NCBI GenBank assembly: GCA_025362395.1
Contig: JANYGK010000079.1
Location: 1-62,758 of the forward strand
Direction: 5' to 3'
DNA: 62,758 bases
Source of the DNA: Bacteroidota bacterium
Lineage (GTDB): Bacteria; Bacteroidota; Bacteroidia; B-17B0; Aurantibacillaceae
The stretch's first letter is position 1; each line of letters starts with the position of its first letter. Made by a program: the position numbers and the translations under genes. This document shows positions 1 through 62,758 of the stretch, piece after piece. The notes below the pieces were generated by a model that saw only the letters and a program-made list of their open reading frames with translations, had not been told where the DNA came from and ran no database searches.

Positions 1-150
1 TGCCTTAGTATCCATGGTATCGGTAGTAGTCATGCTTTGTAAACGAATGGGATTATTACCGCCTATTCCAAGCTCACCGCACTTTACCTCATGTGTTAAA
101 AATCGCTTATACTCTGTTAAACTTGTAGTGTATGGAAGATATAGTTTCAT
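1..150 (-). CDS. ispG: IspG (4-hydroxy-3-methylbut-2-enyl diphosphate synthase), N-terminal fragment
   Basis: Reading the minus strand from an ATG at 148-150 gives 50 codons with no stop, running off the left edge. The peptide contains GIGGNNPIRLQSMTTTDTMD, which matches the conserved N-terminus of IspG/GcpE, the iron-sulfur enzyme of the MEP isoprenoid pathway. Only this N-terminal part is visible, so the iron-sulfur cysteines cannot be checked. The identification rests on the NPIR-QSMT motif alone but that motif is highly characteristic. It points away from the rest of the window and shares no operon with the next gene, 178 bp away on the same strand. Confidence 0.85.
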   Translation of the reverse strand, partial: MKLYLPYTTSLTEYKRFLTHEVKCGELGIGGNNPIRLQSMTTTDTMDTKA

Positions 151-245
151 TATGTTCTTAATTTTCTGCCCGCCAATATTCTAACTCCCCATTGTTATCA
201 GAGTTCTCAAATATGACAGAATTTTTATGATTTTAATATTTTATT

Positions 246-286
246 TTTGCGCTCTTCGCGCTTTTCTTTGCTTCTCTGCGGTTAAA
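246..286. repeat. Short dispersed-type intergenic repeat ending in GCGGTTAAA
   Basis: Within the 151-327 gap lies a pyrimidine-rich phrase with internal near-repeats of the form cttcgcg / ctttgc / ctctgcg, closed by gcggttaaa. A related phrase ending in gtggttaaa occurs at 61874-61896. No gene or clear promoter was seen in the rest of this gap. The function is unknown; it may be a degraded mobile palindrome or a transcript-end structure. Confidence 0.35.
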
Positions 287-327
287 CTATTTATCTCTTG
301 TCTTGCATTCTCTTCCCTTTCAGTCTC

Positions 328-1077
328 TCAAAATATCTTGTACAACACAGGTTTACTTGGGCTGGCGTCATTTTCAAAGCTTGCAATCTGTAGATTTAAA
401 ATATAAGTGCCGTCCACAATTTCATTATTTACATAAATAAATTCAGTAATCGTTTTATGAAGCTTGGGATCTTCCGGATAATTCCAAAATGCATGATGCG
501 CTTCCAGTTTTCCATCGTCTATTTCTTTGTCAATACTCGGCATATCTATCAGTAAATGATCGACCCCGATTTCGTTTAAAAAAAGGATGGCTTCCTTTAA
601 AATATAAGGTGGGTTTGTGTTGGAATAGTGCATGGTTAATTTATTTAACCCGTTCGAAAGCGTTCTGATAATGATAGCTTCAGGCCTCATGTTTTCAAGG
701 CAATCCATAATGTGTTGTTTCGTAATAACAAAATCACCGTTATCTAATTGTTTTGGCAGTACAGTAATAACTTCCGCTAAAAACATAAACCGTTTTAAGC
801 ATTGATTAATGGTTATAAATTCTTTGCTTATGTGCCCTACACATTCGGTATGGGTACCGTTGCCGTGAGGGTTAAATTTTATGTTTCTGAAGTTAACGGA
901 TCCGCCTTTATTAACGTCGCCTATCCAGCTGCCGTTACGCACCGGTTCAAGTTCCATAGGACCCACATACCAAGCGCTTACACAATTTTCATTACTGCTC
1001 AACGGAATAGAAATATCTATTGGCCGGTACAGATCGATCTTATAATCTTTACCTTTATGAAAAACAGAAGCGATCAT
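328..1077 (-). CDS. Cyclase-family / kynurenine-formamidase-like metal-dependent hydrolase
   Basis: This 249-residue protein belongs to the cyclase family (KynB-like amide hydrolases). The signature is HGNGTHTE at residues 71-78 followed by His82, corresponding to the family's H-x-G-T-H-x-D metal-binding motif with Glu78 in place of the usual Asp. Leu/Ile-Asp-Met-Pro-Ser around residue 175 is also family-like. There are no signal peptide or membrane segments, so it is probably cytosolic. It is a single gene between ispG and the T9SS block. Bacteroidota carry several uncharacterised members, so formamidase activity on kynurenine is only one possibility and the substrate remains open. Confidence 0.75.
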   Translation of the reverse strand: MIASVFHKGKDYKIDLYRPIDISIPLSSNENCVSAWYVGPMELEPVRNGSWIGDVNKGGSVNFRNIKFNPHGNGTHTECVGHISKEFITINQCLKRFMFLAEVITVLPKQLDNGDFVITKQHIMDCLENMRPEAIIIRTLSNGLNKLTMHYSNTNPPYILKEAILFLNEIGVDHLLIDMPSIDKEIDDGKLEAHHAFWNYPEDPKLHKTITEFIYVNNEIVDGTYILNLQIASFENDASPSKPVLYKIF

Positions 1078-1276
1078 TTTTATGAATTACTTTTACGAAT
1101 AAAATTAACCGTTTTTTCTTTTTTAAGGCCAAGATGGCTGTTTAAAAAAGGTTCGGTTTTAACGGTACAAAATTGGCAATAAATCTCAATACTATTTCTA
1201 TTTTTTATTTTTTTGCCCATATTCGAAAATAAACAAGAAATGATAAAAGGTTTTTAACAAAAAAAAGTTCAAAAAC

Positions 1277-1307
1277 TTTGATTTTAATTAAAAAAGTCAT
1301 AATTTAG
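1277..1307 (+). promoter_or_regulatory. Candidate Bacteroidota-type promoter for porP-gldKLMN
   Basis: TTTG at 1277-1280 and TAATTTAG at 1300-1307 are separated by 19 bp. This fits the Bacteroidota consensus TTTG-(about 19)-TAnnTTTG with one mismatch in the -7 box. A start near 1313 would leave a leader of roughly 45 nt before the ATG at 1359. Found by eye only. Confidence 0.55.
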
Positions 1308-1358
1308 TCCCCTAGGTATTTAACTATACTTAACACTTTAAACTAAAACGGTATCAAC

Positions 1359-2339
1359 ATGAAGAAAATTTTTACCAAGCTAACTGTTGCTTTAGCAGCA
1401 ATTGCGAGCGTTTCGTTCGCTCAGCAAGATCCTCAATTCACCCAATTTATGCATAATAAATTGATCTATAACCCGGGTTATGCGGGTACTAGTCAGGCTA
1501 TTTGTACAAATGTAATGTACCGCCAGCAATGGGTAAATTTTCCGGGCGCTCCTAAAACCGGCTTAATCAGCTTTGATATGCCTATCGGACAACTACCATT
1601 GGGGATCGGTTTGAATGTGATGAACGACCAGATCGGTTATGCAAAAACCTTATTCGCGCGTTTGGCATTAGCCTATAACAAGCCTATCGGTGCCGGTATA
1701 TTGGGTGTTGGGGTTGACGGAGGTATCCTGCAGCAACAATTTAACGGTAACTGGATAACTCCTGATGGTCCGGGCGTTGATAATGCGATTCCAAACTACA
1801 ATAATGGAGGTAATACTGCAGTCGGAATAAATCCAAACTTGAATAAATTAACGTACGATCTTGGTTTTGGAGCCTATTACGGTATTGCCAATAAAATGTA
1901 TGTGGGCCTTTCTTCTACCCACTTAGCGGCACAGGATATCAGCGCGGGCAAAAATGTAAAATATTCATTGGCACGTCACTATTATTTAATGGCAGGTTAT
2001 ACCTTTAATTTCGGTGCAGGCGGCATTCACGGGATCAATCCTAATATTAAAGTTAAAACAGATGCAGCTTCAACACAGGTTGATATCAATGTAACTTATA
2101 TTTATGATCAACGCTTTTGGGTGGGTGTTTCTTACCGGATGCAGGATGCTATTGCTCCTATGTTAGGAGCTCGTTTCCTTAAAGATAAAAGCTTAAAAGT
2201 AGGGTATTCTTACGATGTGACGATGTCAAAAATTAAAGGTTACAGTGCGGGAACTCATGAAATTATGATAGGCTACTGCTTTAATGTTAAGAAAAAACCA
2301 AAAGTATCGAGCTATCAAAACACAAGACAATTAGATTAA
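1359..2339 (+). CDS. PorP/SprF family type IX secretion outer-membrane protein
   Basis: The 326-residue protein has a signal peptide (residues 1-21, cut after SFA) followed by QQDPQFTQFMHNKLIYNPGY, the typical start of mature PorP/SprF proteins. The rest is Gly/aromatic-rich and alternates like a beta-barrel. PorP/SprF proteins sit in the outer membrane and work with the type IX secretion system, either in gliding adhesin delivery or as anchors for PorE-like periplasmic proteins. It precedes gldK by 170 bp, the standard arrangement in Bacteroidota. Many genomes hold several paralogues, so it may serve T9SS assembly or one specific client. It is called at family level only. Confidence 0.88.
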   Translation: MKKIFTKLTVALAAIASVSFAQQDPQFTQFMHNKLIYNPGYAGTSQAICTNVMYRQQWVNFPGAPKTGLISFDMPIGQLPLGIGLNVMNDQIGYAKTLFARLALAYNKPIGAGILGVGVDGGILQQQFNGNWITPDGPGVDNAIPNYNNGGNTAVGINPNLNKLTYDLGFGAYYGIANKMYVGLSSTHLAAQDISAGKNVKYSLARHYYLMAGYTFNFGAGGIHGINPNIKVKTDAASTQVDINVTYIYDQRFWVGVSYRMQDAIAPMLGARFLKDKSLKVGYSYDVTMSKIKGYSAGTHEIMIGYCFNVKKKPKVSSYQNTRQLD

Positions 2340-2509
2340 ATTGTAACCTTTTTTAAAAAAGCACGTTTAAGTCCCTTACAAACTAAATTTAAAAAATGTT
2401 AATAAGTTGTTGATAAAACAAGATGTTACTTAAAATTAGGTTTGGGATTATAAACAACAAAGGGCGAAATGAAATAAGTTTCACGAGCTAAAAACTAAAC
2501 AAAAGCACT

Positions 2510-4054
2510 ATGAAAAAACTGATTGTATTAGCTTCATTTATAGCGGTTGTTACCGGGTGTAACAAGCGTATGGGAGAGTTAATCGGCGTACAGGGAAGAG
2601 AAAAATGGTTTCAGCCTGATCCGTTCGGTACTTTGTATATCCCTATGGGTAGTTACCACATGGGTCCAAGCGATGAAGAAATTACCATGGCTCATACAGC
2701 CCATTCTAAAATGGTTTCAGTTCAGGCATTTTATATTGATGATTCCGAGATCTCTAATAATGAGTACCGTCAGTTCGTTTATTGGGTGCGCGATTCAATT
2801 GCCCGTAAACTATTAGCTTTTGGTTCCAACGGTAACGCGGAAGATTATCAGATTTCACAGGACGATTTCCTTGCGATGTATCCTATATATAAAGGAGATA
2901 ATAATTTACAGGATCCGTATATTAATTGGGAAGAAAAAATTAATTGGGAAAGCGATGATGAAGATTATCGTTTAGACCTTCAGCCCTTATATCTTCCGGA
3001 AGGAGAACGCTTCTATAACCGTAAAGAAATTGACGCGCGTAAATTAAATTATGAATATTACAGAATAGACATCCGTTTAGCGGCTTCAAAAAGTAATCGT
3101 TTTCTCCCTCAAAAATCACCTGATGTTCAGGATGCGGCGCACGAATATAAAAAAGCGGATTATATGAACGGTGTTCATTTAAATGACGGAGTAAACGGTA
3201 CACCCGGAACTCCATCTACCCCTGTAGGCGATCCGGGTAAAGACCCTAAAACATTGGGTACTTATAATGTAGACGATCAGGTTTCCGTAGGGCAGGGTAA
3301 TTATGTGCCCAGAGAACGAACAGGAGTTGACCGTTCAGTTTTTATCTTAAAAGATGTGATCAATGTGTATCCTGATACATTAGCTTGGGTTCACGATTTC
3401 ACCTATTCATTTAATGAGCCGATGACTAATATGTATTTCTGGCACCCGGCTTATGATGATTATCCCGTAGTTGGTGTTACTTGGAAACAGGCACGTGCCT
3501 TTAGTATTTGGCGCTCTAATTTATTAAATAATTTCCTGATAGGAATAGGTCAGTCTATTGTAAATGACTTCCGTTTACCTACTGAGTCAGAGTGGGAATA
3601 TGCTGCACGCGGTGGTAATGATCTTTCTCCATATCCTTGGGGAGGACCTTATATTCGTAATGCAAGAGGATGTTTCTTGGGTAACTTTAAACCAATGAGA
3701 GGTTCTTATATTGATGACGGCGGGTTCCATTCCGTTTACATTTATTCATATAACCCTAACGATTACGGTTTATATTGTATGGCAGGTAACGTATCGGAGT
3801 GGACAAGCAACGCGTTTGATGAATCAGCGTATGATTTTGCGCATGATTTAAATCCTGATTATGTTTATGAAGCACAGGATAAAGACGCTAACGTTTTAAA
3901 ACGTAAAGTGATTCGCGGCGGTTCATGGAAAGATGTAGGGTATTACTTACAAACCAGTACAAGAACTTATGAGTACCAAGATACCGCTAAATGTTATATT
4001 GGTTTCAGGAACGTAATGACTTACTTAGGTCGCGATAAAAACGATGATTTTTAG
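2510..4054 (+). CDS. gldK: GldK, T9SS outer-membrane ring lipoprotein
   Basis: This 514-residue lipoprotein begins MKKLIVLASFIAVVTGC; the lipobox VTGC places the lipidated Cys at residue 17. The C-terminal half has the formylglycine-generating-enzyme/sulfatase-modifying fold: FRLPTESEWEYAARGG, CMAGNVSEW and VIRGGSWKD are clear hallmarks. GldK (PorK) forms the periplasmic ring with GldN under the outer membrane in the type IX secretion system and is not thought to be an enzyme there. The middle region (about 215-265) is a Gly/Pro/Thr-rich insert. It is followed by gldL, gldM and gldN in the canonical order, which makes the call secure. Confidence 0.95.
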   Translation: MKKLIVLASFIAVVTGCNKRMGELIGVQGREKWFQPDPFGTLYIPMGSYHMGPSDEEITMAHTAHSKMVSVQAFYIDDSEISNNEYRQFVYWVRDSIARKLLAFGSNGNAEDYQISQDDFLAMYPIYKGDNNLQDPYINWEEKINWESDDEDYRLDLQPLYLPEGERFYNRKEIDARKLNYEYYRIDIRLAASKSNRFLPQKSPDVQDAAHEYKKADYMNGVHLNDGVNGTPGTPSTPVGDPGKDPKTLGTYNVDDQVSVGQGNYVPRERTGVDRSVFILKDVINVYPDTLAWVHDFTYSFNEPMTNMYFWHPAYDDYPVVGVTWKQARAFSIWRSNLLNNFLIGIGQSIVNDFRLPTESEWEYAARGGNDLSPYPWGGPYIRNARGCFLGNFKPMRGSYIDDGGFHSVYIYSYNPNDYGLYCMAGNVSEWTSNAFDESAYDFAHDLNPDYVYEAQDKDANVLKRKVIRGGSWKDVGYYLQTSTRTYEYQDTAKCYIGFRNVMTYLGRDKNDDF

Positions 4055-4125
4055 TCAAAAGAAAAAAACACAAACACAAAAAACACAAACACAACAATCA
4101 CTAACTAAACAACACAAAAAGAGCT

Positions 4126-4926
4126 ATGAGCAAATTACCTAAAGTTACCGGATTTAAAAAATACTTACACTTAGCATCCTGCTTCGGTGCGGCTATCGTA
4201 ATCGTTGGAGCATTATTTAAAATTATGCACTGGCCCGGTGCCTCTATCGCGCTTATCGGTGGTCTTGGAACAGAAGCCGTATTATTTTGTTTATTCGCTA
4301 TTGATATCCCCCATGAAGAATATGATTGGTCATTAGCATATCCTGAATTAAGCGGTATGGGTGGTCATGAGGACGAATTGGAAGAAAGCAAAAAAGGATT
4401 ACCTATTTCTAACCAATTAGATGCTATGTTAGCAGAAGCTAAAATCGGACCTGAATTAATTGAAAGTCTGGGATCAGGTATGCGTTCTTTAAGTGAAAGC
4501 GCTTCTAAGATAGGAGATATCAGCAACGCGACAGTTGCTACAAATGAATATGTTGACAGTGTTAATTCTGCTTCAAAAAATGTATCTCACTTAGCGGACA
4601 CTTACAGCAAAGCGGCACAATCAATATCAAGTTTAGCCGAATCTAACGATGCGGGTCATTCAATCGGGGAGTCATTAAACAGCGTTTCTAAAAACTTATC
4701 TACATTAAACGCTACTTATGAGCTTCAGATACAAGGATCACGTACTCAATTGGAAGTAACCGACAAATTTTACGGAGGTTTAAATGAATTGATGAAAAAC
4801 TTAAATGATTCCGTAGATGACACTAAAAAATACAGACAGGAAATGTCTACGTTATCCACTAACTTAACTGCTCTTAACACTATCTATGGTAACATGTTAG
4901 GCGCAATGAATTTCAATAAACAATAA
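4126..4926 (+). CDS. gldL: GldL, T9SS inner-membrane motor protein
   Basis: This 266-residue protein has two transmembrane helices near the N-terminus (about 17-35 and 39-60) around the signature ALFKIMHWPGAS, then a long Ser/Asn-rich cytoplasmic helical tail. GldL pentamers surround a GldM dimer and use the proton-motive force to drive the T9SS and gliding. Glu50 in the second helix (GGLGTEAVLF) matches the conserved membrane glutamate of the motor. It sits between gldK and gldM with a 71 bp upstream gap rich in ACAA repeats. A related helix pair lacking this Glu occurs in the gene at 60622-61779. Confidence 0.95.
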   Translation: MSKLPKVTGFKKYLHLASCFGAAIVIVGALFKIMHWPGASIALIGGLGTEAVLFCLFAIDIPHEEYDWSLAYPELSGMGGHEDELEESKKGLPISNQLDAMLAEAKIGPELIESLGSGMRSLSESASKIGDISNATVATNEYVDSVNSASKNVSHLADTYSKAAQSISSLAESNDAGHSIGESLNSVSKNLSTLNATYELQIQGSRTQLEVTDKFYGGLNELMKNLNDSVDDTKKYRQEMSTLSTNLTALNTIYGNMLGAMNFNKQ

Positions 4927-5012
4927 TCCTTCACACTACATCAAACGAAGGTGATAGGTCATTTTCGTTTGGTTCAAAAACTAACTTAATTTAAAAAAAA
5001 TATTATAGCACT

Positions 5013-6683
5013 ATGGGCGGCGGTAAAGAAACACCTAGACAAAAGATGATTGGTATGATGTATCTCGTACTAACGGCTCTTTTGGCGATGAACGTATCAA
5101 AACAGATTTTACAGGGATACCTTTCCGTAAATGAAAGTCTTGAAAAAACAAGAGATAACCTTCAAACAAATAATAAATTGGTAACTGAAGCTTTCCGTTC
5201 CACTATTGAAGGAAACCCGGGAGCAAAACCATATTATGCAAGAGCTCTTGAAGCACAAAAAGAATTAAATGAAGTATATAATTACATTGGCGAATTAAGA
5301 GCTGAAGTAGTTGCGCATACTGAACCAACAGCTTTAGAAAATATAAAAATTGCTGATACGTTAAATTTAAGGCGTATGGAGAAAATGGATGATTATGACG
5401 GACCTACACACGTTTTAATTGGTTCTGAGCCAAAAACTCCTATAACAGGCCCTCATACAGCTTCCGAATTAAAAGGGAAACTGAATGGCGTTCATGATAA
5501 GTTGGTTGCCATGTTGGATAAAATGCAAAAAACCGATGGCGAACATTTGTTACAACAGGATTATGAGGGTTTAAAAAAGAAATTAGCATCTATTAAACCG
5601 GTTGACAGTAAGCGTGTGGAAGATGGTGTTGAATTTAATTGGGAAATGGATAACTTTTATCATTTACCGTTAGCCGCTGTTTATACGACTTTAAATAAAT
5701 TTCAATCGGATTTAAAAAATGTTGAAGCTGAAATGTTACAGGTGCTTTCAGGCGCAAGCGGCAAATTAGCCATTAAATTTGATCATATTGTGGCTCGTGT
5801 TGTAGCTCCTTCCTCTTACATTTTAGCAGGTTCAGCATACGAAGCAGATATTTTCCTTGCAGCTTCTTCTTCTAAATTAGGGCAAGGTGATATGGAAATC
5901 ATTATGGGCGTGGATTCTGCGGCAGCTGCTACAGGAAGCAAAGGGACCGGACTTGTTCCTTTAGTAAACGGAGAAGGTAAATTATCTCAGGGAACAGGCG
6001 GACAAGGTGAGCAAACGTATAAAGGAGTTATTAAATACAAAAACCCGGATGGTACTTTTAAATATTATCCTTTTGGTGGAACGTATATGGTTGCTGCTCC
6101 GTCAGTAGCGGTTTCTGCCGATCAGATGAAAGTATTTTATGCCGGTGTGGTTAACCCGGTTAGTATCTCTGCAGCAGGTGTTTCACCGACTGATTTAGTG
6201 ATAAGTGCAAGCGGTGGCGGTTGCAAATACATTTCAAAAGGCGGTGGTAAATTTGAGTTCACATTTGCGGGAACAGGAACCTGTAATATTTCAGTTGCTG
6301 CCAAAACAAAAGATGGAACTAAGCCTCAAGGACCTCCTATCGCATTTAAAGTAAAACCTTTACCAAAACCTGAATTAAGAATCGGCGGTAAATTTGCCCC
6401 ACAGGAGTTAAAAAAAGGTGAAATTTCTTTAATAAGCGGTTTAGGTGCAGGTGCCAACGGATTTGAATTTCAGGCTAATTTTATTGTTCAGTCTTGGGAA
6501 GTAACAGGTAAAGCTAAAGGTAAATTAGGCCAGTTTGCAGGCAACGGGAACAATTTATCTTCTGAAGCTCAAAACCTTTTACGAACGGCCGATATTAACA
6601 CGAAAGTTTATATTGATGCTAAGGTAAAAGGCCCGGATGGAAAAATAAACTCTGTAACCTGCGGTATCAAAGTTACTAAATAA
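5013..6683 (+). CDS. gldM: GldM, T9SS motor shaft protein
   Basis: The 556-residue protein starts MGGGKETPRQKMIGMMYLVL, the standard GldM opening with a single transmembrane helix (about 13-33), followed by a large periplasmic part made of helical and beta domains. The shaft links the GldL motor to the GldK/GldN ring and transmits rotation across the periplasm. Length and order match the family. It follows gldL by 86 bp and precedes gldN with almost no gap. A Gly-rich stretch near residues 300-330 lies within the beta-domain region. Confidence 0.95.
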   Translation: MGGGKETPRQKMIGMMYLVLTALLAMNVSKQILQGYLSVNESLEKTRDNLQTNNKLVTEAFRSTIEGNPGAKPYYARALEAQKELNEVYNYIGELRAEVVAHTEPTALENIKIADTLNLRRMEKMDDYDGPTHVLIGSEPKTPITGPHTASELKGKLNGVHDKLVAMLDKMQKTDGEHLLQQDYEGLKKKLASIKPVDSKRVEDGVEFNWEMDNFYHLPLAAVYTTLNKFQSDLKNVEAEMLQVLSGASGKLAIKFDHIVARVVAPSSYILAGSAYEADIFLAASSSKLGQGDMEIIMGVDSAAAATGSKGTGLVPLVNGEGKLSQGTGGQGEQTYKGVIKYKNPDGTFKYYPFGGTYMVAAPSVAVSADQMKVFYAGVVNPVSISAAGVSPTDLVISASGGGCKYISKGGGKFEFTFAGTGTCNISVAAKTKDGTKPQGPPIAFKVKPLPKPELRIGGKFAPQELKKGEISLISGLGAGANGFEFQANFIVQSWEVTGKAKGKLGQFAGNGNNLSSEAQNLLRTADINTKVYIDAKVKGPDGKINSVTCGIKVTK

Positions 6684-6722
6684 GTGTATAAATTAAATGT
6701 TGTTACAATAAAAACTGAAATC

Positions 6723-7583
6723 ATGGTAAATATTAAAAATATTTTATTTTTAGCCCTTTTACTTTTTTCTTTTATCACATCAAAGGCTCAACCGGGTGTT
6801 TTTCAGCCGGGCGACTACAGAGACGGGATCTATGATAAAGAGAATTCTGTAAACAGACGCTATATCCCTTATACGCATTTAAGAGAAGGAGATGTAACGT
6901 GGGAAAAACGCGTGTGGCGAAAAATAGATATGCGTGAAAAGCAAAATCAGCAATTATATTATCCGAAAGATCAAGTTGTCAGCAGAATTTCGTTAATGCA
7001 GCTTATCACTAAATACGTATTATCAGGACAAATCATTGCCTTTAAAGATGAAGAATTTTTAGAGCCGTTAGAATTATCTAACATCAGAACTATGATTGTT
7101 TTGCAGGAAGATTCAGCAGATGTGGAGGAATTTGATGCGAATGGTAACTCTTATATGGTTAAAAAACCGGGTATTGTTGATTCTACATGGATCTTTGAAA
7201 ACTTTACTTCATTAGAATTGAAAGAAGATTGGTTCTTTGATAAACAAAAATCAGTCTTAGAAGTAAGAATTCTTTCTATGGGCTTTAATGTATTAAAACC
7301 TAAAAAAGAAGATTTAGGTGAGTATCCTATATTTTATACTTATTTCCCTGCTTGTCGTCCATTTTTTGCAAAACATGAAGTATATAATTCTAAAAATGAT
7401 GCGGAACGCAGAACGTTTGAAGATATCTTCTGGAAAAGACAGTTTTCATCAAGGGCCATTAAGGAAACAAACGTTTATGACAGGTCTATCGAAAATTACT
7501 CAAAAGGTATTGATGCCCTATTGGAATCAGATCGTATTAAAAACGATATTTTTAGATGGGAGCATGATTTATGGCACTTCTAA
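6723..7583 (+). CDS. gldN: GldN, T9SS periplasmic ring protein
   Basis: An upstream GTG at 6684 is open, but the ATG at 6723 gives a proper signal peptide (MVNIKNILFLALLLFSFITS, cut after SKA at residue 22), so that start is preferred, giving 286 residues. The mature protein has the GldN features DGIYDKENSVNRRYIPYTHL and VTWEKRVWRKIDMREKQNQ. GldN (PorN) binds the lipoprotein GldK to form the periplasmic ring of the type IX secretion system. It closes the gldKLMN operon, which ends at the terminator at 7603-7637. Confidence 0.94.
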   Translation: MVNIKNILFLALLLFSFITSKAQPGVFQPGDYRDGIYDKENSVNRRYIPYTHLREGDVTWEKRVWRKIDMREKQNQQLYYPKDQVVSRISLMQLITKYVLSGQIIAFKDEEFLEPLELSNIRTMIVLQEDSADVEEFDANGNSYMVKKPGIVDSTWIFENFTSLELKEDWFFDKQKSVLEVRILSMGFNVLKPKKEDLGEYPIFYTYFPACRPFFAKHEVYNSKNDAERRTFEDIFWKRQFSSRAIKETNVYDRSIENYSKGIDALLESDRIKNDIFRWEHDLWHF

Positions 7584-7602
7584 ATTTATAGAAATTACAT
7601 TA

Positions 7603-7637
7603 AAAAAAATCCTCTCAGCTTTTGAGAGGATTTTTTT
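7603..7637. terminator. Bidirectional intrinsic terminator between gldN and glyA
   Basis: A perfect 15-bp stem (7603-7617 with 7623-7637) contains the core atcctctca / tgagaggat with a 5-nt loop. It is flanked by seven A and seven T, so it can stop transcription from both converging genes. Confidence 0.92.
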
Positions 7638-7660
7638 AATGGGTGTAATTACCGGTTTAA

Positions 7661-8935
7661 TTAATCTTTAAATAAAGGATATTTTTCCATCATGGTGTTT
7701 ACCTTAGCTTTTATCTTAGCTAATTCCTTTACATTATCTTTATGGTTTAAAGTGGCATCTATAAATTCAACCACTTTAAGGCACTCTTTTTCTTTTAAAC
7801 CTCGGCTTGTAATTGCAGGCGATCCTATTCGTATACCCGAAGTAACAAAGGGTGATTTATCATCAAAAGGAACCATATTTTTATTTACTGTAATATCTGT
7901 TTCTCCTAAAGCTTTTTCCGCTTCTTTACCCGTTAAATTTTTACTTCTTAAATCAATTAACATGCAGTGGTTATCAGTACCTCCCGATATAATTTTATAA
8001 CCTTTTTCAATTAAAGCTTTAGCCATAGTTTGGGCGTTTTTAATAACCTGTACGCAATAAAGCATATATTCATCCGTTAAACACTCACCATACGCAATGG
8101 CTTTTGCGGCTATAACATGTTCTAAAGGACCGCCTTGTGTTCCGGGGAAAACTCCCATATCAAGGCAGGCACTCATCATTTTAAGCTCTCCTTTAAGTGT
8201 TTTTTCTCCCATAGGATTTTCAAAATCTTTGCCCATCATGATCATTCCACCTCTTGGCCCGCGTAATGTTTTATGAGTTGTTGTGGTAACAATATGGCAA
8301 TGCGGCAGAGGATCATTTAAAATACCCTTGGCAATTAAACCTGACGGATGAGAAATATCAGCTAACAATAAGGCCCCTAAAGAATCTGCAATTTTCCTTA
8401 AGCGTACATAATCCCAGTCACGCGAATACGCTGAAGCGCCACAGATGATCATTTTGGGTTTTTCTTTTTTTGCAGTCGCCTCTAAAATATCATAATTTAT
8501 AAGGCCGGTTTTTTCTTCAACACCGTAAAAAGTTGCACGGTATAATTTTCCTGAAAAATTTACAGGTGAGCCATGTGTTAAATGCCCTCCGTGTGACAAG
8601 TCAAAGCCCAAAATAGTGTCTCCGGGCTTTAAACAGGCTAACATAACTGCCGCGTTTGCCTGTGCGCCTGAATGTGGTTGTACATTAACCCAAGTAGCGC
8701 CAAATAATTCTTTAGCACGGTCAATCGCTATTTGTTCTATCTTATCCACAACTTCACAACCGCCATAATAGCGTTTACCCGGAAGCCCTTCAGCATATTT
8801 ATTAGTTAATACGCTTCCCATGGCTTTCATTACCTGATCGCTTACATAGTTTTCACTTGCAATAAGTTCTATTCCCCTGGTTTGGCGATTTTTTTCTTCA
8901 GTAATTAATTTAAAAATGGCGGTGTCTTTTTTCAT
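7661..8935 (-). CDS. glyA: Serine hydroxymethyltransferase
   Basis: This 424-residue cytosolic PLP enzyme interconverts serine and glycine with tetrahydrofolate and supplies one-carbon units. Family motifs are clear: [13 protein letters not shown] near the start, [18 protein letters not shown], and [14 protein letters not shown] containing the PLP lysine. Length is normal. It converges on gldN, is closed by the shared terminator, and its ATG lies 22 bp downstream of the exosortase-associated gene. It could therefore be co-transcribed with the exosortase island, though no functional link is expected. Confidence 0.96.
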
Positions 8936-8957
8936 TTTATAAGTTAGTTTTATTCAG

Positions 8958-9434
8958 TTAATCTTTTTTTTGTCCTTTTTTATATAGTGCCGCGGATGCA
9001 ATAATGAAAAATGCCACCAGCGGAGATTGTGCAATGCCAAGCAACCAACGGCTGAAGATATACTCATCGCCGTCGAGTTGTTTATTTACAGTGTAATTAT
9101 AAACCATGGTTAATCCCGCTAAAATTAGCAATAAAGCATAGATATAAATAATGTAAAGCGTAAATTTTTTATTAGCGGTTATTTGCCTTACAGTCCAAAA
9201 AGAAACAAAAAAGTAGGCCGTGTAAAATAATACAGTTAACGTAAATTTGCTATAATAGAGTGTACTGTAGCTTAAGTTGGCAATAAAGTGTAAGGAACCG
9301 GGTAATGGTAAATTTGAGTGACCGTAATAAAGCTTATAAAGTTGGTTATTTATATTTACGAATAAAAATTCTCTGGTAAATCCCAAAAAAGCAAATACTA
9401 ATATAAAAATAATGTATTTAAATGCAGGCCTCAC
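8958..9434 (-). CDS. Exosortase-associated membrane protein (XrtF-system type)
   Basis: The 158-residue hydrophobic protein has about four membrane segments and starts at a GTG that overlaps the TGA of the upstream exosortase gene by four bases. Its N-terminal FTREFLFVNINNQLYKLYYG and its position directly after an exosortase match the short partner known in Bacteroidota as the exosortase F system-associated protein. Its biochemical role is unknown; it may help substrate recognition or stabilise the exosortase. The call rests mostly on position, size and topology. Confidence 0.7.
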   Translation of the reverse strand: MRPAFKYIIFILVFAFLGFTREFLFVNINNQLYKLYYGHSNLPLPGSLHFIANLSYSTLYYSKFTLTVLFYTAYFFVSFWTVRQITANKKFTLYIIYIYALLLILAGLTMVYNYTVNKQLDGDEYIFSRWLLGIAQSPLVAFFIIASAALYKKGQKKD

Positions 9435-9961
9435 TGGTTTTTAATAGAAGATAATTTATTGACCCATATCATCCATAGAAAAAATACAATACTATAGGCA
9501 ATAAACGTAAATGTGTAAGTGTGATTAAAATTGAGGTACTGCGGGGAATAGAATGCGATTAGAGCAAGGCAAATTATTCTGGCAATATTTATAAAGTACA
9601 CAATAAAGAGTCCCAACGGCAAATACCAAAATTTCGCTTTTAAATTACCCGGGTAGGCAATTATAAAAATCCCGAATAAAAACATAAGTGTAATTCCATT
9701 GCAGGGGCCGCCGATCCATACCCCGTTTGATCCATCTATGCCAAATACCTGAAAGTCATTCACCTCTTTACTGGCAAAGGTTTTAAAGCCTATATGCTCT
9801 AAAATAAAAGTACAAATAATAATTATTTTCCTGATAAATATTTGATCAAAATCAGTAAAACGCTTTAATATAAATTCATAAATAAAATAACTTATCGCGT
9901 AAAGAATAGAAGCTTTTATAATAAAATACTGAAATATATTTGCTTTTATTTTGTTGAACAT
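9431..9961 (-). CDS. Exosortase, XrtF-like
   Basis: The ATG at 9961 (176 residues) is preferred over a TTG two codons upstream, because that TTG lies inside the T-tract of the preceding terminator. The protein is an integral membrane cysteine transpeptidase-like enzyme of the exosortase/archaeosortase family. The catalytic elements are visible: Cys in IGGPCNGITLM, Arg in FINIARIICLA, and His in LNFNHTYTFTF. Exosortases cleave C-terminal sorting signals of exported proteins and often attach them to extracellular polysaccharide or lipid. Its likely substrate is the small protein immediately upstream, and a polysaccharide locus follows on the other strand. Confidence 0.85.
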   Translation of the reverse strand: MFNKIKANIFQYFIIKASILYAISYFIYEFILKRFTDFDQIFIRKIIIICTFILEHIGFKTFASKEVNDFQVFGIDGSNGVWIGGPCNGITLMFLFGIFIIAYPGNLKAKFWYLPLGLFIVYFINIARIICLALIAFYSPQYLNFNHTYTFTFIAYSIVFFLWMIWVNKLSSIKNQ

Positions 9962-9965
9962 GTAC

Positions 9966-9987
9966 AAAAAACCCCGCTGCTGCGGGG
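9966..9987 (-). terminator. Intrinsic terminator (attenuator) between substrate and exosortase genes
   Basis: On the minus strand a GC-only stem ccccgc / gcgggg (9972-9977 with 9982-9987) with a 4-nt loop is followed by six T. It ends just before the exosortase ATG, so it would uncouple expression of the abundant small protein from the enzyme. Confidence 0.85.
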
Positions 9988-9996
9988 ATTTAGAAT

Positions 9997-10212
9997 TTAT
10001 AAACTTGACTTGTTATGTTTTCTTTTATTATAGAGGGTTTTACCACCATATAAAGCTCCTGCGGCAATCAGCAAAGATATTCCTCCATCAATAGGAATAC
10101 ATGGAGGAGGCCAACACCCGGGCCCTCCTGATGGTGGTGGTGGTGGTGCGGCTATGCATAATGAACTTAAACATATAATGAAAATTATAGATAAAATAAA
10201 TTTTGTATTCAT
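9997..10212 (-). CDS. Small Pro-rich exported protein with PID-type C-terminal sorting signal
   Basis: This 71-residue protein has a signal peptide (about residues 1-21, ending CIAA), a short Pro/Gly/Cys segment (APPPPPSGGPGCWPPPC), then IPIDGGISLLIAAGALYGGK and a basic tail (NKRKHNKSS). The tripartite tail of PID motif, hydrophobic helix and basic residues is the design of exosortase substrates and corresponds to the PID-CTERM type of Bacteroidota. After processing only about 20-25 Pro-rich residues would remain, so it may be a peptide-like surface anchor. It is followed by a strong terminator and then the exosortase. Confidence 0.8.
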   Translation of the reverse strand: MNTKFILSIIFIICLSSLCIAAPPPPPSGGPGCWPPPCIPIDGGISLLIAAGALYGGKTLYNKRKHNKSSL

Positions 10213-10260
10213 TATTTAAAATTAAATTGTAAATATAAATAAAATAAATTGGAACAGCAA

Positions 10261-10296
10261 TTGTAGTGTAAAAATCATGCCAAATAACTATATTTG
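10261..10296 (+). promoter_or_regulatory. Candidate promoter of the polysaccharide cluster
   Basis: TATATTTG at 10289-10296 is a perfect TAnnTTTG -7 box. A weak -33 (TTG at 10261-10263) sits 25 bp upstream, longer than the usual spacing. The predicted start near 10302 leaves only about 12 nt before the GTG at 10314. It is the only promoter-like element seen in front of the 36 plus-strand genes; no inverted repeats suggestive of phase inversion flank it. Confidence 0.5.
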
Positions 10297-10313
10297 CAGC
10301 TTATAAAAATTTC

Positions 10314-12677
10314 GTGGAGCAAAAAAAGAGCACTTCATCAGTTAATATTAATGATCTTAAAGTAATTTGGAGAATTATTTCCAAAAACTGGTACATTCCT
10401 TTATTAATAACCCCGATTTTTTATATTATAGGATACTTTTATGTGTACAAGCTAACAAATGTGTACCAAGCTTCTGTAGAATTATTAAAGACCAACGATA
10501 CTTATTATAAAGATAATTTAATTACTGATAATGGTTTTAATTCGGCACAATCTTATGTCGATAATTCAAATGAGATACGGATAGTAAAATCATTTGACTT
10601 AATGAAAGAAACCATTTTTAAACTTAAAAGAAGGTTGGAGATATCTTATTTTTTGGTTGGGCGGGTTCGCACCACCGAACAGTTTACGGGTATTCCTTTC
10701 TCCATAATAACGAACGCTATTAATCCTGATTTAAAAGAAGCAATTTTGGGATTTAAAATTTTGGATTATGATAGATATGAGATAAAGTATTTTAAAAACG
10801 GGATAGAAGAAACCAAAGTAGGAAAATTTAATATAGATTTTATAGATATCGATTTTAATATTTCAATAAGCAGAGGCGCAAGTTTTACAAGAAATACGAT
10901 TAATGAATTAAAAAACCTGGAGTACCAGGTTATTGTTCATGATATGAATAGTTTAGTTTATTCTTTTCAACAAGCATTGAATGTTCAAAACCCTGATTAT
11001 ACAAATGTATTGATATTGACAATTGATGATATTATCCCGGAAAGGGCTGTTTTGATATTAGATACTTTATCAAAAGTTTATATTAATAAATCACTAGACT
11101 CAAGATTCGAAATTAATGAGAGAACCATTAATTATATTGATAAACAATTAGAAGAAGTAAGTACTTCATTAAAGGAAATTGAAGATACAATGCAGAACTA
11201 TAAACAGAGAAAGGCTATTTTAGATTTGGATTGGGAAAAGAACGATTTTTTCGCAAAACTTTCAGGCTATGACTCGGAAAAGTCAAGTTTGAAGTTAAAA
11301 ATTGAGGCGATTAATGATCTTGAAAAATATATTATTGAAGATAAAGATCCACAATTTTTGCCGCCTAATGTTTTTATAGTTGATAAAGATCCTTTTCTGA
11401 CTTCATCTGTTTCCGAGTTATATAATGCTCAAATAAAACTTAATTTATCTTTTGGTTTTTCTAAGGAAAGTAATCCGAATATAATTGATGTTAAACAGAA
11501 TATAAAAAGATTAAAACAGAATATTTTAGTTTATTTAAATAATACTCGTAATGCTACTTATAAAATTATGGAAAATATAAACGGCGAAGTTGCGAAGTAT
11601 ATATCCGAAATAAAAAATATGCCTCAAAAACAACAAGACATGTTAAATATTCAGCGTAAAGTTGTTGTAAATGAAGGGTTATATAATTTCTTATTAGAGC
11701 GCAGAGCAAATACAAAGATATCAAAAGCATCGATTGTTTCTGAAATTAAAATTATTGACAGTCCGCGTGATTTGGGAGCTATAAGCCCCGATAAACCTAA
11801 AATTATTTCATCGTATGTTACCGCGGGTTTAATATTATCTATTATAATTGTATTAGTGAGAGCTTTATTTTTCACGACGATACAAAGTGTTGAAGAGTTA
11901 AAAGAGAAAACTTTTTTACCTGTTATAGGTGATCTTCCATTTCAGAAAGATGTTTCCAATACGGGCTTTGTGGTTGAAGATAAACCAACAAGCTTTATAG
12001 CGGAAGGTTTCAGAACCTTAAGAACAAATTTACAATATGTGTTTTTAAATTCTAATAAAAAAGTAATTCTGTTTACCTCAAATGCCCCGGGAGAAGGAAA
12101 AACGTTCACAACTATTAATATTGGCGCTATTTTAGCCAAAGGAGGCAAAAAAGTAATTATGCTGGAATTGGATTTGCACAAACCAAGGATTCAAAAAGCA
12201 TTAGAAATGAACGCGGATGAAGGGATCAGTACTTATATTATGGGGAATAGTAAGATAGAAGATATCGTAAAACCAACGATAATAAAAAATTTATACGCTA
12301 TTTTATCAGGCCCTATTCCTCCAAATCCTTCGGAGTTAGTATTATCAGAACGGTTAAAGGATATAATTAATTTTTCTAAAGCAAATTATGATTTTGTATT
12401 GGTAGATACTCCTCCTGCCGGAATGTTGTCGGACGCATCGTATTTAATGCAATATTCCGATATAAATATTTTTGTGCTAAACACTAAATATGCTAACAAA
12501 GGCGTGTTAAACCTTTTCCATAAGCTTGTTAAAGATAATTCCATTAAGGATGTATATTTAGTGCTTAACGGAATAAAACGCCGTAAGAACAAGTACTATT
12601 ATTCAAAATACGGCTATGGTTACGGTTACGGATATGGCTATGGTTACGGATATGGCAGCTACGGCACCAAGTCGTAG
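10314..12677 (+). CDS. Wzc-like polysaccharide co-polymerase / BY-kinase
   Basis: The 787-residue protein starts at GTG. It has a Wzz-type N-terminal transmembrane helix (about 27-46), a large periplasmic coiled region, a second helix (about 500-520), and a cytoplasmic bacterial tyrosine kinase domain. Walker A is SNAPGEGKTFTT near residue 588, the A' motif is LELDLHKPR, and Walker B is FVLVDTPPAG near 697. The C-terminus is a Tyr cluster of alternating Tyr-Gly (about 762-782), the usual autophosphorylation tail but unusually regular. Such proteins control chain length and export in Wzy-dependent capsule systems; here it shares a cluster with an ABC exporter. It is the first gene of the cluster. 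Confidence 0.9.
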   Translation: MEQKKSTSSVNINDLKVIWRIISKNWYIPLLITPIFYIIGYFYVYKLTNVYQASVELLKTNDTYYKDNLITDNGFNSAQSYVDNSNEIRIVKSFDLMKETIFKLKRRLEISYFLVGRVRTTEQFTGIPFSIITNAINPDLKEAILGFKILDYDRYEIKYFKNGIEETKVGKFNIDFIDIDFNISISRGASFTRNTINELKNLEYQVIVHDMNSLVYSFQQALNVQNPDYTNVLILTIDDIIPERAVLILDTLSKVYINKSLDSRFEINERTINYIDKQLEEVSTSLKEIEDTMQNYKQRKAILDLDWEKNDFFAKLSGYDSEKSSLKLKIEAINDLEKYIIEDKDPQFLPPNVFIVDKDPFLTSSVSELYNAQIKLNLSFGFSKESNPNIIDVKQNIKRLKQNILVYLNNTRNATYKIMENINGEVAKYISEIKNMPQKQQDMLNIQRKVVVNEGLYNFLLERRANTKISKASIVSEIKIIDSPRDLGAISPDKPKIISSYVTAGLILSIIIVLVRALFFTTIQSVEELKEKTFLPVIGDLPFQKDVSNTGFVVEDKPTSFIAEGFRTLRTNLQYVFLNSNKKVILFTSNAPGEGKTFTTINIGAILAKGGKKVIMLELDLHKPRIQKALEMNADEGISTYIMGNSKIEDIVKPTIIKNLYAILSGPIPPNPSELVLSERLKDIINFSKANYDFVLVDTPPAGMLSDASYLMQYSDINIFVLNTKYANKGVLNLFHKLVKDNSIKDVYLVLNGIKRRKNKYYYSKYGYGYGYGYGYGYGYGSYGTKS

Positions 12678-12742
12678 TGAGGCAGTTTATACAAAATACA
12701 TCATTTCTCATCGTGTGACTGAGGTTGCGAAGCTGTAAGGTT

Positions 12743-13252
12743 ATGACAAATTGGTATGTTATATATGTTAATGTAAGGCACGAAAAAAAGGTAACTCAAA
12801 AATTTTTAAGTGACAATATAGAAGCATACAGCCCTACGGTAAAAAAACTTCAACAATGGAGTGATAGAAAAAAATGGGTTGAGTTTCCAATGATTACAGG
12901 ATATGTATTTGTTAAGATTGATCTTTTAGAAAAAGAAAAAGTTTTATTTAATCCTGCTGTTTTAGGTTTTATTAAGTTTGAAGGTAAAGAAGCTGTTGTA
13001 AAAGATAATGAAATTGAAATATTGAAATCTATAGCATTAACCGGGTTTGATGTTACTCAAGAAGTTGGTACATTCAACCTGAATGATAAAGTGGAAATTG
13101 GTCAGGGACATTTAAAAGGATTGACAGGCACAGTTGTTCAAATACAAAATGAAGAGTATGTCCAAATTGAATTGGAAAGTTTAAGACAATCCATTAAAGT
13201 AAAAGTACCAAAGCATATTTTGAAAATCAATAAAAAAGTTTTCTATAAATAA
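12743..13252 (+). CDS. UpxY/NusG-family transcription antiterminator
   Basis: The ATG at 12743 (169 residues) is chosen over a TTG at 12725 because MTNWYVIYVNVRHEKKVTQK is the normal NGN-domain start. The NGN domain (about 1-100, with FPMITGYVFVKID) is followed by a KOW-type segment (KVEIGQGHLKGLTGTVVQIQ). Such locus-specific NusG paralogues (UpxY in Bacteroides) let RNA polymerase read through long capsule operons. Its position as second gene of a roughly 40 kb unbroken gene string fits this exactly. There is no UpxZ-like partner next to it. The 65-bp gap before it is the largest in the cluster and may contain its recognition leader. Confidence 0.88.
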   Translation: MTNWYVIYVNVRHEKKVTQKFLSDNIEAYSPTVKKLQQWSDRKKWVEFPMITGYVFVKIDLLEKEKVLFNPAVLGFIKFEGKEAVVKDNEIEILKSIALTGFDVTQEVGTFNLNDKVEIGQGHLKGLTGTVVQIQNEEYVQIELESLRQSIKVKVPKHILKINKKVFYK

Positions 13253-13264
13253 ATTTAAAATAGT

Positions 13265-13876
13265 GTGATTGTAATTATAGATTATGGTATAGGTAACCTG
13301 GCTTCAGTATTAAATATGTTTAAAAAAGTTGGCGTAAAAGATGTGATCATATCGGGTGATAAGGAAGAGATTACAAGGGCGGATAAACTGTTATTACCCG
13401 GAGTAGGCGCGTTTGACACGGCAATGAATAATCTTGAGCAATCAGGCTTAATACCTGTTTTAAATGATAAAGTATTAGTTCAAAAAGTTCCTATTTTGGG
13501 TATTTGCCTTGGTATGCAGTTATTAACTAAACGAAGTGAAGAAGGAACAAAAGCCGGTTTAGGATGGATTAATGCAGAAACAGTGAAATTTAATTTAGAC
13601 CCCGCTTTAAAATTGAAAGTGCCACACATGGGTTGGAATTATATTAAGGTTCAGCGCGAGAATAAATTAATTGATACGCAAAGTAAGAACAGATTTTATT
13701 TTGTTCATTCATATTATGTAAATTGCTTTGATGAAAGTCAATCATTGGCAACAAGTAATTTTGGAACTGACTTTACATGTATGGTGAATAAAGAAAATAT
13801 TTTCGGGGCACAGTTTCATCCCGAAAAAAGTTTAAAGTTCGGAATGAAAATGCTTGAAAATTTTGCAAAAATTTAA
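13265..13876 (+). CDS. HisH-like glutaminase subunit, sugar-amidine type
   Basis: This 203-residue class I glutamine amidotransferase starts at GTG. The nucleophile is Cys81 in GICLGMQLL and the His/Glu pair is in FHPEK (about 184-186). In histidine biosynthesis HisH supplies ammonia to HisF. Here no other his genes are present, and the pair lies in a polysaccharide locus with a WbpG-like amidotransferase at 25078. By analogy with Pseudomonas O-antigen and flagellin pseudaminate loci, it probably generates ammonia that is used to form an acetamidino group on a sugar. Coupled by a one-base overlap to the hisF-like gene. Confidence 0.85.
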   Translation: MIVIIDYGIGNLASVLNMFKKVGVKDVIISGDKEEITRADKLLLPGVGAFDTAMNNLEQSGLIPVLNDKVLVQKVPILGICLGMQLLTKRSEEGTKAGLGWINAETVKFNLDPALKLKVPHMGWNYIKVQRENKLIDTQSKNRFYFVHSYYVNCFDESQSLATSNFGTDFTCMVNKENIFGAQFHPEKSLKFGMKMLENFAKI

Positions 13877-14634
13877 TGGCTCTTAAACGTATTATACCTT
13901 GCTTGTTATATGATGGAAGCGGTTTGATAAAAACAGTGAAGTTTAAAAACCCGTCTTATATCGGCGATCCTATAAACGCTATTAAAATTTACAATGATAA
14001 AGAGGTTGATGAATTGATATTGATCGATGTAAATGCTTCTAAACAAAAACGCAGGCCTAATTTTGATAAGATTGCCGATATGGCAGGTGAAGCCTTTATG
14101 CCATTTTCTTACGGCGGCGGAGTTAAAACTTTTGATGATTTTGCCACGCTCTATAAGTTAGGAGTTGAAAAAGTAATAGTGAATTCTATTATTCAGGAAG
14201 ATCCAGGAGTAATAAAAAAGGTGGTGGCACATTACGGTGCGCAGTCTGTAGTGGCTTGTATTGATTTTAAAAAGTCACTATTCGGCACTAAGTTGCCGTA
14301 TTCTTATATTGGAAATAAGATAAAATATAGTCTTATTGAGTATTCGTCTTATCTTGCCGAAGATATTGGAGTAGGTGAATTGATGTTATATAGTGTAGAT
14401 AATGACGGTACTTGGGAGGGTTATGATACCGAAGTAACAGGCCGGATTTTAAACCATGTAAATATTCCTGTAATTGCCTGTGGCGGCTGTGGAAGTATAG
14501 ACGATTTAAAAAAAGTATTGTACGATATAGGAGCTAACGCTGCGGCAATTGGTAGTATGGCTGTGTATAGCAAAAGGGGAATGGGCGTACTGATTAATTT
14601 CCCTGAAAGAAAATCAGTGATTATAGAAGATTGA
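13876..14634 (+). CDS. HisF-like subunit lacking the cyclase aspartate, sugar-amidine type
   Basis: The 252-residue (beta/alpha)8 protein starts MALKRIIPCLLYDGSGLIKT. In genuine HisF this region reads ACLDVKDG with catalytic Asp11; here residue 11 is Leu, while the second Asp (ACIDFKK) remains. Losing Asp11 argues against imidazole-glycerol-phosphate cyclisation and for a role only as ammonia channel and partner of HisH. This is what is expected in loci that amidinate acetamido sugars together with WbpG. The AIGSMAVYSK segment at the C-terminus resembles the phosphate-binding end of HisF. Confidence 0.85.
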   Translation: MALKRIIPCLLYDGSGLIKTVKFKNPSYIGDPINAIKIYNDKEVDELILIDVNASKQKRRPNFDKIADMAGEAFMPFSYGGGVKTFDDFATLYKLGVEKVIVNSIIQEDPGVIKKVVAHYGAQSVVACIDFKKSLFGTKLPYSYIGNKIKYSLIEYSSYLAEDIGVGELMLYSVDNDGTWEGYDTEVTGRILNHVNIPVIACGGCGSIDDLKKVLYDIGANAAAIGSMAVYSKRGMGVLINFPERKSVIIED

Positions 14635-14635
14635 T

Positions 14636-15490
14636 ATGACTGAAGATTGGAATGTTGTAGAGAAAAAAAAACCGTTTAATCTCAAAAAGATTTTAAAAGA
14701 TCTTATAGATTATAAAGATCTTATTTTTTTATTTTTTAAGAGAGATATAAAAGCGAGCTACCAGCAAACTATTTTAGGACCACTTTGGTTAATTATTCAA
14801 CCGGTTTTTACCAGTATAGTATTTACCGTAGTATTTGGTAATATTGCAAAAATACCAACTCCTGCTAATATTTCACCTTTTGCGTTTTATTTGTTGGGTT
14901 TATCATTCTGGAATTATTTTGCCGATTGTTTTAATAAAATTTCAGGCACATTTATATCTAATGCTTCTGTTTTTGGCAAAGTATATTTTCCCCGTCTTAC
15001 AGTTCCTGTTTCAGTATTATTATCGGGCATTTTTAAATTTTTTATTCAATTTGGCTTATTTTTAGGAGTCTATATTTACGGTATTATAATTCAGGGTTAC
15101 AATTTTCAAATTAACGTAACTATTTTATTACTTCCGGTTTATTTGTTATTATTATCTGTTTTTGCACTTGGTTTTGGGCTTATTGTGTCTTCTTTTACTA
15201 CAAAATATAGAGATTTAACAATGCTTGTAAGTTTTGGCGTGCAATTACTAATGTATGCTACACCAATAGCTTATCCATTTTTTACAATTGGATACAACTC
15301 TGTTTTTTATAAAATTTTATTATGCAATCCTTTAACAGGTATAATAGAAGGTTGTAAATATGCCTTTACTTCGAATGGATTATTTAGTGCTAATTTAATT
15401 ATGACAGATGCTGTTTTCATAATACTAATTTTAGTGTTGGGTATGTATATTTTTTCGAAAGTGGAGAAACGATTTATGGATACTGTTTAA
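14636..15490 (+). CDS. wzm: ABC-2 polysaccharide exporter permease (Wzm-like)
   Basis: The 284-residue protein has six hydrophobic segments after an amphipathic N-terminal FFKRDIKASYQQTILGPLWL, a hallmark of polysaccharide/polyol-phosphate ABC-2 permeases. It would form the inner-membrane channel that moves completed, lipid-linked glycan chains to the periplasm. The ATPase gene follows after one base. Family length is normal. An ABC exporter implies that chains are completed in the cytoplasm, which is notable next to a Wzc-like protein that usually belongs to Wzy pathways. Confidence 0.9.
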   Translation: MTEDWNVVEKKKPFNLKKILKDLIDYKDLIFLFFKRDIKASYQQTILGPLWLIIQPVFTSIVFTVVFGNIAKIPTPANISPFAFYLLGLSFWNYFADCFNKISGTFISNASVFGKVYFPRLTVPVSVLLSGIFKFFIQFGLFLGVYIYGIIIQGYNFQINVTILLLPVYLLLLSVFALGFGLIVSSFTTKYRDLTMLVSFGVQLLMYATPIAYPFFTIGYNSVFYKILLCNPLTGIIEGCKYAFTSNGLFSANLIMTDAVFIILILVLGMYIFSKVEKRFMDTV

Positions 15491-15491
15491 A

Positions 15492-16778
15492 ATGGGTTTG
15501 GTAATTAAAGCAGAAAATATTTCTAAACAATATAAATTAGGTGCTGTGGGTATATCGAGCCTTGCCGATGATATGCAAAGGCTTATGGCCAAACTTCGTG
15601 GAAAAGAAGATCCTTTTTTGAAAGTTGGCGATGAAAATAAAAGAGACACTACTCTTTTAGGCAGGGATTCCGGATTTGTATGGGCACTCAAAGATATTAA
15701 TTTTGAAATTAACCAAGGTGAAGTGGTTGGTATCATCGGTAAAAATGGAGCCGGCAAATCCACTCTTTTAAAAATCCTTTCGAGTGTCACAGAACCTACT
15801 TCGGGCAAATTAAAATATAAAGGCCGTATGGCATCCTTACTTGAAGTTGGTACTGGGTTTCATCCCGATTTATCAGGAAGAGATAATGTTTTCTTGAATG
15901 GGGCTATTTTAGGAATGAAAAAACATGAAATAGCAAAAAAGTTTGATGAAATTGTTGAGTTCAGCGGAGTGGCTAAATATATTGATACACCTGTAAAGAG
16001 GTACAGTAGTGGGATGTATGTTCGCCTTGCATTTTCCGTTGCTGCACATCTTAATCCCGATATTCTTATTATTGATGAAGTATTGGCTGTAGGTGATGCT
16101 GATTTTCAGGATAAATGTCTGGGAAAAATGAAGGATGTAGCAGGCCAAGGGCGAACCGTGTTATTTGTGAGCCATAACATTCTTGCTATAAAAGCTATTT
16201 GCAAAAGAGGACTTTTAATGCATCAGGGCAAATTAATTTCAGATGGAAAGATTGAAGATGTTATTTTGGATTATATAAGGGCAGACAGTAATGTAGGATT
16301 TGAACAAGAGCCGGATCCTGAAAAAGCAAGTATTAATACAGGCGAAGGACATATTAAAAAAATAAAACTGATAACTGATAAGAACTCCGGAATAGAAATT
16401 TTTTACAGTGAAACTATAAAAATCGAACTTGAATTTGAATTGTTTATATCTGTTCAGGATTTTATAAGTGACGTGAGAATAGTAACAAAAGAAGGCGCCA
16501 TAGTAGGCTATGCGATGCCAAAATTTGATAACGCAAAAAGAAATGATCTGCCGGCAGGCAGGTATAGACAAATTATTGAACTACAAAATGGATTACAGCC
16601 CGATTTTTATTTTTTAAACATTGGCATTCATCATGGTAAGGGCTTAACTATTCATTATTTTGAGAGAATTTTGCAGATACGGGTTTTATCAGTTGGTGAC
16701 CATAATAATAATTATCCCATTTCATGGCAAGAAGGAAATTATCGACCGAATGGAAAATGGGAAATCACTAGCTATTAA
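15492..16778 (+). CDS. wzt: ABC polysaccharide exporter ATPase with C-terminal glycan-binding domain (Wzt-like)
   Basis: The 428-residue protein has Walker A GIIGKNGAGKSTLLK near residue 80, the exporter-type signature YSSGMYVRLAF near 172 and Walker B DILIIDEVLAVGD near 190. An N-terminal insert (about 25-55) is usual in the Wzt/TagH group. Residues about 285-428 form an extra beta-rich domain like the Wzt C-terminal domain that reads the non-reducing-end cap of the glycan and makes export substrate-specific. This would tie export to a terminal modification, perhaps one of the methyl, acyl or nonulosonate groups made in this cluster. It is paired with the permease just upstream. Confidence 0.9.
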   Translation: MGLVIKAENISKQYKLGAVGISSLADDMQRLMAKLRGKEDPFLKVGDENKRDTTLLGRDSGFVWALKDINFEINQGEVVGIIGKNGAGKSTLLKILSSVTEPTSGKLKYKGRMASLLEVGTGFHPDLSGRDNVFLNGAILGMKKHEIAKKFDEIVEFSGVAKYIDTPVKRYSSGMYVRLAFSVAAHLNPDILIIDEVLAVGDADFQDKCLGKMKDVAGQGRTVLFVSHNILAIKAICKRGLLMHQGKLISDGKIEDVILDYIRADSNVGFEQEPDPEKASINTGEGHIKKIKLITDKNSGIEIFYSETIKIELEFELFISVQDFISDVRIVTKEGAIVGYAMPKFDNAKRNDLPAGRYRQIIELQNGLQPDFYFLNIGIHHGKGLTIHYFERILQIRVLSVGDHNNNYPISWQEGNYRPNGKWEITSY

Positions 16779-17524
16779 TGAGTAAAATTTATATTTTAGG
16801 GTCAGACAGTTTTGTTGGAAAAGTTTTTTATTCAACTCTAAAAGATCATAATAAAGAATGCTATCCTCTTTCAAAGAAAGAATTGAATTTTTTAAAACCT
16901 GAAACGTTTTCATCCTTTAACTTTAACAATAGTGTTATTATCGACTTCATAAATGTTAATAATGGAGTTGAAAAAGAGATTATGGATTGTAACTATTTAG
17001 GATTTACTTTTTTTTGTAAATACCTTTTAAGTAATGCAGAAAACTTTAAATATGTTTATGTATCATCTGTCTCTGTTATTTCAGAAGAGATTGTAAATGC
17101 CAATGCTTATGTAAGATCAAAAAAACTGGCAGAAGATTTCCTGACCGTTTCCGGCATTGATTACCGCTTAATAAGGTTATCTTACCCTATTGGTAAAAAC
17201 GAAAATAAAAACAGGCTTATCACACGATTAATAAATAATCTGAAAGCTGATAAACACATAAGTGTAAGCCATACGATGGTAAACTTAAATAGTGTGGAAG
17301 AAGTTGCGGAACACATTTATTTACACTTACTTCAAAATAAAGAATTGTTTGTTTCAAATAACTGGTACGTAGATTTATGCGATATTGTTTTGTTTTTGAA
17401 GCAGCACCTTAACTCTAAAAGCAATATTGAGATGACAGAAGCAGCCTTTCAGTTTACACCTATAAGTGAAACACCTTATGTTGCTAATCGCAGTATATAT
17501 GAAACATTGCTTGAAATGATATGA
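16778..17524 (+). CDS. Short NAD(P)-dependent sugar epimerase/reductase (extended SDR)
   Basis: This 248-residue Rossmann protein has a degenerate nucleotide motif ILGSDSFVGK at the N-terminus and the catalytic YVRSK (Tyr-x-x-x-Lys) after the YVSSVSV strand. It resembles dTDP-4-dehydrorhamnose reductase or NAD-dependent epimerase proteins but is shorter than most (usually 290-330). A role in making a deoxy or epimerised sugar nucleotide is likely; the exact reaction cannot be read. It overlaps Wzt by one base and the next gene by four. Confidence 0.65.
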   Translation: MSKIYILGSDSFVGKVFYSTLKDHNKECYPLSKKELNFLKPETFSSFNFNNSVIIDFINVNNGVEKEIMDCNYLGFTFFCKYLLSNAENFKYVYVSSVSVISEEIVNANAYVRSKKLAEDFLTVSGIDYRLIRLSYPIGKNENKNRLITRLINNLKADKHISVSHTMVNLNSVEEVAEHIYLHLLQNKELFVSNNWYVDLCDIVLFLKQHLNSKSNIEMTEAAFQFTPISETPYVANRSIYETLLEMI

Positions 17525-18024
17525 GAGACAAACTGTTTTTTATAGTACAAGGATTTTTAAAATATAATGCGTTTGATTTCGGAATGACCTTAAGGCAATT
17601 TTTTTACAAACCATTCTTTAAAAGTTTTGGAAAGAATATACAGATTCGAGATGGCGTGACTATTAAGTATCCTTCCGATATTGAATGGGGTGATAATATA
17701 AAAATCGGGCAACATTGTTTTTTTGTTGGAAAAGGCGGATTAAAAATAGGAAATAATGCTTTGATAGGGTCAGGTACAAAAATCATAACTTCTGACCATA
17801 ATTTTGAAGATATTGATACTCCTATCGTAGAACAAGGCTTATTATTTAAAAGTGTATATATCGAAGAAAATGTTTGGTTTGGTTTTGATGTTAAAGTGTT
17901 GGGGGGATCAATAATAGGAAAAGGATGTATTGTAGGTACTAATGCAGTTATTAATAATAAAAAGTTTGAATCATTTAGTGTAATTGCGGGTACACCTGCC
18001 AAATTAATAAGGAAACGAAATTAA
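17521..18024 (+). CDS. Left-handed beta-helix acetyltransferase (WcaF/LacA-like)
   Basis: This 167-residue protein has hexapeptide repeats (IKIGQHCFFVGKGGLKIGNN, IGKGCIVGTNAVINNK) and the family ending FSVIAGTPAKLIRKRN. The DHNFEDIDTP segment contains the catalytic His typical of the LacA/WcaF/NodL group, which use acetyl-CoA to O- or N-acetylate sugars. It overlaps the preceding gene by four bases and precedes an SDR, so it may acetylate a sugar made nearby. The substrate is not predictable from sequence. Confidence 0.82.
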   Translation: MRDKLFFIVQGFLKYNAFDFGMTLRQFFYKPFFKSFGKNIQIRDGVTIKYPSDIEWGDNIKIGQHCFFVGKGGLKIGNNALIGSGTKIITSDHNFEDIDTPIVEQGLLFKSVYIEENVWFGFDVKVLGGSIIGKGCIVGTNAVINNKKFESFSVIAGTPAKLIRKRN

Positions 18025-18038
18025 AATTTAATTAAAAT

Positions 18039-18995
18039 ATGATAGAAAATAAAAAAATATTTATAACAGGCGGAGCAGGCTTTATTGCTAATACAATTAT
18101 TTCCCGTTTGGTGGAAAAAAACAAGATTACGGTGTACGATAACTTTCACCGCGATACACTAAGTAATTCAACATTTGCTAATCACCCCAATATTGATATT
18201 ATTAAAGGTGATGTACTTGATGCAGATTTGATGACAAAGTCGATGCAAGGAAATGATATTGTTATACATGCTGCAGGGATTGCAGGAATTGACACAGTAA
18301 TTAAAGACCCTGTAAAAACAATGCGTGTCAATATGATTGGTACTGCAAATGCTCTAGAAGCAGCAAAAATCAACAATATATCTGACCGTTTTATTGATTT
18401 TTCAACTTCAGAAATTTTCGGATCCTATGCATTTAAGTCAACAGAAGGCGACAATACAGTTTCCGGGAGTGCAGGAGAAGCCCGCTGGACGTATGCCGTA
18501 AGTAAACTTGCCGGAGAGCATCTTGCACATTCGTATTATAAAGTATATGGTTTACCGGCTGTAACCGTGAGGCCGTTTAATGTTTATGGGCCGGGCCAAA
18601 CAGGAGAAGGAGCAATACAGATATTCATAAAAAAAGCATTAAAAAACGAAGATATATTAATTAATGGTGATGGTAATCAAATAAGAGCTTGGTGCTACGT
18701 TGATGATTTTGTAGAATGTATTATGCTTGCTTTGGAAAGTAAAACAGCTATAGGGCAAAGTTTTAATATTGGTAACGCAAGAGCTGTTACAACTATTTTG
18801 GGATTAGCGGAAACCGTTTGCCGTGTTTTGAAGTCAGATTCAAAAATATTATTTAGAGATGCTCTTTCGGCTGATGTGGAATTAAGGATACCAAGTGTTG
18901 AAAAAGCTAAAGAATTATTGGGCTTTAAAGCGAAGATAGACCTTGAAGAGGGCGTCTTAAAAACGGCAGAATGGTTTATTCAAAAAGGAATATAA
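18039..18995 (+). CDS. NAD-dependent nucleotide-sugar epimerase/dehydratase
   Basis: The 318-residue extended SDR has [12 protein letters not shown] for NAD binding, [12 protein letters not shown] with the catalytic Ser/Thr region, and YAVSK (Tyr-x-x-x-Lys). [15 protein letters not shown] and the RAWCYVDD strand are typical of the GalE/RmlB-like group. It would act on a UDP- or dTDP-sugar as 4-epimerase, 4,6-dehydratase or decarboxylase. It follows the acetyltransferase by 14 bases and is followed by a glycosyltransferase. The specific reaction is not assignable. Confidence 0.82.
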
Positions 18996-19010
18996 TATCC
19001 CTGTAGGCTT

Positions 19011-20087
19011 ATGAATGTACTTCATCTTCCCGAAAATATCGCGAGTTTTATATCTGAAACAGTTATACTCGAAAATAAATTTGAAGGATTCAAATCTAAA
19101 GGTGTTACATATACTAACCAGGTATATGATTCAGTTGACTATACAGGGGTAGAGATAAGAAAAAAAACCAACTATGAAATTAAATATAAACCAAAATGGT
19201 TTTTTTTTGAGATTTCAAAGTATTATAAATTCATTAAAGATGTTATTTGGGCAGATGTGATCCATTGGTACTGGAGCGATGAAATTTTCAAAAACAACAT
19301 TGAGTTTAAAATAATAAATTTCTTAAACAAGCCTATTGTTGTAGAATGGTTAGGGAGTGAAATAAGGATTCATGAAAAAGAAGTTGAAATAAACCCTTAT
19401 TATAAAATTGAAAGCGCTAAAGATAAAGAGATCATATCTTTATTTTGCAATAGAAATTCTATCCTTCTGCAGAAAAAATTTTCTGCTTTAGGTGCAACCC
19501 CTCTTATAGTTAGGGGGGCATCTATAACATATCATGTTATTCCATCACTATTTAAAAACATTTATACAACAAGACACCGGATTAACGTAAATAAGTATCG
19601 CTCAATTTTAATTAATAAAGATAATACTAAACCGCTTATTATTCACGCTCCCACAGATAAAAACATAAAGGGAACAGCTTTTATTCTTAAAGCTGTTAAT
19701 GATTTACAAAAAGAAAATTTAAACTTTGAATTCCTACTTTTGGAAAACATGACCAGAGATGAAGTAAAGTATAATGTTGAAATTTCTGATATTTTTATTG
19801 ACCAGTTAATATGTGGAGGTTATGGTATGGCAGCTACCGAAGCAATGGCCCTCGGTAAACCGGTTATATGTTATTTACATGATGCCAGTATTAATGAGTT
19901 ACCCAAAAATTGCCCTATAGTTAATGCAAATCCTGATACTATTAAGGATGTTTTAAGGAAATTAATTATTGATAAAGATGCAAGATATAGTATAGCATTA
20001 CAAAGCAGAAAATTTGCAGAAGAATATTATAATCCTGAAATTATAGCAAAAGAATTGAGAGAAGTTTATAAGAAGGTTATAAATTAA
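19011..20087 (+). CDS. Glycosyltransferase, GT4-like (GT-B fold)
   Basis: The 358-residue protein starts with MNVLHLPENIASFISETV. The C-terminal part has GGYGMAATEAMALGKPVICY, the E-x7-E-type donor-binding motif of retaining GT4 enzymes, preceded by a strand with HAPTDKNIKGTAFI. The N-terminal WADVIHWYWSDEIF is an acceptor-domain segment. It would transfer one sugar during repeat-unit assembly on the cytoplasmic face. It is followed after one base by the first asparagine-synthase-like gene. Confidence 0.8.
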   Translation: MNVLHLPENIASFISETVILENKFEGFKSKGVTYTNQVYDSVDYTGVEIRKKTNYEIKYKPKWFFFEISKYYKFIKDVIWADVIHWYWSDEIFKNNIEFKIINFLNKPIVVEWLGSEIRIHEKEVEINPYYKIESAKDKEIISLFCNRNSILLQKKFSALGATPLIVRGASITYHVIPSLFKNIYTTRHRINVNKYRSILINKDNTKPLIIHAPTDKNIKGTAFILKAVNDLQKENLNFEFLLLENMTRDEVKYNVEISDIFIDQLICGGYGMAATEAMALGKPVICYLHDASINELPKNCPIVNANPDTIKDVLRKLIIDKDARYSIALQSRKFAEEYYNPEIIAKELREVYKKVIN

Positions 20088-20088
20088 T

Positions 20089-21972
20089 ATGTGCGGAATA
20101 GCAGGAATATATAGTAAAACAAGCGTAAGTAAACAGAGTCTCATCTGTATGACTAACGTTATTGCTCACCGCGGACCTGATGGCGAAGGCCATTGGATTA
20201 ACAGTGATGAGACAGTTGGTTTTGGCCACAGACGTTTATCAATTATTGATTTGACTGATGCCGGGAAACAGCCAATGCATTATTTAAATAATAGGTACAC
20301 AATTACATTTAACGGTGAAATATACAATTATATAGAGTTGCGAAACATATTACTAAAAGAAGGGTATACATTTAGATCGGATTGTGATACAGAGGTTTTG
20401 TTAGCACTATATGCACGCGACGGTAAAGCTTGCTTGAAGCTGCTTGATGGTATGTTTGCCTTTGCTATATACGATGCAGAGGCAAAAACATTATTTTGTG
20501 CCCGCGATAGATTTGGCGAAAAACCCTTTTTTTACAGCTATAGGCCCGGGCAGTACTTTATATTTAGTTCGGAAATAAAGCAACTATTTGCCGCCGGTAT
20601 TTCTAGAGAATTTAATGCATACCAGTTATATAATTATCTGGAAAACGAAAATGTATTAACTAATCCTACCGATGAGCATGATACATTTTATGCAGAGATA
20701 AAAAAACTTCCCAAATCCTGTTGTCTTATGATGGACAAAACCATTGTAATAACTGAAGAAAAGTATTGGGAAGTAGATCTTTATAAAAAAAATGCAATTA
20801 AATACGAAGAGGCAGTTGAAGAATTCAAATACCTGTTTTTTGAATCCGTAAATCGTAGGATGCGGAGTGATGTGCCTGTAGGGTCAAGTCTTTCGGGAGG
20901 ACTTGATAGTTCAAGTATTGTTTGTTCTATCCAAAAATTGTTCAACAATAATAATCAAAGAACTTTTTCAGCACGATTCGAAAATTTTCATAGAGATGAG
21001 GGGAAATTTATACAATATGTACTTGATGGGACTAATGTAACTCCTTATTCTGTTTGGCCTTCTGAGGAAGGATTCTTGAATGATATTGATAACGTAATAT
21101 TCCATCAGGATGAACCTTTCCCTTCTGCAAGCATATACGCGCAGTATTGCGTTATGGCAGAAGCAAAGAAACAAAACGTTATTGTGTTATTGGACGGACA
21201 GGGTGCCGATGAGATACTTGCAGGTTATGAGTATTACCTGCCTTATTATTTAAAAGAACTTTCAAATACAAATAAACAACTATTGGATGAAGAGATGGCG
21301 TATATGCAGAAAATTCATCCTCACTTAAAATTTGATAATAGTTATGTATACTCAGGGCAAAATAGTATGACGGCTATTCCAAAAAAAGTAACTTTTACAG
21401 AAAATCTTAAGAACGTAATCCGTCCTTTTTATAAAATGGTAAATGCTAAAAAATATGAACGAATAGGAATGCAGATGCCGTTAGAAGGATTTTACGATAA
21501 AGATTTTTTTCGAAAAGTTTCCGATAAAAAAAGATATGATTTTGCATATACAAATCATCAATTAAACGGGTATTTAAAACATACTATTGAAAAAGATAAC
21601 CTGGAAGACCTTTTAAGGTTTTGTGATAGAAATTCAATGGCACACAGCCGTGAAGTTCGTCTTCCATTTTTGAGTGTAGATCTAGTAGAGTTTCTGTTTT
21701 CACTTCCTGCAGCTTATAAAATAAAAAACGGCTGGACTAAAGCAATTATGCGCGATGCAATGCATGGTATTTTACCGCCCGAAATTGAAAGACGTACAGA
21801 TAAAATAGGATATGAACCTCCGCAAAGAAAATGGATGGAAAATAAAAAGATCCTACAAAAAATAGATGAATCCTATGAAATATTAATTGAACATAGGATT
21901 TTGAAAAGATCGAGTCTTCAGGAAAAAAAACTTGATTGGCAAGTGTTAAATATAGCAGCCTTGATTAAATAA
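20089..21972 (+). CDS. Asparagine-synthase-like glutamine amidotransferase, copy 1
   Basis: The 627-residue protein has an intact class II glutaminase domain (Cys2 in MCGIAGIYS, FGHRRLSIIDL, FNGEIYN, DTEV) and an ATP-pyrophosphatase domain with SLSGGLDSSSI near residue 267 and DGQGADEILAGYEY. It activates a carboxylate with ATP and amidates it with glutamine nitrogen. In polysaccharide loci AsnB homologues such as WbpS are proposed to convert uronic acids to uronamides, which is the likelier role here than making asparagine. It is one of three in the cluster and alternates with glycosyltransferases. Confidence 0.88.
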   Translation: MCGIAGIYSKTSVSKQSLICMTNVIAHRGPDGEGHWINSDETVGFGHRRLSIIDLTDAGKQPMHYLNNRYTITFNGEIYNYIELRNILLKEGYTFRSDCDTEVLLALYARDGKACLKLLDGMFAFAIYDAEAKTLFCARDRFGEKPFFYSYRPGQYFIFSSEIKQLFAAGISREFNAYQLYNYLENENVLTNPTDEHDTFYAEIKKLPKSCCLMMDKTIVITEEKYWEVDLYKKNAIKYEEAVEEFKYLFFESVNRRMRSDVPVGSSLSGGLDSSSIVCSIQKLFNNNNQRTFSARFENFHRDEGKFIQYVLDGTNVTPYSVWPSEEGFLNDIDNVIFHQDEPFPSASIYAQYCVMAEAKKQNVIVLLDGQGADEILAGYEYYLPYYLKELSNTNKQLLDEEMAYMQKIHPHLKFDNSYVYSGQNSMTAIPKKVTFTENLKNVIRPFYKMVNAKKYERIGMQMPLEGFYDKDFFRKVSDKKRYDFAYTNHQLNGYLKHTIEKDNLEDLLRFCDRNSMAHSREVRLPFLSVDLVEFLFSLPAAYKIKNGWTKAIMRDAMHGILPPEIERRTDKIGYEPPQRKWMENKKILQKIDESYEILIEHRILKRSSLQEKKLDWQVLNIAALIK

Positions 21973-21981
21973 TAAATCATA

Positions 21982-23181
21982 ATGTCGGCGGCTAAAAAGG
22001 TGTTGATTCTATGTTCTGATAATTATCATAAACAACCACGTGTTATAAGAACAATTCAAGCACTTCAAAATTATTACGACATTAGTGTGGCAGGATTTTC
22101 GGATGCAGAAGGACATGAGCTTAAGTTCATTGATCTTGTTAAAAACACAAAACTTAATAAATCCATTACATATAGCCATTTTAATAAACCGTTCTATATT
22201 AAATTACCTGTATCATTTTATTATAAATATATAAAACAAAAACAATTTTACAGACCATTGTACTTTGAACAACAATATTGGACGACAGCTAGAAAAGCTG
22301 ATCTGGATCAATTGAATAAATATGACTATAACGTTATTATAAGTCATGGTATAGATACATTACCTTTAGCATTAAAAATTGGAAATAAAAAAATACCTGT
22401 TATTTTTAATGCACATGAATATTACCCTTTGGAATTTGAACAAGACCAACATTGGAAAAAAACAGAGGGAGAAAGAGCTGAGTATATTATTAAAAAATAT
22501 CTTTCACAATGTGCTATGATGTTCTGTGTTTCCGAAAGCATTCAGAATGAGTACCGAAAAAATGCAAATATAAATTCAATAGTTATAACGAACGCTACAT
22601 CTTATAAGAATCTTTCTGTCATTAAAACAAAAATTCCCATAAAAATTATTCATCACGGTGCAGCAATAAGAGCGCGACAAATTGAGATTATGGCCGATAT
22701 GATGGATTATTTAAACGGTAATTACATATTGCATTTTATGCTCGTTCCTACTGATAAAAAATACTTGGAAGAATTGAAACTAACATACGGTTCGAAACCG
22801 CGTATAAAATTTATCGAGCCTGTATCAGTATCTGAAATACCTTTAGAATGTAATAAATACGATATAGGCCTTTTCATATTACCACCCGTAAATTTTAATT
22901 GGTTAAATGCTTTACCGAATAAATTTTTTGAGTATGTACAAGGAAGGCTTGCTATTGCCGTATCTCCTAATCCGGATATGAAATATCATGTTGAAAAATA
23001 TAATCTCGGTATCGTTTCTGAAAATTATTCAGCCGAAAGTATGGCAAAAAAAATTTCTGAATTAAACATAAATGACATTGATTATTTTAAACAAAATGCT
23101 CACACATATGCCATGGAGCTTAGTGCAGAAAATAATCAAAAAAAAATTCTACAGACTATTAATTCTATTACAGGCAACTAA
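21982..23181 (+). CDS. Glycosyltransferase, GT4-like
   Basis: This 399-residue protein opens with KKVLILCSDNYHKQPRVIRT, a frequent GT4 N-terminus, and contains FNAHEYYPLEF in the first domain. The C-terminal domain has YDIGLFILPP and ALPNKFFEYVQGRLAIAVSP, corresponding to the donor-site helix of GT4 enzymes though with a weak Glu motif. It would add a sugar to the growing repeat unit. It lies between two asparagine-synthase genes, ending with a one-base overlap into the second. Confidence 0.78.
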   Translation: MSAAKKVLILCSDNYHKQPRVIRTIQALQNYYDISVAGFSDAEGHELKFIDLVKNTKLNKSITYSHFNKPFYIKLPVSFYYKYIKQKQFYRPLYFEQQYWTTARKADLDQLNKYDYNVIISHGIDTLPLALKIGNKKIPVIFNAHEYYPLEFEQDQHWKKTEGERAEYIIKKYLSQCAMMFCVSESIQNEYRKNANINSIVITNATSYKNLSVIKTKIPIKIIHHGAAIRARQIEIMADMMDYLNGNYILHFMLVPTDKKYLEELKLTYGSKPRIKFIEPVSVSEIPLECNKYDIGLFILPPVNFNWLNALPNKFFEYVQGRLAIAVSPNPDMKYHVEKYNLGIVSENYSAESMAKKISELNINDIDYFKQNAHTYAMELSAENNQKKILQTINSITGN

Positions 23182-25085
23182 TGTGTGGAATTGCAGGAAT
23201 ATGGAATTTAAATGAGCGCGCTTTAAATATTGCTGAGCTCGAACAGTTTACGGATTCTATGAAACACCGTGGTCCGGACGGTTCAGGTTATGAATTATAC
23301 AAGAACGACACCCTTGGTTTCGGGCACAGAAGATTATCGATACTTGATTTGTCTGAGGCCGGAAAACAGCCTTTTCATTACCTCGATAGGTATACGATAA
23401 CCTTTAACGGAGAGATTTATAATTTTCTTGAAATAAGAAAAGAGCTTGCCGCAAAAGGATATAATTTTAAAACAGATACAGATACCGAAGTTATTTTAGC
23501 GGCTTATCATGAATACGGCAAGCAATGCTTGTATAAATTTAACGGTATGTTTGCTTTTGCCATTTGGGATAAAATGGAACATACTCTTTTTTTAACGCGC
23601 GACCGTTATGGCGTTAAACCGTTACATTACCTTCATATTCCGGGACAGATATTTGCCTTTGCATCCGAAACTATTGCCTTTAAGTATTTGCAGGGCTTTA
23701 AGAGGGCATTTGATGAAGTTAATTTAACAACAGCTGTTAAAGATCCGGCCTACATTGAAGCAGCAGGTAAAACAATTTTTAAAAATATTTTTCAGTTACT
23801 GCCCGGGCATACCATCACAATCGGTGCAGGCAAGCAACTTCTTATTGAACGTTGGTGGAACACCGCCGATCATTTAGTGACTCCCAGCTCAGACTATAAC
23901 AAACAGGTGGAGGAATTTAAAGATCTGTTTTTTAGCGCATGCAAATTAAGAATGCGCAGTGATGTGCCTATTGCTTCTGCCTTAAGCGGCGGCTTAGATT
24001 CAAGTGCTGTGTATTGCACTTTGCAACAATTTAAAAACAGCAATTCAGACCTGCAACGTATCCCTGCCGATTGGCAAAAAGCGTTTATTGCCACGTTTCC
24101 GGGAACAAAAATGGATGAGCGAAAATATGCCGAGGAGGTCATAAATTACACTCAAGGAAATGCTGTTTATATAACACCTGATTATAGCAAGCTTGTAAAC
24201 GATATTGTATCAACCACTAAATTGTTCGATGCCATTATTTCAAATCCACTCATTGCTATCACGGATATTTATAAAGCGATGCGACAAAACGGAATTGTGG
24301 TATCGCTCGATGGGCACGGTGCCGATGAATATGCTTTTGGTTATACGCATTATGTTACGGAGGCATTTTATAAAGCCATGGCCGAAAAGAACAGGGAAAA
24401 AGCAAATGAATATGCAGGAATGCTGAGCACACTTTCCCCTGTGTATGATAAACAAAAATTAATGACTTCTTTTGATGCTGCTGTTTCCGTTACCTCAAGA
24501 ATAAAGCAAAAGCTGAAAAACGTATTGGGAAAATCTTCAACAGGTGTTATAGCTTCTGAGGCTTCGTGGTTTAGCAAGGAAACAGTAAATGATTCCCTGC
24601 ACACATTTACTAATCCGTTCAGCGGTATTTCTAAAACGCTTTTCGATGATTTTCATTACTACAGCCTGCCGGTTAATCTTCGCGATTTTGACCGTGCCGC
24701 TATGCAGAACAGTATTGAGATCCGAATGCCGTTTATGGATTATAGGCTGGTAAGTTATATGTTTTCATTGCCCGAAGAGAGTAAGATCGGAACCGGTTAT
24801 ACCAAGCGTATTATCCGTGATGCGATGATAGGTATAGTGCCTGAACAGATTCGCACACGTACCCTGAAAATAGGAATTGGATCACCGATCGCAGAATGGA
24901 CAAGCGGCCCCTTGAAAGAATTTATTGCTGATTCAGTTCACTCAGAAAAGTTAAAGAACATTGGCATTTTTAATCCCAATGAAATCAGGAACTCTGTAGA
25001 CTTAAATTACAAACATAACAACTGGAATACAGTAAATGCATCCAAAACCTGGAGCGTTATAAATGCACTTTTAATAGATGAATAG
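23181..25085 (+). CDS. Asparagine-synthase-like glutamine amidotransferase, copy 2
   Basis: The 634-residue homologue has Cys2 (MCGIAGIWN), FGHRRLSILDL, FNGEIYN and TDTDTEV in the glutaminase half, and ALSGGLDSSAV plus DGHGADEYAFGYTHY in the ATP-binding half. All key residues are present, so it should be active. It is clearly diverged from copies 1 and 3, which suggests a different acceptor. It overlaps the WbpG-like gene by eight bases, so the two may be translationally coupled. The most likely role is amidation of a sugar acid; true asparagine synthesis cannot be excluded. Confidence 0.88.
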   Translation: MCGIAGIWNLNERALNIAELEQFTDSMKHRGPDGSGYELYKNDTLGFGHRRLSILDLSEAGKQPFHYLDRYTITFNGEIYNFLEIRKELAAKGYNFKTDTDTEVILAAYHEYGKQCLYKFNGMFAFAIWDKMEHTLFLTRDRYGVKPLHYLHIPGQIFAFASETIAFKYLQGFKRAFDEVNLTTAVKDPAYIEAAGKTIFKNIFQLLPGHTITIGAGKQLLIERWWNTADHLVTPSSDYNKQVEEFKDLFFSACKLRMRSDVPIASALSGGLDSSAVYCTLQQFKNSNSDLQRIPADWQKAFIATFPGTKMDERKYAEEVINYTQGNAVYITPDYSKLVNDIVSTTKLFDAIISNPLIAITDIYKAMRQNGIVVSLDGHGADEYAFGYTHYVTEAFYKAMAEKNREKANEYAGMLSTLSPVYDKQKLMTSFDAAVSVTSRIKQKLKNVLGKSSTGVIASEASWFSKETVNDSLHTFTNPFSGISKTLFDDFHYYSLPVNLRDFDRAAMQNSIEIRMPFMDYRLVSYMFSLPEESKIGTGYTKRIIRDAMIGIVPEQIRTRTLKIGIGSPIAEWTSGPLKEFIADSVHSEKLKNIGIFNPNEIRNSVDLNYKHNNWNTVNASKTWSVINALLIDE

Positions 25086-26235
25086 CACAAAAGAATACAA
25101 GCAGTGTATACGTTGCGTAATGGATACTACTGCACGTGAAATAACTTTTAATGAAGAAGGCATTTGTAATTTTTGCCGTGAGTTTGACGAGTTTGCAGAT
25201 AAAACAATTTGGCGTCCTCTGGATGTCAGGTTAAAAGAACTAAAGGATGCCGTAGATAAAATTAAAGAGATTGGTAAAAAAGATCAGTATGATTGCCTGA
25301 TAGGATTAAGCGGTGGAGTGGACAGTTCTTATATTTGTTATTGGGCAAAACAGGAAGGTTTAAGGCCCTTAGTAGTTCATTTTGATAACGGATGGAACAG
25401 TGAGCTGGCTACTCAGAATATTGAAAATATCATATCTAAAACAGGATTCGATCTGTATACGTATGTGATTAACTGGGAAGATTTCAGAGATCTGCAATTG
25501 TCTTATATAAAAGCGTCTGTTATAGATATTGAAGTCCCTACCGATCAATTGATTTTTGCTACACTATTTAAAATTGCCGGAAAGTATAAAATAAAAAGTA
25601 TCATTAATGGTAATAATATTTCATCAGAAGCTATTTTACCTAAAACATGGTATTACGCTGATAAGCTTGACATAGTTAATCTTACAAACATTCATAAAAA
25701 ATTTGGTACAAGGCCGCTAAAAAATTTTCCTAAGTTAGGCTTAATAAGACAGCTTATTAATTTAAAGCTTCATTCAATGTTTTCGGTATCACCGTTAAAT
25801 TTGTTGGATTACGATAAAAATAAAGCAAAAGAGCTTTTAATAAAAGAATTTGAATGGCGTGATTATGGCGGGAAGCATTACGAGTCTATCTTTACAAGAT
25901 TTTACCAGGGATATATTTTACCTTTTAAATTTAATGTAGATAAGCGTAAAGCGCATCTGTCGTCGTTAGTTGCTTCAAAAACAATTACAAGGGAAGAAGC
26001 GGTTGAGGAATTAAGTAAACCTACTTACGATCCTTCTCTTCAAAAACAGGATTATGAATACGCGCTTAAAAAATTTGAAGTCACAAAAGAACAGTTCGAA
26101 AGCTTTATGAGTAAGCCGCCTGTTGAGCATTCTTTTTACGGCACACAATGGGATAAAGAAAATTTCAGAAAATACTATATTTTTAAAAAATTGCTCGGGC
26201 CTGTTTTGGAATTTATCGGTAAGCTTAAAAATTAG
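25078..26235 (+). CDS. WbpG/PseA-like N-acetyl sugar amidotransferase
   Basis: This 385-residue ATP-pyrophosphatase has a zinc-type Cys set (Cys10, Cys13, Cys30, Cys33) and the PP-loop SGGVDSS at residues 78-84. Members of this family (WbpG in Pseudomonas O-antigen, PseA/LegA-type in flagellin glycans) adenylate an acetamido carbonyl and add ammonia from HisH/HisF to form an acetamidino group. The required HisH/HisF pair is 10 kb upstream in the same cluster, which supports the assignment. Which sugar is amidinated (a diacetamido hexose/uronate or a nonulosonate) is open. Confidence 0.88.
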   Translation: MNSTKEYKQCIRCVMDTTAREITFNEEGICNFCREFDEFADKTIWRPLDVRLKELKDAVDKIKEIGKKDQYDCLIGLSGGVDSSYICYWAKQEGLRPLVVHFDNGWNSELATQNIENIISKTGFDLYTYVINWEDFRDLQLSYIKASVIDIEVPTDQLIFATLFKIAGKYKIKSIINGNNISSEAILPKTWYYADKLDIVNLTNIHKKFGTRPLKNFPKLGLIRQLINLKLHSMFSVSPLNLLDYDKNKAKELLIKEFEWRDYGGKHYESIFTRFYQGYILPFKFNVDKRKAHLSSLVASKTITREEAVEELSKPTYDPSLQKQDYEYALKKFEVTKEQFESFMSKPPVEHSFYGTQWDKENFRKYYIFKKLLGPVLEFIGKLKN

Positions 26236-26238
26236 CAG

Positions 26239-27405
26239 TTGCCAAACATCGCTTTTTTTATTAAGGGAATTGGATCTTTAAAGGGCGGAGGCGGAGCAGA
26301 ACGTTTTTTTGCCGATTTTTTTGAAGAGTACCAAAAGTTTAATCGTAAAAAATTCGGCCTTTATTTTATTATCGACCAATACTCTGTTAAGAATCTTAAT
26401 GAAGTAGGAAAATTAAGATCGGCTGCTCACCTTCTTCAGTTCAGGATCGTTTCCAATCGTTTCAAAAAAACCTTTGAAGCCTTACAGTTTTACATATTAA
26501 TCATTACCCGCAATATTAAGATCATTCATATACCATTGTATGACCTTAGTTACTTGCCTTTGTTGAAGGCAATTAATCACATGCCTTCATATATAAGGCC
26601 AAAACTGGCTATTAATATCGTGAACTGCTATGCCGCACCCGCGTTGGAGGATGAATCAAACAGGTATCATCAATCTATTACGGCTACCTACTTGCCATTG
26701 TTTAAGCAAGTAGAAGTTGACGGCTATTTTTGTTGGAATAAAAATTTTGAATCTTATTTAACCGGTAATAGAGGTTTAACATATTCTCCTTCAGTAATAA
26801 AATCTATTACTTCGAGATTTTCTGATGTTGAAAATTATTATCCGGAATTACATAAAAAAAATTGGATTGTGTTTGCTTCCCGGTTAGATCAACAGAAACA
26901 TCCGGAGTGGATTTTAGAGGCTGTAGCTCGTATTCATGAAAATAATCCGGATCTTTTAAAATCCTGGACATTTAAAATATGCGGTGCCGGCCCGATGCGC
27001 TCGGAGCTTATTAATTATTCGGAACAGCATGGCATATCAGGTTGTGTTGAATTTCATATAGAAGGTGAAATGCATAAAATATTGAATTTCTCTAAAATAT
27101 ATGTATCGTGTCAAGATTATGATAATTTTCCTTCATTAACTATGACAGAAGCTATGGCATCGGGAAACGCTATAATAGCAAGAAATGTGGGACAGACAGA
27201 GCTATTTGTTAAGAAAGGCATAAACGGTTTATTAGTAGAACCTGATAACGCTGAAGGTTTAAGCTCTGTTATTATATCTCTTATTTCTGATCCTGAATTG
27301 ATTGTAAATATGGGAAATGAAAGTTTGCGTTCGATACAAGAGGTTCATAATGTCCCTAATTTTATAAATCAAATACATAATTTCTGGGAAGAAATTCTGG
27401 TTTAA
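26239..27405 (+). CDS. Glycosyltransferase family 4
   Basis: The 388-residue protein starts at TTG three bases after the preceding stop; PNIAFFIKGIGSLKGGGGAE is a standard GT4 N-terminus with the glycine-rich acceptor/donor loop. The C-terminal domain has FASRLDQQKHPEWIL, FKICGAGPM and FPSLTMTEAMASGNAI (E-x7-E-like), ending NGLLVEPDN. It would transfer a sugar from a nucleotide donor with retention. Upstream amidotransferase and downstream O-acyltransferase genes suggest an order of synthesis then decoration. Confidence 0.87.
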   Translation: MPNIAFFIKGIGSLKGGGGAERFFADFFEEYQKFNRKKFGLYFIIDQYSVKNLNEVGKLRSAAHLLQFRIVSNRFKKTFEALQFYILIITRNIKIIHIPLYDLSYLPLLKAINHMPSYIRPKLAINIVNCYAAPALEDESNRYHQSITATYLPLFKQVEVDGYFCWNKNFESYLTGNRGLTYSPSVIKSITSRFSDVENYYPELHKKNWIVFASRLDQQKHPEWILEAVARIHENNPDLLKSWTFKICGAGPMRSELINYSEQHGISGCVEFHIEGEMHKILNFSKIYVSCQDYDNFPSLTMTEAMASGNAIIARNVGQTELFVKKGINGLLVEPDNAEGLSSVIISLISDPELIVNMGNESLRSIQEVHNVPNFINQIHNFWEEILV

Positions 27406-27406
27406 T

Positions 27407-28858
27407 ATGATATTTAATTCTATAGAATTTATAATTTTTTTTATTGTGGTTACACATTTGTTTTTTATGCTAAAACATAAGTACAGGTGGGCTTTGCTGT
27501 TACTGGCAAGCTGTTTTTTTTACATGTTTTTTAAACCCGTTTATATTTTAATTTTATTCGGAACAATTATTATTGATTATTACGCAGCAATATATATTGA
27601 CAAAAATACCGGGAAGAAAAGAAAGTACTTTTTAGTAATGAGCCTTATAGCTAATATAGGTGTATTGGCTGTTTTTAAATATTATAATTTCTTTATTGAT
27701 AACTTAAACTGGACTTTTCAAATTTTCAATTATAGTTTTTCTTTCCCTTACTTAAACATTTTGCTTCCTATCGGCCTGTCGTTCCACACGTTTCAGGCAA
27801 TGAGCTATACCATTGAAGTATATCGCGGCAACTTTAAGCCCGAAAAGCATTTTGGCATCTATTCTTTATATGTTATGTTTTATCCACAATTGGTGGCAGG
27901 ACCCATTGAACGCCCTCAGCATATTTTACCTCAATTGCATCGGGAACATACGTTTAATTACGCTAACATTTCATCAGGCCTTAAGCTAATGCTATGGGGT
28001 ATGTTTAAAAAAGTAGTAATAGCCGATCGTCTTTCATTATTCGTAAATAAGGTATATGATGATCATGAAAATTATTATGGCATTTCGTTATGGGTGGCTG
28101 CCATTTTTTTTTCATTTCAAATTTATTTTGACTTTAGCGGATACTCGGATATTGCTATAGGAAGTGCTAAAACGATGGGTTTTGATTTAATGCAAAATTT
28201 TAACCGTCCATATTCCTCTCGCAGTATCAGGGAGTTTTGGAGCCGCTGGCATATTTCTTTATCAACCTGGTTCAGAGATTATTTATATATACCGCTTGGC
28301 GGTAATAAAGTAAGCCAAAGCAGATGGATGTTGAATATAATGATTGTATTTATGATCAGTGGTTTTTGGCATGGTGCAAGCTGGACATTTATTATATGGG
28401 GAGCATTACACGGTATTTATCAGCTAATAGGGATTGTAATTGCTAAAAAGAAATTGTTGCCAACAGAAAGGTTTGTTTTTTTTCGAAAAGTAAGCGTGTT
28501 TTTTTTGGTAACAATTGCGTGGATATTTTTTCGCTCAGAAAGCTTTACGCAGGCCTTTTACTTTATAAAGAATCTGTTTGTGAAAATCCCGGAACAGGTA
28601 TCGTTAATTATCAGTAATAAAAGTCTGGAAAGATTGCATCTTTTATATCTTGATCAGACAAGTAAAGACTTCTTTTTAGCGATATTGTTATTGGTATTTG
28701 TTGAGCTTGTTCAATATTCTCAAAAAACAAGAACCATTCCCGAATTAATAGATTCACGTAATAAAGTGACGCGTTGGAGTTTTTATGTTGTGATTCTATA
28801 TTCTTTAATATTTTTGGGTGTTTTCGAAAAAACACAATTTATTTATTTTCAATTTTAA
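27407..28858 (+). CDS. MBOAT-family membrane O-acyltransferase (AlgI/DltB-like)
   Basis: The 483-residue polytopic protein has about ten membrane segments and the MBOAT hallmarks LPIGLSFHTFQAMSY, AGPIERPQHILPQL, FSGYSDIAIG, and the catalytic His in GFWHGASWTF (about residue 321), with another His in ALHGIYQ near 334. It moves an acyl group across the membrane onto an extracytoplasmic glycan, as AlgI does for alginate. The next gene encodes an SGNH-like partner whose ATG overlaps this stop codon, reproducing the AlgI-AlgX/J or DltB-DltD arrangement. Confidence 0.92.
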   Translation: MIFNSIEFIIFFIVVTHLFFMLKHKYRWALLLLASCFFYMFFKPVYILILFGTIIIDYYAAIYIDKNTGKKRKYFLVMSLIANIGVLAVFKYYNFFIDNLNWTFQIFNYSFSFPYLNILLPIGLSFHTFQAMSYTIEVYRGNFKPEKHFGIYSLYVMFYPQLVAGPIERPQHILPQLHREHTFNYANISSGLKLMLWGMFKKVVIADRLSLFVNKVYDDHENYYGISLWVAAIFFSFQIYFDFSGYSDIAIGSAKTMGFDLMQNFNRPYSSRSIREFWSRWHISLSTWFRDYLYIPLGGNKVSQSRWMLNIMIVFMISGFWHGASWTFIIWGALHGIYQLIGIVIAKKKLLPTERFVFFRKVSVFFLVTIAWIFFRSESFTQAFYFIKNLFVKIPEQVSLIISNKSLERLHLLYLDQTSKDFFLAILLLVFVELVQYSQKTRTIPELIDSRNKVTRWSFYVVILYSLIFLGVFEKTQFIYFQF

Positions 28859-29901
28859 TGCTTAAAGAATTAAAAACCCTTTATACTAAAATTTTTATTG
28901 TATCCACACCTTTTATCTTGGTTGTAATATCTTTTATTATCATAGATCCATTTGGGGTCATTCATAATAAAAGTCCTTTATCGGAAACCAGCGGCGATTA
29001 TTTATCTACAGAATTGTATTTGAAAAATAAAAACAGTATCCCGTACAATGCATTCATTTTCGGAAATAGTAAAACTTTGGCTTTTAGAAGCGAAGACTGG
29101 AAAAAAAAGATAAAGGATTCAATAGTTGTATTTAAATATGGGTGTCCCGGTGAGAGCATATACAATATTTACAATAAAATAAAGCTTATAAAAAATAATA
29201 ACGGTAATCTGAAATACGCTTTAATTATTTTAGATGCTGCAATTTTTGCTAATTATAAAAATCAAAGTAAAAGTTATTTGGGCCCTGTTTATAAACACCA
29301 TTGGCTCACATCTAATGAAAGCCGTTTAGATTTTTACGGCACATATTTTAAATTTTATTTAAGTGATTTTAGTTTTATTAAGATGATAGATTACAGCTTG
29401 TTCAAAAAGTACAGGCTTTATATGAAGGGAGTTATTACCAATCGCGAAGCTAATACGAATGTTTTACAAACGGAGAATATAGATACTGTAACAAATGAAT
29501 TTTTTCTTTCAGATCTGGAAAATGAAATTTCAAAAAATGGGTATTCGTCTTATTATGAAAACCATAAAGCAGAATTCATCTTTGAGAAATCAAAAACTCC
29601 TGATAAAGAAGTTGTAATACAAAAAGAAGACATCGAATTTTTAAAAGAAATTAAGCAATTATTTGACAAAGATACTACTGAGTTTAAAATTATTATAGGG
29701 CCTCTTTATACAAAACAAAATTTTCCTGAACCTATAACAATGGTTTTAGATGATATATTTGGTAAAGACAAAGTTTTCAATTTTTCAGGTAACAATCGTA
29801 TTTCGGCTGACTCCGTTAATTATTATGAAAAGTCACATTATCGACCTATAGCAGGAAGTTTAATTTTAGATTCCATTTACAACAAGTATAATCCAAAATA
29901 A
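28858..29901 (+). CDS. SGNH-like extracytoplasmic partner of the MBOAT acyltransferase
   Basis: The ATG at 28858 overlaps the upstream stop; an in-frame start at 28774 would lie inside the MBOAT gene and is rejected. The 347-residue protein has one N-terminal membrane anchor (about 12-30) and then an SGNH-like domain: Ser71 in IFGNSKTL and His327 in EKSHYRPIAG. The usual D-x-x-H is E-x-x-H here. By analogy with AlgX/AlgJ/DltD it would accept the acyl group from the MBOAT protein and place it on the polysaccharide outside the cytoplasm. Similarity is at motif level only. Confidence 0.65.
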   Translation: MLKELKTLYTKIFIVSTPFILVVISFIIIDPFGVIHNKSPLSETSGDYLSTELYLKNKNSIPYNAFIFGNSKTLAFRSEDWKKKIKDSIVVFKYGCPGESIYNIYNKIKLIKNNNGNLKYALIILDAAIFANYKNQSKSYLGPVYKHHWLTSNESRLDFYGTYFKFYLSDFSFIKMIDYSLFKKYRLYMKGVITNREANTNVLQTENIDTVTNEFFLSDLENEISKNGYSSYYENHKAEFIFEKSKTPDKEVVIQKEDIEFLKEIKQLFDKDTTEFKIIIGPLYTKQNFPEPITMVLDDIFGKDKVFNFSGNNRISADSVNYYEKSHYRPIAGSLILDSIYNKYNPK

Positions 29902-29902
29902 G

Positions 29903-31132
29903 CTGGATAAAATTCTATTTATATTAACCAATACCTACCCAAAATCAAATGGGTCAGAGAGTATTTTTTTAAAAGACGAATTGAAAGAAGCGGTAAAATA
30001 TTTTGAAAAAATATACATTATACCGGCTGACACAGGCTTTTTAGGAACTGAAGAAAATGTGCCACATGAAAAAATTACATTTGTCGATTTGGATAATTAT
30101 ACAGCAAAAGATAATAGGTTGGTTACCGCGTGGTTTCGCCTTAACGTGTTATTCAAAACCATTGTGTGTGCTGTTTCTAACAAAAAACTCAATTTTTTGA
30201 GCCCCGGTTCTTTAAGTTATGAATTTGCTTATTTGAAAAAGATCGCTAGCCTGCAATCGAAATTTGAAATTTTTATTGGAAGCCTTGAAAAAAAGAGTTT
30301 TTATGCCTATTCATATTGGTTTGATATCTGGCCATTGATTTTATCCAAAACAAATATCAAAAATAAATTTTCACGTATCATCAGTCGTGCTCATGGATTC
30401 GATATTTTTCCGGAACAGCAGAAACATAAATTTGATCCTTATTTCAATATCAAATATCAAAGTGTTGACCTTCTGAGCAGTGTTTCTTTAAAAGGAAAAT
30501 CGACGTTGGATGCTAAGCTTCACACAACTAAAAATAAAGTCATTCACAGTAATCTTGGGGTTGCCGGGAATGCAGAAACCATTAAACTTGTTGAAAAAGG
30601 TCCTTTACTGATCGTAAGTTGTTCTATTATTACTGAGCTTAAGCGAGTTTTTTTGATCCCTGAAATATTAAAATCCTTAAAAGTGGATTATAAATGGGTT
30701 CATTTTGGAACCGGCTCTGCGGAAGATGTTTCTATAGTGAAAAAAGCGATTGAAAAATGCAAAGTAAATGGGGAGTTAAAAGGATATATATTGAATAGCG
30801 ACCTGATGAAATTTTATAAGGAACATACAGTCAATTTATTTATCAATGTGTCGTCGTCCGAAGGAATTCCTTATTCCATAATGGAAGCCATGGGTTTTGG
30901 TATTCCTTGTATGGCAACCAATGTAGGAGGTAACAGTGAAATAGTAGATCAAAAGAACGGCTTTTTAATTCCCCCGGATTTTGAGCCGGAAGCGGCAGCA
31001 AATTACATCAATGGCTTAAGCCCTGAAGCACAAAACAGCATGCGGGAAAAGGCTTTTGAATGCCGAGAAGAAAAGTTTAATGCAGAAAGAAATTATAAGA
31101 CTTTTTACAGGCTTTTAATCGGTAGCAATTAG
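29903..31132 (+). CDS. Glycosyltransferase family 4, probable CTG start
   Basis: A start at TTG 29981 would remove the first beta strand. The same frame is open upstream and encodes DKILFILTNTYPKSNGSESI, the standard GT4 N-terminus, directly after a CTG at 29903-29905. That CTG is one base after the previous stop and would give 409 residues. The C-terminal donor site has SSSEGIPYSIMEAMGFGIPC and TNVGGNSEIVDQKNGFLI. A single glycosyl transfer in repeat-unit assembly is expected. The domain assignment is firm; the start codon is inferred (ATT at 29912 is an alternative). Confidence 0.82.
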   Translation: MDKILFILTNTYPKSNGSESIFLKDELKEAVKYFEKIYIIPADTGFLGTEENVPHEKITFVDLDNYTAKDNRLVTAWFRLNVLFKTIVCAVSNKKLNFLSPGSLSYEFAYLKKIASLQSKFEIFIGSLEKKSFYAYSYWFDIWPLILSKTNIKNKFSRIISRAHGFDIFPEQQKHKFDPYFNIKYQSVDLLSSVSLKGKSTLDAKLHTTKNKVIHSNLGVAGNAETIKLVEKGPLLIVSCSIITELKRVFLIPEILKSLKVDYKWVHFGTGSAEDVSIVKKAIEKCKVNGELKGYILNSDLMKFYKEHTVNLFINVSSSEGIPYSIMEAMGFGIPCMATNVGGNSEIVDQKNGFLIPPDFEPEAAANYINGLSPEAQNSMREKAFECREEKFNAERNYKTFYRLLIGSN

Positions 31133-31162
31133 TATTTTAGTAGAATATTTAAGAACAAAAAT

Positions 31163-32164
31163 ATGAATGTAGGAATAATAGGATATGGTTACTGGGGCCC
31201 GAACCTGGTTCGTAATTTTTCGATGGTAAACGATTGCACCGTAAAAATGGTGTCTGATTTCAGGCAGGAACGTTTGGCAGTTGTATCTAAAGCATATCCT
31301 ACAGTAAAGGTAACCACTGATCCTGATGCGATTTTACTATCAACGGAAATTGACGCTGTAGTAATTGCCACGCCTGTATTCACGCATTTTTCACTTGCTA
31401 AAAAAGCTTTGGAAAACGGTAAACATGTATTGCTCGAAAAACCAATGACGGCTACTGTTAAAGAAGCGGAAGAGCTCATGACATTGGCTAAGCAAAAAAA
31501 TTTATTGCTCATGGTCGATCACACTTTTTTGTACACCGGTGCTATAAAAAAAATGAAACAACTGATTGATGAAAAAACAATTGGCGACATTCACTATTTT
31601 GATTCGTCACGTATTAACCTGGGTTTGTTTCAGCCCGATGTAAATGTGCTTTGGGATTTGGCACCTCATGATATATCCATGTTGCTTTATCTTGTAAAAG
31701 GAAAACCATACAGTGTTAATGCTACCGGAATTTCCCACACTAAAAACGGAATAGAAAATATAGCATATCTTACTGTCAACTACTCAAACGATTTTATTGC
31801 ACACTTTAGTTGCTCCTGGACTTCCCCCGTTAAATTAAGAACTTTGTTAATTGGCGGCGATAAAAAAATGTTATTGTTTAACGACTTAGAACCTACAGAG
31901 AAAATTAAGATCTACGACACCGGTTATAATTATAAAACAGATGAAGAAAAAAAGCAATTGCTTGTTGATTATAGGACAGGTGATGTATTTATCCCTAAAT
32001 TAAATACAGCAGAAGCTTTACTAGGCATGGCAACTGATTTTGTAAGCTCTATACAAAACAAAACAGAACCGCTATCAACCGCGAGCTTAGGCTTAGAGGT
32101 AATAAAAATATTGGAAGCATCGCAAGCTTCAATAAAAAATAACGGTAAGGAAATAATACTTTAA
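31163..32164 (+). CDS. Gfo/Idh/MocA sugar-nucleotide 3-dehydrogenase (WlbA/WbpB-like)
   Basis: This 333-residue Rossmann oxidoreductase has VGIIGYGYWGPNLVRNF for NAD(P) binding and HVLLEKPMT, the EKP motif with catalytic Lys. The set of this gene, an N-acetyltransferase and a DegT aminotransferase in a row is the WlbA-WlbB-WlbC (WbpB-D-E) cassette: C3 oxidation, C3 transamination and N-acetylation of UDP-GlcNAc(A). The product would be a 2,3-diacetamido sugar, the kind of substrate known to receive the acetamidino group in Pseudomonas. The UDP-GlcNAc 6-dehydrogenase (WbpA) is not in the window. Confidence 0.85.
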   Translation: MNVGIIGYGYWGPNLVRNFSMVNDCTVKMVSDFRQERLAVVSKAYPTVKVTTDPDAILLSTEIDAVVIATPVFTHFSLAKKALENGKHVLLEKPMTATVKEAEELMTLAKQKNLLLMVDHTFLYTGAIKKMKQLIDEKTIGDIHYFDSSRINLGLFQPDVNVLWDLAPHDISMLLYLVKGKPYSVNATGISHTKNGIENIAYLTVNYSNDFIAHFSCSWTSPVKLRTLLIGGDKKMLLFNDLEPTEKIKIYDTGYNYKTDEEKKQLLVDYRTGDVFIPKLNTAEALLGMATDFVSSIQNKTEPLSTASLGLEVIKILEASQASIKNNGKEIIL

Positions 32165-32655
32165 TGAAAATAGTTACAGTTGATGAGCCGCGTAAAACAC
32201 TTAACAATGTTAAGATGGGCGAAGGCGTTAAAATTTTTAATTTCGTTAATGCTTATGGATGTTCAATTGATGACAATTCAAAAGTAGGAGCTTTTGTAGA
32301 AATTCAAAAAGGTGCTACCATAGGTAAAAATTGTAAAATCTCTTCTCATACTTTTATTTGTGAAGGAGTTCATATAGAAGATAATTGCTTTATAGGACAC
32401 GGCGTCATGTTTACAAACGATTTATTTCCACGGGCAACAAACCCCGATGGTTCGCCACAAACAGATGCTGATTGGAGCATGGTTGAAACGTTTGTAAAAA
32501 AAGGGGCTTCTATAGGAAGCAATGCTACTATATTGTGTGGTATTACCATTGGTGAAAATGCACTGATTGGTGCAGGCTCAATGGTTACTAAAAATGTTCC
32601 CGCTAATACTGTGGTCGCCGGAAACCCCGCAAAAATTATTAAAACTTTAAAGTAA
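32164..32655 (+). CDS. Hexapeptide sugar N-acetyltransferase (WlbB/WbpD-like)
   Basis: This 163-residue left-handed beta-helix protein has repeated hexapeptides (VGAFVEIQKGATIGKNCKIS, IGENALIGAGSMVTKNVPAN) and the stretch GHGVMFTNDLFPRATNPDGS, diagnostic for the WbpD/WlbB group (also QdtC/FdtC). It would N-acetylate the 3-amino group made by the following aminotransferase. It overlaps the dehydrogenase gene by one base, as in the Bordetella and Pseudomonas cassettes. Confidence 0.87.
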   Translation: MKIVTVDEPRKTLNNVKMGEGVKIFNFVNAYGCSIDDNSKVGAFVEIQKGATIGKNCKISSHTFICEGVHIEDNCFIGHGVMFTNDLFPRATNPDGSPQTDADWSMVETFVKKGASIGSNATILCGITIGENALIGAGSMVTKNVPANTVVAGNPAKIIKTLK

Positions 32656-32662
32656 TAATACT

Positions 32663-33763
32663 ATGAATAATAAAATTGGATGCCTCGATCTTAAAGGTCA
32701 GCATGAACAGGTAAAAAAAGAAATTTTTGAAGCCTTTGAAAAAGTTTACGAAAAAACAGCTTTTTCAGGAGGACCCTTTGTAGAGGAATTTGAAAAGAAA
32801 TTTGCCGGTTACATCGGTTCAAATTATGCTATAGGTGTAAGTAACGGTACAATTGCCTTGCATCTGGCAATGTTGGCTTTAGGCATAAAAGAAGGTGATG
32901 AAGTAATTATTCCTGCCAACACTTTTATAGCAACAGCCTGGGGTGTATCACATGCTAATGCAACTCCTGTTTTTGTAGATTGCGATAAAGATACCTGGGA
33001 AATTGATGCCACTAAAATTGAAGCTGCCATTACCTCAAAAACAAAGGCTGTAATAGGTGTTCATTTATATGGGCAGCCTTTTGATGTAGATGCGGTAAAA
33101 GCAATTTGCGATAAACATAATTTATTTTTGGTGGAAGATGCTGCTCAGGCACAGGGCACTCGTTATAAAGGAAAAACGGTTGGCGTGTTTGGTGAAATGG
33201 CGTGTTATAGCTTTTACCCCGGAAAAAATTTAGGTGCCTGCGGTGAAGCAGGAGGCTTAACAACCAATAACGAAGCGTATGTAAAAAAAATACAGTCATT
33301 ACGAAACCATGGAAGTACAGTTCGGTATTACCATGATGAAATAGGTTATAATTACCGCATGGGTGGTTTAGAAGGAGCCTCTCTTTCGGTTAAATTAAAC
33401 TATTTGGAAGGGTGGAATAACAGGAGAAGAGAAATCTCAAAAATGTATCAGAAACAAATTACAAATCCTAAAATTAAAATGCAGCAAACGCCTGAATGGG
33501 CAGACGGCATCTATCATTTATTTGTTATTACAACGCCTGAAAAAGAACTGTTTGTTAAACATTTAGATGAACACGGAATTTCTGCGGCGTATCATTATCC
33601 TGTACCTTGTCATTTACAAAAAGCGTATGCGCATTTAAACTATAAGGCAGGTGATTTCCCTAATGCAGAATACCTTGCGGCACATTGCGTAAGCTTACCA
33701 ATGTATGCGGAATTGACCAACGAGCAGGTAGAAATCGTTATTAAAGCCGTTAACTCATTTTAA
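32663..33763 (+). CDS. DegT/DnrJ/EryC1 sugar aminotransferase (WlbC/WbpE-like)
   Basis: The 366-residue PLP enzyme has VSNGTIALHLAMLALGI, VEDAAQAQGTRYKGK and the PLP lysine in CYSFYPGKNLGACGEAGG. The YPGKNLGA form is typical of 3-aminotransferases such as WbpE and QdtB/FdtB rather than 4-aminotransferases. It completes the three-gene cassette with the oxidoreductase and N-acetyltransferase immediately upstream, transferring an amino group (from glutamate) to the 3-keto sugar. One of three DegT enzymes in the cluster. Confidence 0.88.
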   Translation: MNNKIGCLDLKGQHEQVKKEIFEAFEKVYEKTAFSGGPFVEEFEKKFAGYIGSNYAIGVSNGTIALHLAMLALGIKEGDEVIIPANTFIATAWGVSHANATPVFVDCDKDTWEIDATKIEAAITSKTKAVIGVHLYGQPFDVDAVKAICDKHNLFLVEDAAQAQGTRYKGKTVGVFGEMACYSFYPGKNLGACGEAGGLTTNNEAYVKKIQSLRNHGSTVRYYHDEIGYNYRMGGLEGASLSVKLNYLEGWNNRRREISKMYQKQITNPKIKMQQTPEWADGIYHLFVITTPEKELFVKHLDEHGISAAYHYPVPCHLQKAYAHLNYKAGDFPNAEYLAAHCVSLPMYAELTNEQVEIVIKAVNSF

Positions 33764-34702
33764 GTGAAAAATCCGGAATATATATTTATAGGTGGAACCT
33801 ATAGGGGATATAAATTATTAGAGGCTTTGTTACTCAATAACTACATACCCTCTTACTTGGTAGTATTGAAAGAAGACGATCATGAAGTCGATAAATATTC
33901 AAATAATATTATTCAGCTTGCAACAGCAAAGAATATAAATTATAGTGTAAAGAAAAAATTAAATTCAATTGATTTTGAAATTATAAAAAGCCGGGAATTT
34001 GACTTTGCTTTAGTTTGTGGTTGGAGAACCATCATACCGGACGAATTAAATAAACAGTTTCGAATGGGAATGCTGGCAGCCCACGATTCGCTTCTGCCAA
34101 AATACAGAGGGTTTTCCCCTTTAAACTGGGCGATAATAAATGGCGAAAAAGAAACTGGTGTGACCTTGTTTCGGATTAATGAAGGAGAAGTTGATTCCGG
34201 TGATATTATAGAACAAGAAAAAGTGACTATTGAAAGTCTGGAATATGCTATTGATGTTTATGAAAAAGTTACACAGGCTACCATTAGTGTGCATTTGAAA
34301 TTTTTGACTGATTTTAAGAACGGGACTTTAAATTTTAGTAAGCAACTAGAGAGCGAAGCTACTTATACTTGTAAACGCAGCCCGGCAGATGGTAAGGTGA
34401 ATTGGAATAAAAGCTCGGAGGAAATATTTAATTTTATCCGTGCTTTGGCACATCCTTATCCGGGTGCTTTTTGTGAATACGGTGGTAAGAAGTATCATAT
34501 AAGAAAGGCGGCATTAGGAAAAAATAATTCAAAAAAATATTCCGGTAAAATAGTTGGAAGAGTAATATCCGTACAACCGGATTATATTGAAGTAATGTGT
34601 GGAGAAGGTACTATAAATATTACGCAATGGGAGGATAAAGAGAATGGCATCGTCGAATCACCGTCTGTTCTTGTTAAATCAATTGTAGCAACATTATTAT
34701 GA
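33764..34702 (+). CDS. Sugar N-formyltransferase (ArnA/FMT-type domain)
   Basis: This 312-residue protein starts at GTG directly after the previous stop. It has the formyltransferase core AAHDSLLPKYRGFSPLNW with His107 and GEVDSGDI with Asp144, plus a C-terminal domain (RSPADGKVNWNKSSEEIFNF, AHPYPGAF) like ArnA/FMT. It would formylate an amino sugar with N10-formyltetrahydrofolate. The catalytic triad Asn of ArnA/FMT (two residues before His) is Ala105 here, so activity or mechanism needs thought. The following GT2, SDR and aminotransferase genes resemble a dispersed Arn-like pathway. Confidence 0.82.
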   Translation: MKNPEYIFIGGTYRGYKLLEALLLNNYIPSYLVVLKEDDHEVDKYSNNIIQLATAKNINYSVKKKLNSIDFEIIKSREFDFALVCGWRTIIPDELNKQFRMGMLAAHDSLLPKYRGFSPLNWAIINGEKETGVTLFRINEGEVDSGDIIEQEKVTIESLEYAIDVYEKVTQATISVHLKFLTDFKNGTLNFSKQLESEATYTCKRSPADGKVNWNKSSEEIFNFIRALAHPYPGAFCEYGGKKYHIRKAALGKNNSKKYSGKIVGRVISVQPDYIEVMCGEGTINITQWEDKENGIVESPSVLVKSIVATLL

Positions 34703-35640
34703 ACTTATTCCGTTTAAGCGTTATCATACCCTTTCTGAATGAAGAAGAGAACATTCCATCGTTAACGGATGCCTTAAATGAATTCTTTACAAGAAAAAAA
34801 GAATTTTCAGCTGAAGTGATCTTTGTGAATGATGGTTCAACAGATCGTTCTGTGGAGGTGCTAAAGCAACAAAATCATTCCGCCTATGCCTGTAAGATTA
34901 TTTCATTTTCTAAAAACTTCGGTTCTCATGCGGCTTTGAGAGCAGGCATTTTAAATGCGTCCGGCGATTATATTACCTTTATGTATGCCGATCTACAGGA
35001 TCCGTTGGAGCTCATCGATCAAATGTACCAATCTATTAATGTTGGTAATAAAGATATTGTATGGGCAACAAGAAACAGTACCGAAAGCAGCTTTGCAGAG
35101 TCTACTTTTTCTAAACTCTATTCAGGGCTTATGAAAAAATACGTGTCAACAGCCTATCCTTCAAAAGGATTTGATATTGTTATGTTTTCAAAAAAAGTAG
35201 CGGTCCTGCTCAATAATAATATTGAAAATAATTCCTCTATATTTTTGCAGATTCTTACTTTAGGCTTTAAGCAGGATTTTATATTTTATGATAAGCTCCC
35301 GCGTACTAAAGGAAAGTCGAAGTGGACCTTAAGCAAAAAAATAAAACTATTTATTGACTCGTTCATTGCCTTTTCTTATGCGCCTATCAGGTTTGTTACA
35401 GCGGTAGGCATATTTTTATTTATATTGGGAATATTATTTTCTGCTTATCTTGTAACCAGAAAAATAGTTTATAACGATCTTGAGTCCGGTTGGCCTATGC
35501 TTATCTCCATTTTAATGTTGGGGTTTGGGATCACAAATATCTCTCTGGGAATTATTGCCGAATACTTATGGCGAACGCTTGACAGTTCAAGGAAAAGGCC
35601 TGTCTTTATTATTGATGAAATAACTGATTATAAAAAATAA
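34699..35640 (+). CDS. GT2 polyprenyl-phosphate glycosyltransferase (ArnC/GtrB/DPM1-like)
   Basis: The 313-residue protein has a GT-A domain (SVIIPFLNEEENIPSL, FVNDGSTDRS, SFSKNFGSHAALRAGI, MYADLQDP) and two C-terminal transmembrane helices (about 235-255 and 268-290). This is the architecture of enzymes that load a sugar onto undecaprenyl phosphate for periplasmic transfer. Two usual acidic positions differ: VND replaces VDD and YAD replaces DAD. It overlaps the formyltransferase gene by four bases, so a formylated amino sugar is a plausible donor, as in the ArnA-ArnC route. Confidence 0.83.
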   Translation: MNLFRLSVIIPFLNEEENIPSLTDALNEFFTRKKEFSAEVIFVNDGSTDRSVEVLKQQNHSAYACKIISFSKNFGSHAALRAGILNASGDYITFMYADLQDPLELIDQMYQSINVGNKDIVWATRNSTESSFAESTFSKLYSGLMKKYVSTAYPSKGFDIVMFSKKVAVLLNNNIENNSSIFLQILTLGFKQDFIFYDKLPRTKGKSKWTLSKKIKLFIDSFIAFSYAPIRFVTAVGIFLFILGILFSAYLVTRKIVYNDLESGWPMLISILMLGFGITNISLGIIAEYLWRTLDSSRKRPVFIIDEITDYKK

Positions 35641-36620
35641 TGGATAATAAAATAAAAAACTCAATCATTTTTGTAACCGGTGGCGCCGGCTTTATAGGAT
35701 CTTACGTTATAGAAGAACTATTAACACATGAGCCGAAAAAAATCGTGATACTCGATAACTTTATAAGAGGAAGTCATGAAAACATGAAGAATTTTAAAGA
35801 TCATCCTGCTATAAAATTAGTGGAAGGTGATATTCGAAATTCAGAAGTATTAGAACAATGCGTAGAAGGTTCTGATTTTGTTTTTCATATGGCAGCCTTA
35901 AGAATTAATGCTTGTGCGGCCAGTCCGCAAGAAGGATTTGAAGTAATGTTACAGGCAACCTTTAATCTTGCTAACTTATGTGTAAAACATAAAGTAAAAA
36001 AAGTTATTTATTCCTCTACGGCATCTGTATATGGCCTTGCTCAACATTTCCCCACACCTGAAACAGATAACCCATATAACAATCAAACATTTTACGGCGG
36101 TGCAAAAGTTTGGGGTGAACAATTATTTCGATCATACAAATTTATGTACGGGCTTGATTATATAGCGCTTCGGTATTTTAATGTATACGGCCCTAATATG
36201 GACACTGACGGGAAATATACTGAAGTAATGATAAAATGGCTCGATTGTGTAAGAGATAATAAGCAACCTGCAATTTTTGGTGATGGAACCGACAGTATGG
36301 ATTTTGTGCATGTTAAAGATGTAGCGCACGCTAATGTTTTAGCGTTGTTAAGTGATGTAAGTGATGAAGCGTTTAATGTAGGTGACCGGGTGGAGACAAA
36401 CTTAAAACAAATGTTAGACACGCTTCTTCATGTAAATCATTCAAAGCAGGAACCAATTTATAAAGAAGCAAATTCAATTAATCCTGTAAGCAGGAGATTG
36501 GCTGATATTTCTAAAGCCGGTAAATTATTGGGATATAAACCAACTATTTCTCTTGAGCAAGGCTTAAAAGGATTGTCAGAATGGTATTTTGAAAAACAGA
36601 AACAAACTCATAAAATATGA
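35640..36620 (+). CDS. NAD-dependent nucleotide-sugar epimerase/4,6-dehydratase
   Basis: The 326-residue extended SDR has VTGGAGFIGSYVIEEL for NAD binding, YSSTASVYGLAQHF, and YGGAK as the Tyr-x-x-x-Lys pair, followed by LRYFNVYGPNMDTDGKYTEV. It would act on UDP- or dTDP-linked sugars. Sitting directly before a DegT aminotransferase, it may generate the 4-keto-6-deoxy (or epimerised) sugar that is then aminated and formylated. Overlaps both neighbours by one to four bases. Confidence 0.84.
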   Translation: MDNKIKNSIIFVTGGAGFIGSYVIEELLTHEPKKIVILDNFIRGSHENMKNFKDHPAIKLVEGDIRNSEVLEQCVEGSDFVFHMAALRINACAASPQEGFEVMLQATFNLANLCVKHKVKKVIYSSTASVYGLAQHFPTPETDNPYNNQTFYGGAKVWGEQLFRSYKFMYGLDYIALRYFNVYGPNMDTDGKYTEVMIKWLDCVRDNKQPAIFGDGTDSMDFVHVKDVAHANVLALLSDVSDEAFNVGDRVETNLKQMLDTLLHVNHSKQEPIYKEANSINPVSRRLADISKAGKLLGYKPTISLEQGLKGLSEWYFEKQKQTHKI

Positions 36621-37744
36621 TCGCAATTGCCAAACCTTATTTAACTACCGAAGAAGCACAATATGCTTATGATACTATTTTAAGTGGTTGGGTTACCCAA
36701 GGGCCTAAAGTGCAGGAGTTCGAAGAAAAATTCGCTAAATATACAGGTTCAAAATATGCTGTAGCATTATCAAATTGTACTACTGCACTACATTTAGCAA
36801 TGATCATAGCCGATATTAAAGAAGGGGATGAAGTTATTTGTCCAAGCATGAGTTATGTCGCAACTGCCAATTCTATTAAGTATATGAATGCAGTTCCTGT
36901 ATTTGCTGAAGTTAACGATCAATATAATCTTGATGTACATGAGGTTGAAAAGCTGATCACCTCTAAAACCAAAGCCGTATTATTAGTTCATCAAATAGGA
37001 ATGCCGGCTGATATTGATGCATTTAAAAAACTTTGCGAGAAATACAATCTTAAATTGATAGAAGATGCTGCCTGTGCAGCCGGTTCATCTTACAAAGGAA
37101 ATAAAATCGGTTCGCATTCTGACTTGGTATGTTTTTCTTTTCATCCGCGTAAAGTGATAACAACCGGTGATGGCGGTATGATTACCACAAATAATGAAGC
37201 CTATTATAAACGCGCGAAATTATTACGACAGCATGCAATGTCTGTTAACGACAGGGAACGGCATGCTTCCGCTAAAATAATTTTTGAAGATCATTTAGAA
37301 GTTGGCTACAACTATAGGATGACAGATATCCAGGCAGCGGTTGGAATTAAGCAATTGGAAAAACTGGATTTCATTATTTCTGAAAGAAGAAAGATTGCCG
37401 AAAAATATAATGAAGCATTTAAAAATATAGAGTGTATTAATATTCCTTATGAAAAAGAAGGCTATTTTACCAATTACCAATCATACTCAATTTTCACTAA
37501 ACCCAATGCCCATGTATCCCGTAATCAGTTTATGGAACTGATGTTGGAAAAAGGAATTTCAACAAGGCGTGGTATTATGACTTCTCATAGAGAAAGTGCT
37601 TACAAATTAGATTATAAAGACTTGAAAATGCCCATGTCAGAAATGTATTGTGACAACAGTGTTATTTTGCCTTTGTATTATCCTATGGCAGATTCTGATA
37701 TTGAAACTGTTATTGAAAACGTGAAAAGTTTTTTAAATGCTTAG
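36617..37744 (+). CDS. DegT/DnrJ/EryC1 sugar aminotransferase, probably 4-amino type
   Basis: This 375-residue PLP enzyme has GWVTQGPKVQEFEEKFAKY at the start, ALSNCTTALHLAM, IEDAACAAGSSYKGN and the PLP lysine in CFSFHPRKVITTGDGG. The SFHPRK form and G-W-V-T-Q-G-P opening match perosamine/ArnB/PglE-like enzymes that aminate 4-keto sugars. It overlaps the SDR gene by four bases, and the product could be formylated by the protein at 33764 and loaded by the GT2 at 34699. Substrate stereochemistry is not predictable. Confidence 0.87.
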   Translation: MIAIAKPYLTTEEAQYAYDTILSGWVTQGPKVQEFEEKFAKYTGSKYAVALSNCTTALHLAMIIADIKEGDEVICPSMSYVATANSIKYMNAVPVFAEVNDQYNLDVHEVEKLITSKTKAVLLVHQIGMPADIDAFKKLCEKYNLKLIEDAACAAGSSYKGNKIGSHSDLVCFSFHPRKVITTGDGGMITTNNEAYYKRAKLLRQHAMSVNDRERHASAKIIFEDHLEVGYNYRMTDIQAAVGIKQLEKLDFIISERRKIAEKYNEAFKNIECINIPYEKEGYFTNYQSYSIFTKPNAHVSRNQFMELMLEKGISTRRGIMTSHRESAYKLDYKDLKMPMSEMYCDNSVILPLYYPMADSDIETVIENVKSFLNA

Positions 37745-39455
37745 TAATAAAATTAAACTATATAAAGTTGAAACTTATGTAGCGGTAATTTTATTTATTG
37801 TATTTCTTTTTTATTTTATTCCCGCTTCAAATCACAATATAAGGCAACACGATGAGTTTGACGGGAATTTTACGTCACGCTATTTAATTGTGAATTCAGG
37901 AGCTTTTTTTGAGACAAATCCGGGCACCATCATTTATGGTACGATGAACGGGTTACCAAGGGCAAACTTTGTAAGGTTTACCGAGCCTGTTGCCTTGTTA
38001 ATGTATCTGTTCGGATCTTTACCGGGTTATGCAATAGCATTTATCATCATGCGGTTAGTAGCTTTTTTAGGTATTTATGTGTTGGGAAGAGATTTTTTAA
38101 AGTTTGATAATGAAAAGAAGGGTATACTTATTTTAATAAGCGTATGTTTTGCCTGTTTGCCTTATAACACATCCTATTTTTTATCAATTGCCGGCATCCC
38201 CATTGCATTCTGGGCTTTTTTAAATATTAAAAATAAACAGAGGTTAAGAATTTCATTTATCACCTTAGTGTTATTTGCAGTCAGCTCTAACTTTGTTTTA
38301 GTAGGCTTTCATTTATGTTTTGTATTTGGATTGATCGCTCTATTTTATAGTATAAAACATAAAAAAATATATTGGCTTTTATTTGCAGCAATTGCCGCAA
38401 CAGGTATAACATATATTTTAACGGAATATATGATGTTTTATATGCATCTGTTTAATCATTCATACCATTCATCAAGAGAAGGTTTTGAAAAATTATTAAG
38501 CTTAAATTTAAAAGGAGTTTTAGGAATATCATTCACAAATATTTTTTTAGGTGAATATAATGCAACTAATTATTTTGGTTATTTATTTATGCCTTTTATG
38601 ACCTATTATGTATTTATTATAATAAAAGATAACCATGATCCTGTAAATAGGTTAGCAGTGTTATTTATTGTAGTAACTATTATGTGTGCATTACTGACTA
38701 CTGTTTTTGATTGGAACAAAATGGGTTTCTTTTATGAGACATTTAGTTTTGCTAAAATTTTTAATTTAAAGCGCTTTATTTCTATACTGCCGGGATTATT
38801 TTTTATTATCTTAATGTTTACCTTAATGAGCATCAATACTAAAAAAAATAAGGTGCTGCATGTAGTTACATTACTGACATTGTATTTATTTTTTATCCTT
38901 ATTTGGCGCGGGAATATAAGCAGGAACCGCAGCAGCTTTAATTGTACAGGGCTTACCATAAACGGGGACCGGCCGAACACGTTCAATCAGTTTTTTAATG
39001 AAAACATGTACAAACAAATTAAAAAAGACATAGGTAAAGATTCCGTTAACAATGTCATTAGCTTTGGTTTATTACCGGCGCCTTGTAAATACGTTGGGTT
39101 AAATGTGTTAGATGATTACCAGGGAGATTATCCTTTGGAATATAAGCAACAATTCAGGAAAGTAATTGCACGTGAGATCGACAAGTCATTACAACTAAAA
39201 GAACTGTTCGACGGGTGGGGTTCTAAATGTTATTTATATTCAGCGAATGAAATTGCCAATACATTGCAAACAAAAAACGGGTTCGAGTATGAACCAAACT
39301 TGGAAATTGATACAGAACAGTTAAAAAAAATGAATTGTAAATATATTCTCTCTTCAATATTAATAGGCAACTCAAAAGATTTGAATTTAGAATTCCAAAA
39401 AGTGTATGTAAGCGCCTTAAATAAACAAAGTATTATCCTTTATAAACTTATATAA
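37737..39455 (+). CDS. Large polytopic membrane protein (DUF6044/GT-C-like)
   Basis: The 572-residue protein has about ten to twelve membrane segments and a C-terminal soluble part (about 420-572). After the first helix it carries NIRQHDEFDGNFTSRYL; an acidic motif in the first extracytoplasmic loop is typical of GT-C glycosyltransferases. It resembles YkoS/DUF6044-type proteins, whose function is not established. A lipid-linked sugar transferase or a polymerase are both possible, and it is the only large membrane candidate for such a step in the cluster. It overlaps the upstream gene by eight bases. Confidence 0.55.
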   Translation: MLSNKIKLYKVETYVAVILFIVFLFYFIPASNHNIRQHDEFDGNFTSRYLIVNSGAFFETNPGTIIYGTMNGLPRANFVRFTEPVALLMYLFGSLPGYAIAFIIMRLVAFLGIYVLGRDFLKFDNEKKGILILISVCFACLPYNTSYFLSIAGIPIAFWAFLNIKNKQRLRISFITLVLFAVSSNFVLVGFHLCFVFGLIALFYSIKHKKIYWLLFAAIAATGITYILTEYMMFYMHLFNHSYHSSREGFEKLLSLNLKGVLGISFTNIFLGEYNATNYFGYLFMPFMTYYVFIIIKDNHDPVNRLAVLFIVVTIMCALLTTVFDWNKMGFFYETFSFAKIFNLKRFISILPGLFFIILMFTLMSINTKKNKVLHVVTLLTLYLFFILIWRGNISRNRSSFNCTGLTINGDRPNTFNQFFNENMYKQIKKDIGKDSVNNVISFGLLPAPCKYVGLNVLDDYQGDYPLEYKQQFRKVIAREIDKSLQLKELFDGWGSKCYLYSANEIANTLQTKNGFEYEPNLEIDTEQLKKMNCKYILSSILIGNSKDLNLEFQKVYVSALNKQSIILYKLI

Positions 39456-39901
39456 TGGTATTATCCGATATAAAAAATCACTCCCGGTATAGTAATCTTC
39501 ATCCTCTGTTTTCACAGGCATTCAGTTATCTTGAAAACATGGAAATAGAAACTTTAACTGAAGGTAAAACAGAAATTAACGGCGATGATTTATTTGCTAT
39601 AATTTCTAAGCCCGGAAATTCTATAGAGCAAACGCCAAAGTTAGAAGCGCACAAAAAATATATTGATATACATTATACTATTGAAGGAACAGAGCTGTTT
39701 GGTTGGAAAAATTTAACGAATTGCAAAAACGTAGAGGGAGAATTTAATATTGAAAAAGATTTTGTTATTTACGATGATCAGGATTTTACAGCCCTGCTAT
39801 TACAGAAAAATACTTTTGTAATAGTATATCCTGAAGATGCCCATGCTCCCGGAATTAAAACAGAGAATTTACAAAAAGTAGTGTTAAAAATTAAAATATA
39901 G
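39455..39901 (+). CDS. YhcH/YjgK/YiaL family protein (NanQ-like)
   Basis: This 148-residue beta-barrel protein has LEAHKKYIDIHYTIEGTELF and VIVYPEDAHAPGI, the signature His/Glu metal-site segments of the YhcH/YjgK/YiaL family. Members such as NanQ are linked to sialic-acid metabolism and act as sugar anomerases or isomerase helpers. It sits one base before a NeuB-like fusion gene and so probably serves the nonulosonic-acid branch, perhaps acting on the N-acetylhexosamine precursor or the open-chain product. Function by family context only. Confidence 0.85.
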   Translation: MVLSDIKNHSRYSNLHPLFSQAFSYLENMEIETLTEGKTEINGDDLFAIISKPGNSIEQTPKLEAHKKYIDIHYTIEGTELFGWKNLTNCKNVEGEFNIEKDFVIYDDQDFTALLLQKNTFVIVYPEDAHAPGIKTENLQKVVLKIKI

Positions 39902-39904
39902 AAA

Positions 39905-41572
39905 ATGAAAGTTATTGCGGAAAGCGCTTATAACCACCAAGGAAATTTTGACTATCTCAAAAAGCTTGCTGTAGCCGCTAAAGAAGCAGGCGCTGATTTT
40001 TTTACAGTGCAAATGATGAATGTTGAAGAGTTTTGCACAAAAGAATATAGTAAATATCAATTATATAAAGATACTGAGTTTAGCGAAACTCAATGGAAAG
40101 ATCTGTTCAAATACTGTAATGAAATTGGTATACCACTTATTCCGTGTACGCTTGAAAAAGCATCATTTGACTTGGCATACGATTTTGGTTACCGCGTAGT
40201 TAAAATTCATGGTACAGATTTAACGAATGACTTTTTTTTAAAATATATAAAAGATAAAGGTGATTGCAGGATCATCCTCGAAACACAATGTAGTACTGAT
40301 TATGAAATAAAAAATGCAGTAGCAAAATTTGGCGACATTATTGAATGTTTATTTCATGGCTTCAGCAATTATCCTACAGAGCCCAATGAACACAATTTGT
40401 TAGCTTTAAATTATTTAAAGAACAGGTACAATTTACAAACAGGTTTTGCGGATCACAGCCTCGATACACAAATTATTCCATGTATGGCTATGGCTTTAGG
40501 ATGTAGTTATATAGAAAAACATATCACTTTGCATCGCAGCGACAGGCAGTTTGATTACCAGGTTTCTTTGGAGCCGCATGAGTTTTCGATTATGGTTAAT
40601 ACACTTAGGCAATATAACCAATCGCTTGGTAAACCGGTTAAACATCCCGTAAAATCAGAAAAGGGATATCGTAATATCCTTTTTAAAAAATATTTTGGGA
40701 ATGGCGTGTTTAAACGCGATAACGAAGGGAAAACATTTATAGAGAGTGAGATTGACACCTTTGATAAAAATAATATTACAGCAGCTTTGATTGCAAGATT
40801 AAAATCAAAACGCCTGAAACTAAAAGTTATGAAACCTTTTGGAGAAGATGAATCAATCATTTCTCTTTACAAACGATTAGTAAAAAACTGTAAGAATATA
40901 ACACACATTGAATTAGCAACGAGTTATCTTTTGGAAGATGAGCCATTGGCGGAATTATTTCAACAAAAAAACCTGCCTCATTACGAAGGACATCCGGAAA
41001 GCGTTATAGATCGCTTGTTAGAAGTGGCAATTAAAAATAAGTCTGCCGCAGTGTTCAGGGTTACAGGCGATAATCCTTTTACTGACCCGGTATTGATGGA
41101 CAGAATGGTAACTATTTTTAAAGAGCAAGATGTAGATTATGTCCGTGTTAATAATGTGCCGTTTGGTGTGAGTGCGGAATTATTTAAGACAAGTTACTTA
41201 TGGAAGCTCTATTTGAAAATGAATGACCCTTTTGTAAGCGAGTACCTGTCCTGGTTTGTTTTGAACGATGAGGAGTGTAAAAAAGCATGTATAGAATTTG
41301 AAGATGAGAGGGCATTTGTAAAGTATGTGAACTTAAGCATTGATTACCCGGAAGATTATGAATATGCTACAAGCGTGCATAAGCGTATTAATATTACACC
41401 ATTTGAGGACATTACGCTTAAAGATCTATTAAATAATATAACTGATAAACATATTGTTGATATTACTAAATTTATAAAACTACCGGGAGGAATAAATATT
41501 TTATACAGTGATTACATGAAATTAATAGATGAAACACACTATGTATATAAAGAAAAATTTATAATTAAATAA
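39905..41572 (+). CDS. NeuB-like nonulosonate synthase fused to SpsF-like cytidylyltransferase domain
   Basis: The 555-residue protein has two domains. Residues 1-250 are the NeuB TIM barrel (KVIAESAYNHQGNFDYLKKL, VVKIHGTDLTND, GFADHS, YIEKHITLHR). The usual SAF antifreeze domain is absent; instead residues about 285-540 resemble SpsF/CMP-sugar cytidylyltransferases (AALIARLKSKRLKLKVMKPF, FRVTGDNPFTDPVLMDRMV). The nucleotide loop R-x-x-S-x-R-L-P-G-K is altered to RLKSKRLKLK. It may couple synthesis and CMP activation of a sialic-acid-like sugar. The next gene is a complete second NeuB. Confidence 0.82.
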   Translation: MKVIAESAYNHQGNFDYLKKLAVAAKEAGADFFTVQMMNVEEFCTKEYSKYQLYKDTEFSETQWKDLFKYCNEIGIPLIPCTLEKASFDLAYDFGYRVVKIHGTDLTNDFFLKYIKDKGDCRIILETQCSTDYEIKNAVAKFGDIIECLFHGFSNYPTEPNEHNLLALNYLKNRYNLQTGFADHSLDTQIIPCMAMALGCSYIEKHITLHRSDRQFDYQVSLEPHEFSIMVNTLRQYNQSLGKPVKHPVKSEKGYRNILFKKYFGNGVFKRDNEGKTFIESEIDTFDKNNITAALIARLKSKRLKLKVMKPFGEDESIISLYKRLVKNCKNITHIELATSYLLEDEPLAELFQQKNLPHYEGHPESVIDRLLEVAIKNKSAAVFRVTGDNPFTDPVLMDRMVTIFKEQDVDYVRVNNVPFGVSAELFKTSYLWKLYLKMNDPFVSEYLSWFVLNDEECKKACIEFEDERAFVKYVNLSIDYPEDYEYATSVHKRINITPFEDITLKDLLNNITDKHIVDITKFIKLPGGINILYSDYMKLIDETHYVYKEKFIIK

Positions 41573-41573
41573 C

Positions 41574-42608
41574 ATGACTTATATTATAGGAGAGATAGGG
41601 CAAAACCATAATGGCTCAGTTGACATTGCAAAGCTAATAGTAGATGCCGTTGCCAGACCTTTAACAGAGGAACTTTTTGGGTATGAGCTTAAGCGTATGG
41701 ATGCCGTAAAATTGACCAAACGTGATTTAAAACAAGAGTTATCAGCTTCCCAAATGGCTGCCCCTTATATAAATGCAAATTCATTTGGAGCTACTTACGG
41801 CGAACACAGGGAAAAGTTGGAGCTAAATGATGAGCAGCATTTGGAAGTGTATAAATATGCTAAATCGTTTGGTCTTGATTTTGTTGAAACACTTTGCGCT
41901 ACAGGATGTTTAAGTATGCTTAAATTATTTAGCCCCGATAAATTAAAAGTAGCAAGCAGGGATCTAACCAATCTGCCTTTATTAGCTGCCTTGGCTGAAA
42001 CAAAAATTCCTATTATAGTTTCTACAGGCATGGCAGGTAAAAAAGAATTAGATGATGCAATTGATGTCATTACCAAATACCATAATAATATCAGTATTTT
42101 ACATTGCGTATCAGAATATCCTACAAAGCCTGAAAACGTAAATTTAAATACTGTAAAATACCTTCAAAAAAATTATGGTCAATACACTATTGGTTTTTCA
42201 GATCATACAATAGGTATTTCAACGCCTTTAGCGGCAGTGGCGATGGGTGCCCAAATTATTGAAAAGCATATTACGCTTGATAGGAGAATGAAAGGAACTG
42301 ATCAAAAAGGTTCGCTCGGTGCCGATGGAATCTATCGTATGGTAAGAGATATCCGTGTATTTGAAATGAGCTTAGGAAAAGAAGATATTTTTATTGAACC
42401 TTCAGTAATGAGCTCACGTGTAAAGTTAGAGCGATCTATCGCCACTAATAAAAATTTAAAACAGGGACACATCATTACTGATCAAGACATTCACATGCTG
42501 TCTCCCGGTGACGGGTTTAAATGGGCCGATAAAGGCAGTGTAGTTGGTAAAACGGTAAAGACAGCCATCAATGAGAATGAAATTATTTATATTAAAAATA
42601 TAGAATAA
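41574..42608 (+). CDS. N-acetylneuraminate synthase family enzyme with SAF domain (NeuB/PseI-like)
   Basis: The 344-residue protein has the complete NeuB architecture: a TIM barrel (YIIGEIGQNHNGSVDIAKLI, KVASRDLTNLPLL, IVSTGMAGKKELDDAI, GFSDHTIGISTPLAAV, IIEKHITLDRRMKGTDQKGS) and a C-terminal SAF domain (about 285-344, RSIATNKNLKQGHIITDQDI). It would condense phosphoenolpyruvate with a C6 amino sugar or its phosphate. A KdsC-like phosphatase two genes on suggests a phosphorylated product as in the Kdn/Neu5Ac-9-phosphate route. The exact acid cannot be told from sequence. Confidence 0.88.
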   Translation: MTYIIGEIGQNHNGSVDIAKLIVDAVARPLTEELFGYELKRMDAVKLTKRDLKQELSASQMAAPYINANSFGATYGEHREKLELNDEQHLEVYKYAKSFGLDFVETLCATGCLSMLKLFSPDKLKVASRDLTNLPLLAALAETKIPIIVSTGMAGKKELDDAIDVITKYHNNISILHCVSEYPTKPENVNLNTVKYLQKNYGQYTIGFSDHTIGISTPLAAVAMGAQIIEKHITLDRRMKGTDQKGSLGADGIYRMVRDIRVFEMSLGKEDIFIEPSVMSSRVKLERSIATNKNLKQGHIITDQDIHMLSPGDGFKWADKGSVVGKTVKTAINENEIIYIKNIE

Positions 42609-43705
<1,097 letters not shown>

Positions 43706-43707
43706 TT

Positions 43708-44943
43708 TTGTTTTCTGTTTTTTATAATTTTTATACTGCGCTTCTTCATTATATTTTTAATATAAATTCGAATCGAAATCTTACTTTCAAAAAACTGGTA
43801 AGCACAAGCTTTAATGTTCAGGAAAAACACCGCTACCGGTTTAAAACTGTTTTTGCCGGTATAAAGAAAGTTTACTTACTTCCTATAGTAAAATTTCCGG
43901 TTATAGTTCATCATACGATTTTAGTTTACGATGTAAATGCATATAGTAAACAAGATCGCTTAAATTACCTTCAGGATCTGTACCCCGGTATTAAGAATTT
44001 ACAATTTATTTCGGCCGAAGAATTTTTAGGATATAAAAATAATAGTAGCAAACTGTTTTTTTTGATTATTACCCTTCCAATACAGTTTATAATAATTATC
44101 ATAGGAATCTTTAAAAAAGATAAATCCGGTATAAATAGTATATTAAGTAATTTATTAATTACATGTAATTTAGTTAGATCAGTTAAGCAACTACCACCGT
44201 TTAAACTTATTTTATTTAGTGCTTATGATACAAATTCTGCTTTTTTAAATTTTAATTTACAGAGAATGAACGTTACTGTTACAACGGTTACTTCCGAGGT
44301 ACCGCTTTATAAATGGAATAAAATTATTATAACAGATATTCTGCACATTTGCAGCGAATATCAATTAGAAGAATTAAAACAATTACCGGGTATTAAATAT
44401 AAAACAATTGAAATAGGAAAGCCTGAAAAATATTTTGAAGTAAAAAATCTTTATAACGCGCCACCTTTATTAAATTTTAAACTTGGATTTATTTCTACGG
44501 GTGGTTGGGTACGTAATGAGCTCAGTAATATTAACCAGGGAATTGATATTGAATATTTTGAAAACAAAATTTTAAAAGACCTTAATAACATCTTGAAGAA
44601 GTATAAACAAATTGAATTAATTATTTATCCGCATCCCCGTGAAGTAAGCTTTTTTAATAAGCAGGAAGGTGATATTGTAGAATTTTATAAAAAACTATTG
44701 CCGGATATTAATTTTCGAGTAAATCTCTCCGGCATGCGCACTAATAATTTATTTAATGAAGCATATCTATCTATATGTTTTATGACTACTACTATTTTTG
44801 AACGACTTCATGCTAAACGAAGGTCGGCAATTATATATTTTAAAGAAGATATTTTTCCCGGAAATTTTTCTTCTGATTATTTATACTTTATTTCAACAGA
44901 ACAGGAACTGGATCACCTTATACAAAATACTTATTTATCTTAA
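43708..44943 (+). CDS. Uncharacterised GT-B-like protein, possible sialyltransferase-like enzyme
   Basis: This 411-residue protein starts at TTG two bases after the previous stop. I do not recognise the family. It has one hydrophobic stretch (about 113-133) and later GFISTGGWVRNEL, LIIYPHPREVSFF and SICFMTTTIFERL. A His-Pro motif after a beta strand and a later Ser/Thr cluster are the pattern of bacterial sialyl- and polysialyltransferases and of related CDP-polyol transferases. Its position right after the NeuB/KdsC genes makes transfer of a nonulosonic acid an attractive guess, not a demonstrated role. Confidence 0.45.
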   Translation: MFSVFYNFYTALLHYIFNINSNRNLTFKKLVSTSFNVQEKHRYRFKTVFAGIKKVYLLPIVKFPVIVHHTILVYDVNAYSKQDRLNYLQDLYPGIKNLQFISAEEFLGYKNNSSKLFFLIITLPIQFIIIIIGIFKKDKSGINSILSNLLITCNLVRSVKQLPPFKLILFSAYDTNSAFLNFNLQRMNVTVTTVTSEVPLYKWNKIIITDILHICSEYQLEELKQLPGIKYKTIEIGKPEKYFEVKNLYNAPPLLNFKLGFISTGGWVRNELSNINQGIDIEYFENKILKDLNNILKKYKQIELIIYPHPREVSFFNKQEGDIVEFYKKLLPDINFRVNLSGMRTNNLFNEAYLSICFMTTTIFERLHAKRRSAIIYFKEDIFPGNFSSDYLYFISTEQELDHLIQNTYLS

Positions 44944-44953
44944 TTTTTCTTTG

Positions 44954-45895
44954 ATGAACGAACAACTTCAGCGTATCCTATCATATCCATTGTGGCGCCA
45001 ATGTATTGACTTGGGTAATGGCTACACAACAACAGGAAGAGTTAATAAAGCTTTATGGAAAGGATTACATTTTCCCGATGATGTAAAAGGAAAATCTTTT
45101 TTAGACATTGGGGCAAACGACGGCTTATTTTCATTTATGGCTGAACAAAAAGGCGCCGTTCCTATAGTAGCTTCCGATCTTTACAAAGATACTATCGGAT
45201 CAATGGAAGATGGCTGGAGTGATGAAGGCATAAATCTTTTAAAAGAATATTTTAATTCCAATATTTTAATTCATAAAAATGGGATTTATCATTTGAACGA
45301 GCTTAATATGCAATTTGATGTTATACTCGTAAATCATATTATTAATTGGTTGGACGATATTGAGCTCGCAATAAAAAATTTAGCTCTTGCATCTAAAGGT
45401 TCAGTTTATATTTCGGATGGGTTTTTATTGGAAACTAATCTTAAAGACAGCATTACGCCTGAAAATATGCCCATCAGGTCATTATATAAACCTTCGGTAA
45501 TTACATCACTCTTAAAAAAGAATGGATTTAAAATTGATGCTGTTACCGAAATAAACTATCAACCGTTCTTTATTAATGATTTCATCAATTTCCCGACAAT
45601 TAAATTAAACGAACACACGAAAATATATAAGCTTCCGTTTACGGACAGCGATTTTATTTTATCAGGCGCTGTAAAACAAATCTCTTATTGTAAAGTAGGC
45701 AATTTTTACCATGTGTTTCAGTTAGGTTGGGTACATAAAAATGATGTGACAGTTTCGTATTATAAGCCGTCTAAATTTTATACATTAAGCAAATTAACAG
45801 GTTTATTAAACATATATTATTCATTTTTAAATTATAAATTCAAAAGAAAGAATAACTATACTTATTTTATTATTAAAGCAACGAAATTAAATTAA
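44954..45895 (+). CDS. SAM-dependent methyltransferase
   Basis: The ATG at 44954 follows the preceding stop by ten bases; an earlier in-frame start at 44798 would lie inside the upstream gene. The 313-residue protein has the class I motif SFLDIGANDGLFSFMAEQKG followed by IVASDLYK and FDVILVNHIINWLDDIELAI, similar to CmoB-like/DUF1698 methyltransferases. It probably O- or N-methylates a sugar or glycan end. In Wzm/Wzt systems a terminal methyl group can be the length-stop and export tag, so this could be the capping enzyme. Confidence 0.8.
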   Translation: MNEQLQRILSYPLWRQCIDLGNGYTTTGRVNKALWKGLHFPDDVKGKSFLDIGANDGLFSFMAEQKGAVPIVASDLYKDTIGSMEDGWSDEGINLLKEYFNSNILIHKNGIYHLNELNMQFDVILVNHIINWLDDIELAIKNLALASKGSVYISDGFLLETNLKDSITPENMPIRSLYKPSVITSLLKKNGFKIDAVTEINYQPFFINDFINFPTIKLNEHTKIYKLPFTDSDFILSGAVKQISYCKVGNFYHVFQLGWVHKNDVTVSYYKPSKFYTLSKLTGLLNIYYSFLNYKFKRKNNYTYFIIKATKLN

Positions 45896-45898
45896 TTC

Positions 45899-47776
45899 AT
45901 GTGCGGAATCATTACATATTATAATAAAAAAGGACTTTCTAAAGAAAATTTAAAAATTGCGCTTGCCTCGTTATCTGCCATAAAACATAGAGGTGTTGAC
46001 GGCGAAGGCGTAATTTTAATTAATACAAAAACCGGTAAGTCCCAATTATTAAATACTAAAGATACGCCCGCTGATGTAGCAACAGATACGAGCTTTGAAG
46101 ATTACCGTGATTTTTCGGCGGATTTAGTTTTGGCGCATAGGCGTTTAAGCATTATCGATTTATCATCTAACAGCTTTCAGCCAATGAAAGACGCAGGAGC
46201 TAACGTTATTATTTTTAACGGTGAAATTTATAACTACATTGAGATAAAACAAGAGTTACAAAGTGCCGGATATACATTTAAAACATCGGGTGATACAGAA
46301 GTAATTCTTGCAGCGTACGATGCTTATGGTGAAACTTGTTTTTCTAAATTTAATGGTATGTGGGCTATCATTATTTGGGATAACAAAAATAAAAAGTTAG
46401 TTGTAAGCAATGATCGCTTCGGCATTAAGCAACTTTACAATTACGCCAATGAAGAAGAGCTGATGTTTGCATCTGAAGTAAAAGCATTTTATCCTCTAAA
46501 AAAATCTATCGAAAAAATAAATTATCAAACTATTAATGCATTCTTGGATTCAGGAGTTTTAGATACAAATAACGCAACATTTTTTTCTGATATTAATAGG
46601 TTTCCTAAAGCACATATTCAAACAATTAGTCTTTCTAGTAATACAAAAATAAGTTTTCAATATTGGAAAGGATCTGATGCTGTAGATAACTCTTATACAG
46701 AAAAGCGTGTAGTGGAAGAGTTCAATTATTTAATTACAGATGCCGTTAAGCTGCGATTAAGGGCAGATGTAGAGTGTGGAATTGCTCTCTCAGGCGGATT
46801 AGATTCCAGCTTGATATGTTACTACGCTCATGATCTCTTAAATAAAAATAACAGCAAGATCAATATAAAAAGTTTCTCAGTTATTTTTCCGGATCAAGCA
46901 GGAGATGAATCTTATTTTTCTAAATATATTGTTGATGACCTTAACCTCGATGGTAAATTTGTAAATCCGTTTAAAGAATTCAGCTTTACAGATTTAGAAA
47001 CGCTTACCTACCATTTGGACTATCCCTTACAAACAACATCTTTTTATGCAGGTTGGAGCTTGATGAGATTAGTTTCAGAAAATAAATTGAAAGTATTATT
47101 GGAAGGTCAGGGAGCTGATGAATTATTTGGAGGCTACAGCCATCATTTTTATAAGTATTGCCGGGAGCTTATTTTAAGAGGAAAAATTGTAACCTATTTT
47201 TCAGAAGTAAATGCTTATGCCGGGTATAAAAATAAATCTGCTTCCGAAATCCACAAAATAGTAATTAATGATGTTAAATTATTAGTGAAAATTAAGGCAG
47301 GTATTACGAAGCAAGGATTTAAAAAAGAGTATTTTAAATTAGCAACAGGCATGCTGGATGATTTTGATAGTATAATGTTGCCGGGCATGCTCAGAGCGGA
47401 TGATAGAAGCTCCATGGCTTTTGGTGTAGAAACACGTCTTCCGTTTATGGATTACCGTGTAGTTGAATTTGCCAAAAAGCTACCCGCTCATTTTAAAATT
47501 AACAGTGGTTGGCAAAAAGATATTATGAGAAAAGCAGCGAAAATAATGCCTGATGAAATAAGATATAGAAAAGACAAAAAAGGGTTTACTACGCCCCAGG
47601 AAGACTGGATGAAAATATATAAAAACGATTTTGAAGATTATACAAAACAAAATTTAGAAAACGTAAATTTAAATTTTGAGGAATTGAAAATGTCTGCAAG
47701 TCATGATTCAAACAAATTGTTTAGAGTATACGCATTGGCTATTTGGTTTAATGTATTAAAAAAACATACAAATTAG
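45899..47776 (+). CDS. Asparagine-synthase-like glutamine amidotransferase, copy 3
   Basis: The 625-residue protein has Cys2 (MCGIITYYN), LAHRRLSIIDL, FNGEIYN and GDTEV in the glutaminase domain and ALSGGLDSSLI, EGQGADELFGGYSHHFY in the ATP-binding domain. Residues about 50-80 form an insert (KTGKSQLLNTKDTPADVATD) not present in copies 1 and 2. The full active-site set predicts a working amidotransferase. It follows the methyltransferase and precedes an aminotransferase, so its acceptor is probably a sugar carboxylate distinct from those of the other copies. Confidence 0.87.
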   Translation: MCGIITYYNKKGLSKENLKIALASLSAIKHRGVDGEGVILINTKTGKSQLLNTKDTPADVATDTSFEDYRDFSADLVLAHRRLSIIDLSSNSFQPMKDAGANVIIFNGEIYNYIEIKQELQSAGYTFKTSGDTEVILAAYDAYGETCFSKFNGMWAIIIWDNKNKKLVVSNDRFGIKQLYNYANEEELMFASEVKAFYPLKKSIEKINYQTINAFLDSGVLDTNNATFFSDINRFPKAHIQTISLSSNTKISFQYWKGSDAVDNSYTEKRVVEEFNYLITDAVKLRLRADVECGIALSGGLDSSLICYYAHDLLNKNNSKINIKSFSVIFPDQAGDESYFSKYIVDDLNLDGKFVNPFKEFSFTDLETLTYHLDYPLQTTSFYAGWSLMRLVSENKLKVLLEGQGADELFGGYSHHFYKYCRELILRGKIVTYFSEVNAYAGYKNKSASEIHKIVINDVKLLVKIKAGITKQGFKKEYFKLATGMLDDFDSIMLPGMLRADDRSSMAFGVETRLPFMDYRVVEFAKKLPAHFKINSGWQKDIMRKAAKIMPDEIRYRKDKKGFTTPQEDWMKIYKNDFEDYTKQNLENVNLNFEELKMSASHDSNKLFRVYALAIWFNVLKKHTN

Positions 47777-47781
47777 CGCGT

Positions 47782-48924
47782 TTGATTAATTCTATCCCCT
47801 TCAATAAGCCTCATATTACAGGTAAGGAAACCGACTATATTGCTGAGGTTATTCGCTCAGGAAAAATATCGGGCGATGGACCGTATACGAAAAAATGCAA
47901 TCTTTTTTTTGAAAAAAAGTACGAAATAAAAAAAACACTTTTAACACCTTCTTGTACGGCAGCTTTAGAAATGGCTGCCATTTTATTAAATATAAAAGAA
48001 GGTGACGAAGTAATTGTTCCTGCTTATACATTTGTTTCAACTGTAAATGCATTTGTTTTGCGGGGAGCAAAAATTATTTTCGCGGATAGTAATTTACTAA
48101 ACCCTAATATTGACACTGACAGTATTGAATCTTTGATTACTGCTAAAACTAAAGCTATTGTTCCTGTGCATTATGCGGGAATAGCCTGCGACATGGATAA
48201 ACTGATGGTATTAGCAGTAAAACATAATATAGATATAGTAGAAGATGCGGCTCAGTCAATAGAAAGTTATTATAAGAACAGAGCGTTAGGCTCAATAGGT
48301 CAGTTGGGAGCATTTTCTTTTCACGACACAAAGAATATTATTTCAGGTGAAGGCGGGTTGCTTTCCATTAACGATAACCGGTTTATTGACAGAGCAGAGA
48401 TCGTAAGAGAAAAAGGAACTAACAGAACCTCATTTTCAAGAGGCGAAGTCGATAAATATGAATGGATAGATATTGGTTCATCATTTTTGCCATCTGAAGT
48501 TACCGCTGCGTTTTTATATGCGCAATTAGAGAATCTGGATATGATTCAGCTCAAGCGAAAAAAATTATGGGACGCTTATCATGCAAACTTAGAATCTTTA
48601 CATAAAAACGGAATGCTCGAAAGACCTTATATACCTGATTTTGCTACCAACAACGGGTATATGTACTATATACTGTTAAAGTCACCGAAAGAAAGGACTA
48701 AATTGATACATCATTTAAGAAATAAAAACATTAGTTCGGTATTTCATTTTTTATCATTACATAAAAGTCCGTACTTCAAAGATAAATACCAAGGTGCTGA
48801 ACTTAAAAATTCAGACAGGTATACAGATTGTTTATTGAGACTGCCAATGTATTATGATTTAGGTGTTAATGAAATAGAATTTATATGTAATGAGATAAAC
48901 ATTTTTTTTAGTACCGGAACCTAA
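47782..48924 (+). CDS. dTDP-4-amino-4,6-dideoxy-sugar transaminase (WecE/RffA-like)
   Basis: This 380-residue DegT-family PLP enzyme starts at TTG five bases after the previous stop; INSIPFNKPHITGKETDYIA is the WecE N-terminus. Other motifs are TPSCTAALEMAAILLNI, IVEDAAQSIESYYKNRALGS and the PLP lysine in FSFHDTKNIISGEGG, which is characteristic of WecE. WecE makes dTDP-4-amino-4,6-dideoxygalactose from the 4-keto sugar. RmlA/RmlB are not in the window and would be needed from elsewhere. It overlaps the following acyltransferase by one base, a likely acylation partner. Confidence 0.87.
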   Translation: MINSIPFNKPHITGKETDYIAEVIRSGKISGDGPYTKKCNLFFEKKYEIKKTLLTPSCTAALEMAAILLNIKEGDEVIVPAYTFVSTVNAFVLRGAKIIFADSNLLNPNIDTDSIESLITAKTKAIVPVHYAGIACDMDKLMVLAVKHNIDIVEDAAQSIESYYKNRALGSIGQLGAFSFHDTKNIISGEGGLLSINDNRFIDRAEIVREKGTNRTSFSRGEVDKYEWIDIGSSFLPSEVTAAFLYAQLENLDMIQLKRKKLWDAYHANLESLHKNGMLERPYIPDFATNNGYMYYILLKSPKERTKLIHHLRNKNISSVFHFLSLHKSPYFKDKYQGAELKNSDRYTDCLLRLPMYYDLGVNEIEFICNEINIFFSTGT

Positions 48925-49988
48925 TGAAATTTAACGTTACAGATAATAGGAATTTTGGATTAGATTTGATAAGAGCGCTATCCATAACATTAGTTTTACT
49001 GTCGCATACATTTATATTTAATACTGTTGAATTAGGAGTTTGGGGAGTAGAAGTTTTTTTTGTATTAAGCGGATTTTTGATAGGTCAGATTTTAATAAGA
49101 GATTTTCAAAACGGAATATCATTATCCGGAATTTTAAATTTTTGGAAAAGAAGATGGTATAGAACACTACCGCTCTATTATGCAGTTATCTTAATTAAAT
49201 TTATTTTCTTCGACTCTTCGTTAGGCTGGAAAATAATAGTATATATATTTTTTCTGCAAAATAACTTTGTAGGTATTGGTTTCTTTGGCGTTTCATGGAG
49301 TTTGGTTATTGAAGAGTGGTTTTACTTATTGTTGCCTATCGGGTTTATTATTCTATTCAGAAAAGGATTTTCCAAACAAACATTTTTGTACTCGATAATT
49401 GCAATGATCGTCGGCTTTATAGCATTAAGAACAGCTTGGGTAATCCATTCAAACAGGCCATTTGATGGGATTAGGCCTAATTTTATATTCCGTTTCGATT
49501 CTCTTTTAATCGGCGTTTTTTTAGCTCATCTTAAAATCCACTACAATTACATATACTTTAAACTAAGTAGTATCAAATGGTTTTTATTAGGTGTTTTATT
49601 AATGGTTTTCCTGATCTTTAACTTGGGCAAAACTCATGTGGCAGGCGTTTCCAGAGCCGATTCGTATGTTTTTTACAGAACACTTTGGTTTGCCTTGTTT
49701 AGTTTCTCTGTATTTTTGGTGATACCGTTTTTTGAAAATAGTGTCACAATAAAAAAAATCTCTACCGTTAAGCCTTTATTTTTAATCTTTACATGGACCA
49801 GCATCCTCACCTATTCTATGTACCTGATTCACATGTTCGTTTTTCAAATTCCGTTTGGTACAGAAAATAATTTAATTAGTATTTTCGGACATTTTATTTT
49901 ACTCTACGCCTTTTCGTATGTAATATTCAGGTTCTATGAGCATCCTATGATGACCTTGAGGGATAAAAAGATCTTCAATAGGCGATAA
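48924..49988 (+). CDS. Acyltransferase-3 family membrane protein, cluster copy
   Basis: The 354-residue protein has about ten membrane helices and the acyltransferase-3 (OafA/WecH) motifs: NFGLDLIRALSITLVLLSHT with the catalytic-type His, WGVEVFFVLSGFLIGQIL, and WSLVIEEWFYLLLPIGF. Such proteins O-acetylate surface glycans across the membrane. It is the last gene of the cluster and ends 10 bp before the bidirectional terminator. Overlap with the WecE-like gene hints that the 4-amino or hydroxyl group of that sugar is acylated. Confidence 0.9.
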   Translation: MKFNVTDNRNFGLDLIRALSITLVLLSHTFIFNTVELGVWGVEVFFVLSGFLIGQILIRDFQNGISLSGILNFWKRRWYRTLPLYYAVILIKFIFFDSSLGWKIIVYIFFLQNNFVGIGFFGVSWSLVIEEWFYLLLPIGFIILFRKGFSKQTFLYSIIAMIVGFIALRTAWVIHSNRPFDGIRPNFIFRFDSLLIGVFLAHLKIHYNYIYFKLSSIKWFLLGVLLMVFLIFNLGKTHVAGVSRADSYVFYRTLWFALFSFSVFLVIPFFENSVTIKKISTVKPLFLIFTWTSILTYSMYLIHMFVFQIPFGTENNLISIFGHFILLYAFSYVIFRFYEHPMMTLRDKKIFNRR

Positions 49989-49997
49989 CAGGTAATT

Positions 49998-50034
49998 AAA
50001 AAAGCCCTTAATTCAACGAATTAAGGGCTTTTTT
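49998..50034. terminator. Bidirectional intrinsic terminator closing the polysaccharide cluster
   Basis: Perfect 16-bp arms (49998-50013 with 50019-50034), core agcccttaatt / aattaagggct, 5-nt loop, with six A before and six T after. It serves the 39.7 kb plus-strand cluster and the converging minus-strand acyltransferase. Confidence 0.95.
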
Positions 50035-50048
50035 AATGCTATAAAATC

Positions 50049-51191
50049 TCAATTACCTGATTTAATGGGTGAGTATTTTGATTTCTTTTTAATAAAGATA
50101 TTTTCGAAAAAGTAAAAAGATAAAGCTGATATTATAACAGTTAAGCTTATTACAGTTAGATATATAATAACATTAAGCCAAATTTCATTCATACTGCTTT
50201 TAAGCGGACGGTATAAATACAGAATGATAGGAATTAAAAGGAAATGGTACATATACAATCCGTAAGAAATCTTACCTAAAAAGTTGAAGTATTTATTTTC
50301 AAGGTTTAAAAAAACATGTGTGTTTTTAGTAACATTAAGAATAATGATCAGGAATATTCCCGAGTAAATAATATGAATGCCATCCTGTATAGAATCAGGA
50401 GTAAAGAAAATTAAGAGTGGAATAAACAGAAGAGAAAGATTCAGTGTATACTTGTTATAAATAATAGTTAAAATAGTGTCTTTTTTATAAAATAATAAGC
50501 AGGCTCCGATTCCTCCTAACGCCATACATTCAAATTTAGACATAGCCACCACAAGCTTTAAAGCAATATACCAATTAGTAGAACCATAAAATTTACCCAA
50601 TATTAAAACGAACACTTTTAAAAGAAACAGTCCAATGATCAGGTATATTAATGTTTTAATGTAATTTTTAGTTTTTAAGATCAGCCAAGGCCAAAATAAA
50701 TAAAATTGTTCCTCAACGCCTATCGACCACAATTGGCCTATGTGAGGCACTGCGGTAAATAAGGCAAATGCAACATTCGGTAAAATGAGGATATAAAGAA
50801 TAAGATCAGCCTTATAATGCGCCATAAAATTATCCTGTAAATAAGGTATTTGAATTTCTTTAAAATGGGGAAGAATAAAAAAACCTAAGATCAGGACTAA
50901 GTAATACAAAGGCCAAATCCTTAATATTCGCCTGATATAAAATTCTTTTATTTTTATAGTGTTGAATTTTTGCTTTTCTGTCAGCAATAAAAACGTAATA
51001 AGAAAACCGCTCAAGACAAAGAAAAAATACACACCTAAGCCGCCAAGGTTAAAGATGACAGGATTTTTCCAATAACTTTTATATCCGAAAGAACCTTTTA
51101 ATAGTTCAATGTGTGTAATAATAACAGCAAGAGCCGCAAAAAAACGCAACCCGTTTATTCCCGGAAAAAATATTTTTTCTTCTTTAACCAT
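50049..51191 (-). CDS. Acyltransferase-3 family membrane protein, convergent copy
   Basis: The 380-residue polytopic protein carries acyltransferase-3 motifs: GINGLRFFAALAVIITHIEL with the catalytic-type His, GLGVYFFFVLSGFLITFLLL, and WSIGVEEQFYLFWPWLIL. It probably O-acetylates an exported glycan. It belongs to the same superfamily as the gene it converges on but the two sequences are well diverged, so they are not a recent duplication. It may be a cluster-associated modification gene under separate control; its start is 75 bp downstream of the purF-like gene end on the same strand. Confidence 0.9.
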   Translation of the reverse strand: MVKEEKIFFPGINGLRFFAALAVIITHIELLKGSFGYKSYWKNPVIFNLGGLGVYFFFVLSGFLITFLLLTEKQKFNTIKIKEFYIRRILRIWPLYYLVLILGFFILPHFKEIQIPYLQDNFMAHYKADLILYILILPNVAFALFTAVPHIGQLWSIGVEEQFYLFWPWLILKTKNYIKTLIYLIIGLFLLKVFVLILGKFYGSTNWYIALKLVVAMSKFECMALGGIGACLLFYKKDTILTIIYNKYTLNLSLLFIPLLIFFTPDSIQDGIHIIYSGIFLIIILNVTKNTHVFLNLENKYFNFLGKISYGLYMYHFLLIPIILYLYRPLKSSMNEIWLNVIIYLTVISLTVIISALSFYFFENIFIKKKSKYSPIKSGN

Positions 51192-51266
51192 TATCCGTTG
51201 CTATGATCCTGAATATTACATCCGGGGATAGGTTGTAAAAATATACAATTTTTGCAATTGGATGCA

Positions 51267-53168
51267 TTAATAAGCCCTTTCGTTGTTGCCTTCCATATAA
51301 TTTACAAATGATTTATTGGAAACCCTTGTACCGCCGGGAGTAGGGTAATTGCCTGTAAAGTACCAATCACCAAGGTTATTAGGGCACGACTGATGTAATC
51401 CTTCAATAGTTTGGTAAATAATTTTAAGTTCTGCTTTTAAATCGACAGGCTTAATAAGCTCTGCAATTTTTTGTGAGATCTCCTCATTAGTAAAAGTGCG
51501 GTAAATTTCCTGTACTACATTTATTTGTTCTTCTTTTGGCTTAAGCAATTCAGCTTTTGCTTTTTCATATAAATTATTTAAAAGCCCTTCTTTACCGGTC
51601 TCTTTAATTAAAGAAATAGCCGCGTCAAACGCTACAAACTTTCCTATCACCGCCATATCAATACCGTAACAATCAGGGTAGCGAATTTGAGGCGCGGATG
51701 AAATAATAATAATTTTTTTAGGACTTAACCTGTCCAGCATCCTTAAAATACTTTGCTTTAACGTGGTTCCCCTAACAATACTGTCATCTAATATTACAAG
51801 CGTATCAATGTCTTTTTTTACGGTTTCATAAGTAATATCATATACTAAGTTTACTAAGCTGTCCCTGCTTTCATCATCTGTAATAAAAGTGCGTTGTTTG
51901 GCATCTTTTAAAATTACTTTATGAATGCGCGGGTGGCTTGCTAAAATTTTACTTAAGGCAGGTTCCGAAACGTTAGCTCCCAACTTTAAAATTTCAGTTG
52001 CTTTAATTTTATTAACGTGTTCGTCAATTCCTTCTACAAGGCCGCCAAAAGCAACCTCTGCAGTGTTGGGAATATAACTGAAAACCGTATTATCCAAATC
52101 GTAGTCAATAGCCTTTAAAACCTGCGGCACTAAGTAACGGCCTAATTGCTGGCGTTCTTTATAGATATCGGCATCATTGCCCCTGCTAAAATAAATGCGT
52201 TCAAAGGAGCATGCTTTTTTCTCTAAAGGTTCAATAATTTGCTCCTCCGTAAAAGTACCGTCTTTTTTAATAATGGCTGCATGTCCGGGTTTCAGTTCTT
52301 TAACATCCGAAATATTTACATTGAAAACCGTTTGTATCACGGGCCTTTCACTGGCTACAACCAACACTTCATCATCTTTATAAAAATAGGCAGGTCGTAT
52401 ACCGTTAGGATCTCTCAACACAAAGGCATCACCGTGCCCCATCATGCCCGCCATTACGTAGCCACCGTCCCAACGTTTGCTGCTCTCAGTAAGTATAGAA
52501 GTAACATCAATATTTTTTTGAATTTCTTTTGAAATTTCAAAATTATTCATCCCCTTCTCTTTGAATAATTTAAATAAACGATCATTCTCTTTATCTAAAA
52601 AATGACCTATTTTTTCCATCACTGTAACGGTATCTGCTTTTACAGTAGGATGTTGCCCTAATTCAATTAAGTGCCCGAGAAGCTCGTCAACATTGGTTAA
52701 ATTAAAATTCCCGGCTACTAATAAATTGCGCGCCATCCAGTTATTTTGTCTTCTGAACGGGTGGCAGCTTTGTATATTATTGCCTCCGTAAGTGCCGTAA
52801 CGTAAATGCCCTAAGATCAACTCTCCCATAAACGGAATGTTTTTCTTTTGCCATTCTATATCATTGTATGCTTCCGGATTTTTTTGCTTGGCATTGATAT
52901 ATAAGTCGTTTACTTTCGAAAATATATCCTGTGTAGCTTTCGGTTCAATGGAGCGTAGCCTGTCAATATAAGTTGTTCCCGCCTCAACATCAAGCTTAAC
53001 GGTGGCAATACCGGCGCCATCCTGTCCGCGGTTTATCATTTTGTCCATCAGCTGGTACATTTTATGTAAACCATACCTGCTGCTGCCGTATTTTTCTTTG
53101 TAAAAGCTTAAAGGCTTAAGTAGTCGGATCAACGCTACACCACACTCGTGTTCAATTTTATCGCTCAT
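51267..53168 (-). CDS. purF: Amidophosphoribosyltransferase (PurF-like, long form)
   Basis: The 633-residue protein has an N-terminal class II glutaminase domain with Cys9 (EHECGVALI), RGQDGAGIA and GHLRYGTYGGNN, and a phosphoribosyltransferase domain with the PRPP loop LVILDDSIVRGTTLKQS. It makes 5-phosphoribosylamine from PRPP and glutamine, the first step of purine synthesis. At 633 residues it is longer than the usual 470-510, with extra sequence in the glutaminase domain and at the C-terminus, as in a Bacteroidota-type form. A short leader before Cys9 suggests N-terminal processing. Divergent from pbpC. Confidence 0.9.
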   Translation of the reverse strand: MSDKIEHECGVALIRLLKPLSFYKEKYGSSRYGLHKMYQLMDKMINRGQDGAGIATVKLDVEAGTTYIDRLRSIEPKATQDIFSKVNDLYINAKQKNPEAYNDIEWQKKNIPFMGELILGHLRYGTYGGNNIQSCHPFRRQNNWMARNLLVAGNFNLTNVDELLGHLIELGQHPTVKADTVTVMEKIGHFLDKENDRLFKLFKEKGMNNFEISKEIQKNIDVTSILTESSKRWDGGYVMAGMMGHGDAFVLRDPNGIRPAYFYKDDEVLVVASERPVIQTVFNVNISDVKELKPGHAAIIKKDGTFTEEQIIEPLEKKACSFERIYFSRGNDADIYKERQQLGRYLVPQVLKAIDYDLDNTVFSYIPNTAEVAFGGLVEGIDEHVNKIKATEILKLGANVSEPALSKILASHPRIHKVILKDAKQRTFITDDESRDSLVNLVYDITYETVKKDIDTLVILDDSIVRGTTLKQSILRMLDRLSPKKIIIISSAPQIRYPDCYGIDMAVIGKFVAFDAAISLIKETGKEGLLNNLYEKAKAELLKPKEEQINVVQEIYRTFTNEEISQKIAELIKPVDLKAELKIIYQTIEGLHQSCPNNLGDWYFTGNYPTPGGTRVSNKSFVNYMEGNNERAY

Positions 53169-53281
53169 AATTTCAAAATGTAAATTTACTATTTAGTTAC
53201 GGTATTATAAGTATAAAACCGGCTTTTTAGACCTATATAACAATTGCGACGTCGTTATGATTAAATATCGGGTTTTTAACA

Positions 53282-53289
53282 TAAATTTG
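53282..53289 (+). promoter_or_regulatory. Candidate -7 box for pbpC
   Basis: TAAATTTG is a perfect match to TAnnTTTG and lies 35 bp before the TTG start of pbpC. I see no TTTG at the expected -33 distance, so it is a partial promoter match only. Confidence 0.35.
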
Positions 53290-53324
53290 ATGTGACCATT
53301 TAGTCCGTTATTAACCGGGTTCTC

Positions 53325-55694
53325 TTGTATTTCCTTAAACAACATAAAAAAAAAATAGGACTGCTCTGCATTGCTTTTGTAGCGGTAGTATGGTTTTTGT
53401 GTTGTCTGCCAAAACCATTATTTTCCGATTCATATTCAGTCATTCTAAATGATGATCAAAACAATTTGCTGTCAGCAAAAATTTCAACCGATGGCCAGTG
53501 GCGTTTTCCCGAATCAGAAACCCTGAACCCAAAATTTATAGCAAGTATACTGGCGTTTGAAGACCACTATTTTTTGCAACATCCCGGTATTAACCCGGGC
53601 TCTGTATGGCGTGCCGTTAAGCAAAACAGGAAAGCAGGAAAAATTGTAAGCGGCGGAAGCACTATTACCATGCAATTGGCGAGGCTTATCCGCAAAAATC
53701 AAAAACGAACGTACTTCGAAAAATTAATAGAATTAGCGATGGCCTTAAGATTAGAGTTAACATGGTCTAAACCGGAGATCCTTAAATTGTATGCTTCACA
53801 TGCACCATTCGGAACTAACGTAGTAGGAGTGGATGCCGCGGCATGGCGTTATTTCGGAAGAAGGCTCTCGCAATTGTCTTGGGCCGAATGCGCTACTTTG
53901 GCGGTATTACCTAATTCTCCGTCTATTATTTACCCGGGAAAAAATAAAGAAAGGCTTAAGCAAAAACGCAATAAATTATTATATAAATTGGTTACCCTTA
54001 AATTCATTGACCGGGAAACGTATGAGCTTGCTATTCGCGAACCCTTGCCGGAGAAGCCTTTCCCTTTACCTAATAAAGCAAGGCATTTATTGAACCGCGC
54101 AGTAAATGACCATGCCGGTGAAAATAATTTCAGCACCACCTTAAATGCAGATATCCAAAACAGGCTATTAGAAATTTTGACAAAACACGGTTTACGTTTG
54201 AAACAAAATGAAGTGCATAACCTTTGCGCGCTGGTCATTGACATTCGTAAAAATGTAGTGGTGTCGTATATTGGTAATACGCCCATTAAAGATAAAGAGC
54301 CTCACGGGGAAGATGTGGATGTGATTACGTCTAACCGAAGCACAGGAAGCCTCCTGAAACCATATTTGTATGGCTTTATGCTGAATGACGGGCAATTGAT
54401 GCCAAGTATGTTGGTGCCTGATATACCTACACAAATTGCAGGATATGTCCCTCAAAATTTTGATTTTACGTATGACGGCGCCGTACCTGCTAAGCAAGCC
54501 TTAGCAAGGAGTTTGAATATTCCGGCAGTTAAGTTATTGCAGCAATATACCATTGAAAAGTTCCTGGACCGCTTGCAACAAATAGGCTTAACCTCCATAA
54601 ACCGTTCAGCCGATAACTATGGCTTGTCATTAATACTTGGCGGCGGTGAATCTAAACTATGGGATATGTGCTCCGCTTATGCAAGCATGGCAAGGGTATT
54701 AAAACGATATAACGTTTCAGGAACTTACTCTGATGCAGACTGGGAGAAACCTCACTATTTAAATGTTGATCATCCTATAAAATCCGAAAACATCAATTCG
54801 CAATCCGATCCTGTCATATCGGCTTCCTCTGTATGGCTTACTTTTGAAGCTATGGCAGAAGTAGGTAGGCCCGATATTGATGCAAGCTGGCGACGTTTAG
54901 GGAATTCCCAAAAAATAGCCTGGAAAACAGGAACAAGCTTTGGCTTTAGAGATGGTTGGGCAATAGGTATTTCAAGCAACTACGTAGTGGGAATTTGGGT
55001 AGGGAATGCAGACGGAGAGGGGCGTCCGGGTCTTACAGGGATTTCTGCTGCTGCGCCTATTTTATTTGAAATTTTTGGGATGTTGCCAAATGCAGAATGG
55101 TTTAAAATGCCGGCAGCAGATATAAAACAGGTATTAGTATGCAAGCAAAGTGGTTGCCTGCCTTCTTCTTATTGCACTGAAACTAAAAAAGAATGGATTC
55201 CTAAAAAAAGCAATATTGCTACTGTTTGTACATATCATAAACCGATTCATACAGATGCAACCGGACAATATAGGGTGACTGATGCGTGCGTTTCTCCGTT
55301 GGATATGAAAACGGAATCATGGTTTGTGTTGCCGCCGACTTTGGAATATTATTATAAAATAAAAAATCCTACCTATAAAATATTACCGCCATATAAAAAC
55401 GGCTGTGAACCGGAAATTGAAAAATCAATGGAAATGATCTATCCGAAGCCGGGAACGGTGATCTATATACCTTATGAACTGAGCGGCGAACAAGGAAAAA
55501 CAGTATTTGAAATAGCACACCGCAATTCTTCTAATGTGGTGTTCTGGCATTTAGACGGAGTATTGATCGGTACAACAAAAGAGATCCATCAGTTGGGACT
55601 AAACCCTTCCAAAGGAAAGCATATACTCTCTATATCTGATAACACAGGCGAAACATTAACGATTCCTTTCGAAGTAGTAAGTGAGAAAAAATAA
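53325..55694 (+). CDS. pbpC: Penicillin-binding protein 1C
   Basis: The 789-residue protein starts at TTG and has an N-terminal membrane anchor (about 10-28). The GT51 transglycosylase domain shows ILAFEDHYFLQHPGINPGSV with catalytic Glu and GGSTITMQLARLIRK. The transpeptidase domain has the Ser motif GSLLKPYLYG and KTGTSFGFRDGWAIG, and the C-terminus (about 690-789) is a BiPBP_C domain. It polymerises and possibly crosslinks peptidoglycan in the periplasm. The alpha-2-macroglobulin gene that often accompanies pbpC is not adjacent. Confidence 0.94.
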   Translation: MYFLKQHKKKIGLLCIAFVAVVWFLCCLPKPLFSDSYSVILNDDQNNLLSAKISTDGQWRFPESETLNPKFIASILAFEDHYFLQHPGINPGSVWRAVKQNRKAGKIVSGGSTITMQLARLIRKNQKRTYFEKLIELAMALRLELTWSKPEILKLYASHAPFGTNVVGVDAAAWRYFGRRLSQLSWAECATLAVLPNSPSIIYPGKNKERLKQKRNKLLYKLVTLKFIDRETYELAIREPLPEKPFPLPNKARHLLNRAVNDHAGENNFSTTLNADIQNRLLEILTKHGLRLKQNEVHNLCALVIDIRKNVVVSYIGNTPIKDKEPHGEDVDVITSNRSTGSLLKPYLYGFMLNDGQLMPSMLVPDIPTQIAGYVPQNFDFTYDGAVPAKQALARSLNIPAVKLLQQYTIEKFLDRLQQIGLTSINRSADNYGLSLILGGGESKLWDMCSAYASMARVLKRYNVSGTYSDADWEKPHYLNVDHPIKSENINSQSDPVISASSVWLTFEAMAEVGRPDIDASWRRLGNSQKIAWKTGTSFGFRDGWAIGISSNYVVGIWVGNADGEGRPGLTGISAAAPILFEIFGMLPNAEWFKMPAADIKQVLVCKQSGCLPSSYCTETKKEWIPKKSNIATVCTYHKPIHTDATGQYRVTDACVSPLDMKTESWFVLPPTLEYYYKIKNPTYKILPPYKNGCEPEIEKSMEMIYPKPGTVIYIPYELSGEQGKTVFEIAHRNSSNVVFWHLDGVLIGTTKEIHQLGLNPSKGKHILSISDNTGETLTIPFEVVSEKK

Positions 55695-55769
55695 AAAAGA
55701 TTTAAGATAAAAGATTTGGGACGTGAGAAACGTATCTCAAATCTTAGGTCTTACATCTTTAATCTTTTT
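55694..55769. repeat. Imperfect palindromic intergenic repeat, possible pbpC terminator
   Basis: Directly after the pbpC stop, arms beginning aaaaagatttaagat and ending atctttaatcttttt form a long imperfect inverted repeat. The centre holds tgaga / tctca around a 6-nt loop (about 55723-55738). Each arm repeats variants of aagattt. It ends in a T-run, so it may terminate pbpC; the internally repetitive make-up suggests a dispersed repeat element. Confidence 0.5.
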
Positions 55770-55833
55770 GAAAATGTTAATTCAATGTGTCTTTTTGTTG
55801 AAAACGTTTAAAGCCCGGAAAGTATTAGTTATT

Positions 55834-55841
55834 TATATTTG
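55834..55841 (+). promoter_or_regulatory. Candidate -7 box immediately before the MerR gene
   Basis: TATATTTG is a perfect TAnnTTTG box only four bases before the ATG at 55846. If used, transcription would begin at or within the first codon, giving a leaderless mRNA. No clear -33 element at 19 bp. Confidence 0.35.
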
Positions 55842-55845
55842 ATTA

Positions 55846-56187
55846 ATGGCTTTATTGGAAGAAAAAGAAACAGAAAAATTATTTTACTCTATTGGCGAAG
55901 TAGCTGAGATGTTTGATGTAAACACATCGTTGATCCGCTTTTGGGAAAAAGAATTTGACATCATTGCCCCTTCTAAAAACAAAAAAGGGAATCGTCTTTT
56001 CACCAAAAAAGATATTGAAAATTTCAAACTTATTTTCCATTTTGTAAAAGAGAAAGGATATACCCTGCAGGGCGCTAAGGACAAGCTTAAAGGTGGGTTT
56101 AAAGAGTCGGATCAGGTTAAAATAGAAGTCATTGGTAAATTAAAAAATATCAAAGATCAGTTGCTTAATATCAAAGATTCGCTGTAA
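55846..56187 (+). CDS. Short MerR-family transcriptional regulator
   Basis: This 113-residue protein has an N-terminal MerR winged helix (YSIGEVAEMFDVNTSLIRFW, then RLFTKKDIENFKLI), a helical linker and no effector-binding domain. IRFWEKEFDIIAPSKNKKGN is typical of a Bacteroidota housekeeping group of short MerR proteins whose regulon is not established. It stands alone between pbpC and the M16 gene. The C-terminal ends in IKDQLLNIKDSL, a likely dimerisation coil. Confidence 0.87.
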   Translation: MALLEEKETEKLFYSIGEVAEMFDVNTSLIRFWEKEFDIIAPSKNKKGNRLFTKKDIENFKLIFHFVKEKGYTLQGAKDKLKGGFKESDQVKIEVIGKLKNIKDQLLNIKDSL

Positions 56188-56307
56188 TTTCTTTTCCTCC
56201 GGCGAATTTTATTTGCCCTGATTTTTCCTTGTTAAACATTTCAAATAAGTTCAACTTAACCGGTGAATAAAGCATATTATTTCACCTAATTACTGTAAAT
56301 TTAAGCC

Positions 56308-57591
56308 ATGACATTGAACAGAAAATTAGCACCCGATTTTAAAACGATCGATAAAATTGATATACAACACGCCGAATCTTCTACATTAGATAACGGAATT
56401 AAAGTGTACACAATCGATAGCGGTTCGCAGGAACTTACTAAAATTGAATTTATTTTTAAAGCAGGTATGTACTACCAGGATCAACCTTTGGTGGCATCAG
56501 CTTCAAATAATTTACTGGAAACAGGAACTAAGAGTTATACGGCAAATCAATTATCGGATGAAATAGATTTTTTCGGTTCCTTTTTTGAATGCGCTGTAGA
56601 TCAGGATTACTCTGCACTTGCGCTGTTCAGCTTAAATAAATACCTTGATAAAAGTCTTCATTATGTGGAAGAGATCATTAAATATCCTACATTCCCGAAA
56701 GATGAATTTGATATTTATATCTCTAATAAAAAACAAAAACATTTAGTTAATTCTCAAAAAGTAAATGTATTAGCGCGACGTCGCTTTACTGAATTGTTAT
56801 TCGGAGAACAGCACCCTTACGGAAGAGATGTAAAAACAGAAGATTTCGATAAATTAAATTTAGACGTGATCAAATCATTTTACAGATCACATTACCATTC
56901 TTCAAACTGTACCATTGTGGCTTCGGGTAAATTACCGGCAACATTAATTCAGGTGCTGAACCAATTCTTCGGGCAAACTACCTGGGGCGATGTACAGCCT
57001 ATAAATACGCCTGTTACAAAATTAAGCACAAGCTCTGAACGAAAGCATTTTATTGAGAAGCCTGATGCTATTCAGTCTGCTATAAGAGTGGGGAGAACGT
57101 TATTTAATAAAACGCATCCTGATTATTTTAAATTCCAGGTGTTGAATACTATTTTGGGCGGCTATTTCGGTTCACGCTTAATGGCTAATATCCGCGAAGA
57201 TAAAGGCTACACTTATGGTATAGGAAGCGGGTTATCCTCATTGGTAAATGGCGGATACTTTTTTATCTCAACCGAAGTAGGAGCAGATGTCACTAATAAC
57301 ACATTGGAGGAAATTTACAAGGAAATAAAATTATTACGTGACCATTTAGTTAACCCGGAAGAATTGGAAACGGTTCGTAACTATATATTGGGGCAATTCT
57401 TAAGAAGTGTGGACGGCCCTTATGCCTTAGCAGATAAATTCAAAGCTATTTGGGAGTTTGGTTTAGATTACGATTATTTTGAAAAATATTTTGACGCGGT
57501 TAAAAAAATCACTCCCGAAGAAATAAAAGCATTAGCAAATACTTATTTGCAGGAAAAAGATTTGATAGAACTAGTAGTAGGAAAAAAATAA
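56308..57591 (+). CDS. M16-family peptidase homologue without the zinc motif
   Basis: The 427-residue protein has the two-lobed M16 fold (DNGIKVYTIDSGSQELTKIE at the start; FGSRLMANIREDKGYTYGIG carrying the substrate-binding Arg/Tyr pair near residues 293-305). The HxxEH zinc motif is missing: the aligned segment is N68-L-L-E71-T72. Bacteroidota usually encode an active and an inactive M16 protein side by side; here only the inactive type is present. There is no obvious signal peptide. It likely acts as the substrate-binding half of a heterodimer whose active partner is elsewhere. Confidence 0.85.
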   Translation: MTLNRKLAPDFKTIDKIDIQHAESSTLDNGIKVYTIDSGSQELTKIEFIFKAGMYYQDQPLVASASNNLLETGTKSYTANQLSDEIDFFGSFFECAVDQDYSALALFSLNKYLDKSLHYVEEIIKYPTFPKDEFDIYISNKKQKHLVNSQKVNVLARRRFTELLFGEQHPYGRDVKTEDFDKLNLDVIKSFYRSHYHSSNCTIVASGKLPATLIQVLNQFFGQTTWGDVQPINTPVTKLSTSSERKHFIEKPDAIQSAIRVGRTLFNKTHPDYFKFQVLNTILGGYFGSRLMANIREDKGYTYGIGSGLSSLVNGGYFFISTEVGADVTNNTLEEIYKEIKLLRDHLVNPEELETVRNYILGQFLRSVDGPYALADKFKAIWEFGLDYDYFEKYFDAVKKITPEEIKALANTYLQEKDLIELVVGKK

Positions 57592-57600
57592 ATTTTATTC

Positions 57601-58731
57601 GTGGCAAAAATTTTTATTATAGGTCCTGCATTCCCTTTGCGTGGCGGTTTAGCAACGTTCGACGAATTATTCTGTAACGCGTTTAATGAACAGGGACATT
57701 CCTGCGAAATTATTTCGTACAGTTTACAATACCCCGGCTTTTTATTTCCCGGGAGCACGCAGTTTGATACCTCAGGTGTTGCTCCTAAACATTTAAAGAT
57801 CCATACTCTCATCAATTCAGTCAATCCTTTATCATGGATCAAAACGGCAAGGTTCATTAAAAAACAAAAACCTGATTTTATCGTCTTTCGTTTTTGGATT
57901 CCCTTTATGGGGCCTGCATTGGGAAGCATAGCTCGCATGGTTCGTAAAAGCGGCGTAAAAGTTTTAGCAATTACCGATAATGTGATTCCTCACGAAAAAA
58001 GGATCGGTGACGCTGCCTTTTCTAAATATTTTATCAACGGCTGCGATGGTTTTGTAACTATGAGTAAAGCGGTAATGAAGGATCTTGAAAAGTTTACGAC
58101 AACACCGCACAAAAAATATTTATTACATCCCTTATATACTTCCTTTGGTGAGAAAATTGATAAATATACTGCCCGCAAAGCGTTAGGACTGGATGAACAT
58201 AAAAAGATTGTCTTATTTTTTGGCTTGATCCGGAAATACAAAGGATTAGATATGTTACTGGATGCCTTTCATGAATTGAAATCAAGCCCGGATATTAATT
58301 TGTTGATTGCCGGTGAATTTTATGAAGATAAGCAACCATATTTAGACCTCATTGAAAAATACCAAATTCAGGATCGTGTTATCTTACACGGAAAGTTTAT
58401 TGCCAATGAAGACGTAAAATTATATTTTTCAGCAGCCGACCTGGTTGCTTTGCCTTACAGAAGTGCTACACAGAGCGGAGTAACGCAGGTCTCCTTTCAT
58501 TTTGAAGTGCCTACATTGGTAACAAATGTTGGAGGCTTATCGGAAATTATTCCGGATAAAATTGCCGGTTACGTTGTAGATTCTTCCGGTAAAGCTATTG
58601 CAGAAGCGATTAAAGATTATTTTGAAAATAACAGAATAGCTGCGTTTACAGAAGGCATGAGGAAAGAAAAACAAAAATACGATTGGAAGATATTTGTAAA
58701 TGAAGTGTTTGATTTATTTAAAAAATTGTAA
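57601..58731 (+). CDS. Glycosyltransferase family 4
   Basis: The 376-residue protein starts at GTG. KIFIIGPAFPLRGGLATFDE is a GT4 N-terminus; FGLIRKYKGLDMLLDAF, LLIAGEFYED and VALPYRSATQSGVTQVSFHF followed by TNVGGLSEIIPD form the donor site. The E-x7-E first Glu is replaced by Gln/Ser in this subgroup. It lies outside the large cluster and 9 bp after the M16 gene, so it may contribute to lipopolysaccharide core or another conserved glycan. The acceptor is unknown. Confidence 0.85.
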   Translation: MAKIFIIGPAFPLRGGLATFDELFCNAFNEQGHSCEIISYSLQYPGFLFPGSTQFDTSGVAPKHLKIHTLINSVNPLSWIKTARFIKKQKPDFIVFRFWIPFMGPALGSIARMVRKSGVKVLAITDNVIPHEKRIGDAAFSKYFINGCDGFVTMSKAVMKDLEKFTTTPHKKYLLHPLYTSFGEKIDKYTARKALGLDEHKKIVLFFGLIRKYKGLDMLLDAFHELKSSPDINLLIAGEFYEDKQPYLDLIEKYQIQDRVILHGKFIANEDVKLYFSAADLVALPYRSATQSGVTQVSFHFEVPTLVTNVGGLSEIIPDKIAGYVVDSSGKAIAEAIKDYFENNRIAAFTEGMRKEKQKYDWKIFVNEVFDLFKKL

Positions 58732-58740
58732 CTTTATAAT

Positions 58741-58929
58741 ATGTTTAAATTAGATCGAACCGCACATTCTTCGGGTAAAATCACAGATTTCAAAAAAGAA
58801 TCTGATAACTATAAAAACCTTGATTTAAAACAAATAGGAGAAATTTTTTCTTATCTGCAAAGCGTATCCTATAATTATCCCGTCGATAAGCCGATAAAAA
58901 TGGATAAATCATTTTTTACGATGCGTTAA
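58741..58929 (+). CDS. Small hypothetical protein paired with nucleotidyltransferase
   Basis: This 62-residue hydrophilic protein begins MFKLDRTAHSSGKITDFKKE and ends KMDKSFFTMR. The framing by L-D-R-T and M-D-K-S-F motifs resembles short proteins I recall next to nucleotidyltransferase genes in Bacteroidota. Its stop is directly followed by the ATG of the nucleotidyltransferase, so the two form a unit, possibly of toxin-antitoxin type. No DNA-binding motif is evident and the function is unknown. Confidence 0.6.
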   Translation: MFKLDRTAHSSGKITDFKKESDNYKNLDLKQIGEIFSYLQSVSYNYPVDKPIKMDKSFFTMR

Positions 58930-59397
58930 ATGGGAAATATTTTTAATGATGATTTTCAAGATTTTCTAATATCTCTTAATGATGCAAACGTAAAGTATGT
59001 GTTAGTTGGAGGATATTCTGTCATATTTCACGGTTTTCCGAGAACAACAGGTGATCTGGATATTTTTGTAGAAGTATCAAAAGAAAATTATCATAGGTTG
59101 GAAAGAGCTTTCTATAAGTTTGGGCTATCTGTATTTGATATGACTGAAATTAATTTTTTGTTTAATAAAGACCTTAATGTATTCTCATTTGGAAGAGCTC
59201 CGGTCTCGATTGAAATTTTAAAAGAAATTTCGGGGTTAACTTTTGAAGAAGTTTACAAAAATGCTGTCAGTACTAAGATTGAGAATATCCCATTAAAGAT
59301 AATTCATTTAAAGGATTTAATTCATAATAAGAGAATTAGTGGTAGAGCAAAAGATATAAATGATATTGAGAATTTAGATAATGATAATAAGAAGTAA
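58930..59397 (+). CDS. Nucleotidyltransferase-fold protein (MNT/DUF6036-like)
   Basis: The 155-residue protein has the polymerase-beta-type motif GGYSVIFHGFPRTTGDLDIF near residues 23-42, with the two Asp of D-L-D for metal binding, and a later KIIHLKDLIHNKRISGRAKD, where Lys/Arg-rich helices follow. Such minimal nucleotidyltransferases are often halves of toxin-antitoxin or AbiE-like modules. It pairs with the 62-residue gene upstream and overlaps the GHMP kinase start by 17 bases, an unusual amount that suggests later insertion or translational coupling. Confidence 0.8.
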   Translation: MGNIFNDDFQDFLISLNDANVKYVLVGGYSVIFHGFPRTTGDLDIFVEVSKENYHRLERAFYKFGLSVFDMTEINFLFNKDLNVFSFGRAPVSIEILKEISGLTFEEVYKNAVSTKIENIPLKIIHLKDLIHNKRISGRAKDINDIENLDNDNKK

Positions 59398-60406
59398 AGC
59401 ACCCTTAAGGATCGGGTTAGCGGGTGGTGGTACAGACGTTTCGCCATACAGTGATTTATACGGCGGCGCTATTTTAAATGCCACCATCGATCTGTATGCT
59501 TATGCGAGCTTAGAGCCTTTAAACAACGGCACCATTGAGTTTTGCATTGATGGTACCGATAAAGTAATTCGTGTAACGTCAACAAAAGAATTAGAGTTGG
59601 TTGAAGGCTTCGAATTATTTATCGGTGTGTATAACCGTATCATTAAACAATTTAATTTAGAGCCTTTATCATTTCGATTAACCTCTTATATTGAGGCTCC
59701 GCAAGGCTCAGGGCTCGGTACATCGTCTACCATTGTGGTATCATTGATCGGTGCATTTGTAGAATGGTTAAAACTGCCTTTAGCAAAATATGATATCGCG
59801 CACCTGGCTTACGAAATTGAACGTATAGACCTTAACATGAGCGGTGGTAAACAGGATCAATATGCAGCTACCTTTGGCGGTATAAATTTTATGGAATTTT
59901 TAGCGAATGATACAGTTATTGTAAATCCTTTGCAGTTAAAAGACGAAATACTTTATGAGCTGGAATTTAATTTATTATTGTACTTCACCGCTACACAGCG
60001 CTTATCGGCAAGCATTATTAATGAGCAGGTTAAAAATGTAAAAGATAAAAATGAAAAATCGGTTGATGCCATGCATAATTTAAAAGAACAGGCACAACAA
60101 ATGAAAGACAGCTTGCTTCGTGGCGACTTAAATAAAATTGGTGAGATCCTGCATTTCGGTTGGATCAACAAAAAACAAATCGCCAAATCTATTTCCAATG
60201 AATTGATTGATACTGTTTATATAACTGCCATTACTACAGGCGCTACCGGTGGAAAAATTTCAGGTGCAGGCGGAGGCGGTTTTATGTTTTTTTATTGCCC
60301 GGGAGTTACTAAAGTTAAAGTTGCCAGGGCCATTGAAGGTTTAGGCGGGCGGGTACAATCGTTTAAATTCACCACACAGGGCTTAACCACTTGGACGAGC
60401 CTTTAA
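59381..60406 (+). CDS. GHMP kinase, heptose-7-phosphate kinase-like (HddA)
   Basis: The 341-residue protein opens IIRSKAPLRIGLAGGGTDVS and has the ATP-binding GSGLGTSSTIVVSLIGAF and the C-terminal GATGGKISGAGGGGFMFF, all as in D-glycero-alpha-D-manno-heptose 7-phosphate kinases. These phosphorylate heptose 7-phosphate at C1 on the way to GDP-heptose used in surface glycans. GmhA and HddC genes are not adjacent, so related fuco-/galactokinase-like roles remain possible. It is closed by the hairpin at 60410-60442. Confidence 0.83.
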   Translation: MIIRSKAPLRIGLAGGGTDVSPYSDLYGGAILNATIDLYAYASLEPLNNGTIEFCIDGTDKVIRVTSTKELELVEGFELFIGVYNRIIKQFNLEPLSFRLTSYIEAPQGSGLGTSSTIVVSLIGAFVEWLKLPLAKYDIAHLAYEIERIDLNMSGGKQDQYAATFGGINFMEFLANDTVIVNPLQLKDEILYELEFNLLLYFTATQRLSASIINEQVKNVKDKNEKSVDAMHNLKEQAQQMKDSLLRGDLNKIGEILHFGWINKKQIAKSISNELIDTVYITAITTGATGGKISGAGGGGFMFFYCPGVTKVKVARAIEGLGGRVQSFKFTTQGLTTWTSL

Positions 60407-60409
60407 AAT

Positions 60410-60442
60410 AAACGCTGCCGTAGCTTAACTCCGACAGCGTTT
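60410..60442. terminator. Hairpin after the GHMP kinase
   Basis: Arms aaacgctg (60410-60417) and cagcgttt (60435-60442) pair perfectly, with two more G-C pairs inside after a mismatch. The tail is better as a minus-strand terminator (tttatttt after the stem) than on the plus strand, where only ttt follows. Confidence 0.65.
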
Positions 60443-60450
60443 GAATAATA

Positions 60451-60570
60451 CTTCGCACAGGTTATTCAGTAAATTGATGAATACGCATGGGAATTAAATT
60501 TCTTAAAACGTTGTTCAATCGTCAGATAGAAATTAAAGACTTCTCAATCAATCATTGCCCCTGTGCGAAG
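60451..60570. ncRNA. Candidate structured RNA of about 120 nt (6S-like shape)
   Basis: The ends form a perfect 11-bp stem (cttcgcacagg 60451-60461, cctgtgcgaag 60560-60570). Inside are an unpaired bubble, an 8-bp stem with one bulge (60473-60480 with 60544-60552), and a further stem around aatttct / agaaatt (60497-60503 with 60528-60534). A closed end stem, internal bubble and long apical arm is the general plan of 6S RNAs, and a 6S-Flavo class of about this size is known in Bacteroidota. The strand is undetermined and no clear promoter was found, so this is a structural candidate only. Confidence 0.35.
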
Positions 60571-60621
60571 ATTTCCTAAACTTGGGCGGGTTATTTTATT
60601 CTTAGATCAGTGTAATAATCG

Positions 60622-61779
60622 TTACTTACAGGTTAGTAGCCTTTCATTTTGTAATACGATTAGTTGTATTTGCGTTAATTGATTAAGCACTTCCGCATTT
60701 GTTCCATAATAGTATTTATAAGATGGATCATATATATTGTCCGGATCTTTTGTCACTATTTTATTTAAGGGTTTACTATCTGCTTTAGTATTATACTCTT
60801 TAATTAGATGGTTTAATGTGACAATTTTATCTTGCTGATAATTATCAAAGCCGCTATCACGTATATATAATTCTTTGGAGTCAAAATCATTTGGAATTGC
60901 AGCACTACCCGTTTCTAATGAAATTATAGAACTTTTTACCTGATCACATAAGTCAACTATTTGATTTGCCGGCTTTAGTGTTGCACTTTTCACCGAATCA
61001 CTTTTAAAGGCAGCAGCACACAATTTTTTTTCAGTCGCTACAAGTTGTTCATTGATTAAAAAGACGGTTGTATTTTTTATATTAATTGTTTTTGTTCCTT
61101 TTGGTGATCTTACCAATGTTAACCAAAGCCCGCAAGCCATAATGATCATAACGGATATGGCGATCGTATTTACTTTGTTTTCAGGTTTTTTAATTCCTGT
61201 AAAAAAGAAAACCGGTAAAAACACACATGCTAAAATTCCAACTCCCATATAACCCACTTCCATAGAAGACGGCCAATGCATGACTCTGAATAAAATGTGA
61301 AGACTTATTAATATCCCGGCAACGATGCCTAATGCTAATATTACTTTGTCTTTGGTTTGTTGACGGTCTTTTACTTTTAACATAAAAAGTAAAGGAAGAA
61401 AAATACAGCTTGAGGAGCCAATACCCAATACGATGAACAGGGGTGCTCCAGGCCAATACATAAATTTAAAAAGTATACCGAATATCATTGCTATTGCGGA
61501 AAATGTTCCACTAACGATCATTATCTTTTTCATGGTGTAATAGTTTTTATAAGTTAGTAATAGGATGGTTTCTTCTTCTATCTCCCATAAGGCATTTTTA
61601 TAAAATGTTTTAATGGTTTTTTGGTAGAAGCTCTCAAAGTCTCCGTTCTCTTCGAGATCTTGCTCTATGATACAACATATATGATCGAGGAGGTTTTGCT
61701 GCAGGCTCTCCATCTCAACGCCACGTGCACTAATGTCGTTAAGAATGTAATCTATTTGTATATCACTGATGCGGTACAT
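60622..61779 (-). CDS. Membrane protein with HAAS-like N-terminus and two GldL-like helix pairs
   Basis: The 385-residue protein has a helical N-terminal segment (about 1-70, LQQNLLDHICCIIEQDLEEN) like HAAS domains found beside PadR genes, and then two related transmembrane hairpins. These contain GILFKFMYWPGAPL and HILFRVMHWPSS, closely resembling GldL (GALFKIMHWPGAS). The proton-motor Glu of GldL is not conserved in either copy. A soluble helical C-terminus (about 225-385) follows. PadR lies just upstream on the same strand. Its function is unknown; a PadR-controlled membrane stress or signalling protein is plausible. Confidence 0.7.
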   Translation of the reverse strand: MYRISDIQIDYILNDISARGVEMESLQQNLLDHICCIIEQDLEENGDFESFYQKTIKTFYKNALWEIEEETILLLTYKNYYTMKKIMIVSGTFSAIAMIFGILFKFMYWPGAPLFIVLGIGSSSCIFLPLLFMLKVKDRQQTKDKVILALGIVAGILISLHILFRVMHWPSSMEVGYMGVGILACVFLPVFFFTGIKKPENKVNTIAISVMIIMACGLWLTLVRSPKGTKTINIKNTTVFLINEQLVATEKKLCAAAFKSDSVKSATLKPANQIVDLCDQVKSSIISLETGSAAIPNDFDSKELYIRDSGFDNYQQDKIVTLNHLIKEYNTKADSKPLNKIVTKDPDNIYDPSYKYYYGTNAEVLNQLTQIQLIVLQNERLLTCK

Positions 61780-61820
61780 GTATTCCGGTTTAGTTTATAC
61801 TATAAGGCGTTTAAGCTATA

Positions 61821-61896
61821 TAGAAACATAGATTTAATTTAATCTTTAGAAGTATCACATTACATATCACATTTTCTATGTGTCTATGTGGTTAAA
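61821..61896. repeat. Imperfect inverted repeat with ATGTG tandem, ending in GTGGTTAAA
   Basis: In the gap between the PadR gene and its membrane partner, tagaaacataga (61821-61832) pairs with tctatgtgtcta (61875-61886) with one mismatch. CACAT occurs at 61856 and 61868 and ATGTG at 61878 and 61886. The end gtggttaaa echoes the element at 246-286. Confidence 0.4.
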
Positions 61897-61899
61897 GTA

Positions 61900-62241
61900 T
61901 TATACGGTCTTTGTTTTAATATCCAACAAAAATTTCATGGTTTCCATAAAGTCGGCAAGCTCGCTCACCTTTTCTTTTGTTTTAGTTTTTCCGCTCGGGC
62001 TTAAGCTGTAATACTTTCTTACACGCTTTCCTATATACTCTGTTTCGGTAGTTACTAAGCCGTCATCTTCTAATGCGTGCAACGTAGGATATAACGCCCC
62101 TTCTGTTATTTGGATTTTATCCAAGGTCAGTTCTTTTACCCGCTGAGTAATTTCATAACCGTACATTTTTTTATTATCGGCAAGCAGTTTTAAAACAATT
62201 GTTTTTAAAGTGCCTTTTATAAGTTCTGAAGAGTAAATCAT
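61900..62241 (-). CDS. PadR-family transcriptional regulator
   Basis: This 113-residue winged-helix protein has ELIKGTLKTIVLKLLADNKK and GYEITQRVKELTLDKIQITE, GALYPTLHALEDDGLV and KRVRKYYSLSPSGK, the standard PadR signature, with a short C-terminal helix. PadR proteins repress nearby genes, often including themselves and a neighbouring HAAS/membrane protein gene; that partner lies 120 bp downstream on the same strand. A 6-bp inverted repeat overlapping a -7-like box in front of the gene is a candidate operator. Confidence 0.92.
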   Translation of the reverse strand: MIYSSELIKGTLKTIVLKLLADNKKMYGYEITQRVKELTLDKIQITEGALYPTLHALEDDGLVTTETEYIGKRVRKYYSLSPSGKTKTKEKVSELADFMETMKFLLDIKTKTV

Positions 62242-62265
62242 GATGTTATAAGTCTATACTTAAGA

Positions 62266-62291
62266 CAAAGATACATCAGATTCTTATGTAT
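62266..62291 (-). promoter_or_regulatory. Candidate PadR promoter and operator
   Basis: On the minus strand TATCTTTG (62266-62273) is a perfect TAnnTTTG box 24 bp before the PadR start. It overlaps the inverted repeat ATACAT-N9-ATGTAT (62271-62291). PadR operators are usually ATGT/ACAT dyads, here in the opposite order, so autoregulation is plausible but not proven. Confidence 0.4.
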
Positions 62292-62435
62292 TTGACTATT
62301 ATGCATAAAATATTTATTAAAACATTGATAATCATTAGTTTAAATTTAGTCTGCTTATATTTAAACTATAGAAAAGGTTATTATTTGATATTAACGATGT
62401 GTGTTTTTCGCTTGCAAATTCTTTAAATTTATAAC

Positions 62436-62758
62436 ATGACAGATGAAATAATCTTAAATGAAGCCACCTTTAGCCCGAGAGTAAAAACGTATATATTCTT
62501 TGTGGTACTTTTCTTTTTAATTACGAGTATTATTGGCATTATCGTTATTCCGTTTTGGGTATTTGGTTTGGGACAATGGCTTAGCGGTAAATTCTTTAAA
62601 ACATTATCCTGTACAATTACCAATAAAAATTTAAGATTTTCCAAAGGATTAATTATTCATATCGAAAAAACAATTCCGCTTGAAAACATCCAAGACCTTT
62701 CATTTGTAGGAGGCCCTATACTCAGGGCTTTTGGGTTAACACTCATCAGGATAGAAAC
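62436..62758 (+). CDS. PH-domain membrane protein (YdbT/YdbS-like), 5' part
   Basis: From the ATG at 62436 an open frame runs off the right edge (107 codons visible). It has one or two membrane helices (FFVVLFFLITSIIGIIVIPF and onward) and then LSCTITNKNLRFSKGLI and KTIPLENIQDLSFVGGPILR, the bacterial PH (bPH2) motif where a membrane-proximal beta domain follows the helices. Such proteins are of unclear function and have been linked to membrane stress. It is divergent from the PadR gene. Confidence 0.8.
   Translation, partial: MTDEIILNEATFSPRVKTYIFFVVLFFLITSIIGIIVIPFWVFGLGQWLSGKFFKTLSCTITNKNLRFSKGLIIHIEKTIPLENIQDLSFVGGPILRAFGLTLIRIE

Follow-up and report, generated by a model that had tools for sequence, protein, structure and literature searches.

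The closest described systems belong to the synthesis and activation of nonulosonic acids. In NmeNANAS, the residues reported to contact an analogue of the tetrahedral intermediate include Glu25, Gln55, Lys129, Asn184, and Tyr186, together with Ser213, His215, Glu234, and Arg314 (PMC6795526). The CMP-KDN route of Bacteroides thetaiotaomicron is described with a phosphorylation and dephosphorylation logic of the 9-phosphate type (PMC6200933). In Bacillus subtilis, legionaminic acid arrives at the spore surface only when spsF is intact; SpsF was placed as the CMP-Leg step, with complementation of the spsF mutant reported as failed (PMC7439481). Fusions are also on record, including a NeuB-phosphatase fusion in Leptospira interrogans (PMC3438082) and an SpsF-like/aldo-keto reductase fusion in Moritella, the latter thought to replace NeuA (PMC7371886). 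In our searches of the open-access PMC literature, we found no description of a NeuB-cytidylyltransferase fusion or of a NeuB without its PEP site.

We analyzed a window of 62,758 nucleotides (the whole stretch of DNA under study), in which a gene with an ATG start on the + strand (39905..41572) encodes a protein of 555 aa. The gene was defined by its open reading frame, its Pfam matches, and six full-length homologues; its product is composed of a NeuB barrel lacking the PEP site, a linker, and an SpsF/KdsB-like cytidylyltransferase. We consider it fairly probable that this protein carries out CMP activation in a KDN-like pathway and that the NeuB paralogue fused to it no longer works as a normal PEP-dependent synthase. 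CMP transfer and a KDN-type product are the activities predicted from the protein families.

For the domain assignment, the 555-aa sequence was compared with Pfam. The NeuB family (PF03102) matched residues 24-245 (1.3e-42; 146.4 bits against a curated cutoff of 22.1), and CTP_transf_3 (PF02348) matched residues 297-439 (9.1e-14; 52.2 bits against 22.6), whereas no SAF match was found anywhere in the protein. Hence, the domain search bore out the sequence-only reading on a NeuB barrel followed by an SpsF-like half in the place of SAF, and did not assign the C-terminal half to an unrelated family. In the AlphaFold model, the NeuB-like (beta/alpha)8 barrel occupies residues 1-242 (39905..40630, +), with ten-residue blocks of residues 1-240 at pLDDT 75-98. 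Fold comparison by VIA-align gave Z 32.9 with 6ncs (rmsd 2.6, 249 aligned), Z 31.9 with 2wqp (rmsd 1.6, 240 aligned), and Z 28.9-32.9 across the eight NeuB-family entries listed; this comparison is informative for the barrel only, and the absence of other families from it carries no meaning. The whole-fusion model reached a pTM of 0.49; the linker was poorly modelled, as were some stretches of the C-terminal half, including the nucleotide loop. For this reason, the relative placement of the domains was not used.

The cytidylyltransferase domain covers residues 287-555 (40763..41569, +), as delimited by PF02348, the model, and the fold match. When modelled alone, it reached pLDDT 94.0 and pTM 0.92 and aligned with the Leptospira cytidylyltransferase 6oew at Z 27.1 (rmsd 2.2, 229 aligned, 24% identical), and the CMP-Kdo synthetases listed scored between Z 15.5 and 18.7 (1gqc, 18.7). 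The motif A-R-x-x-S-x-R-L is present as ARLKSKRL, and both motifs with Asp (TGDNP and IDYPED) are retained; we take these Asp motifs to be catalytic and likewise presume the role of the loop motif. With the match to 6oew and the conserved Asp motifs, the C-terminal half likely works as a cytidylyltransferase, and the CMP-activation role suggested earlier for it is likely as judged from the model. The nucleotide loop, RLKSKRLKLK (R298 to 307; 40796..40825, +), was compared with SpsF-like relatives. It is identical in four of the seven fusions without SAF, and the other three have RLKSQRLKQK, RLKSQRFKQK, and RLKSKRLKEK. The earlier reading gave this sequence correctly and was right that Pro-Gly is missing, but calling the loop altered did not stand: both positions vary among the aligned SpsF-like relatives, so the absence is not peculiar to the window fusion. 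The loop was accordingly discarded as the main novelty.

The linker (residues 243-286; 40631..40762, +) lies where SAF would be and was delimited by pLDDT and by an R271-D-N-E-G motif. Residues 242-278 have pLDDT below 50, although four orthologues share 84-93% identity over residues 243-286, and an R-x3-G motif occurs within the linker in 7/7 fusions without SAF. In motif likeness only, it resembles the R-x3-G of the SAF-domain Arg314 loop, so that Arg314 may not have disappeared entirely from these proteins. Pfam found no SAF in the window protein, L083, or L182, and a NeuB-SAF profile found none in the 6/6 informative members of this subgroup, the seventh (L169) being the same protein as L182 cut at the wrong place. 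Pfam also found no SAF in the fusions of about 600 aa (L039, L040, L086, L088, and L110).

The barrel sites were then read in Neisseria NeuB numbering. In the window barrel, Lys53 is replaced by Thr, Ser132 and Cys182 by Gly, Ser154 by Glu, and Ser213 by Ala; the barrel retains Glu25, Gln55, Lys129, Tyr186, Asp214, His215, Glu234, His236, and Asp247. In the alignments, the Ser154 position is Glu126 of the fusion (40280..40282, +), and Ala182-Asp183-His184 (40448..40456, +) marks the loss of Ser213 beside the retained metal ligand His215. All seven fusions without SAF have Glu at Ser154, Thr at Lys53, Ala at Ser213, and Gly or Ala at Ser132. We take Ser132 and Ser154 of NeuB to hold the PEP phosphate. 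The aligned residues indicate a barrel that keeps the metal ligands and the sugar-side residues and has lost the PEP-side serines.

These losses bear directly on the proposal that the barrel hands fresh acid to the second domain, for which we found no support: serines 132, 154, and 213 are gone, and the canonical synthase is the product of the neighbouring gene. A bifunctional enzyme, in which a barrel with a rebuilt phosphate pocket would still be a PEP-dependent synthase passing its product to the cytidylyltransferase half (the channelling of the earlier reading), is in our judgment unlikely. It is consistent with the retained metal ligands, Glu25, Lys129, Tyr186, and Asp247, with the close fold match to NeuB, and with canonical NeuB-SpsF fusions of the opposite order (G193 and G454); the changed pocket could still accept PEP, with Lys129, an inhibitor contact, retained in the window protein. 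However, the four replacements recur in 7/7 fusions, and another NeuB was always nearby (20/20 genomes), so that a second synthase is unneeded for one product.

For a wider comparison, 164 barrels were compared after thinning of duplicates: 37 altered, 126 canonical, and one other (L119). The set is a non-random sample, as many loci were fetched for their resemblance to the fusion. A barrel was called altered when Ser154 or Ser213 was lost together with Gly182; because these sites define the group, only the other columns, the linkage, and a tree without the motifs are independent of the definition. Canonical NeuBs have Ser154, Ser213, Lys129, and Lys53 in 126/126 and Ser132 in 124/126, whereas in the altered group Ser154 is found in 3/37, Ser132 in 17/37, Lys53 in 25/37, and Lys129 in 29/37. 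A smaller set had been compared before this one (145 of 193 barrels once duplicates were removed, 143 with all sites); there, with Gly182 outside the definition, Gly182 was present in 24/25 altered barrels against Cys in 115/118 canonical ones. FastTree, run on the 163 of 165 rows retained after a 93% identity cut, placed the 37 altered barrels in one clade with support 1.0. The clade persisted with the active-site motif columns removed (support 0.972), and the seven fusions without SAF formed a subclade (support 1.0).

Outside this subclade, 23 of the 30 altered barrels have a SAF by our NeuB-SAF profile (E < 0.01), and three (L040, L172, and L170) have a weak one by the same means. L039 has no convincing SAF by this profile, and L177, L041, and L171, cut inside the cytidylyltransferase, are uninformative for it. 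Loss of SAF is thus a trait of the subgroup and not of the clade, and we rejected it as the defining change of the altered barrel. By eye, Arg314 showed no consistent match between altered barrels and their neighbouring NeuBs; in L043 and L044, the altered barrel lacks Arg314 and the neighbour has it.

Glu25, Asp214, His215, Glu234, Lys235, His236, and Asp247 are invariant in 37/37 altered barrels. This invariance weighs on a further alternative, a non-catalytic scaffold that would bind the nonulosonate or NeuB2, the downstream NeuB, and tether the activating domain. Tethered proteins are typically fused or encoded by closely paired genes, and the PEP side is eroded; nevertheless, invariant metal ligands and several invariant sugar-side residues go beyond the needs of a mere scaffold, and the SAF kept by 23/30 other clade members also argues against it, leaving a scaffold unlikely. 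Selection was also considered. Among four orthologues, dN was 0.12-0.19 for the barrel, 0.10-0.20 for the cytidylyltransferase domain, and 0.09-0.21 for NeuB2. The synonymous distance was too large to compute in 6/6 comparisons for the barrel and in most comparisons across the three regions. Since its dN is like that of the other two and the synonymous distance is very large, the barrel is under constraint (purifying selection).

Altered-level scores were found in 10 of 395 genomes in a spread sample of the phylum, and a class-level sample, which overlaps the first, gave altered-barrel matches at E 1e-49 or better in 19 of 395 genomes. Three altered members that were scanned fell far below the NnaB and PseI equivalog cutoffs, though Pfam NeuB matched them. 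Two of the 98 records with Azospirillum plasmid matches were inspected (L187 and L188), and both hold ordinary NeuB genes by motif; a neighbour in L188 is annotated 'glycosyltransferase family protein'.

Full-length fusions without SAF, of about 553-559 aa, were found in six other Bacteroidota genomes, so the same two-domain architecture does exist elsewhere. Identity to the window fusion was 85% in G081, 79% in G010, and 78% in G033. It was 53-54% for the barrel and 41-44% for the C-terminal half in G092 and G097, and 56% and 49%, respectively, in G725. Two of the six genomes belong to family f14 and one to family f85; those three are 41-56% identical per domain. A NeuB2 orthologue (70-87% identical) and a gene of the KDN-9-phosphatase type lie close by in 6/6 of these genomes, and the phosphatases near the fusions exceed the NF058599 cutoff in 7/7, the window included. 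A YhcH gene stands upstream of the fusion in 5/7, G092 and G097 being the exceptions. Between NeuB2 and the phosphatase, 3/7 (window, G033, and G725) have a CysE-like gene. Although G725 belongs to another family, it matches the window in the order YhcH, fusion, NeuB2, CysE, and phosphatase, whereas G081 has a DegT-like gene between fusion and NeuB2. An assembly or annotation artefact might be suspected, as the source of the window is a draft assembly in 118 contigs; because the fusion recurs in six other genomes with a NeuB2 orthologue and a phosphatase nearby, chance and misassembly are excluded. The seven independent copies refute an assembly error, and we give an artefact practically no probability.

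In the window, the gene preceding the fusion (39455..39901, +) encodes a YhcH/NanQ-like protein (DUF386; PF04074, 4.6e-42), a possible nonulosonate anomerase that scored 97.5 bits against 45.5 for TIGR00022 and 82 bits for the anomerase model NF040884, below its cutoff of 160. Directly after the fusion, NeuB2 (41574..42608, +) matches both NeuB (PF03102, 6.1e-65) and SAF (1.2e-08), as expected of the complete NeuB noticed there at the outset. It retains S132, S154, and S213, has Ser at the Arg314 position, and falls below the NnaB and PseI equivalog cutoffs; it is a candidate synthase of KDN-9-P or a related 9-P. It is followed by a serine acetyltransferase-like (CysE-like) hexapeptide protein (42609..43205, +; EpsC-type 131.6 bits, below the cutoff of 150), possibly an O-acetyltransferase, and by a KDN-9-phosphate phosphatase of the KdsC family (HAD) (43202..43705, +; NF058599, 240.7 bits against a cutoff of 180). 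In the window genome, the other PF02348 match is KdsB by TIGR00466 (215.1 against 155.2); of the NeuB matches, the third proved to be a DAHP synthase.

Other genes of the surroundings were recorded. A 572-aa protein is encoded beside the YhcH gene (37737-39455) and is 46-60% identical in L040, L042, L049, and L050. A formyltransferase-like gene of the same cluster (33764-34702) lies between a DegT aminotransferase and a glycosyltransferase; L049 and L050 have a hexapeptide acyltransferase-like gene in its place.

The link of the altered barrels to CYTIDYLYLTRANSFERASES took two forms: of the 37, 18 carry an SpsF-like domain in the same protein and 14 have one encoded next to them (on the same strand and no more than 250 bases away), a total of 32/37. 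The remaining five comprise one with an SpsF-like gene elsewhere in its locus and four seen only in loci of about 3.7 kb, one of which (G545) has an SpsF-like gene one gene further on in a longer stretch. Among canonical NeuBs, 2/126 are fused and 15/126 adjacent (17/126); since these also adjoin or fuse to SpsF-like partners, such a partner does not need an altered barrel. The fair test of linkage uses loci found with the barrel alone as query, because the other set came from a search with the whole fusion. In the best 30 loci of the barrel-only query, linkage was 9/9 for altered barrels against 1/21 for canonical ones (Fisher p 7e-7). In viral contigs, it was 1/3 against 7/56 and not significant (p 0.36), and a viral-contig scan with the C-terminal domain alone gave no matches.

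Additional arrangements were seen in single loci. The viral-collection contig IMGVR_UViG_3300009605_006683 encodes a 590-aa fusion of altered barrel and cytidylyltransferase (L110:5980-7752), and the altered barrel of L109 is divergent and unfused, the cytidylyltransferase gene standing at another place in that locus. In L175, L179, and L180, an altered barrel with the motif HGVQNFPT stands in direct tandem with a canonical NeuB; L185 also has HGVQNFPT in its altered barrel and a cytidylyltransferase one gene further on. A class III aminotransferase gene directly follows the altered barrel and its cytidylyltransferase in L042 (6619-7947).

The reverse order occurs in G193 and G454, where an SpsF-like domain is N-terminal to a canonical NeuB and a gene of the KDN-9-phosphatase type follows. 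Given these opposite-order fusions, the two functions appear to have been fused on more than one occasion. The reverse fusion is encoded at L091 (4870-6615) and L092 (5847-7640), where the canonical NeuB part bears a SAF and is 42-46% identical to NeuB2, and a gene of the KDN-9-phosphatase type follows.

Among the loci from the whole-fusion and barrel-only searches, the genomes with a recognised altered barrel numbered 22, and 20 of them (all but G037 and G057) were examined. In 20/20, the altered barrel has another NeuB no further than about 9 kb away, recognised by canonical motifs in 19/20 and by family score alone in G255. The partner cytidylyltransferase is the only clear candidate for a CMP-nonulosonate synthetase in 12/20, a count of PF02348 matches that leaves out those below 35 bits and presumed KdsB, the latter confirmed by a family model for the window genome only. 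Two of those 12 genomes have no KdsB-like match, and the other 8/20 have further candidates. With a NeuB within about 9 kb in every genome and a sole candidate in 12/20, what the canonical NeuB makes is most likely activated by the partner domain, with the altered barrel accompanying that activation.

In the pathway that we propose, NeuB2 would condense a 6-phosphosugar, most likely mannose-6-P, with PEP, and the KdsC-type phosphatase would take off the 9-phosphate. Equilibration of the anomers may fall to the YhcH-like protein, and the C-terminal domain of the fusion would activate the KDN-like acid with CTP. The metal site of the barrel would most likely bind the nonulosonic acid, or the aldose half of it, and the barrel may modify what is bound or present it for activation. 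A tentative and distinctly improbable extension is that the altered clade comprises nonulosonate-tailoring enzymes, which would break and remake the C3-C4 bond (retro-aldol and aldol) and so serve as a C4 epimerase or a pyruvate aldolase; the step would become irreversible through CTP activation by the partner. Both the pattern of retained and missing residues and the pairing with activation would be compatible with retro-aldol epimerisation or with pyruvate aldolase chemistry. In the narrower version, the barrel is a metal-dependent pyruvate aldolase whose unfavourable condensation is pulled by CTP-driven activation in the same protein. The loss of the PEP-side serines, the retained metal and aldose side, and the frequent pairing with an activating enzyme agree with it; on the other side, another NeuB occupies the same neighbourhood in 20/20 genomes and we know of no pyruvate aldolase chemistry in the NeuB fold, and we hold this version very improbable.

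Judged by its residues and domains, the barrel is a NeuB-fold protein failing two features of the synthase, the PEP-side serines and SAF. Members of the altered branch match the NeuB Pfam family, and annotators will therefore probably take them for a second sialic acid synthase. If the altered barrel is no synthase, the numbers of nonulosonic acids predicted from NeuB counts are off, and an unassigned step lies between synthesis and activation. An altered barrel travelling with the activating enzyme in related bacteria hints at an undescribed step in surface-sugar synthesis. The fused form offers one protein in which that step can be weighed against CMP transfer, with KDN as a simple candidate substrate.

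Compared with known systems, the window fusion shares the barrel fold, together with the metal histidines, Glu25, Glu234, and Asp247, with NeuB/SiaC (2wqp and 1xuu), SpsE (1vli), PseI (8h2c), and the Leptospira NeuB (6ncs). It differs from these in lacking SAF and S132, S154, and S213, in having Thr for Lys53 and Gly for Cys182, and in being fused to a cytidylyltransferase. The C-terminal domain has the fold and the Asp motifs of 6oew, SpsF, KdsB, and NeuA; unlike them, it is the C-terminal half of a larger protein, and its loop lacks Pro-Gly, as in some SpsF-like relatives. As in the CMP-KDN pathway of B. thetaiotaomicron, in so far as that source describes it, the fusion loci hold a KDN-9-P phosphatase (7/7), a canonical NeuB, and a cytidylyltransferase; here, however, the cytidylyltransferase is fused to an extra NeuB barrel without the PEP site, and YhcH lies upstream in 5/7. 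The fusions of L. interrogans and Moritella also join nonulosonate enzymes, and in Moritella an SpsF-like domain stands in for NeuA, but their partner domains are others, and the parts of those reports that bear on the fusions describe no barrel without the PEP-side serines.
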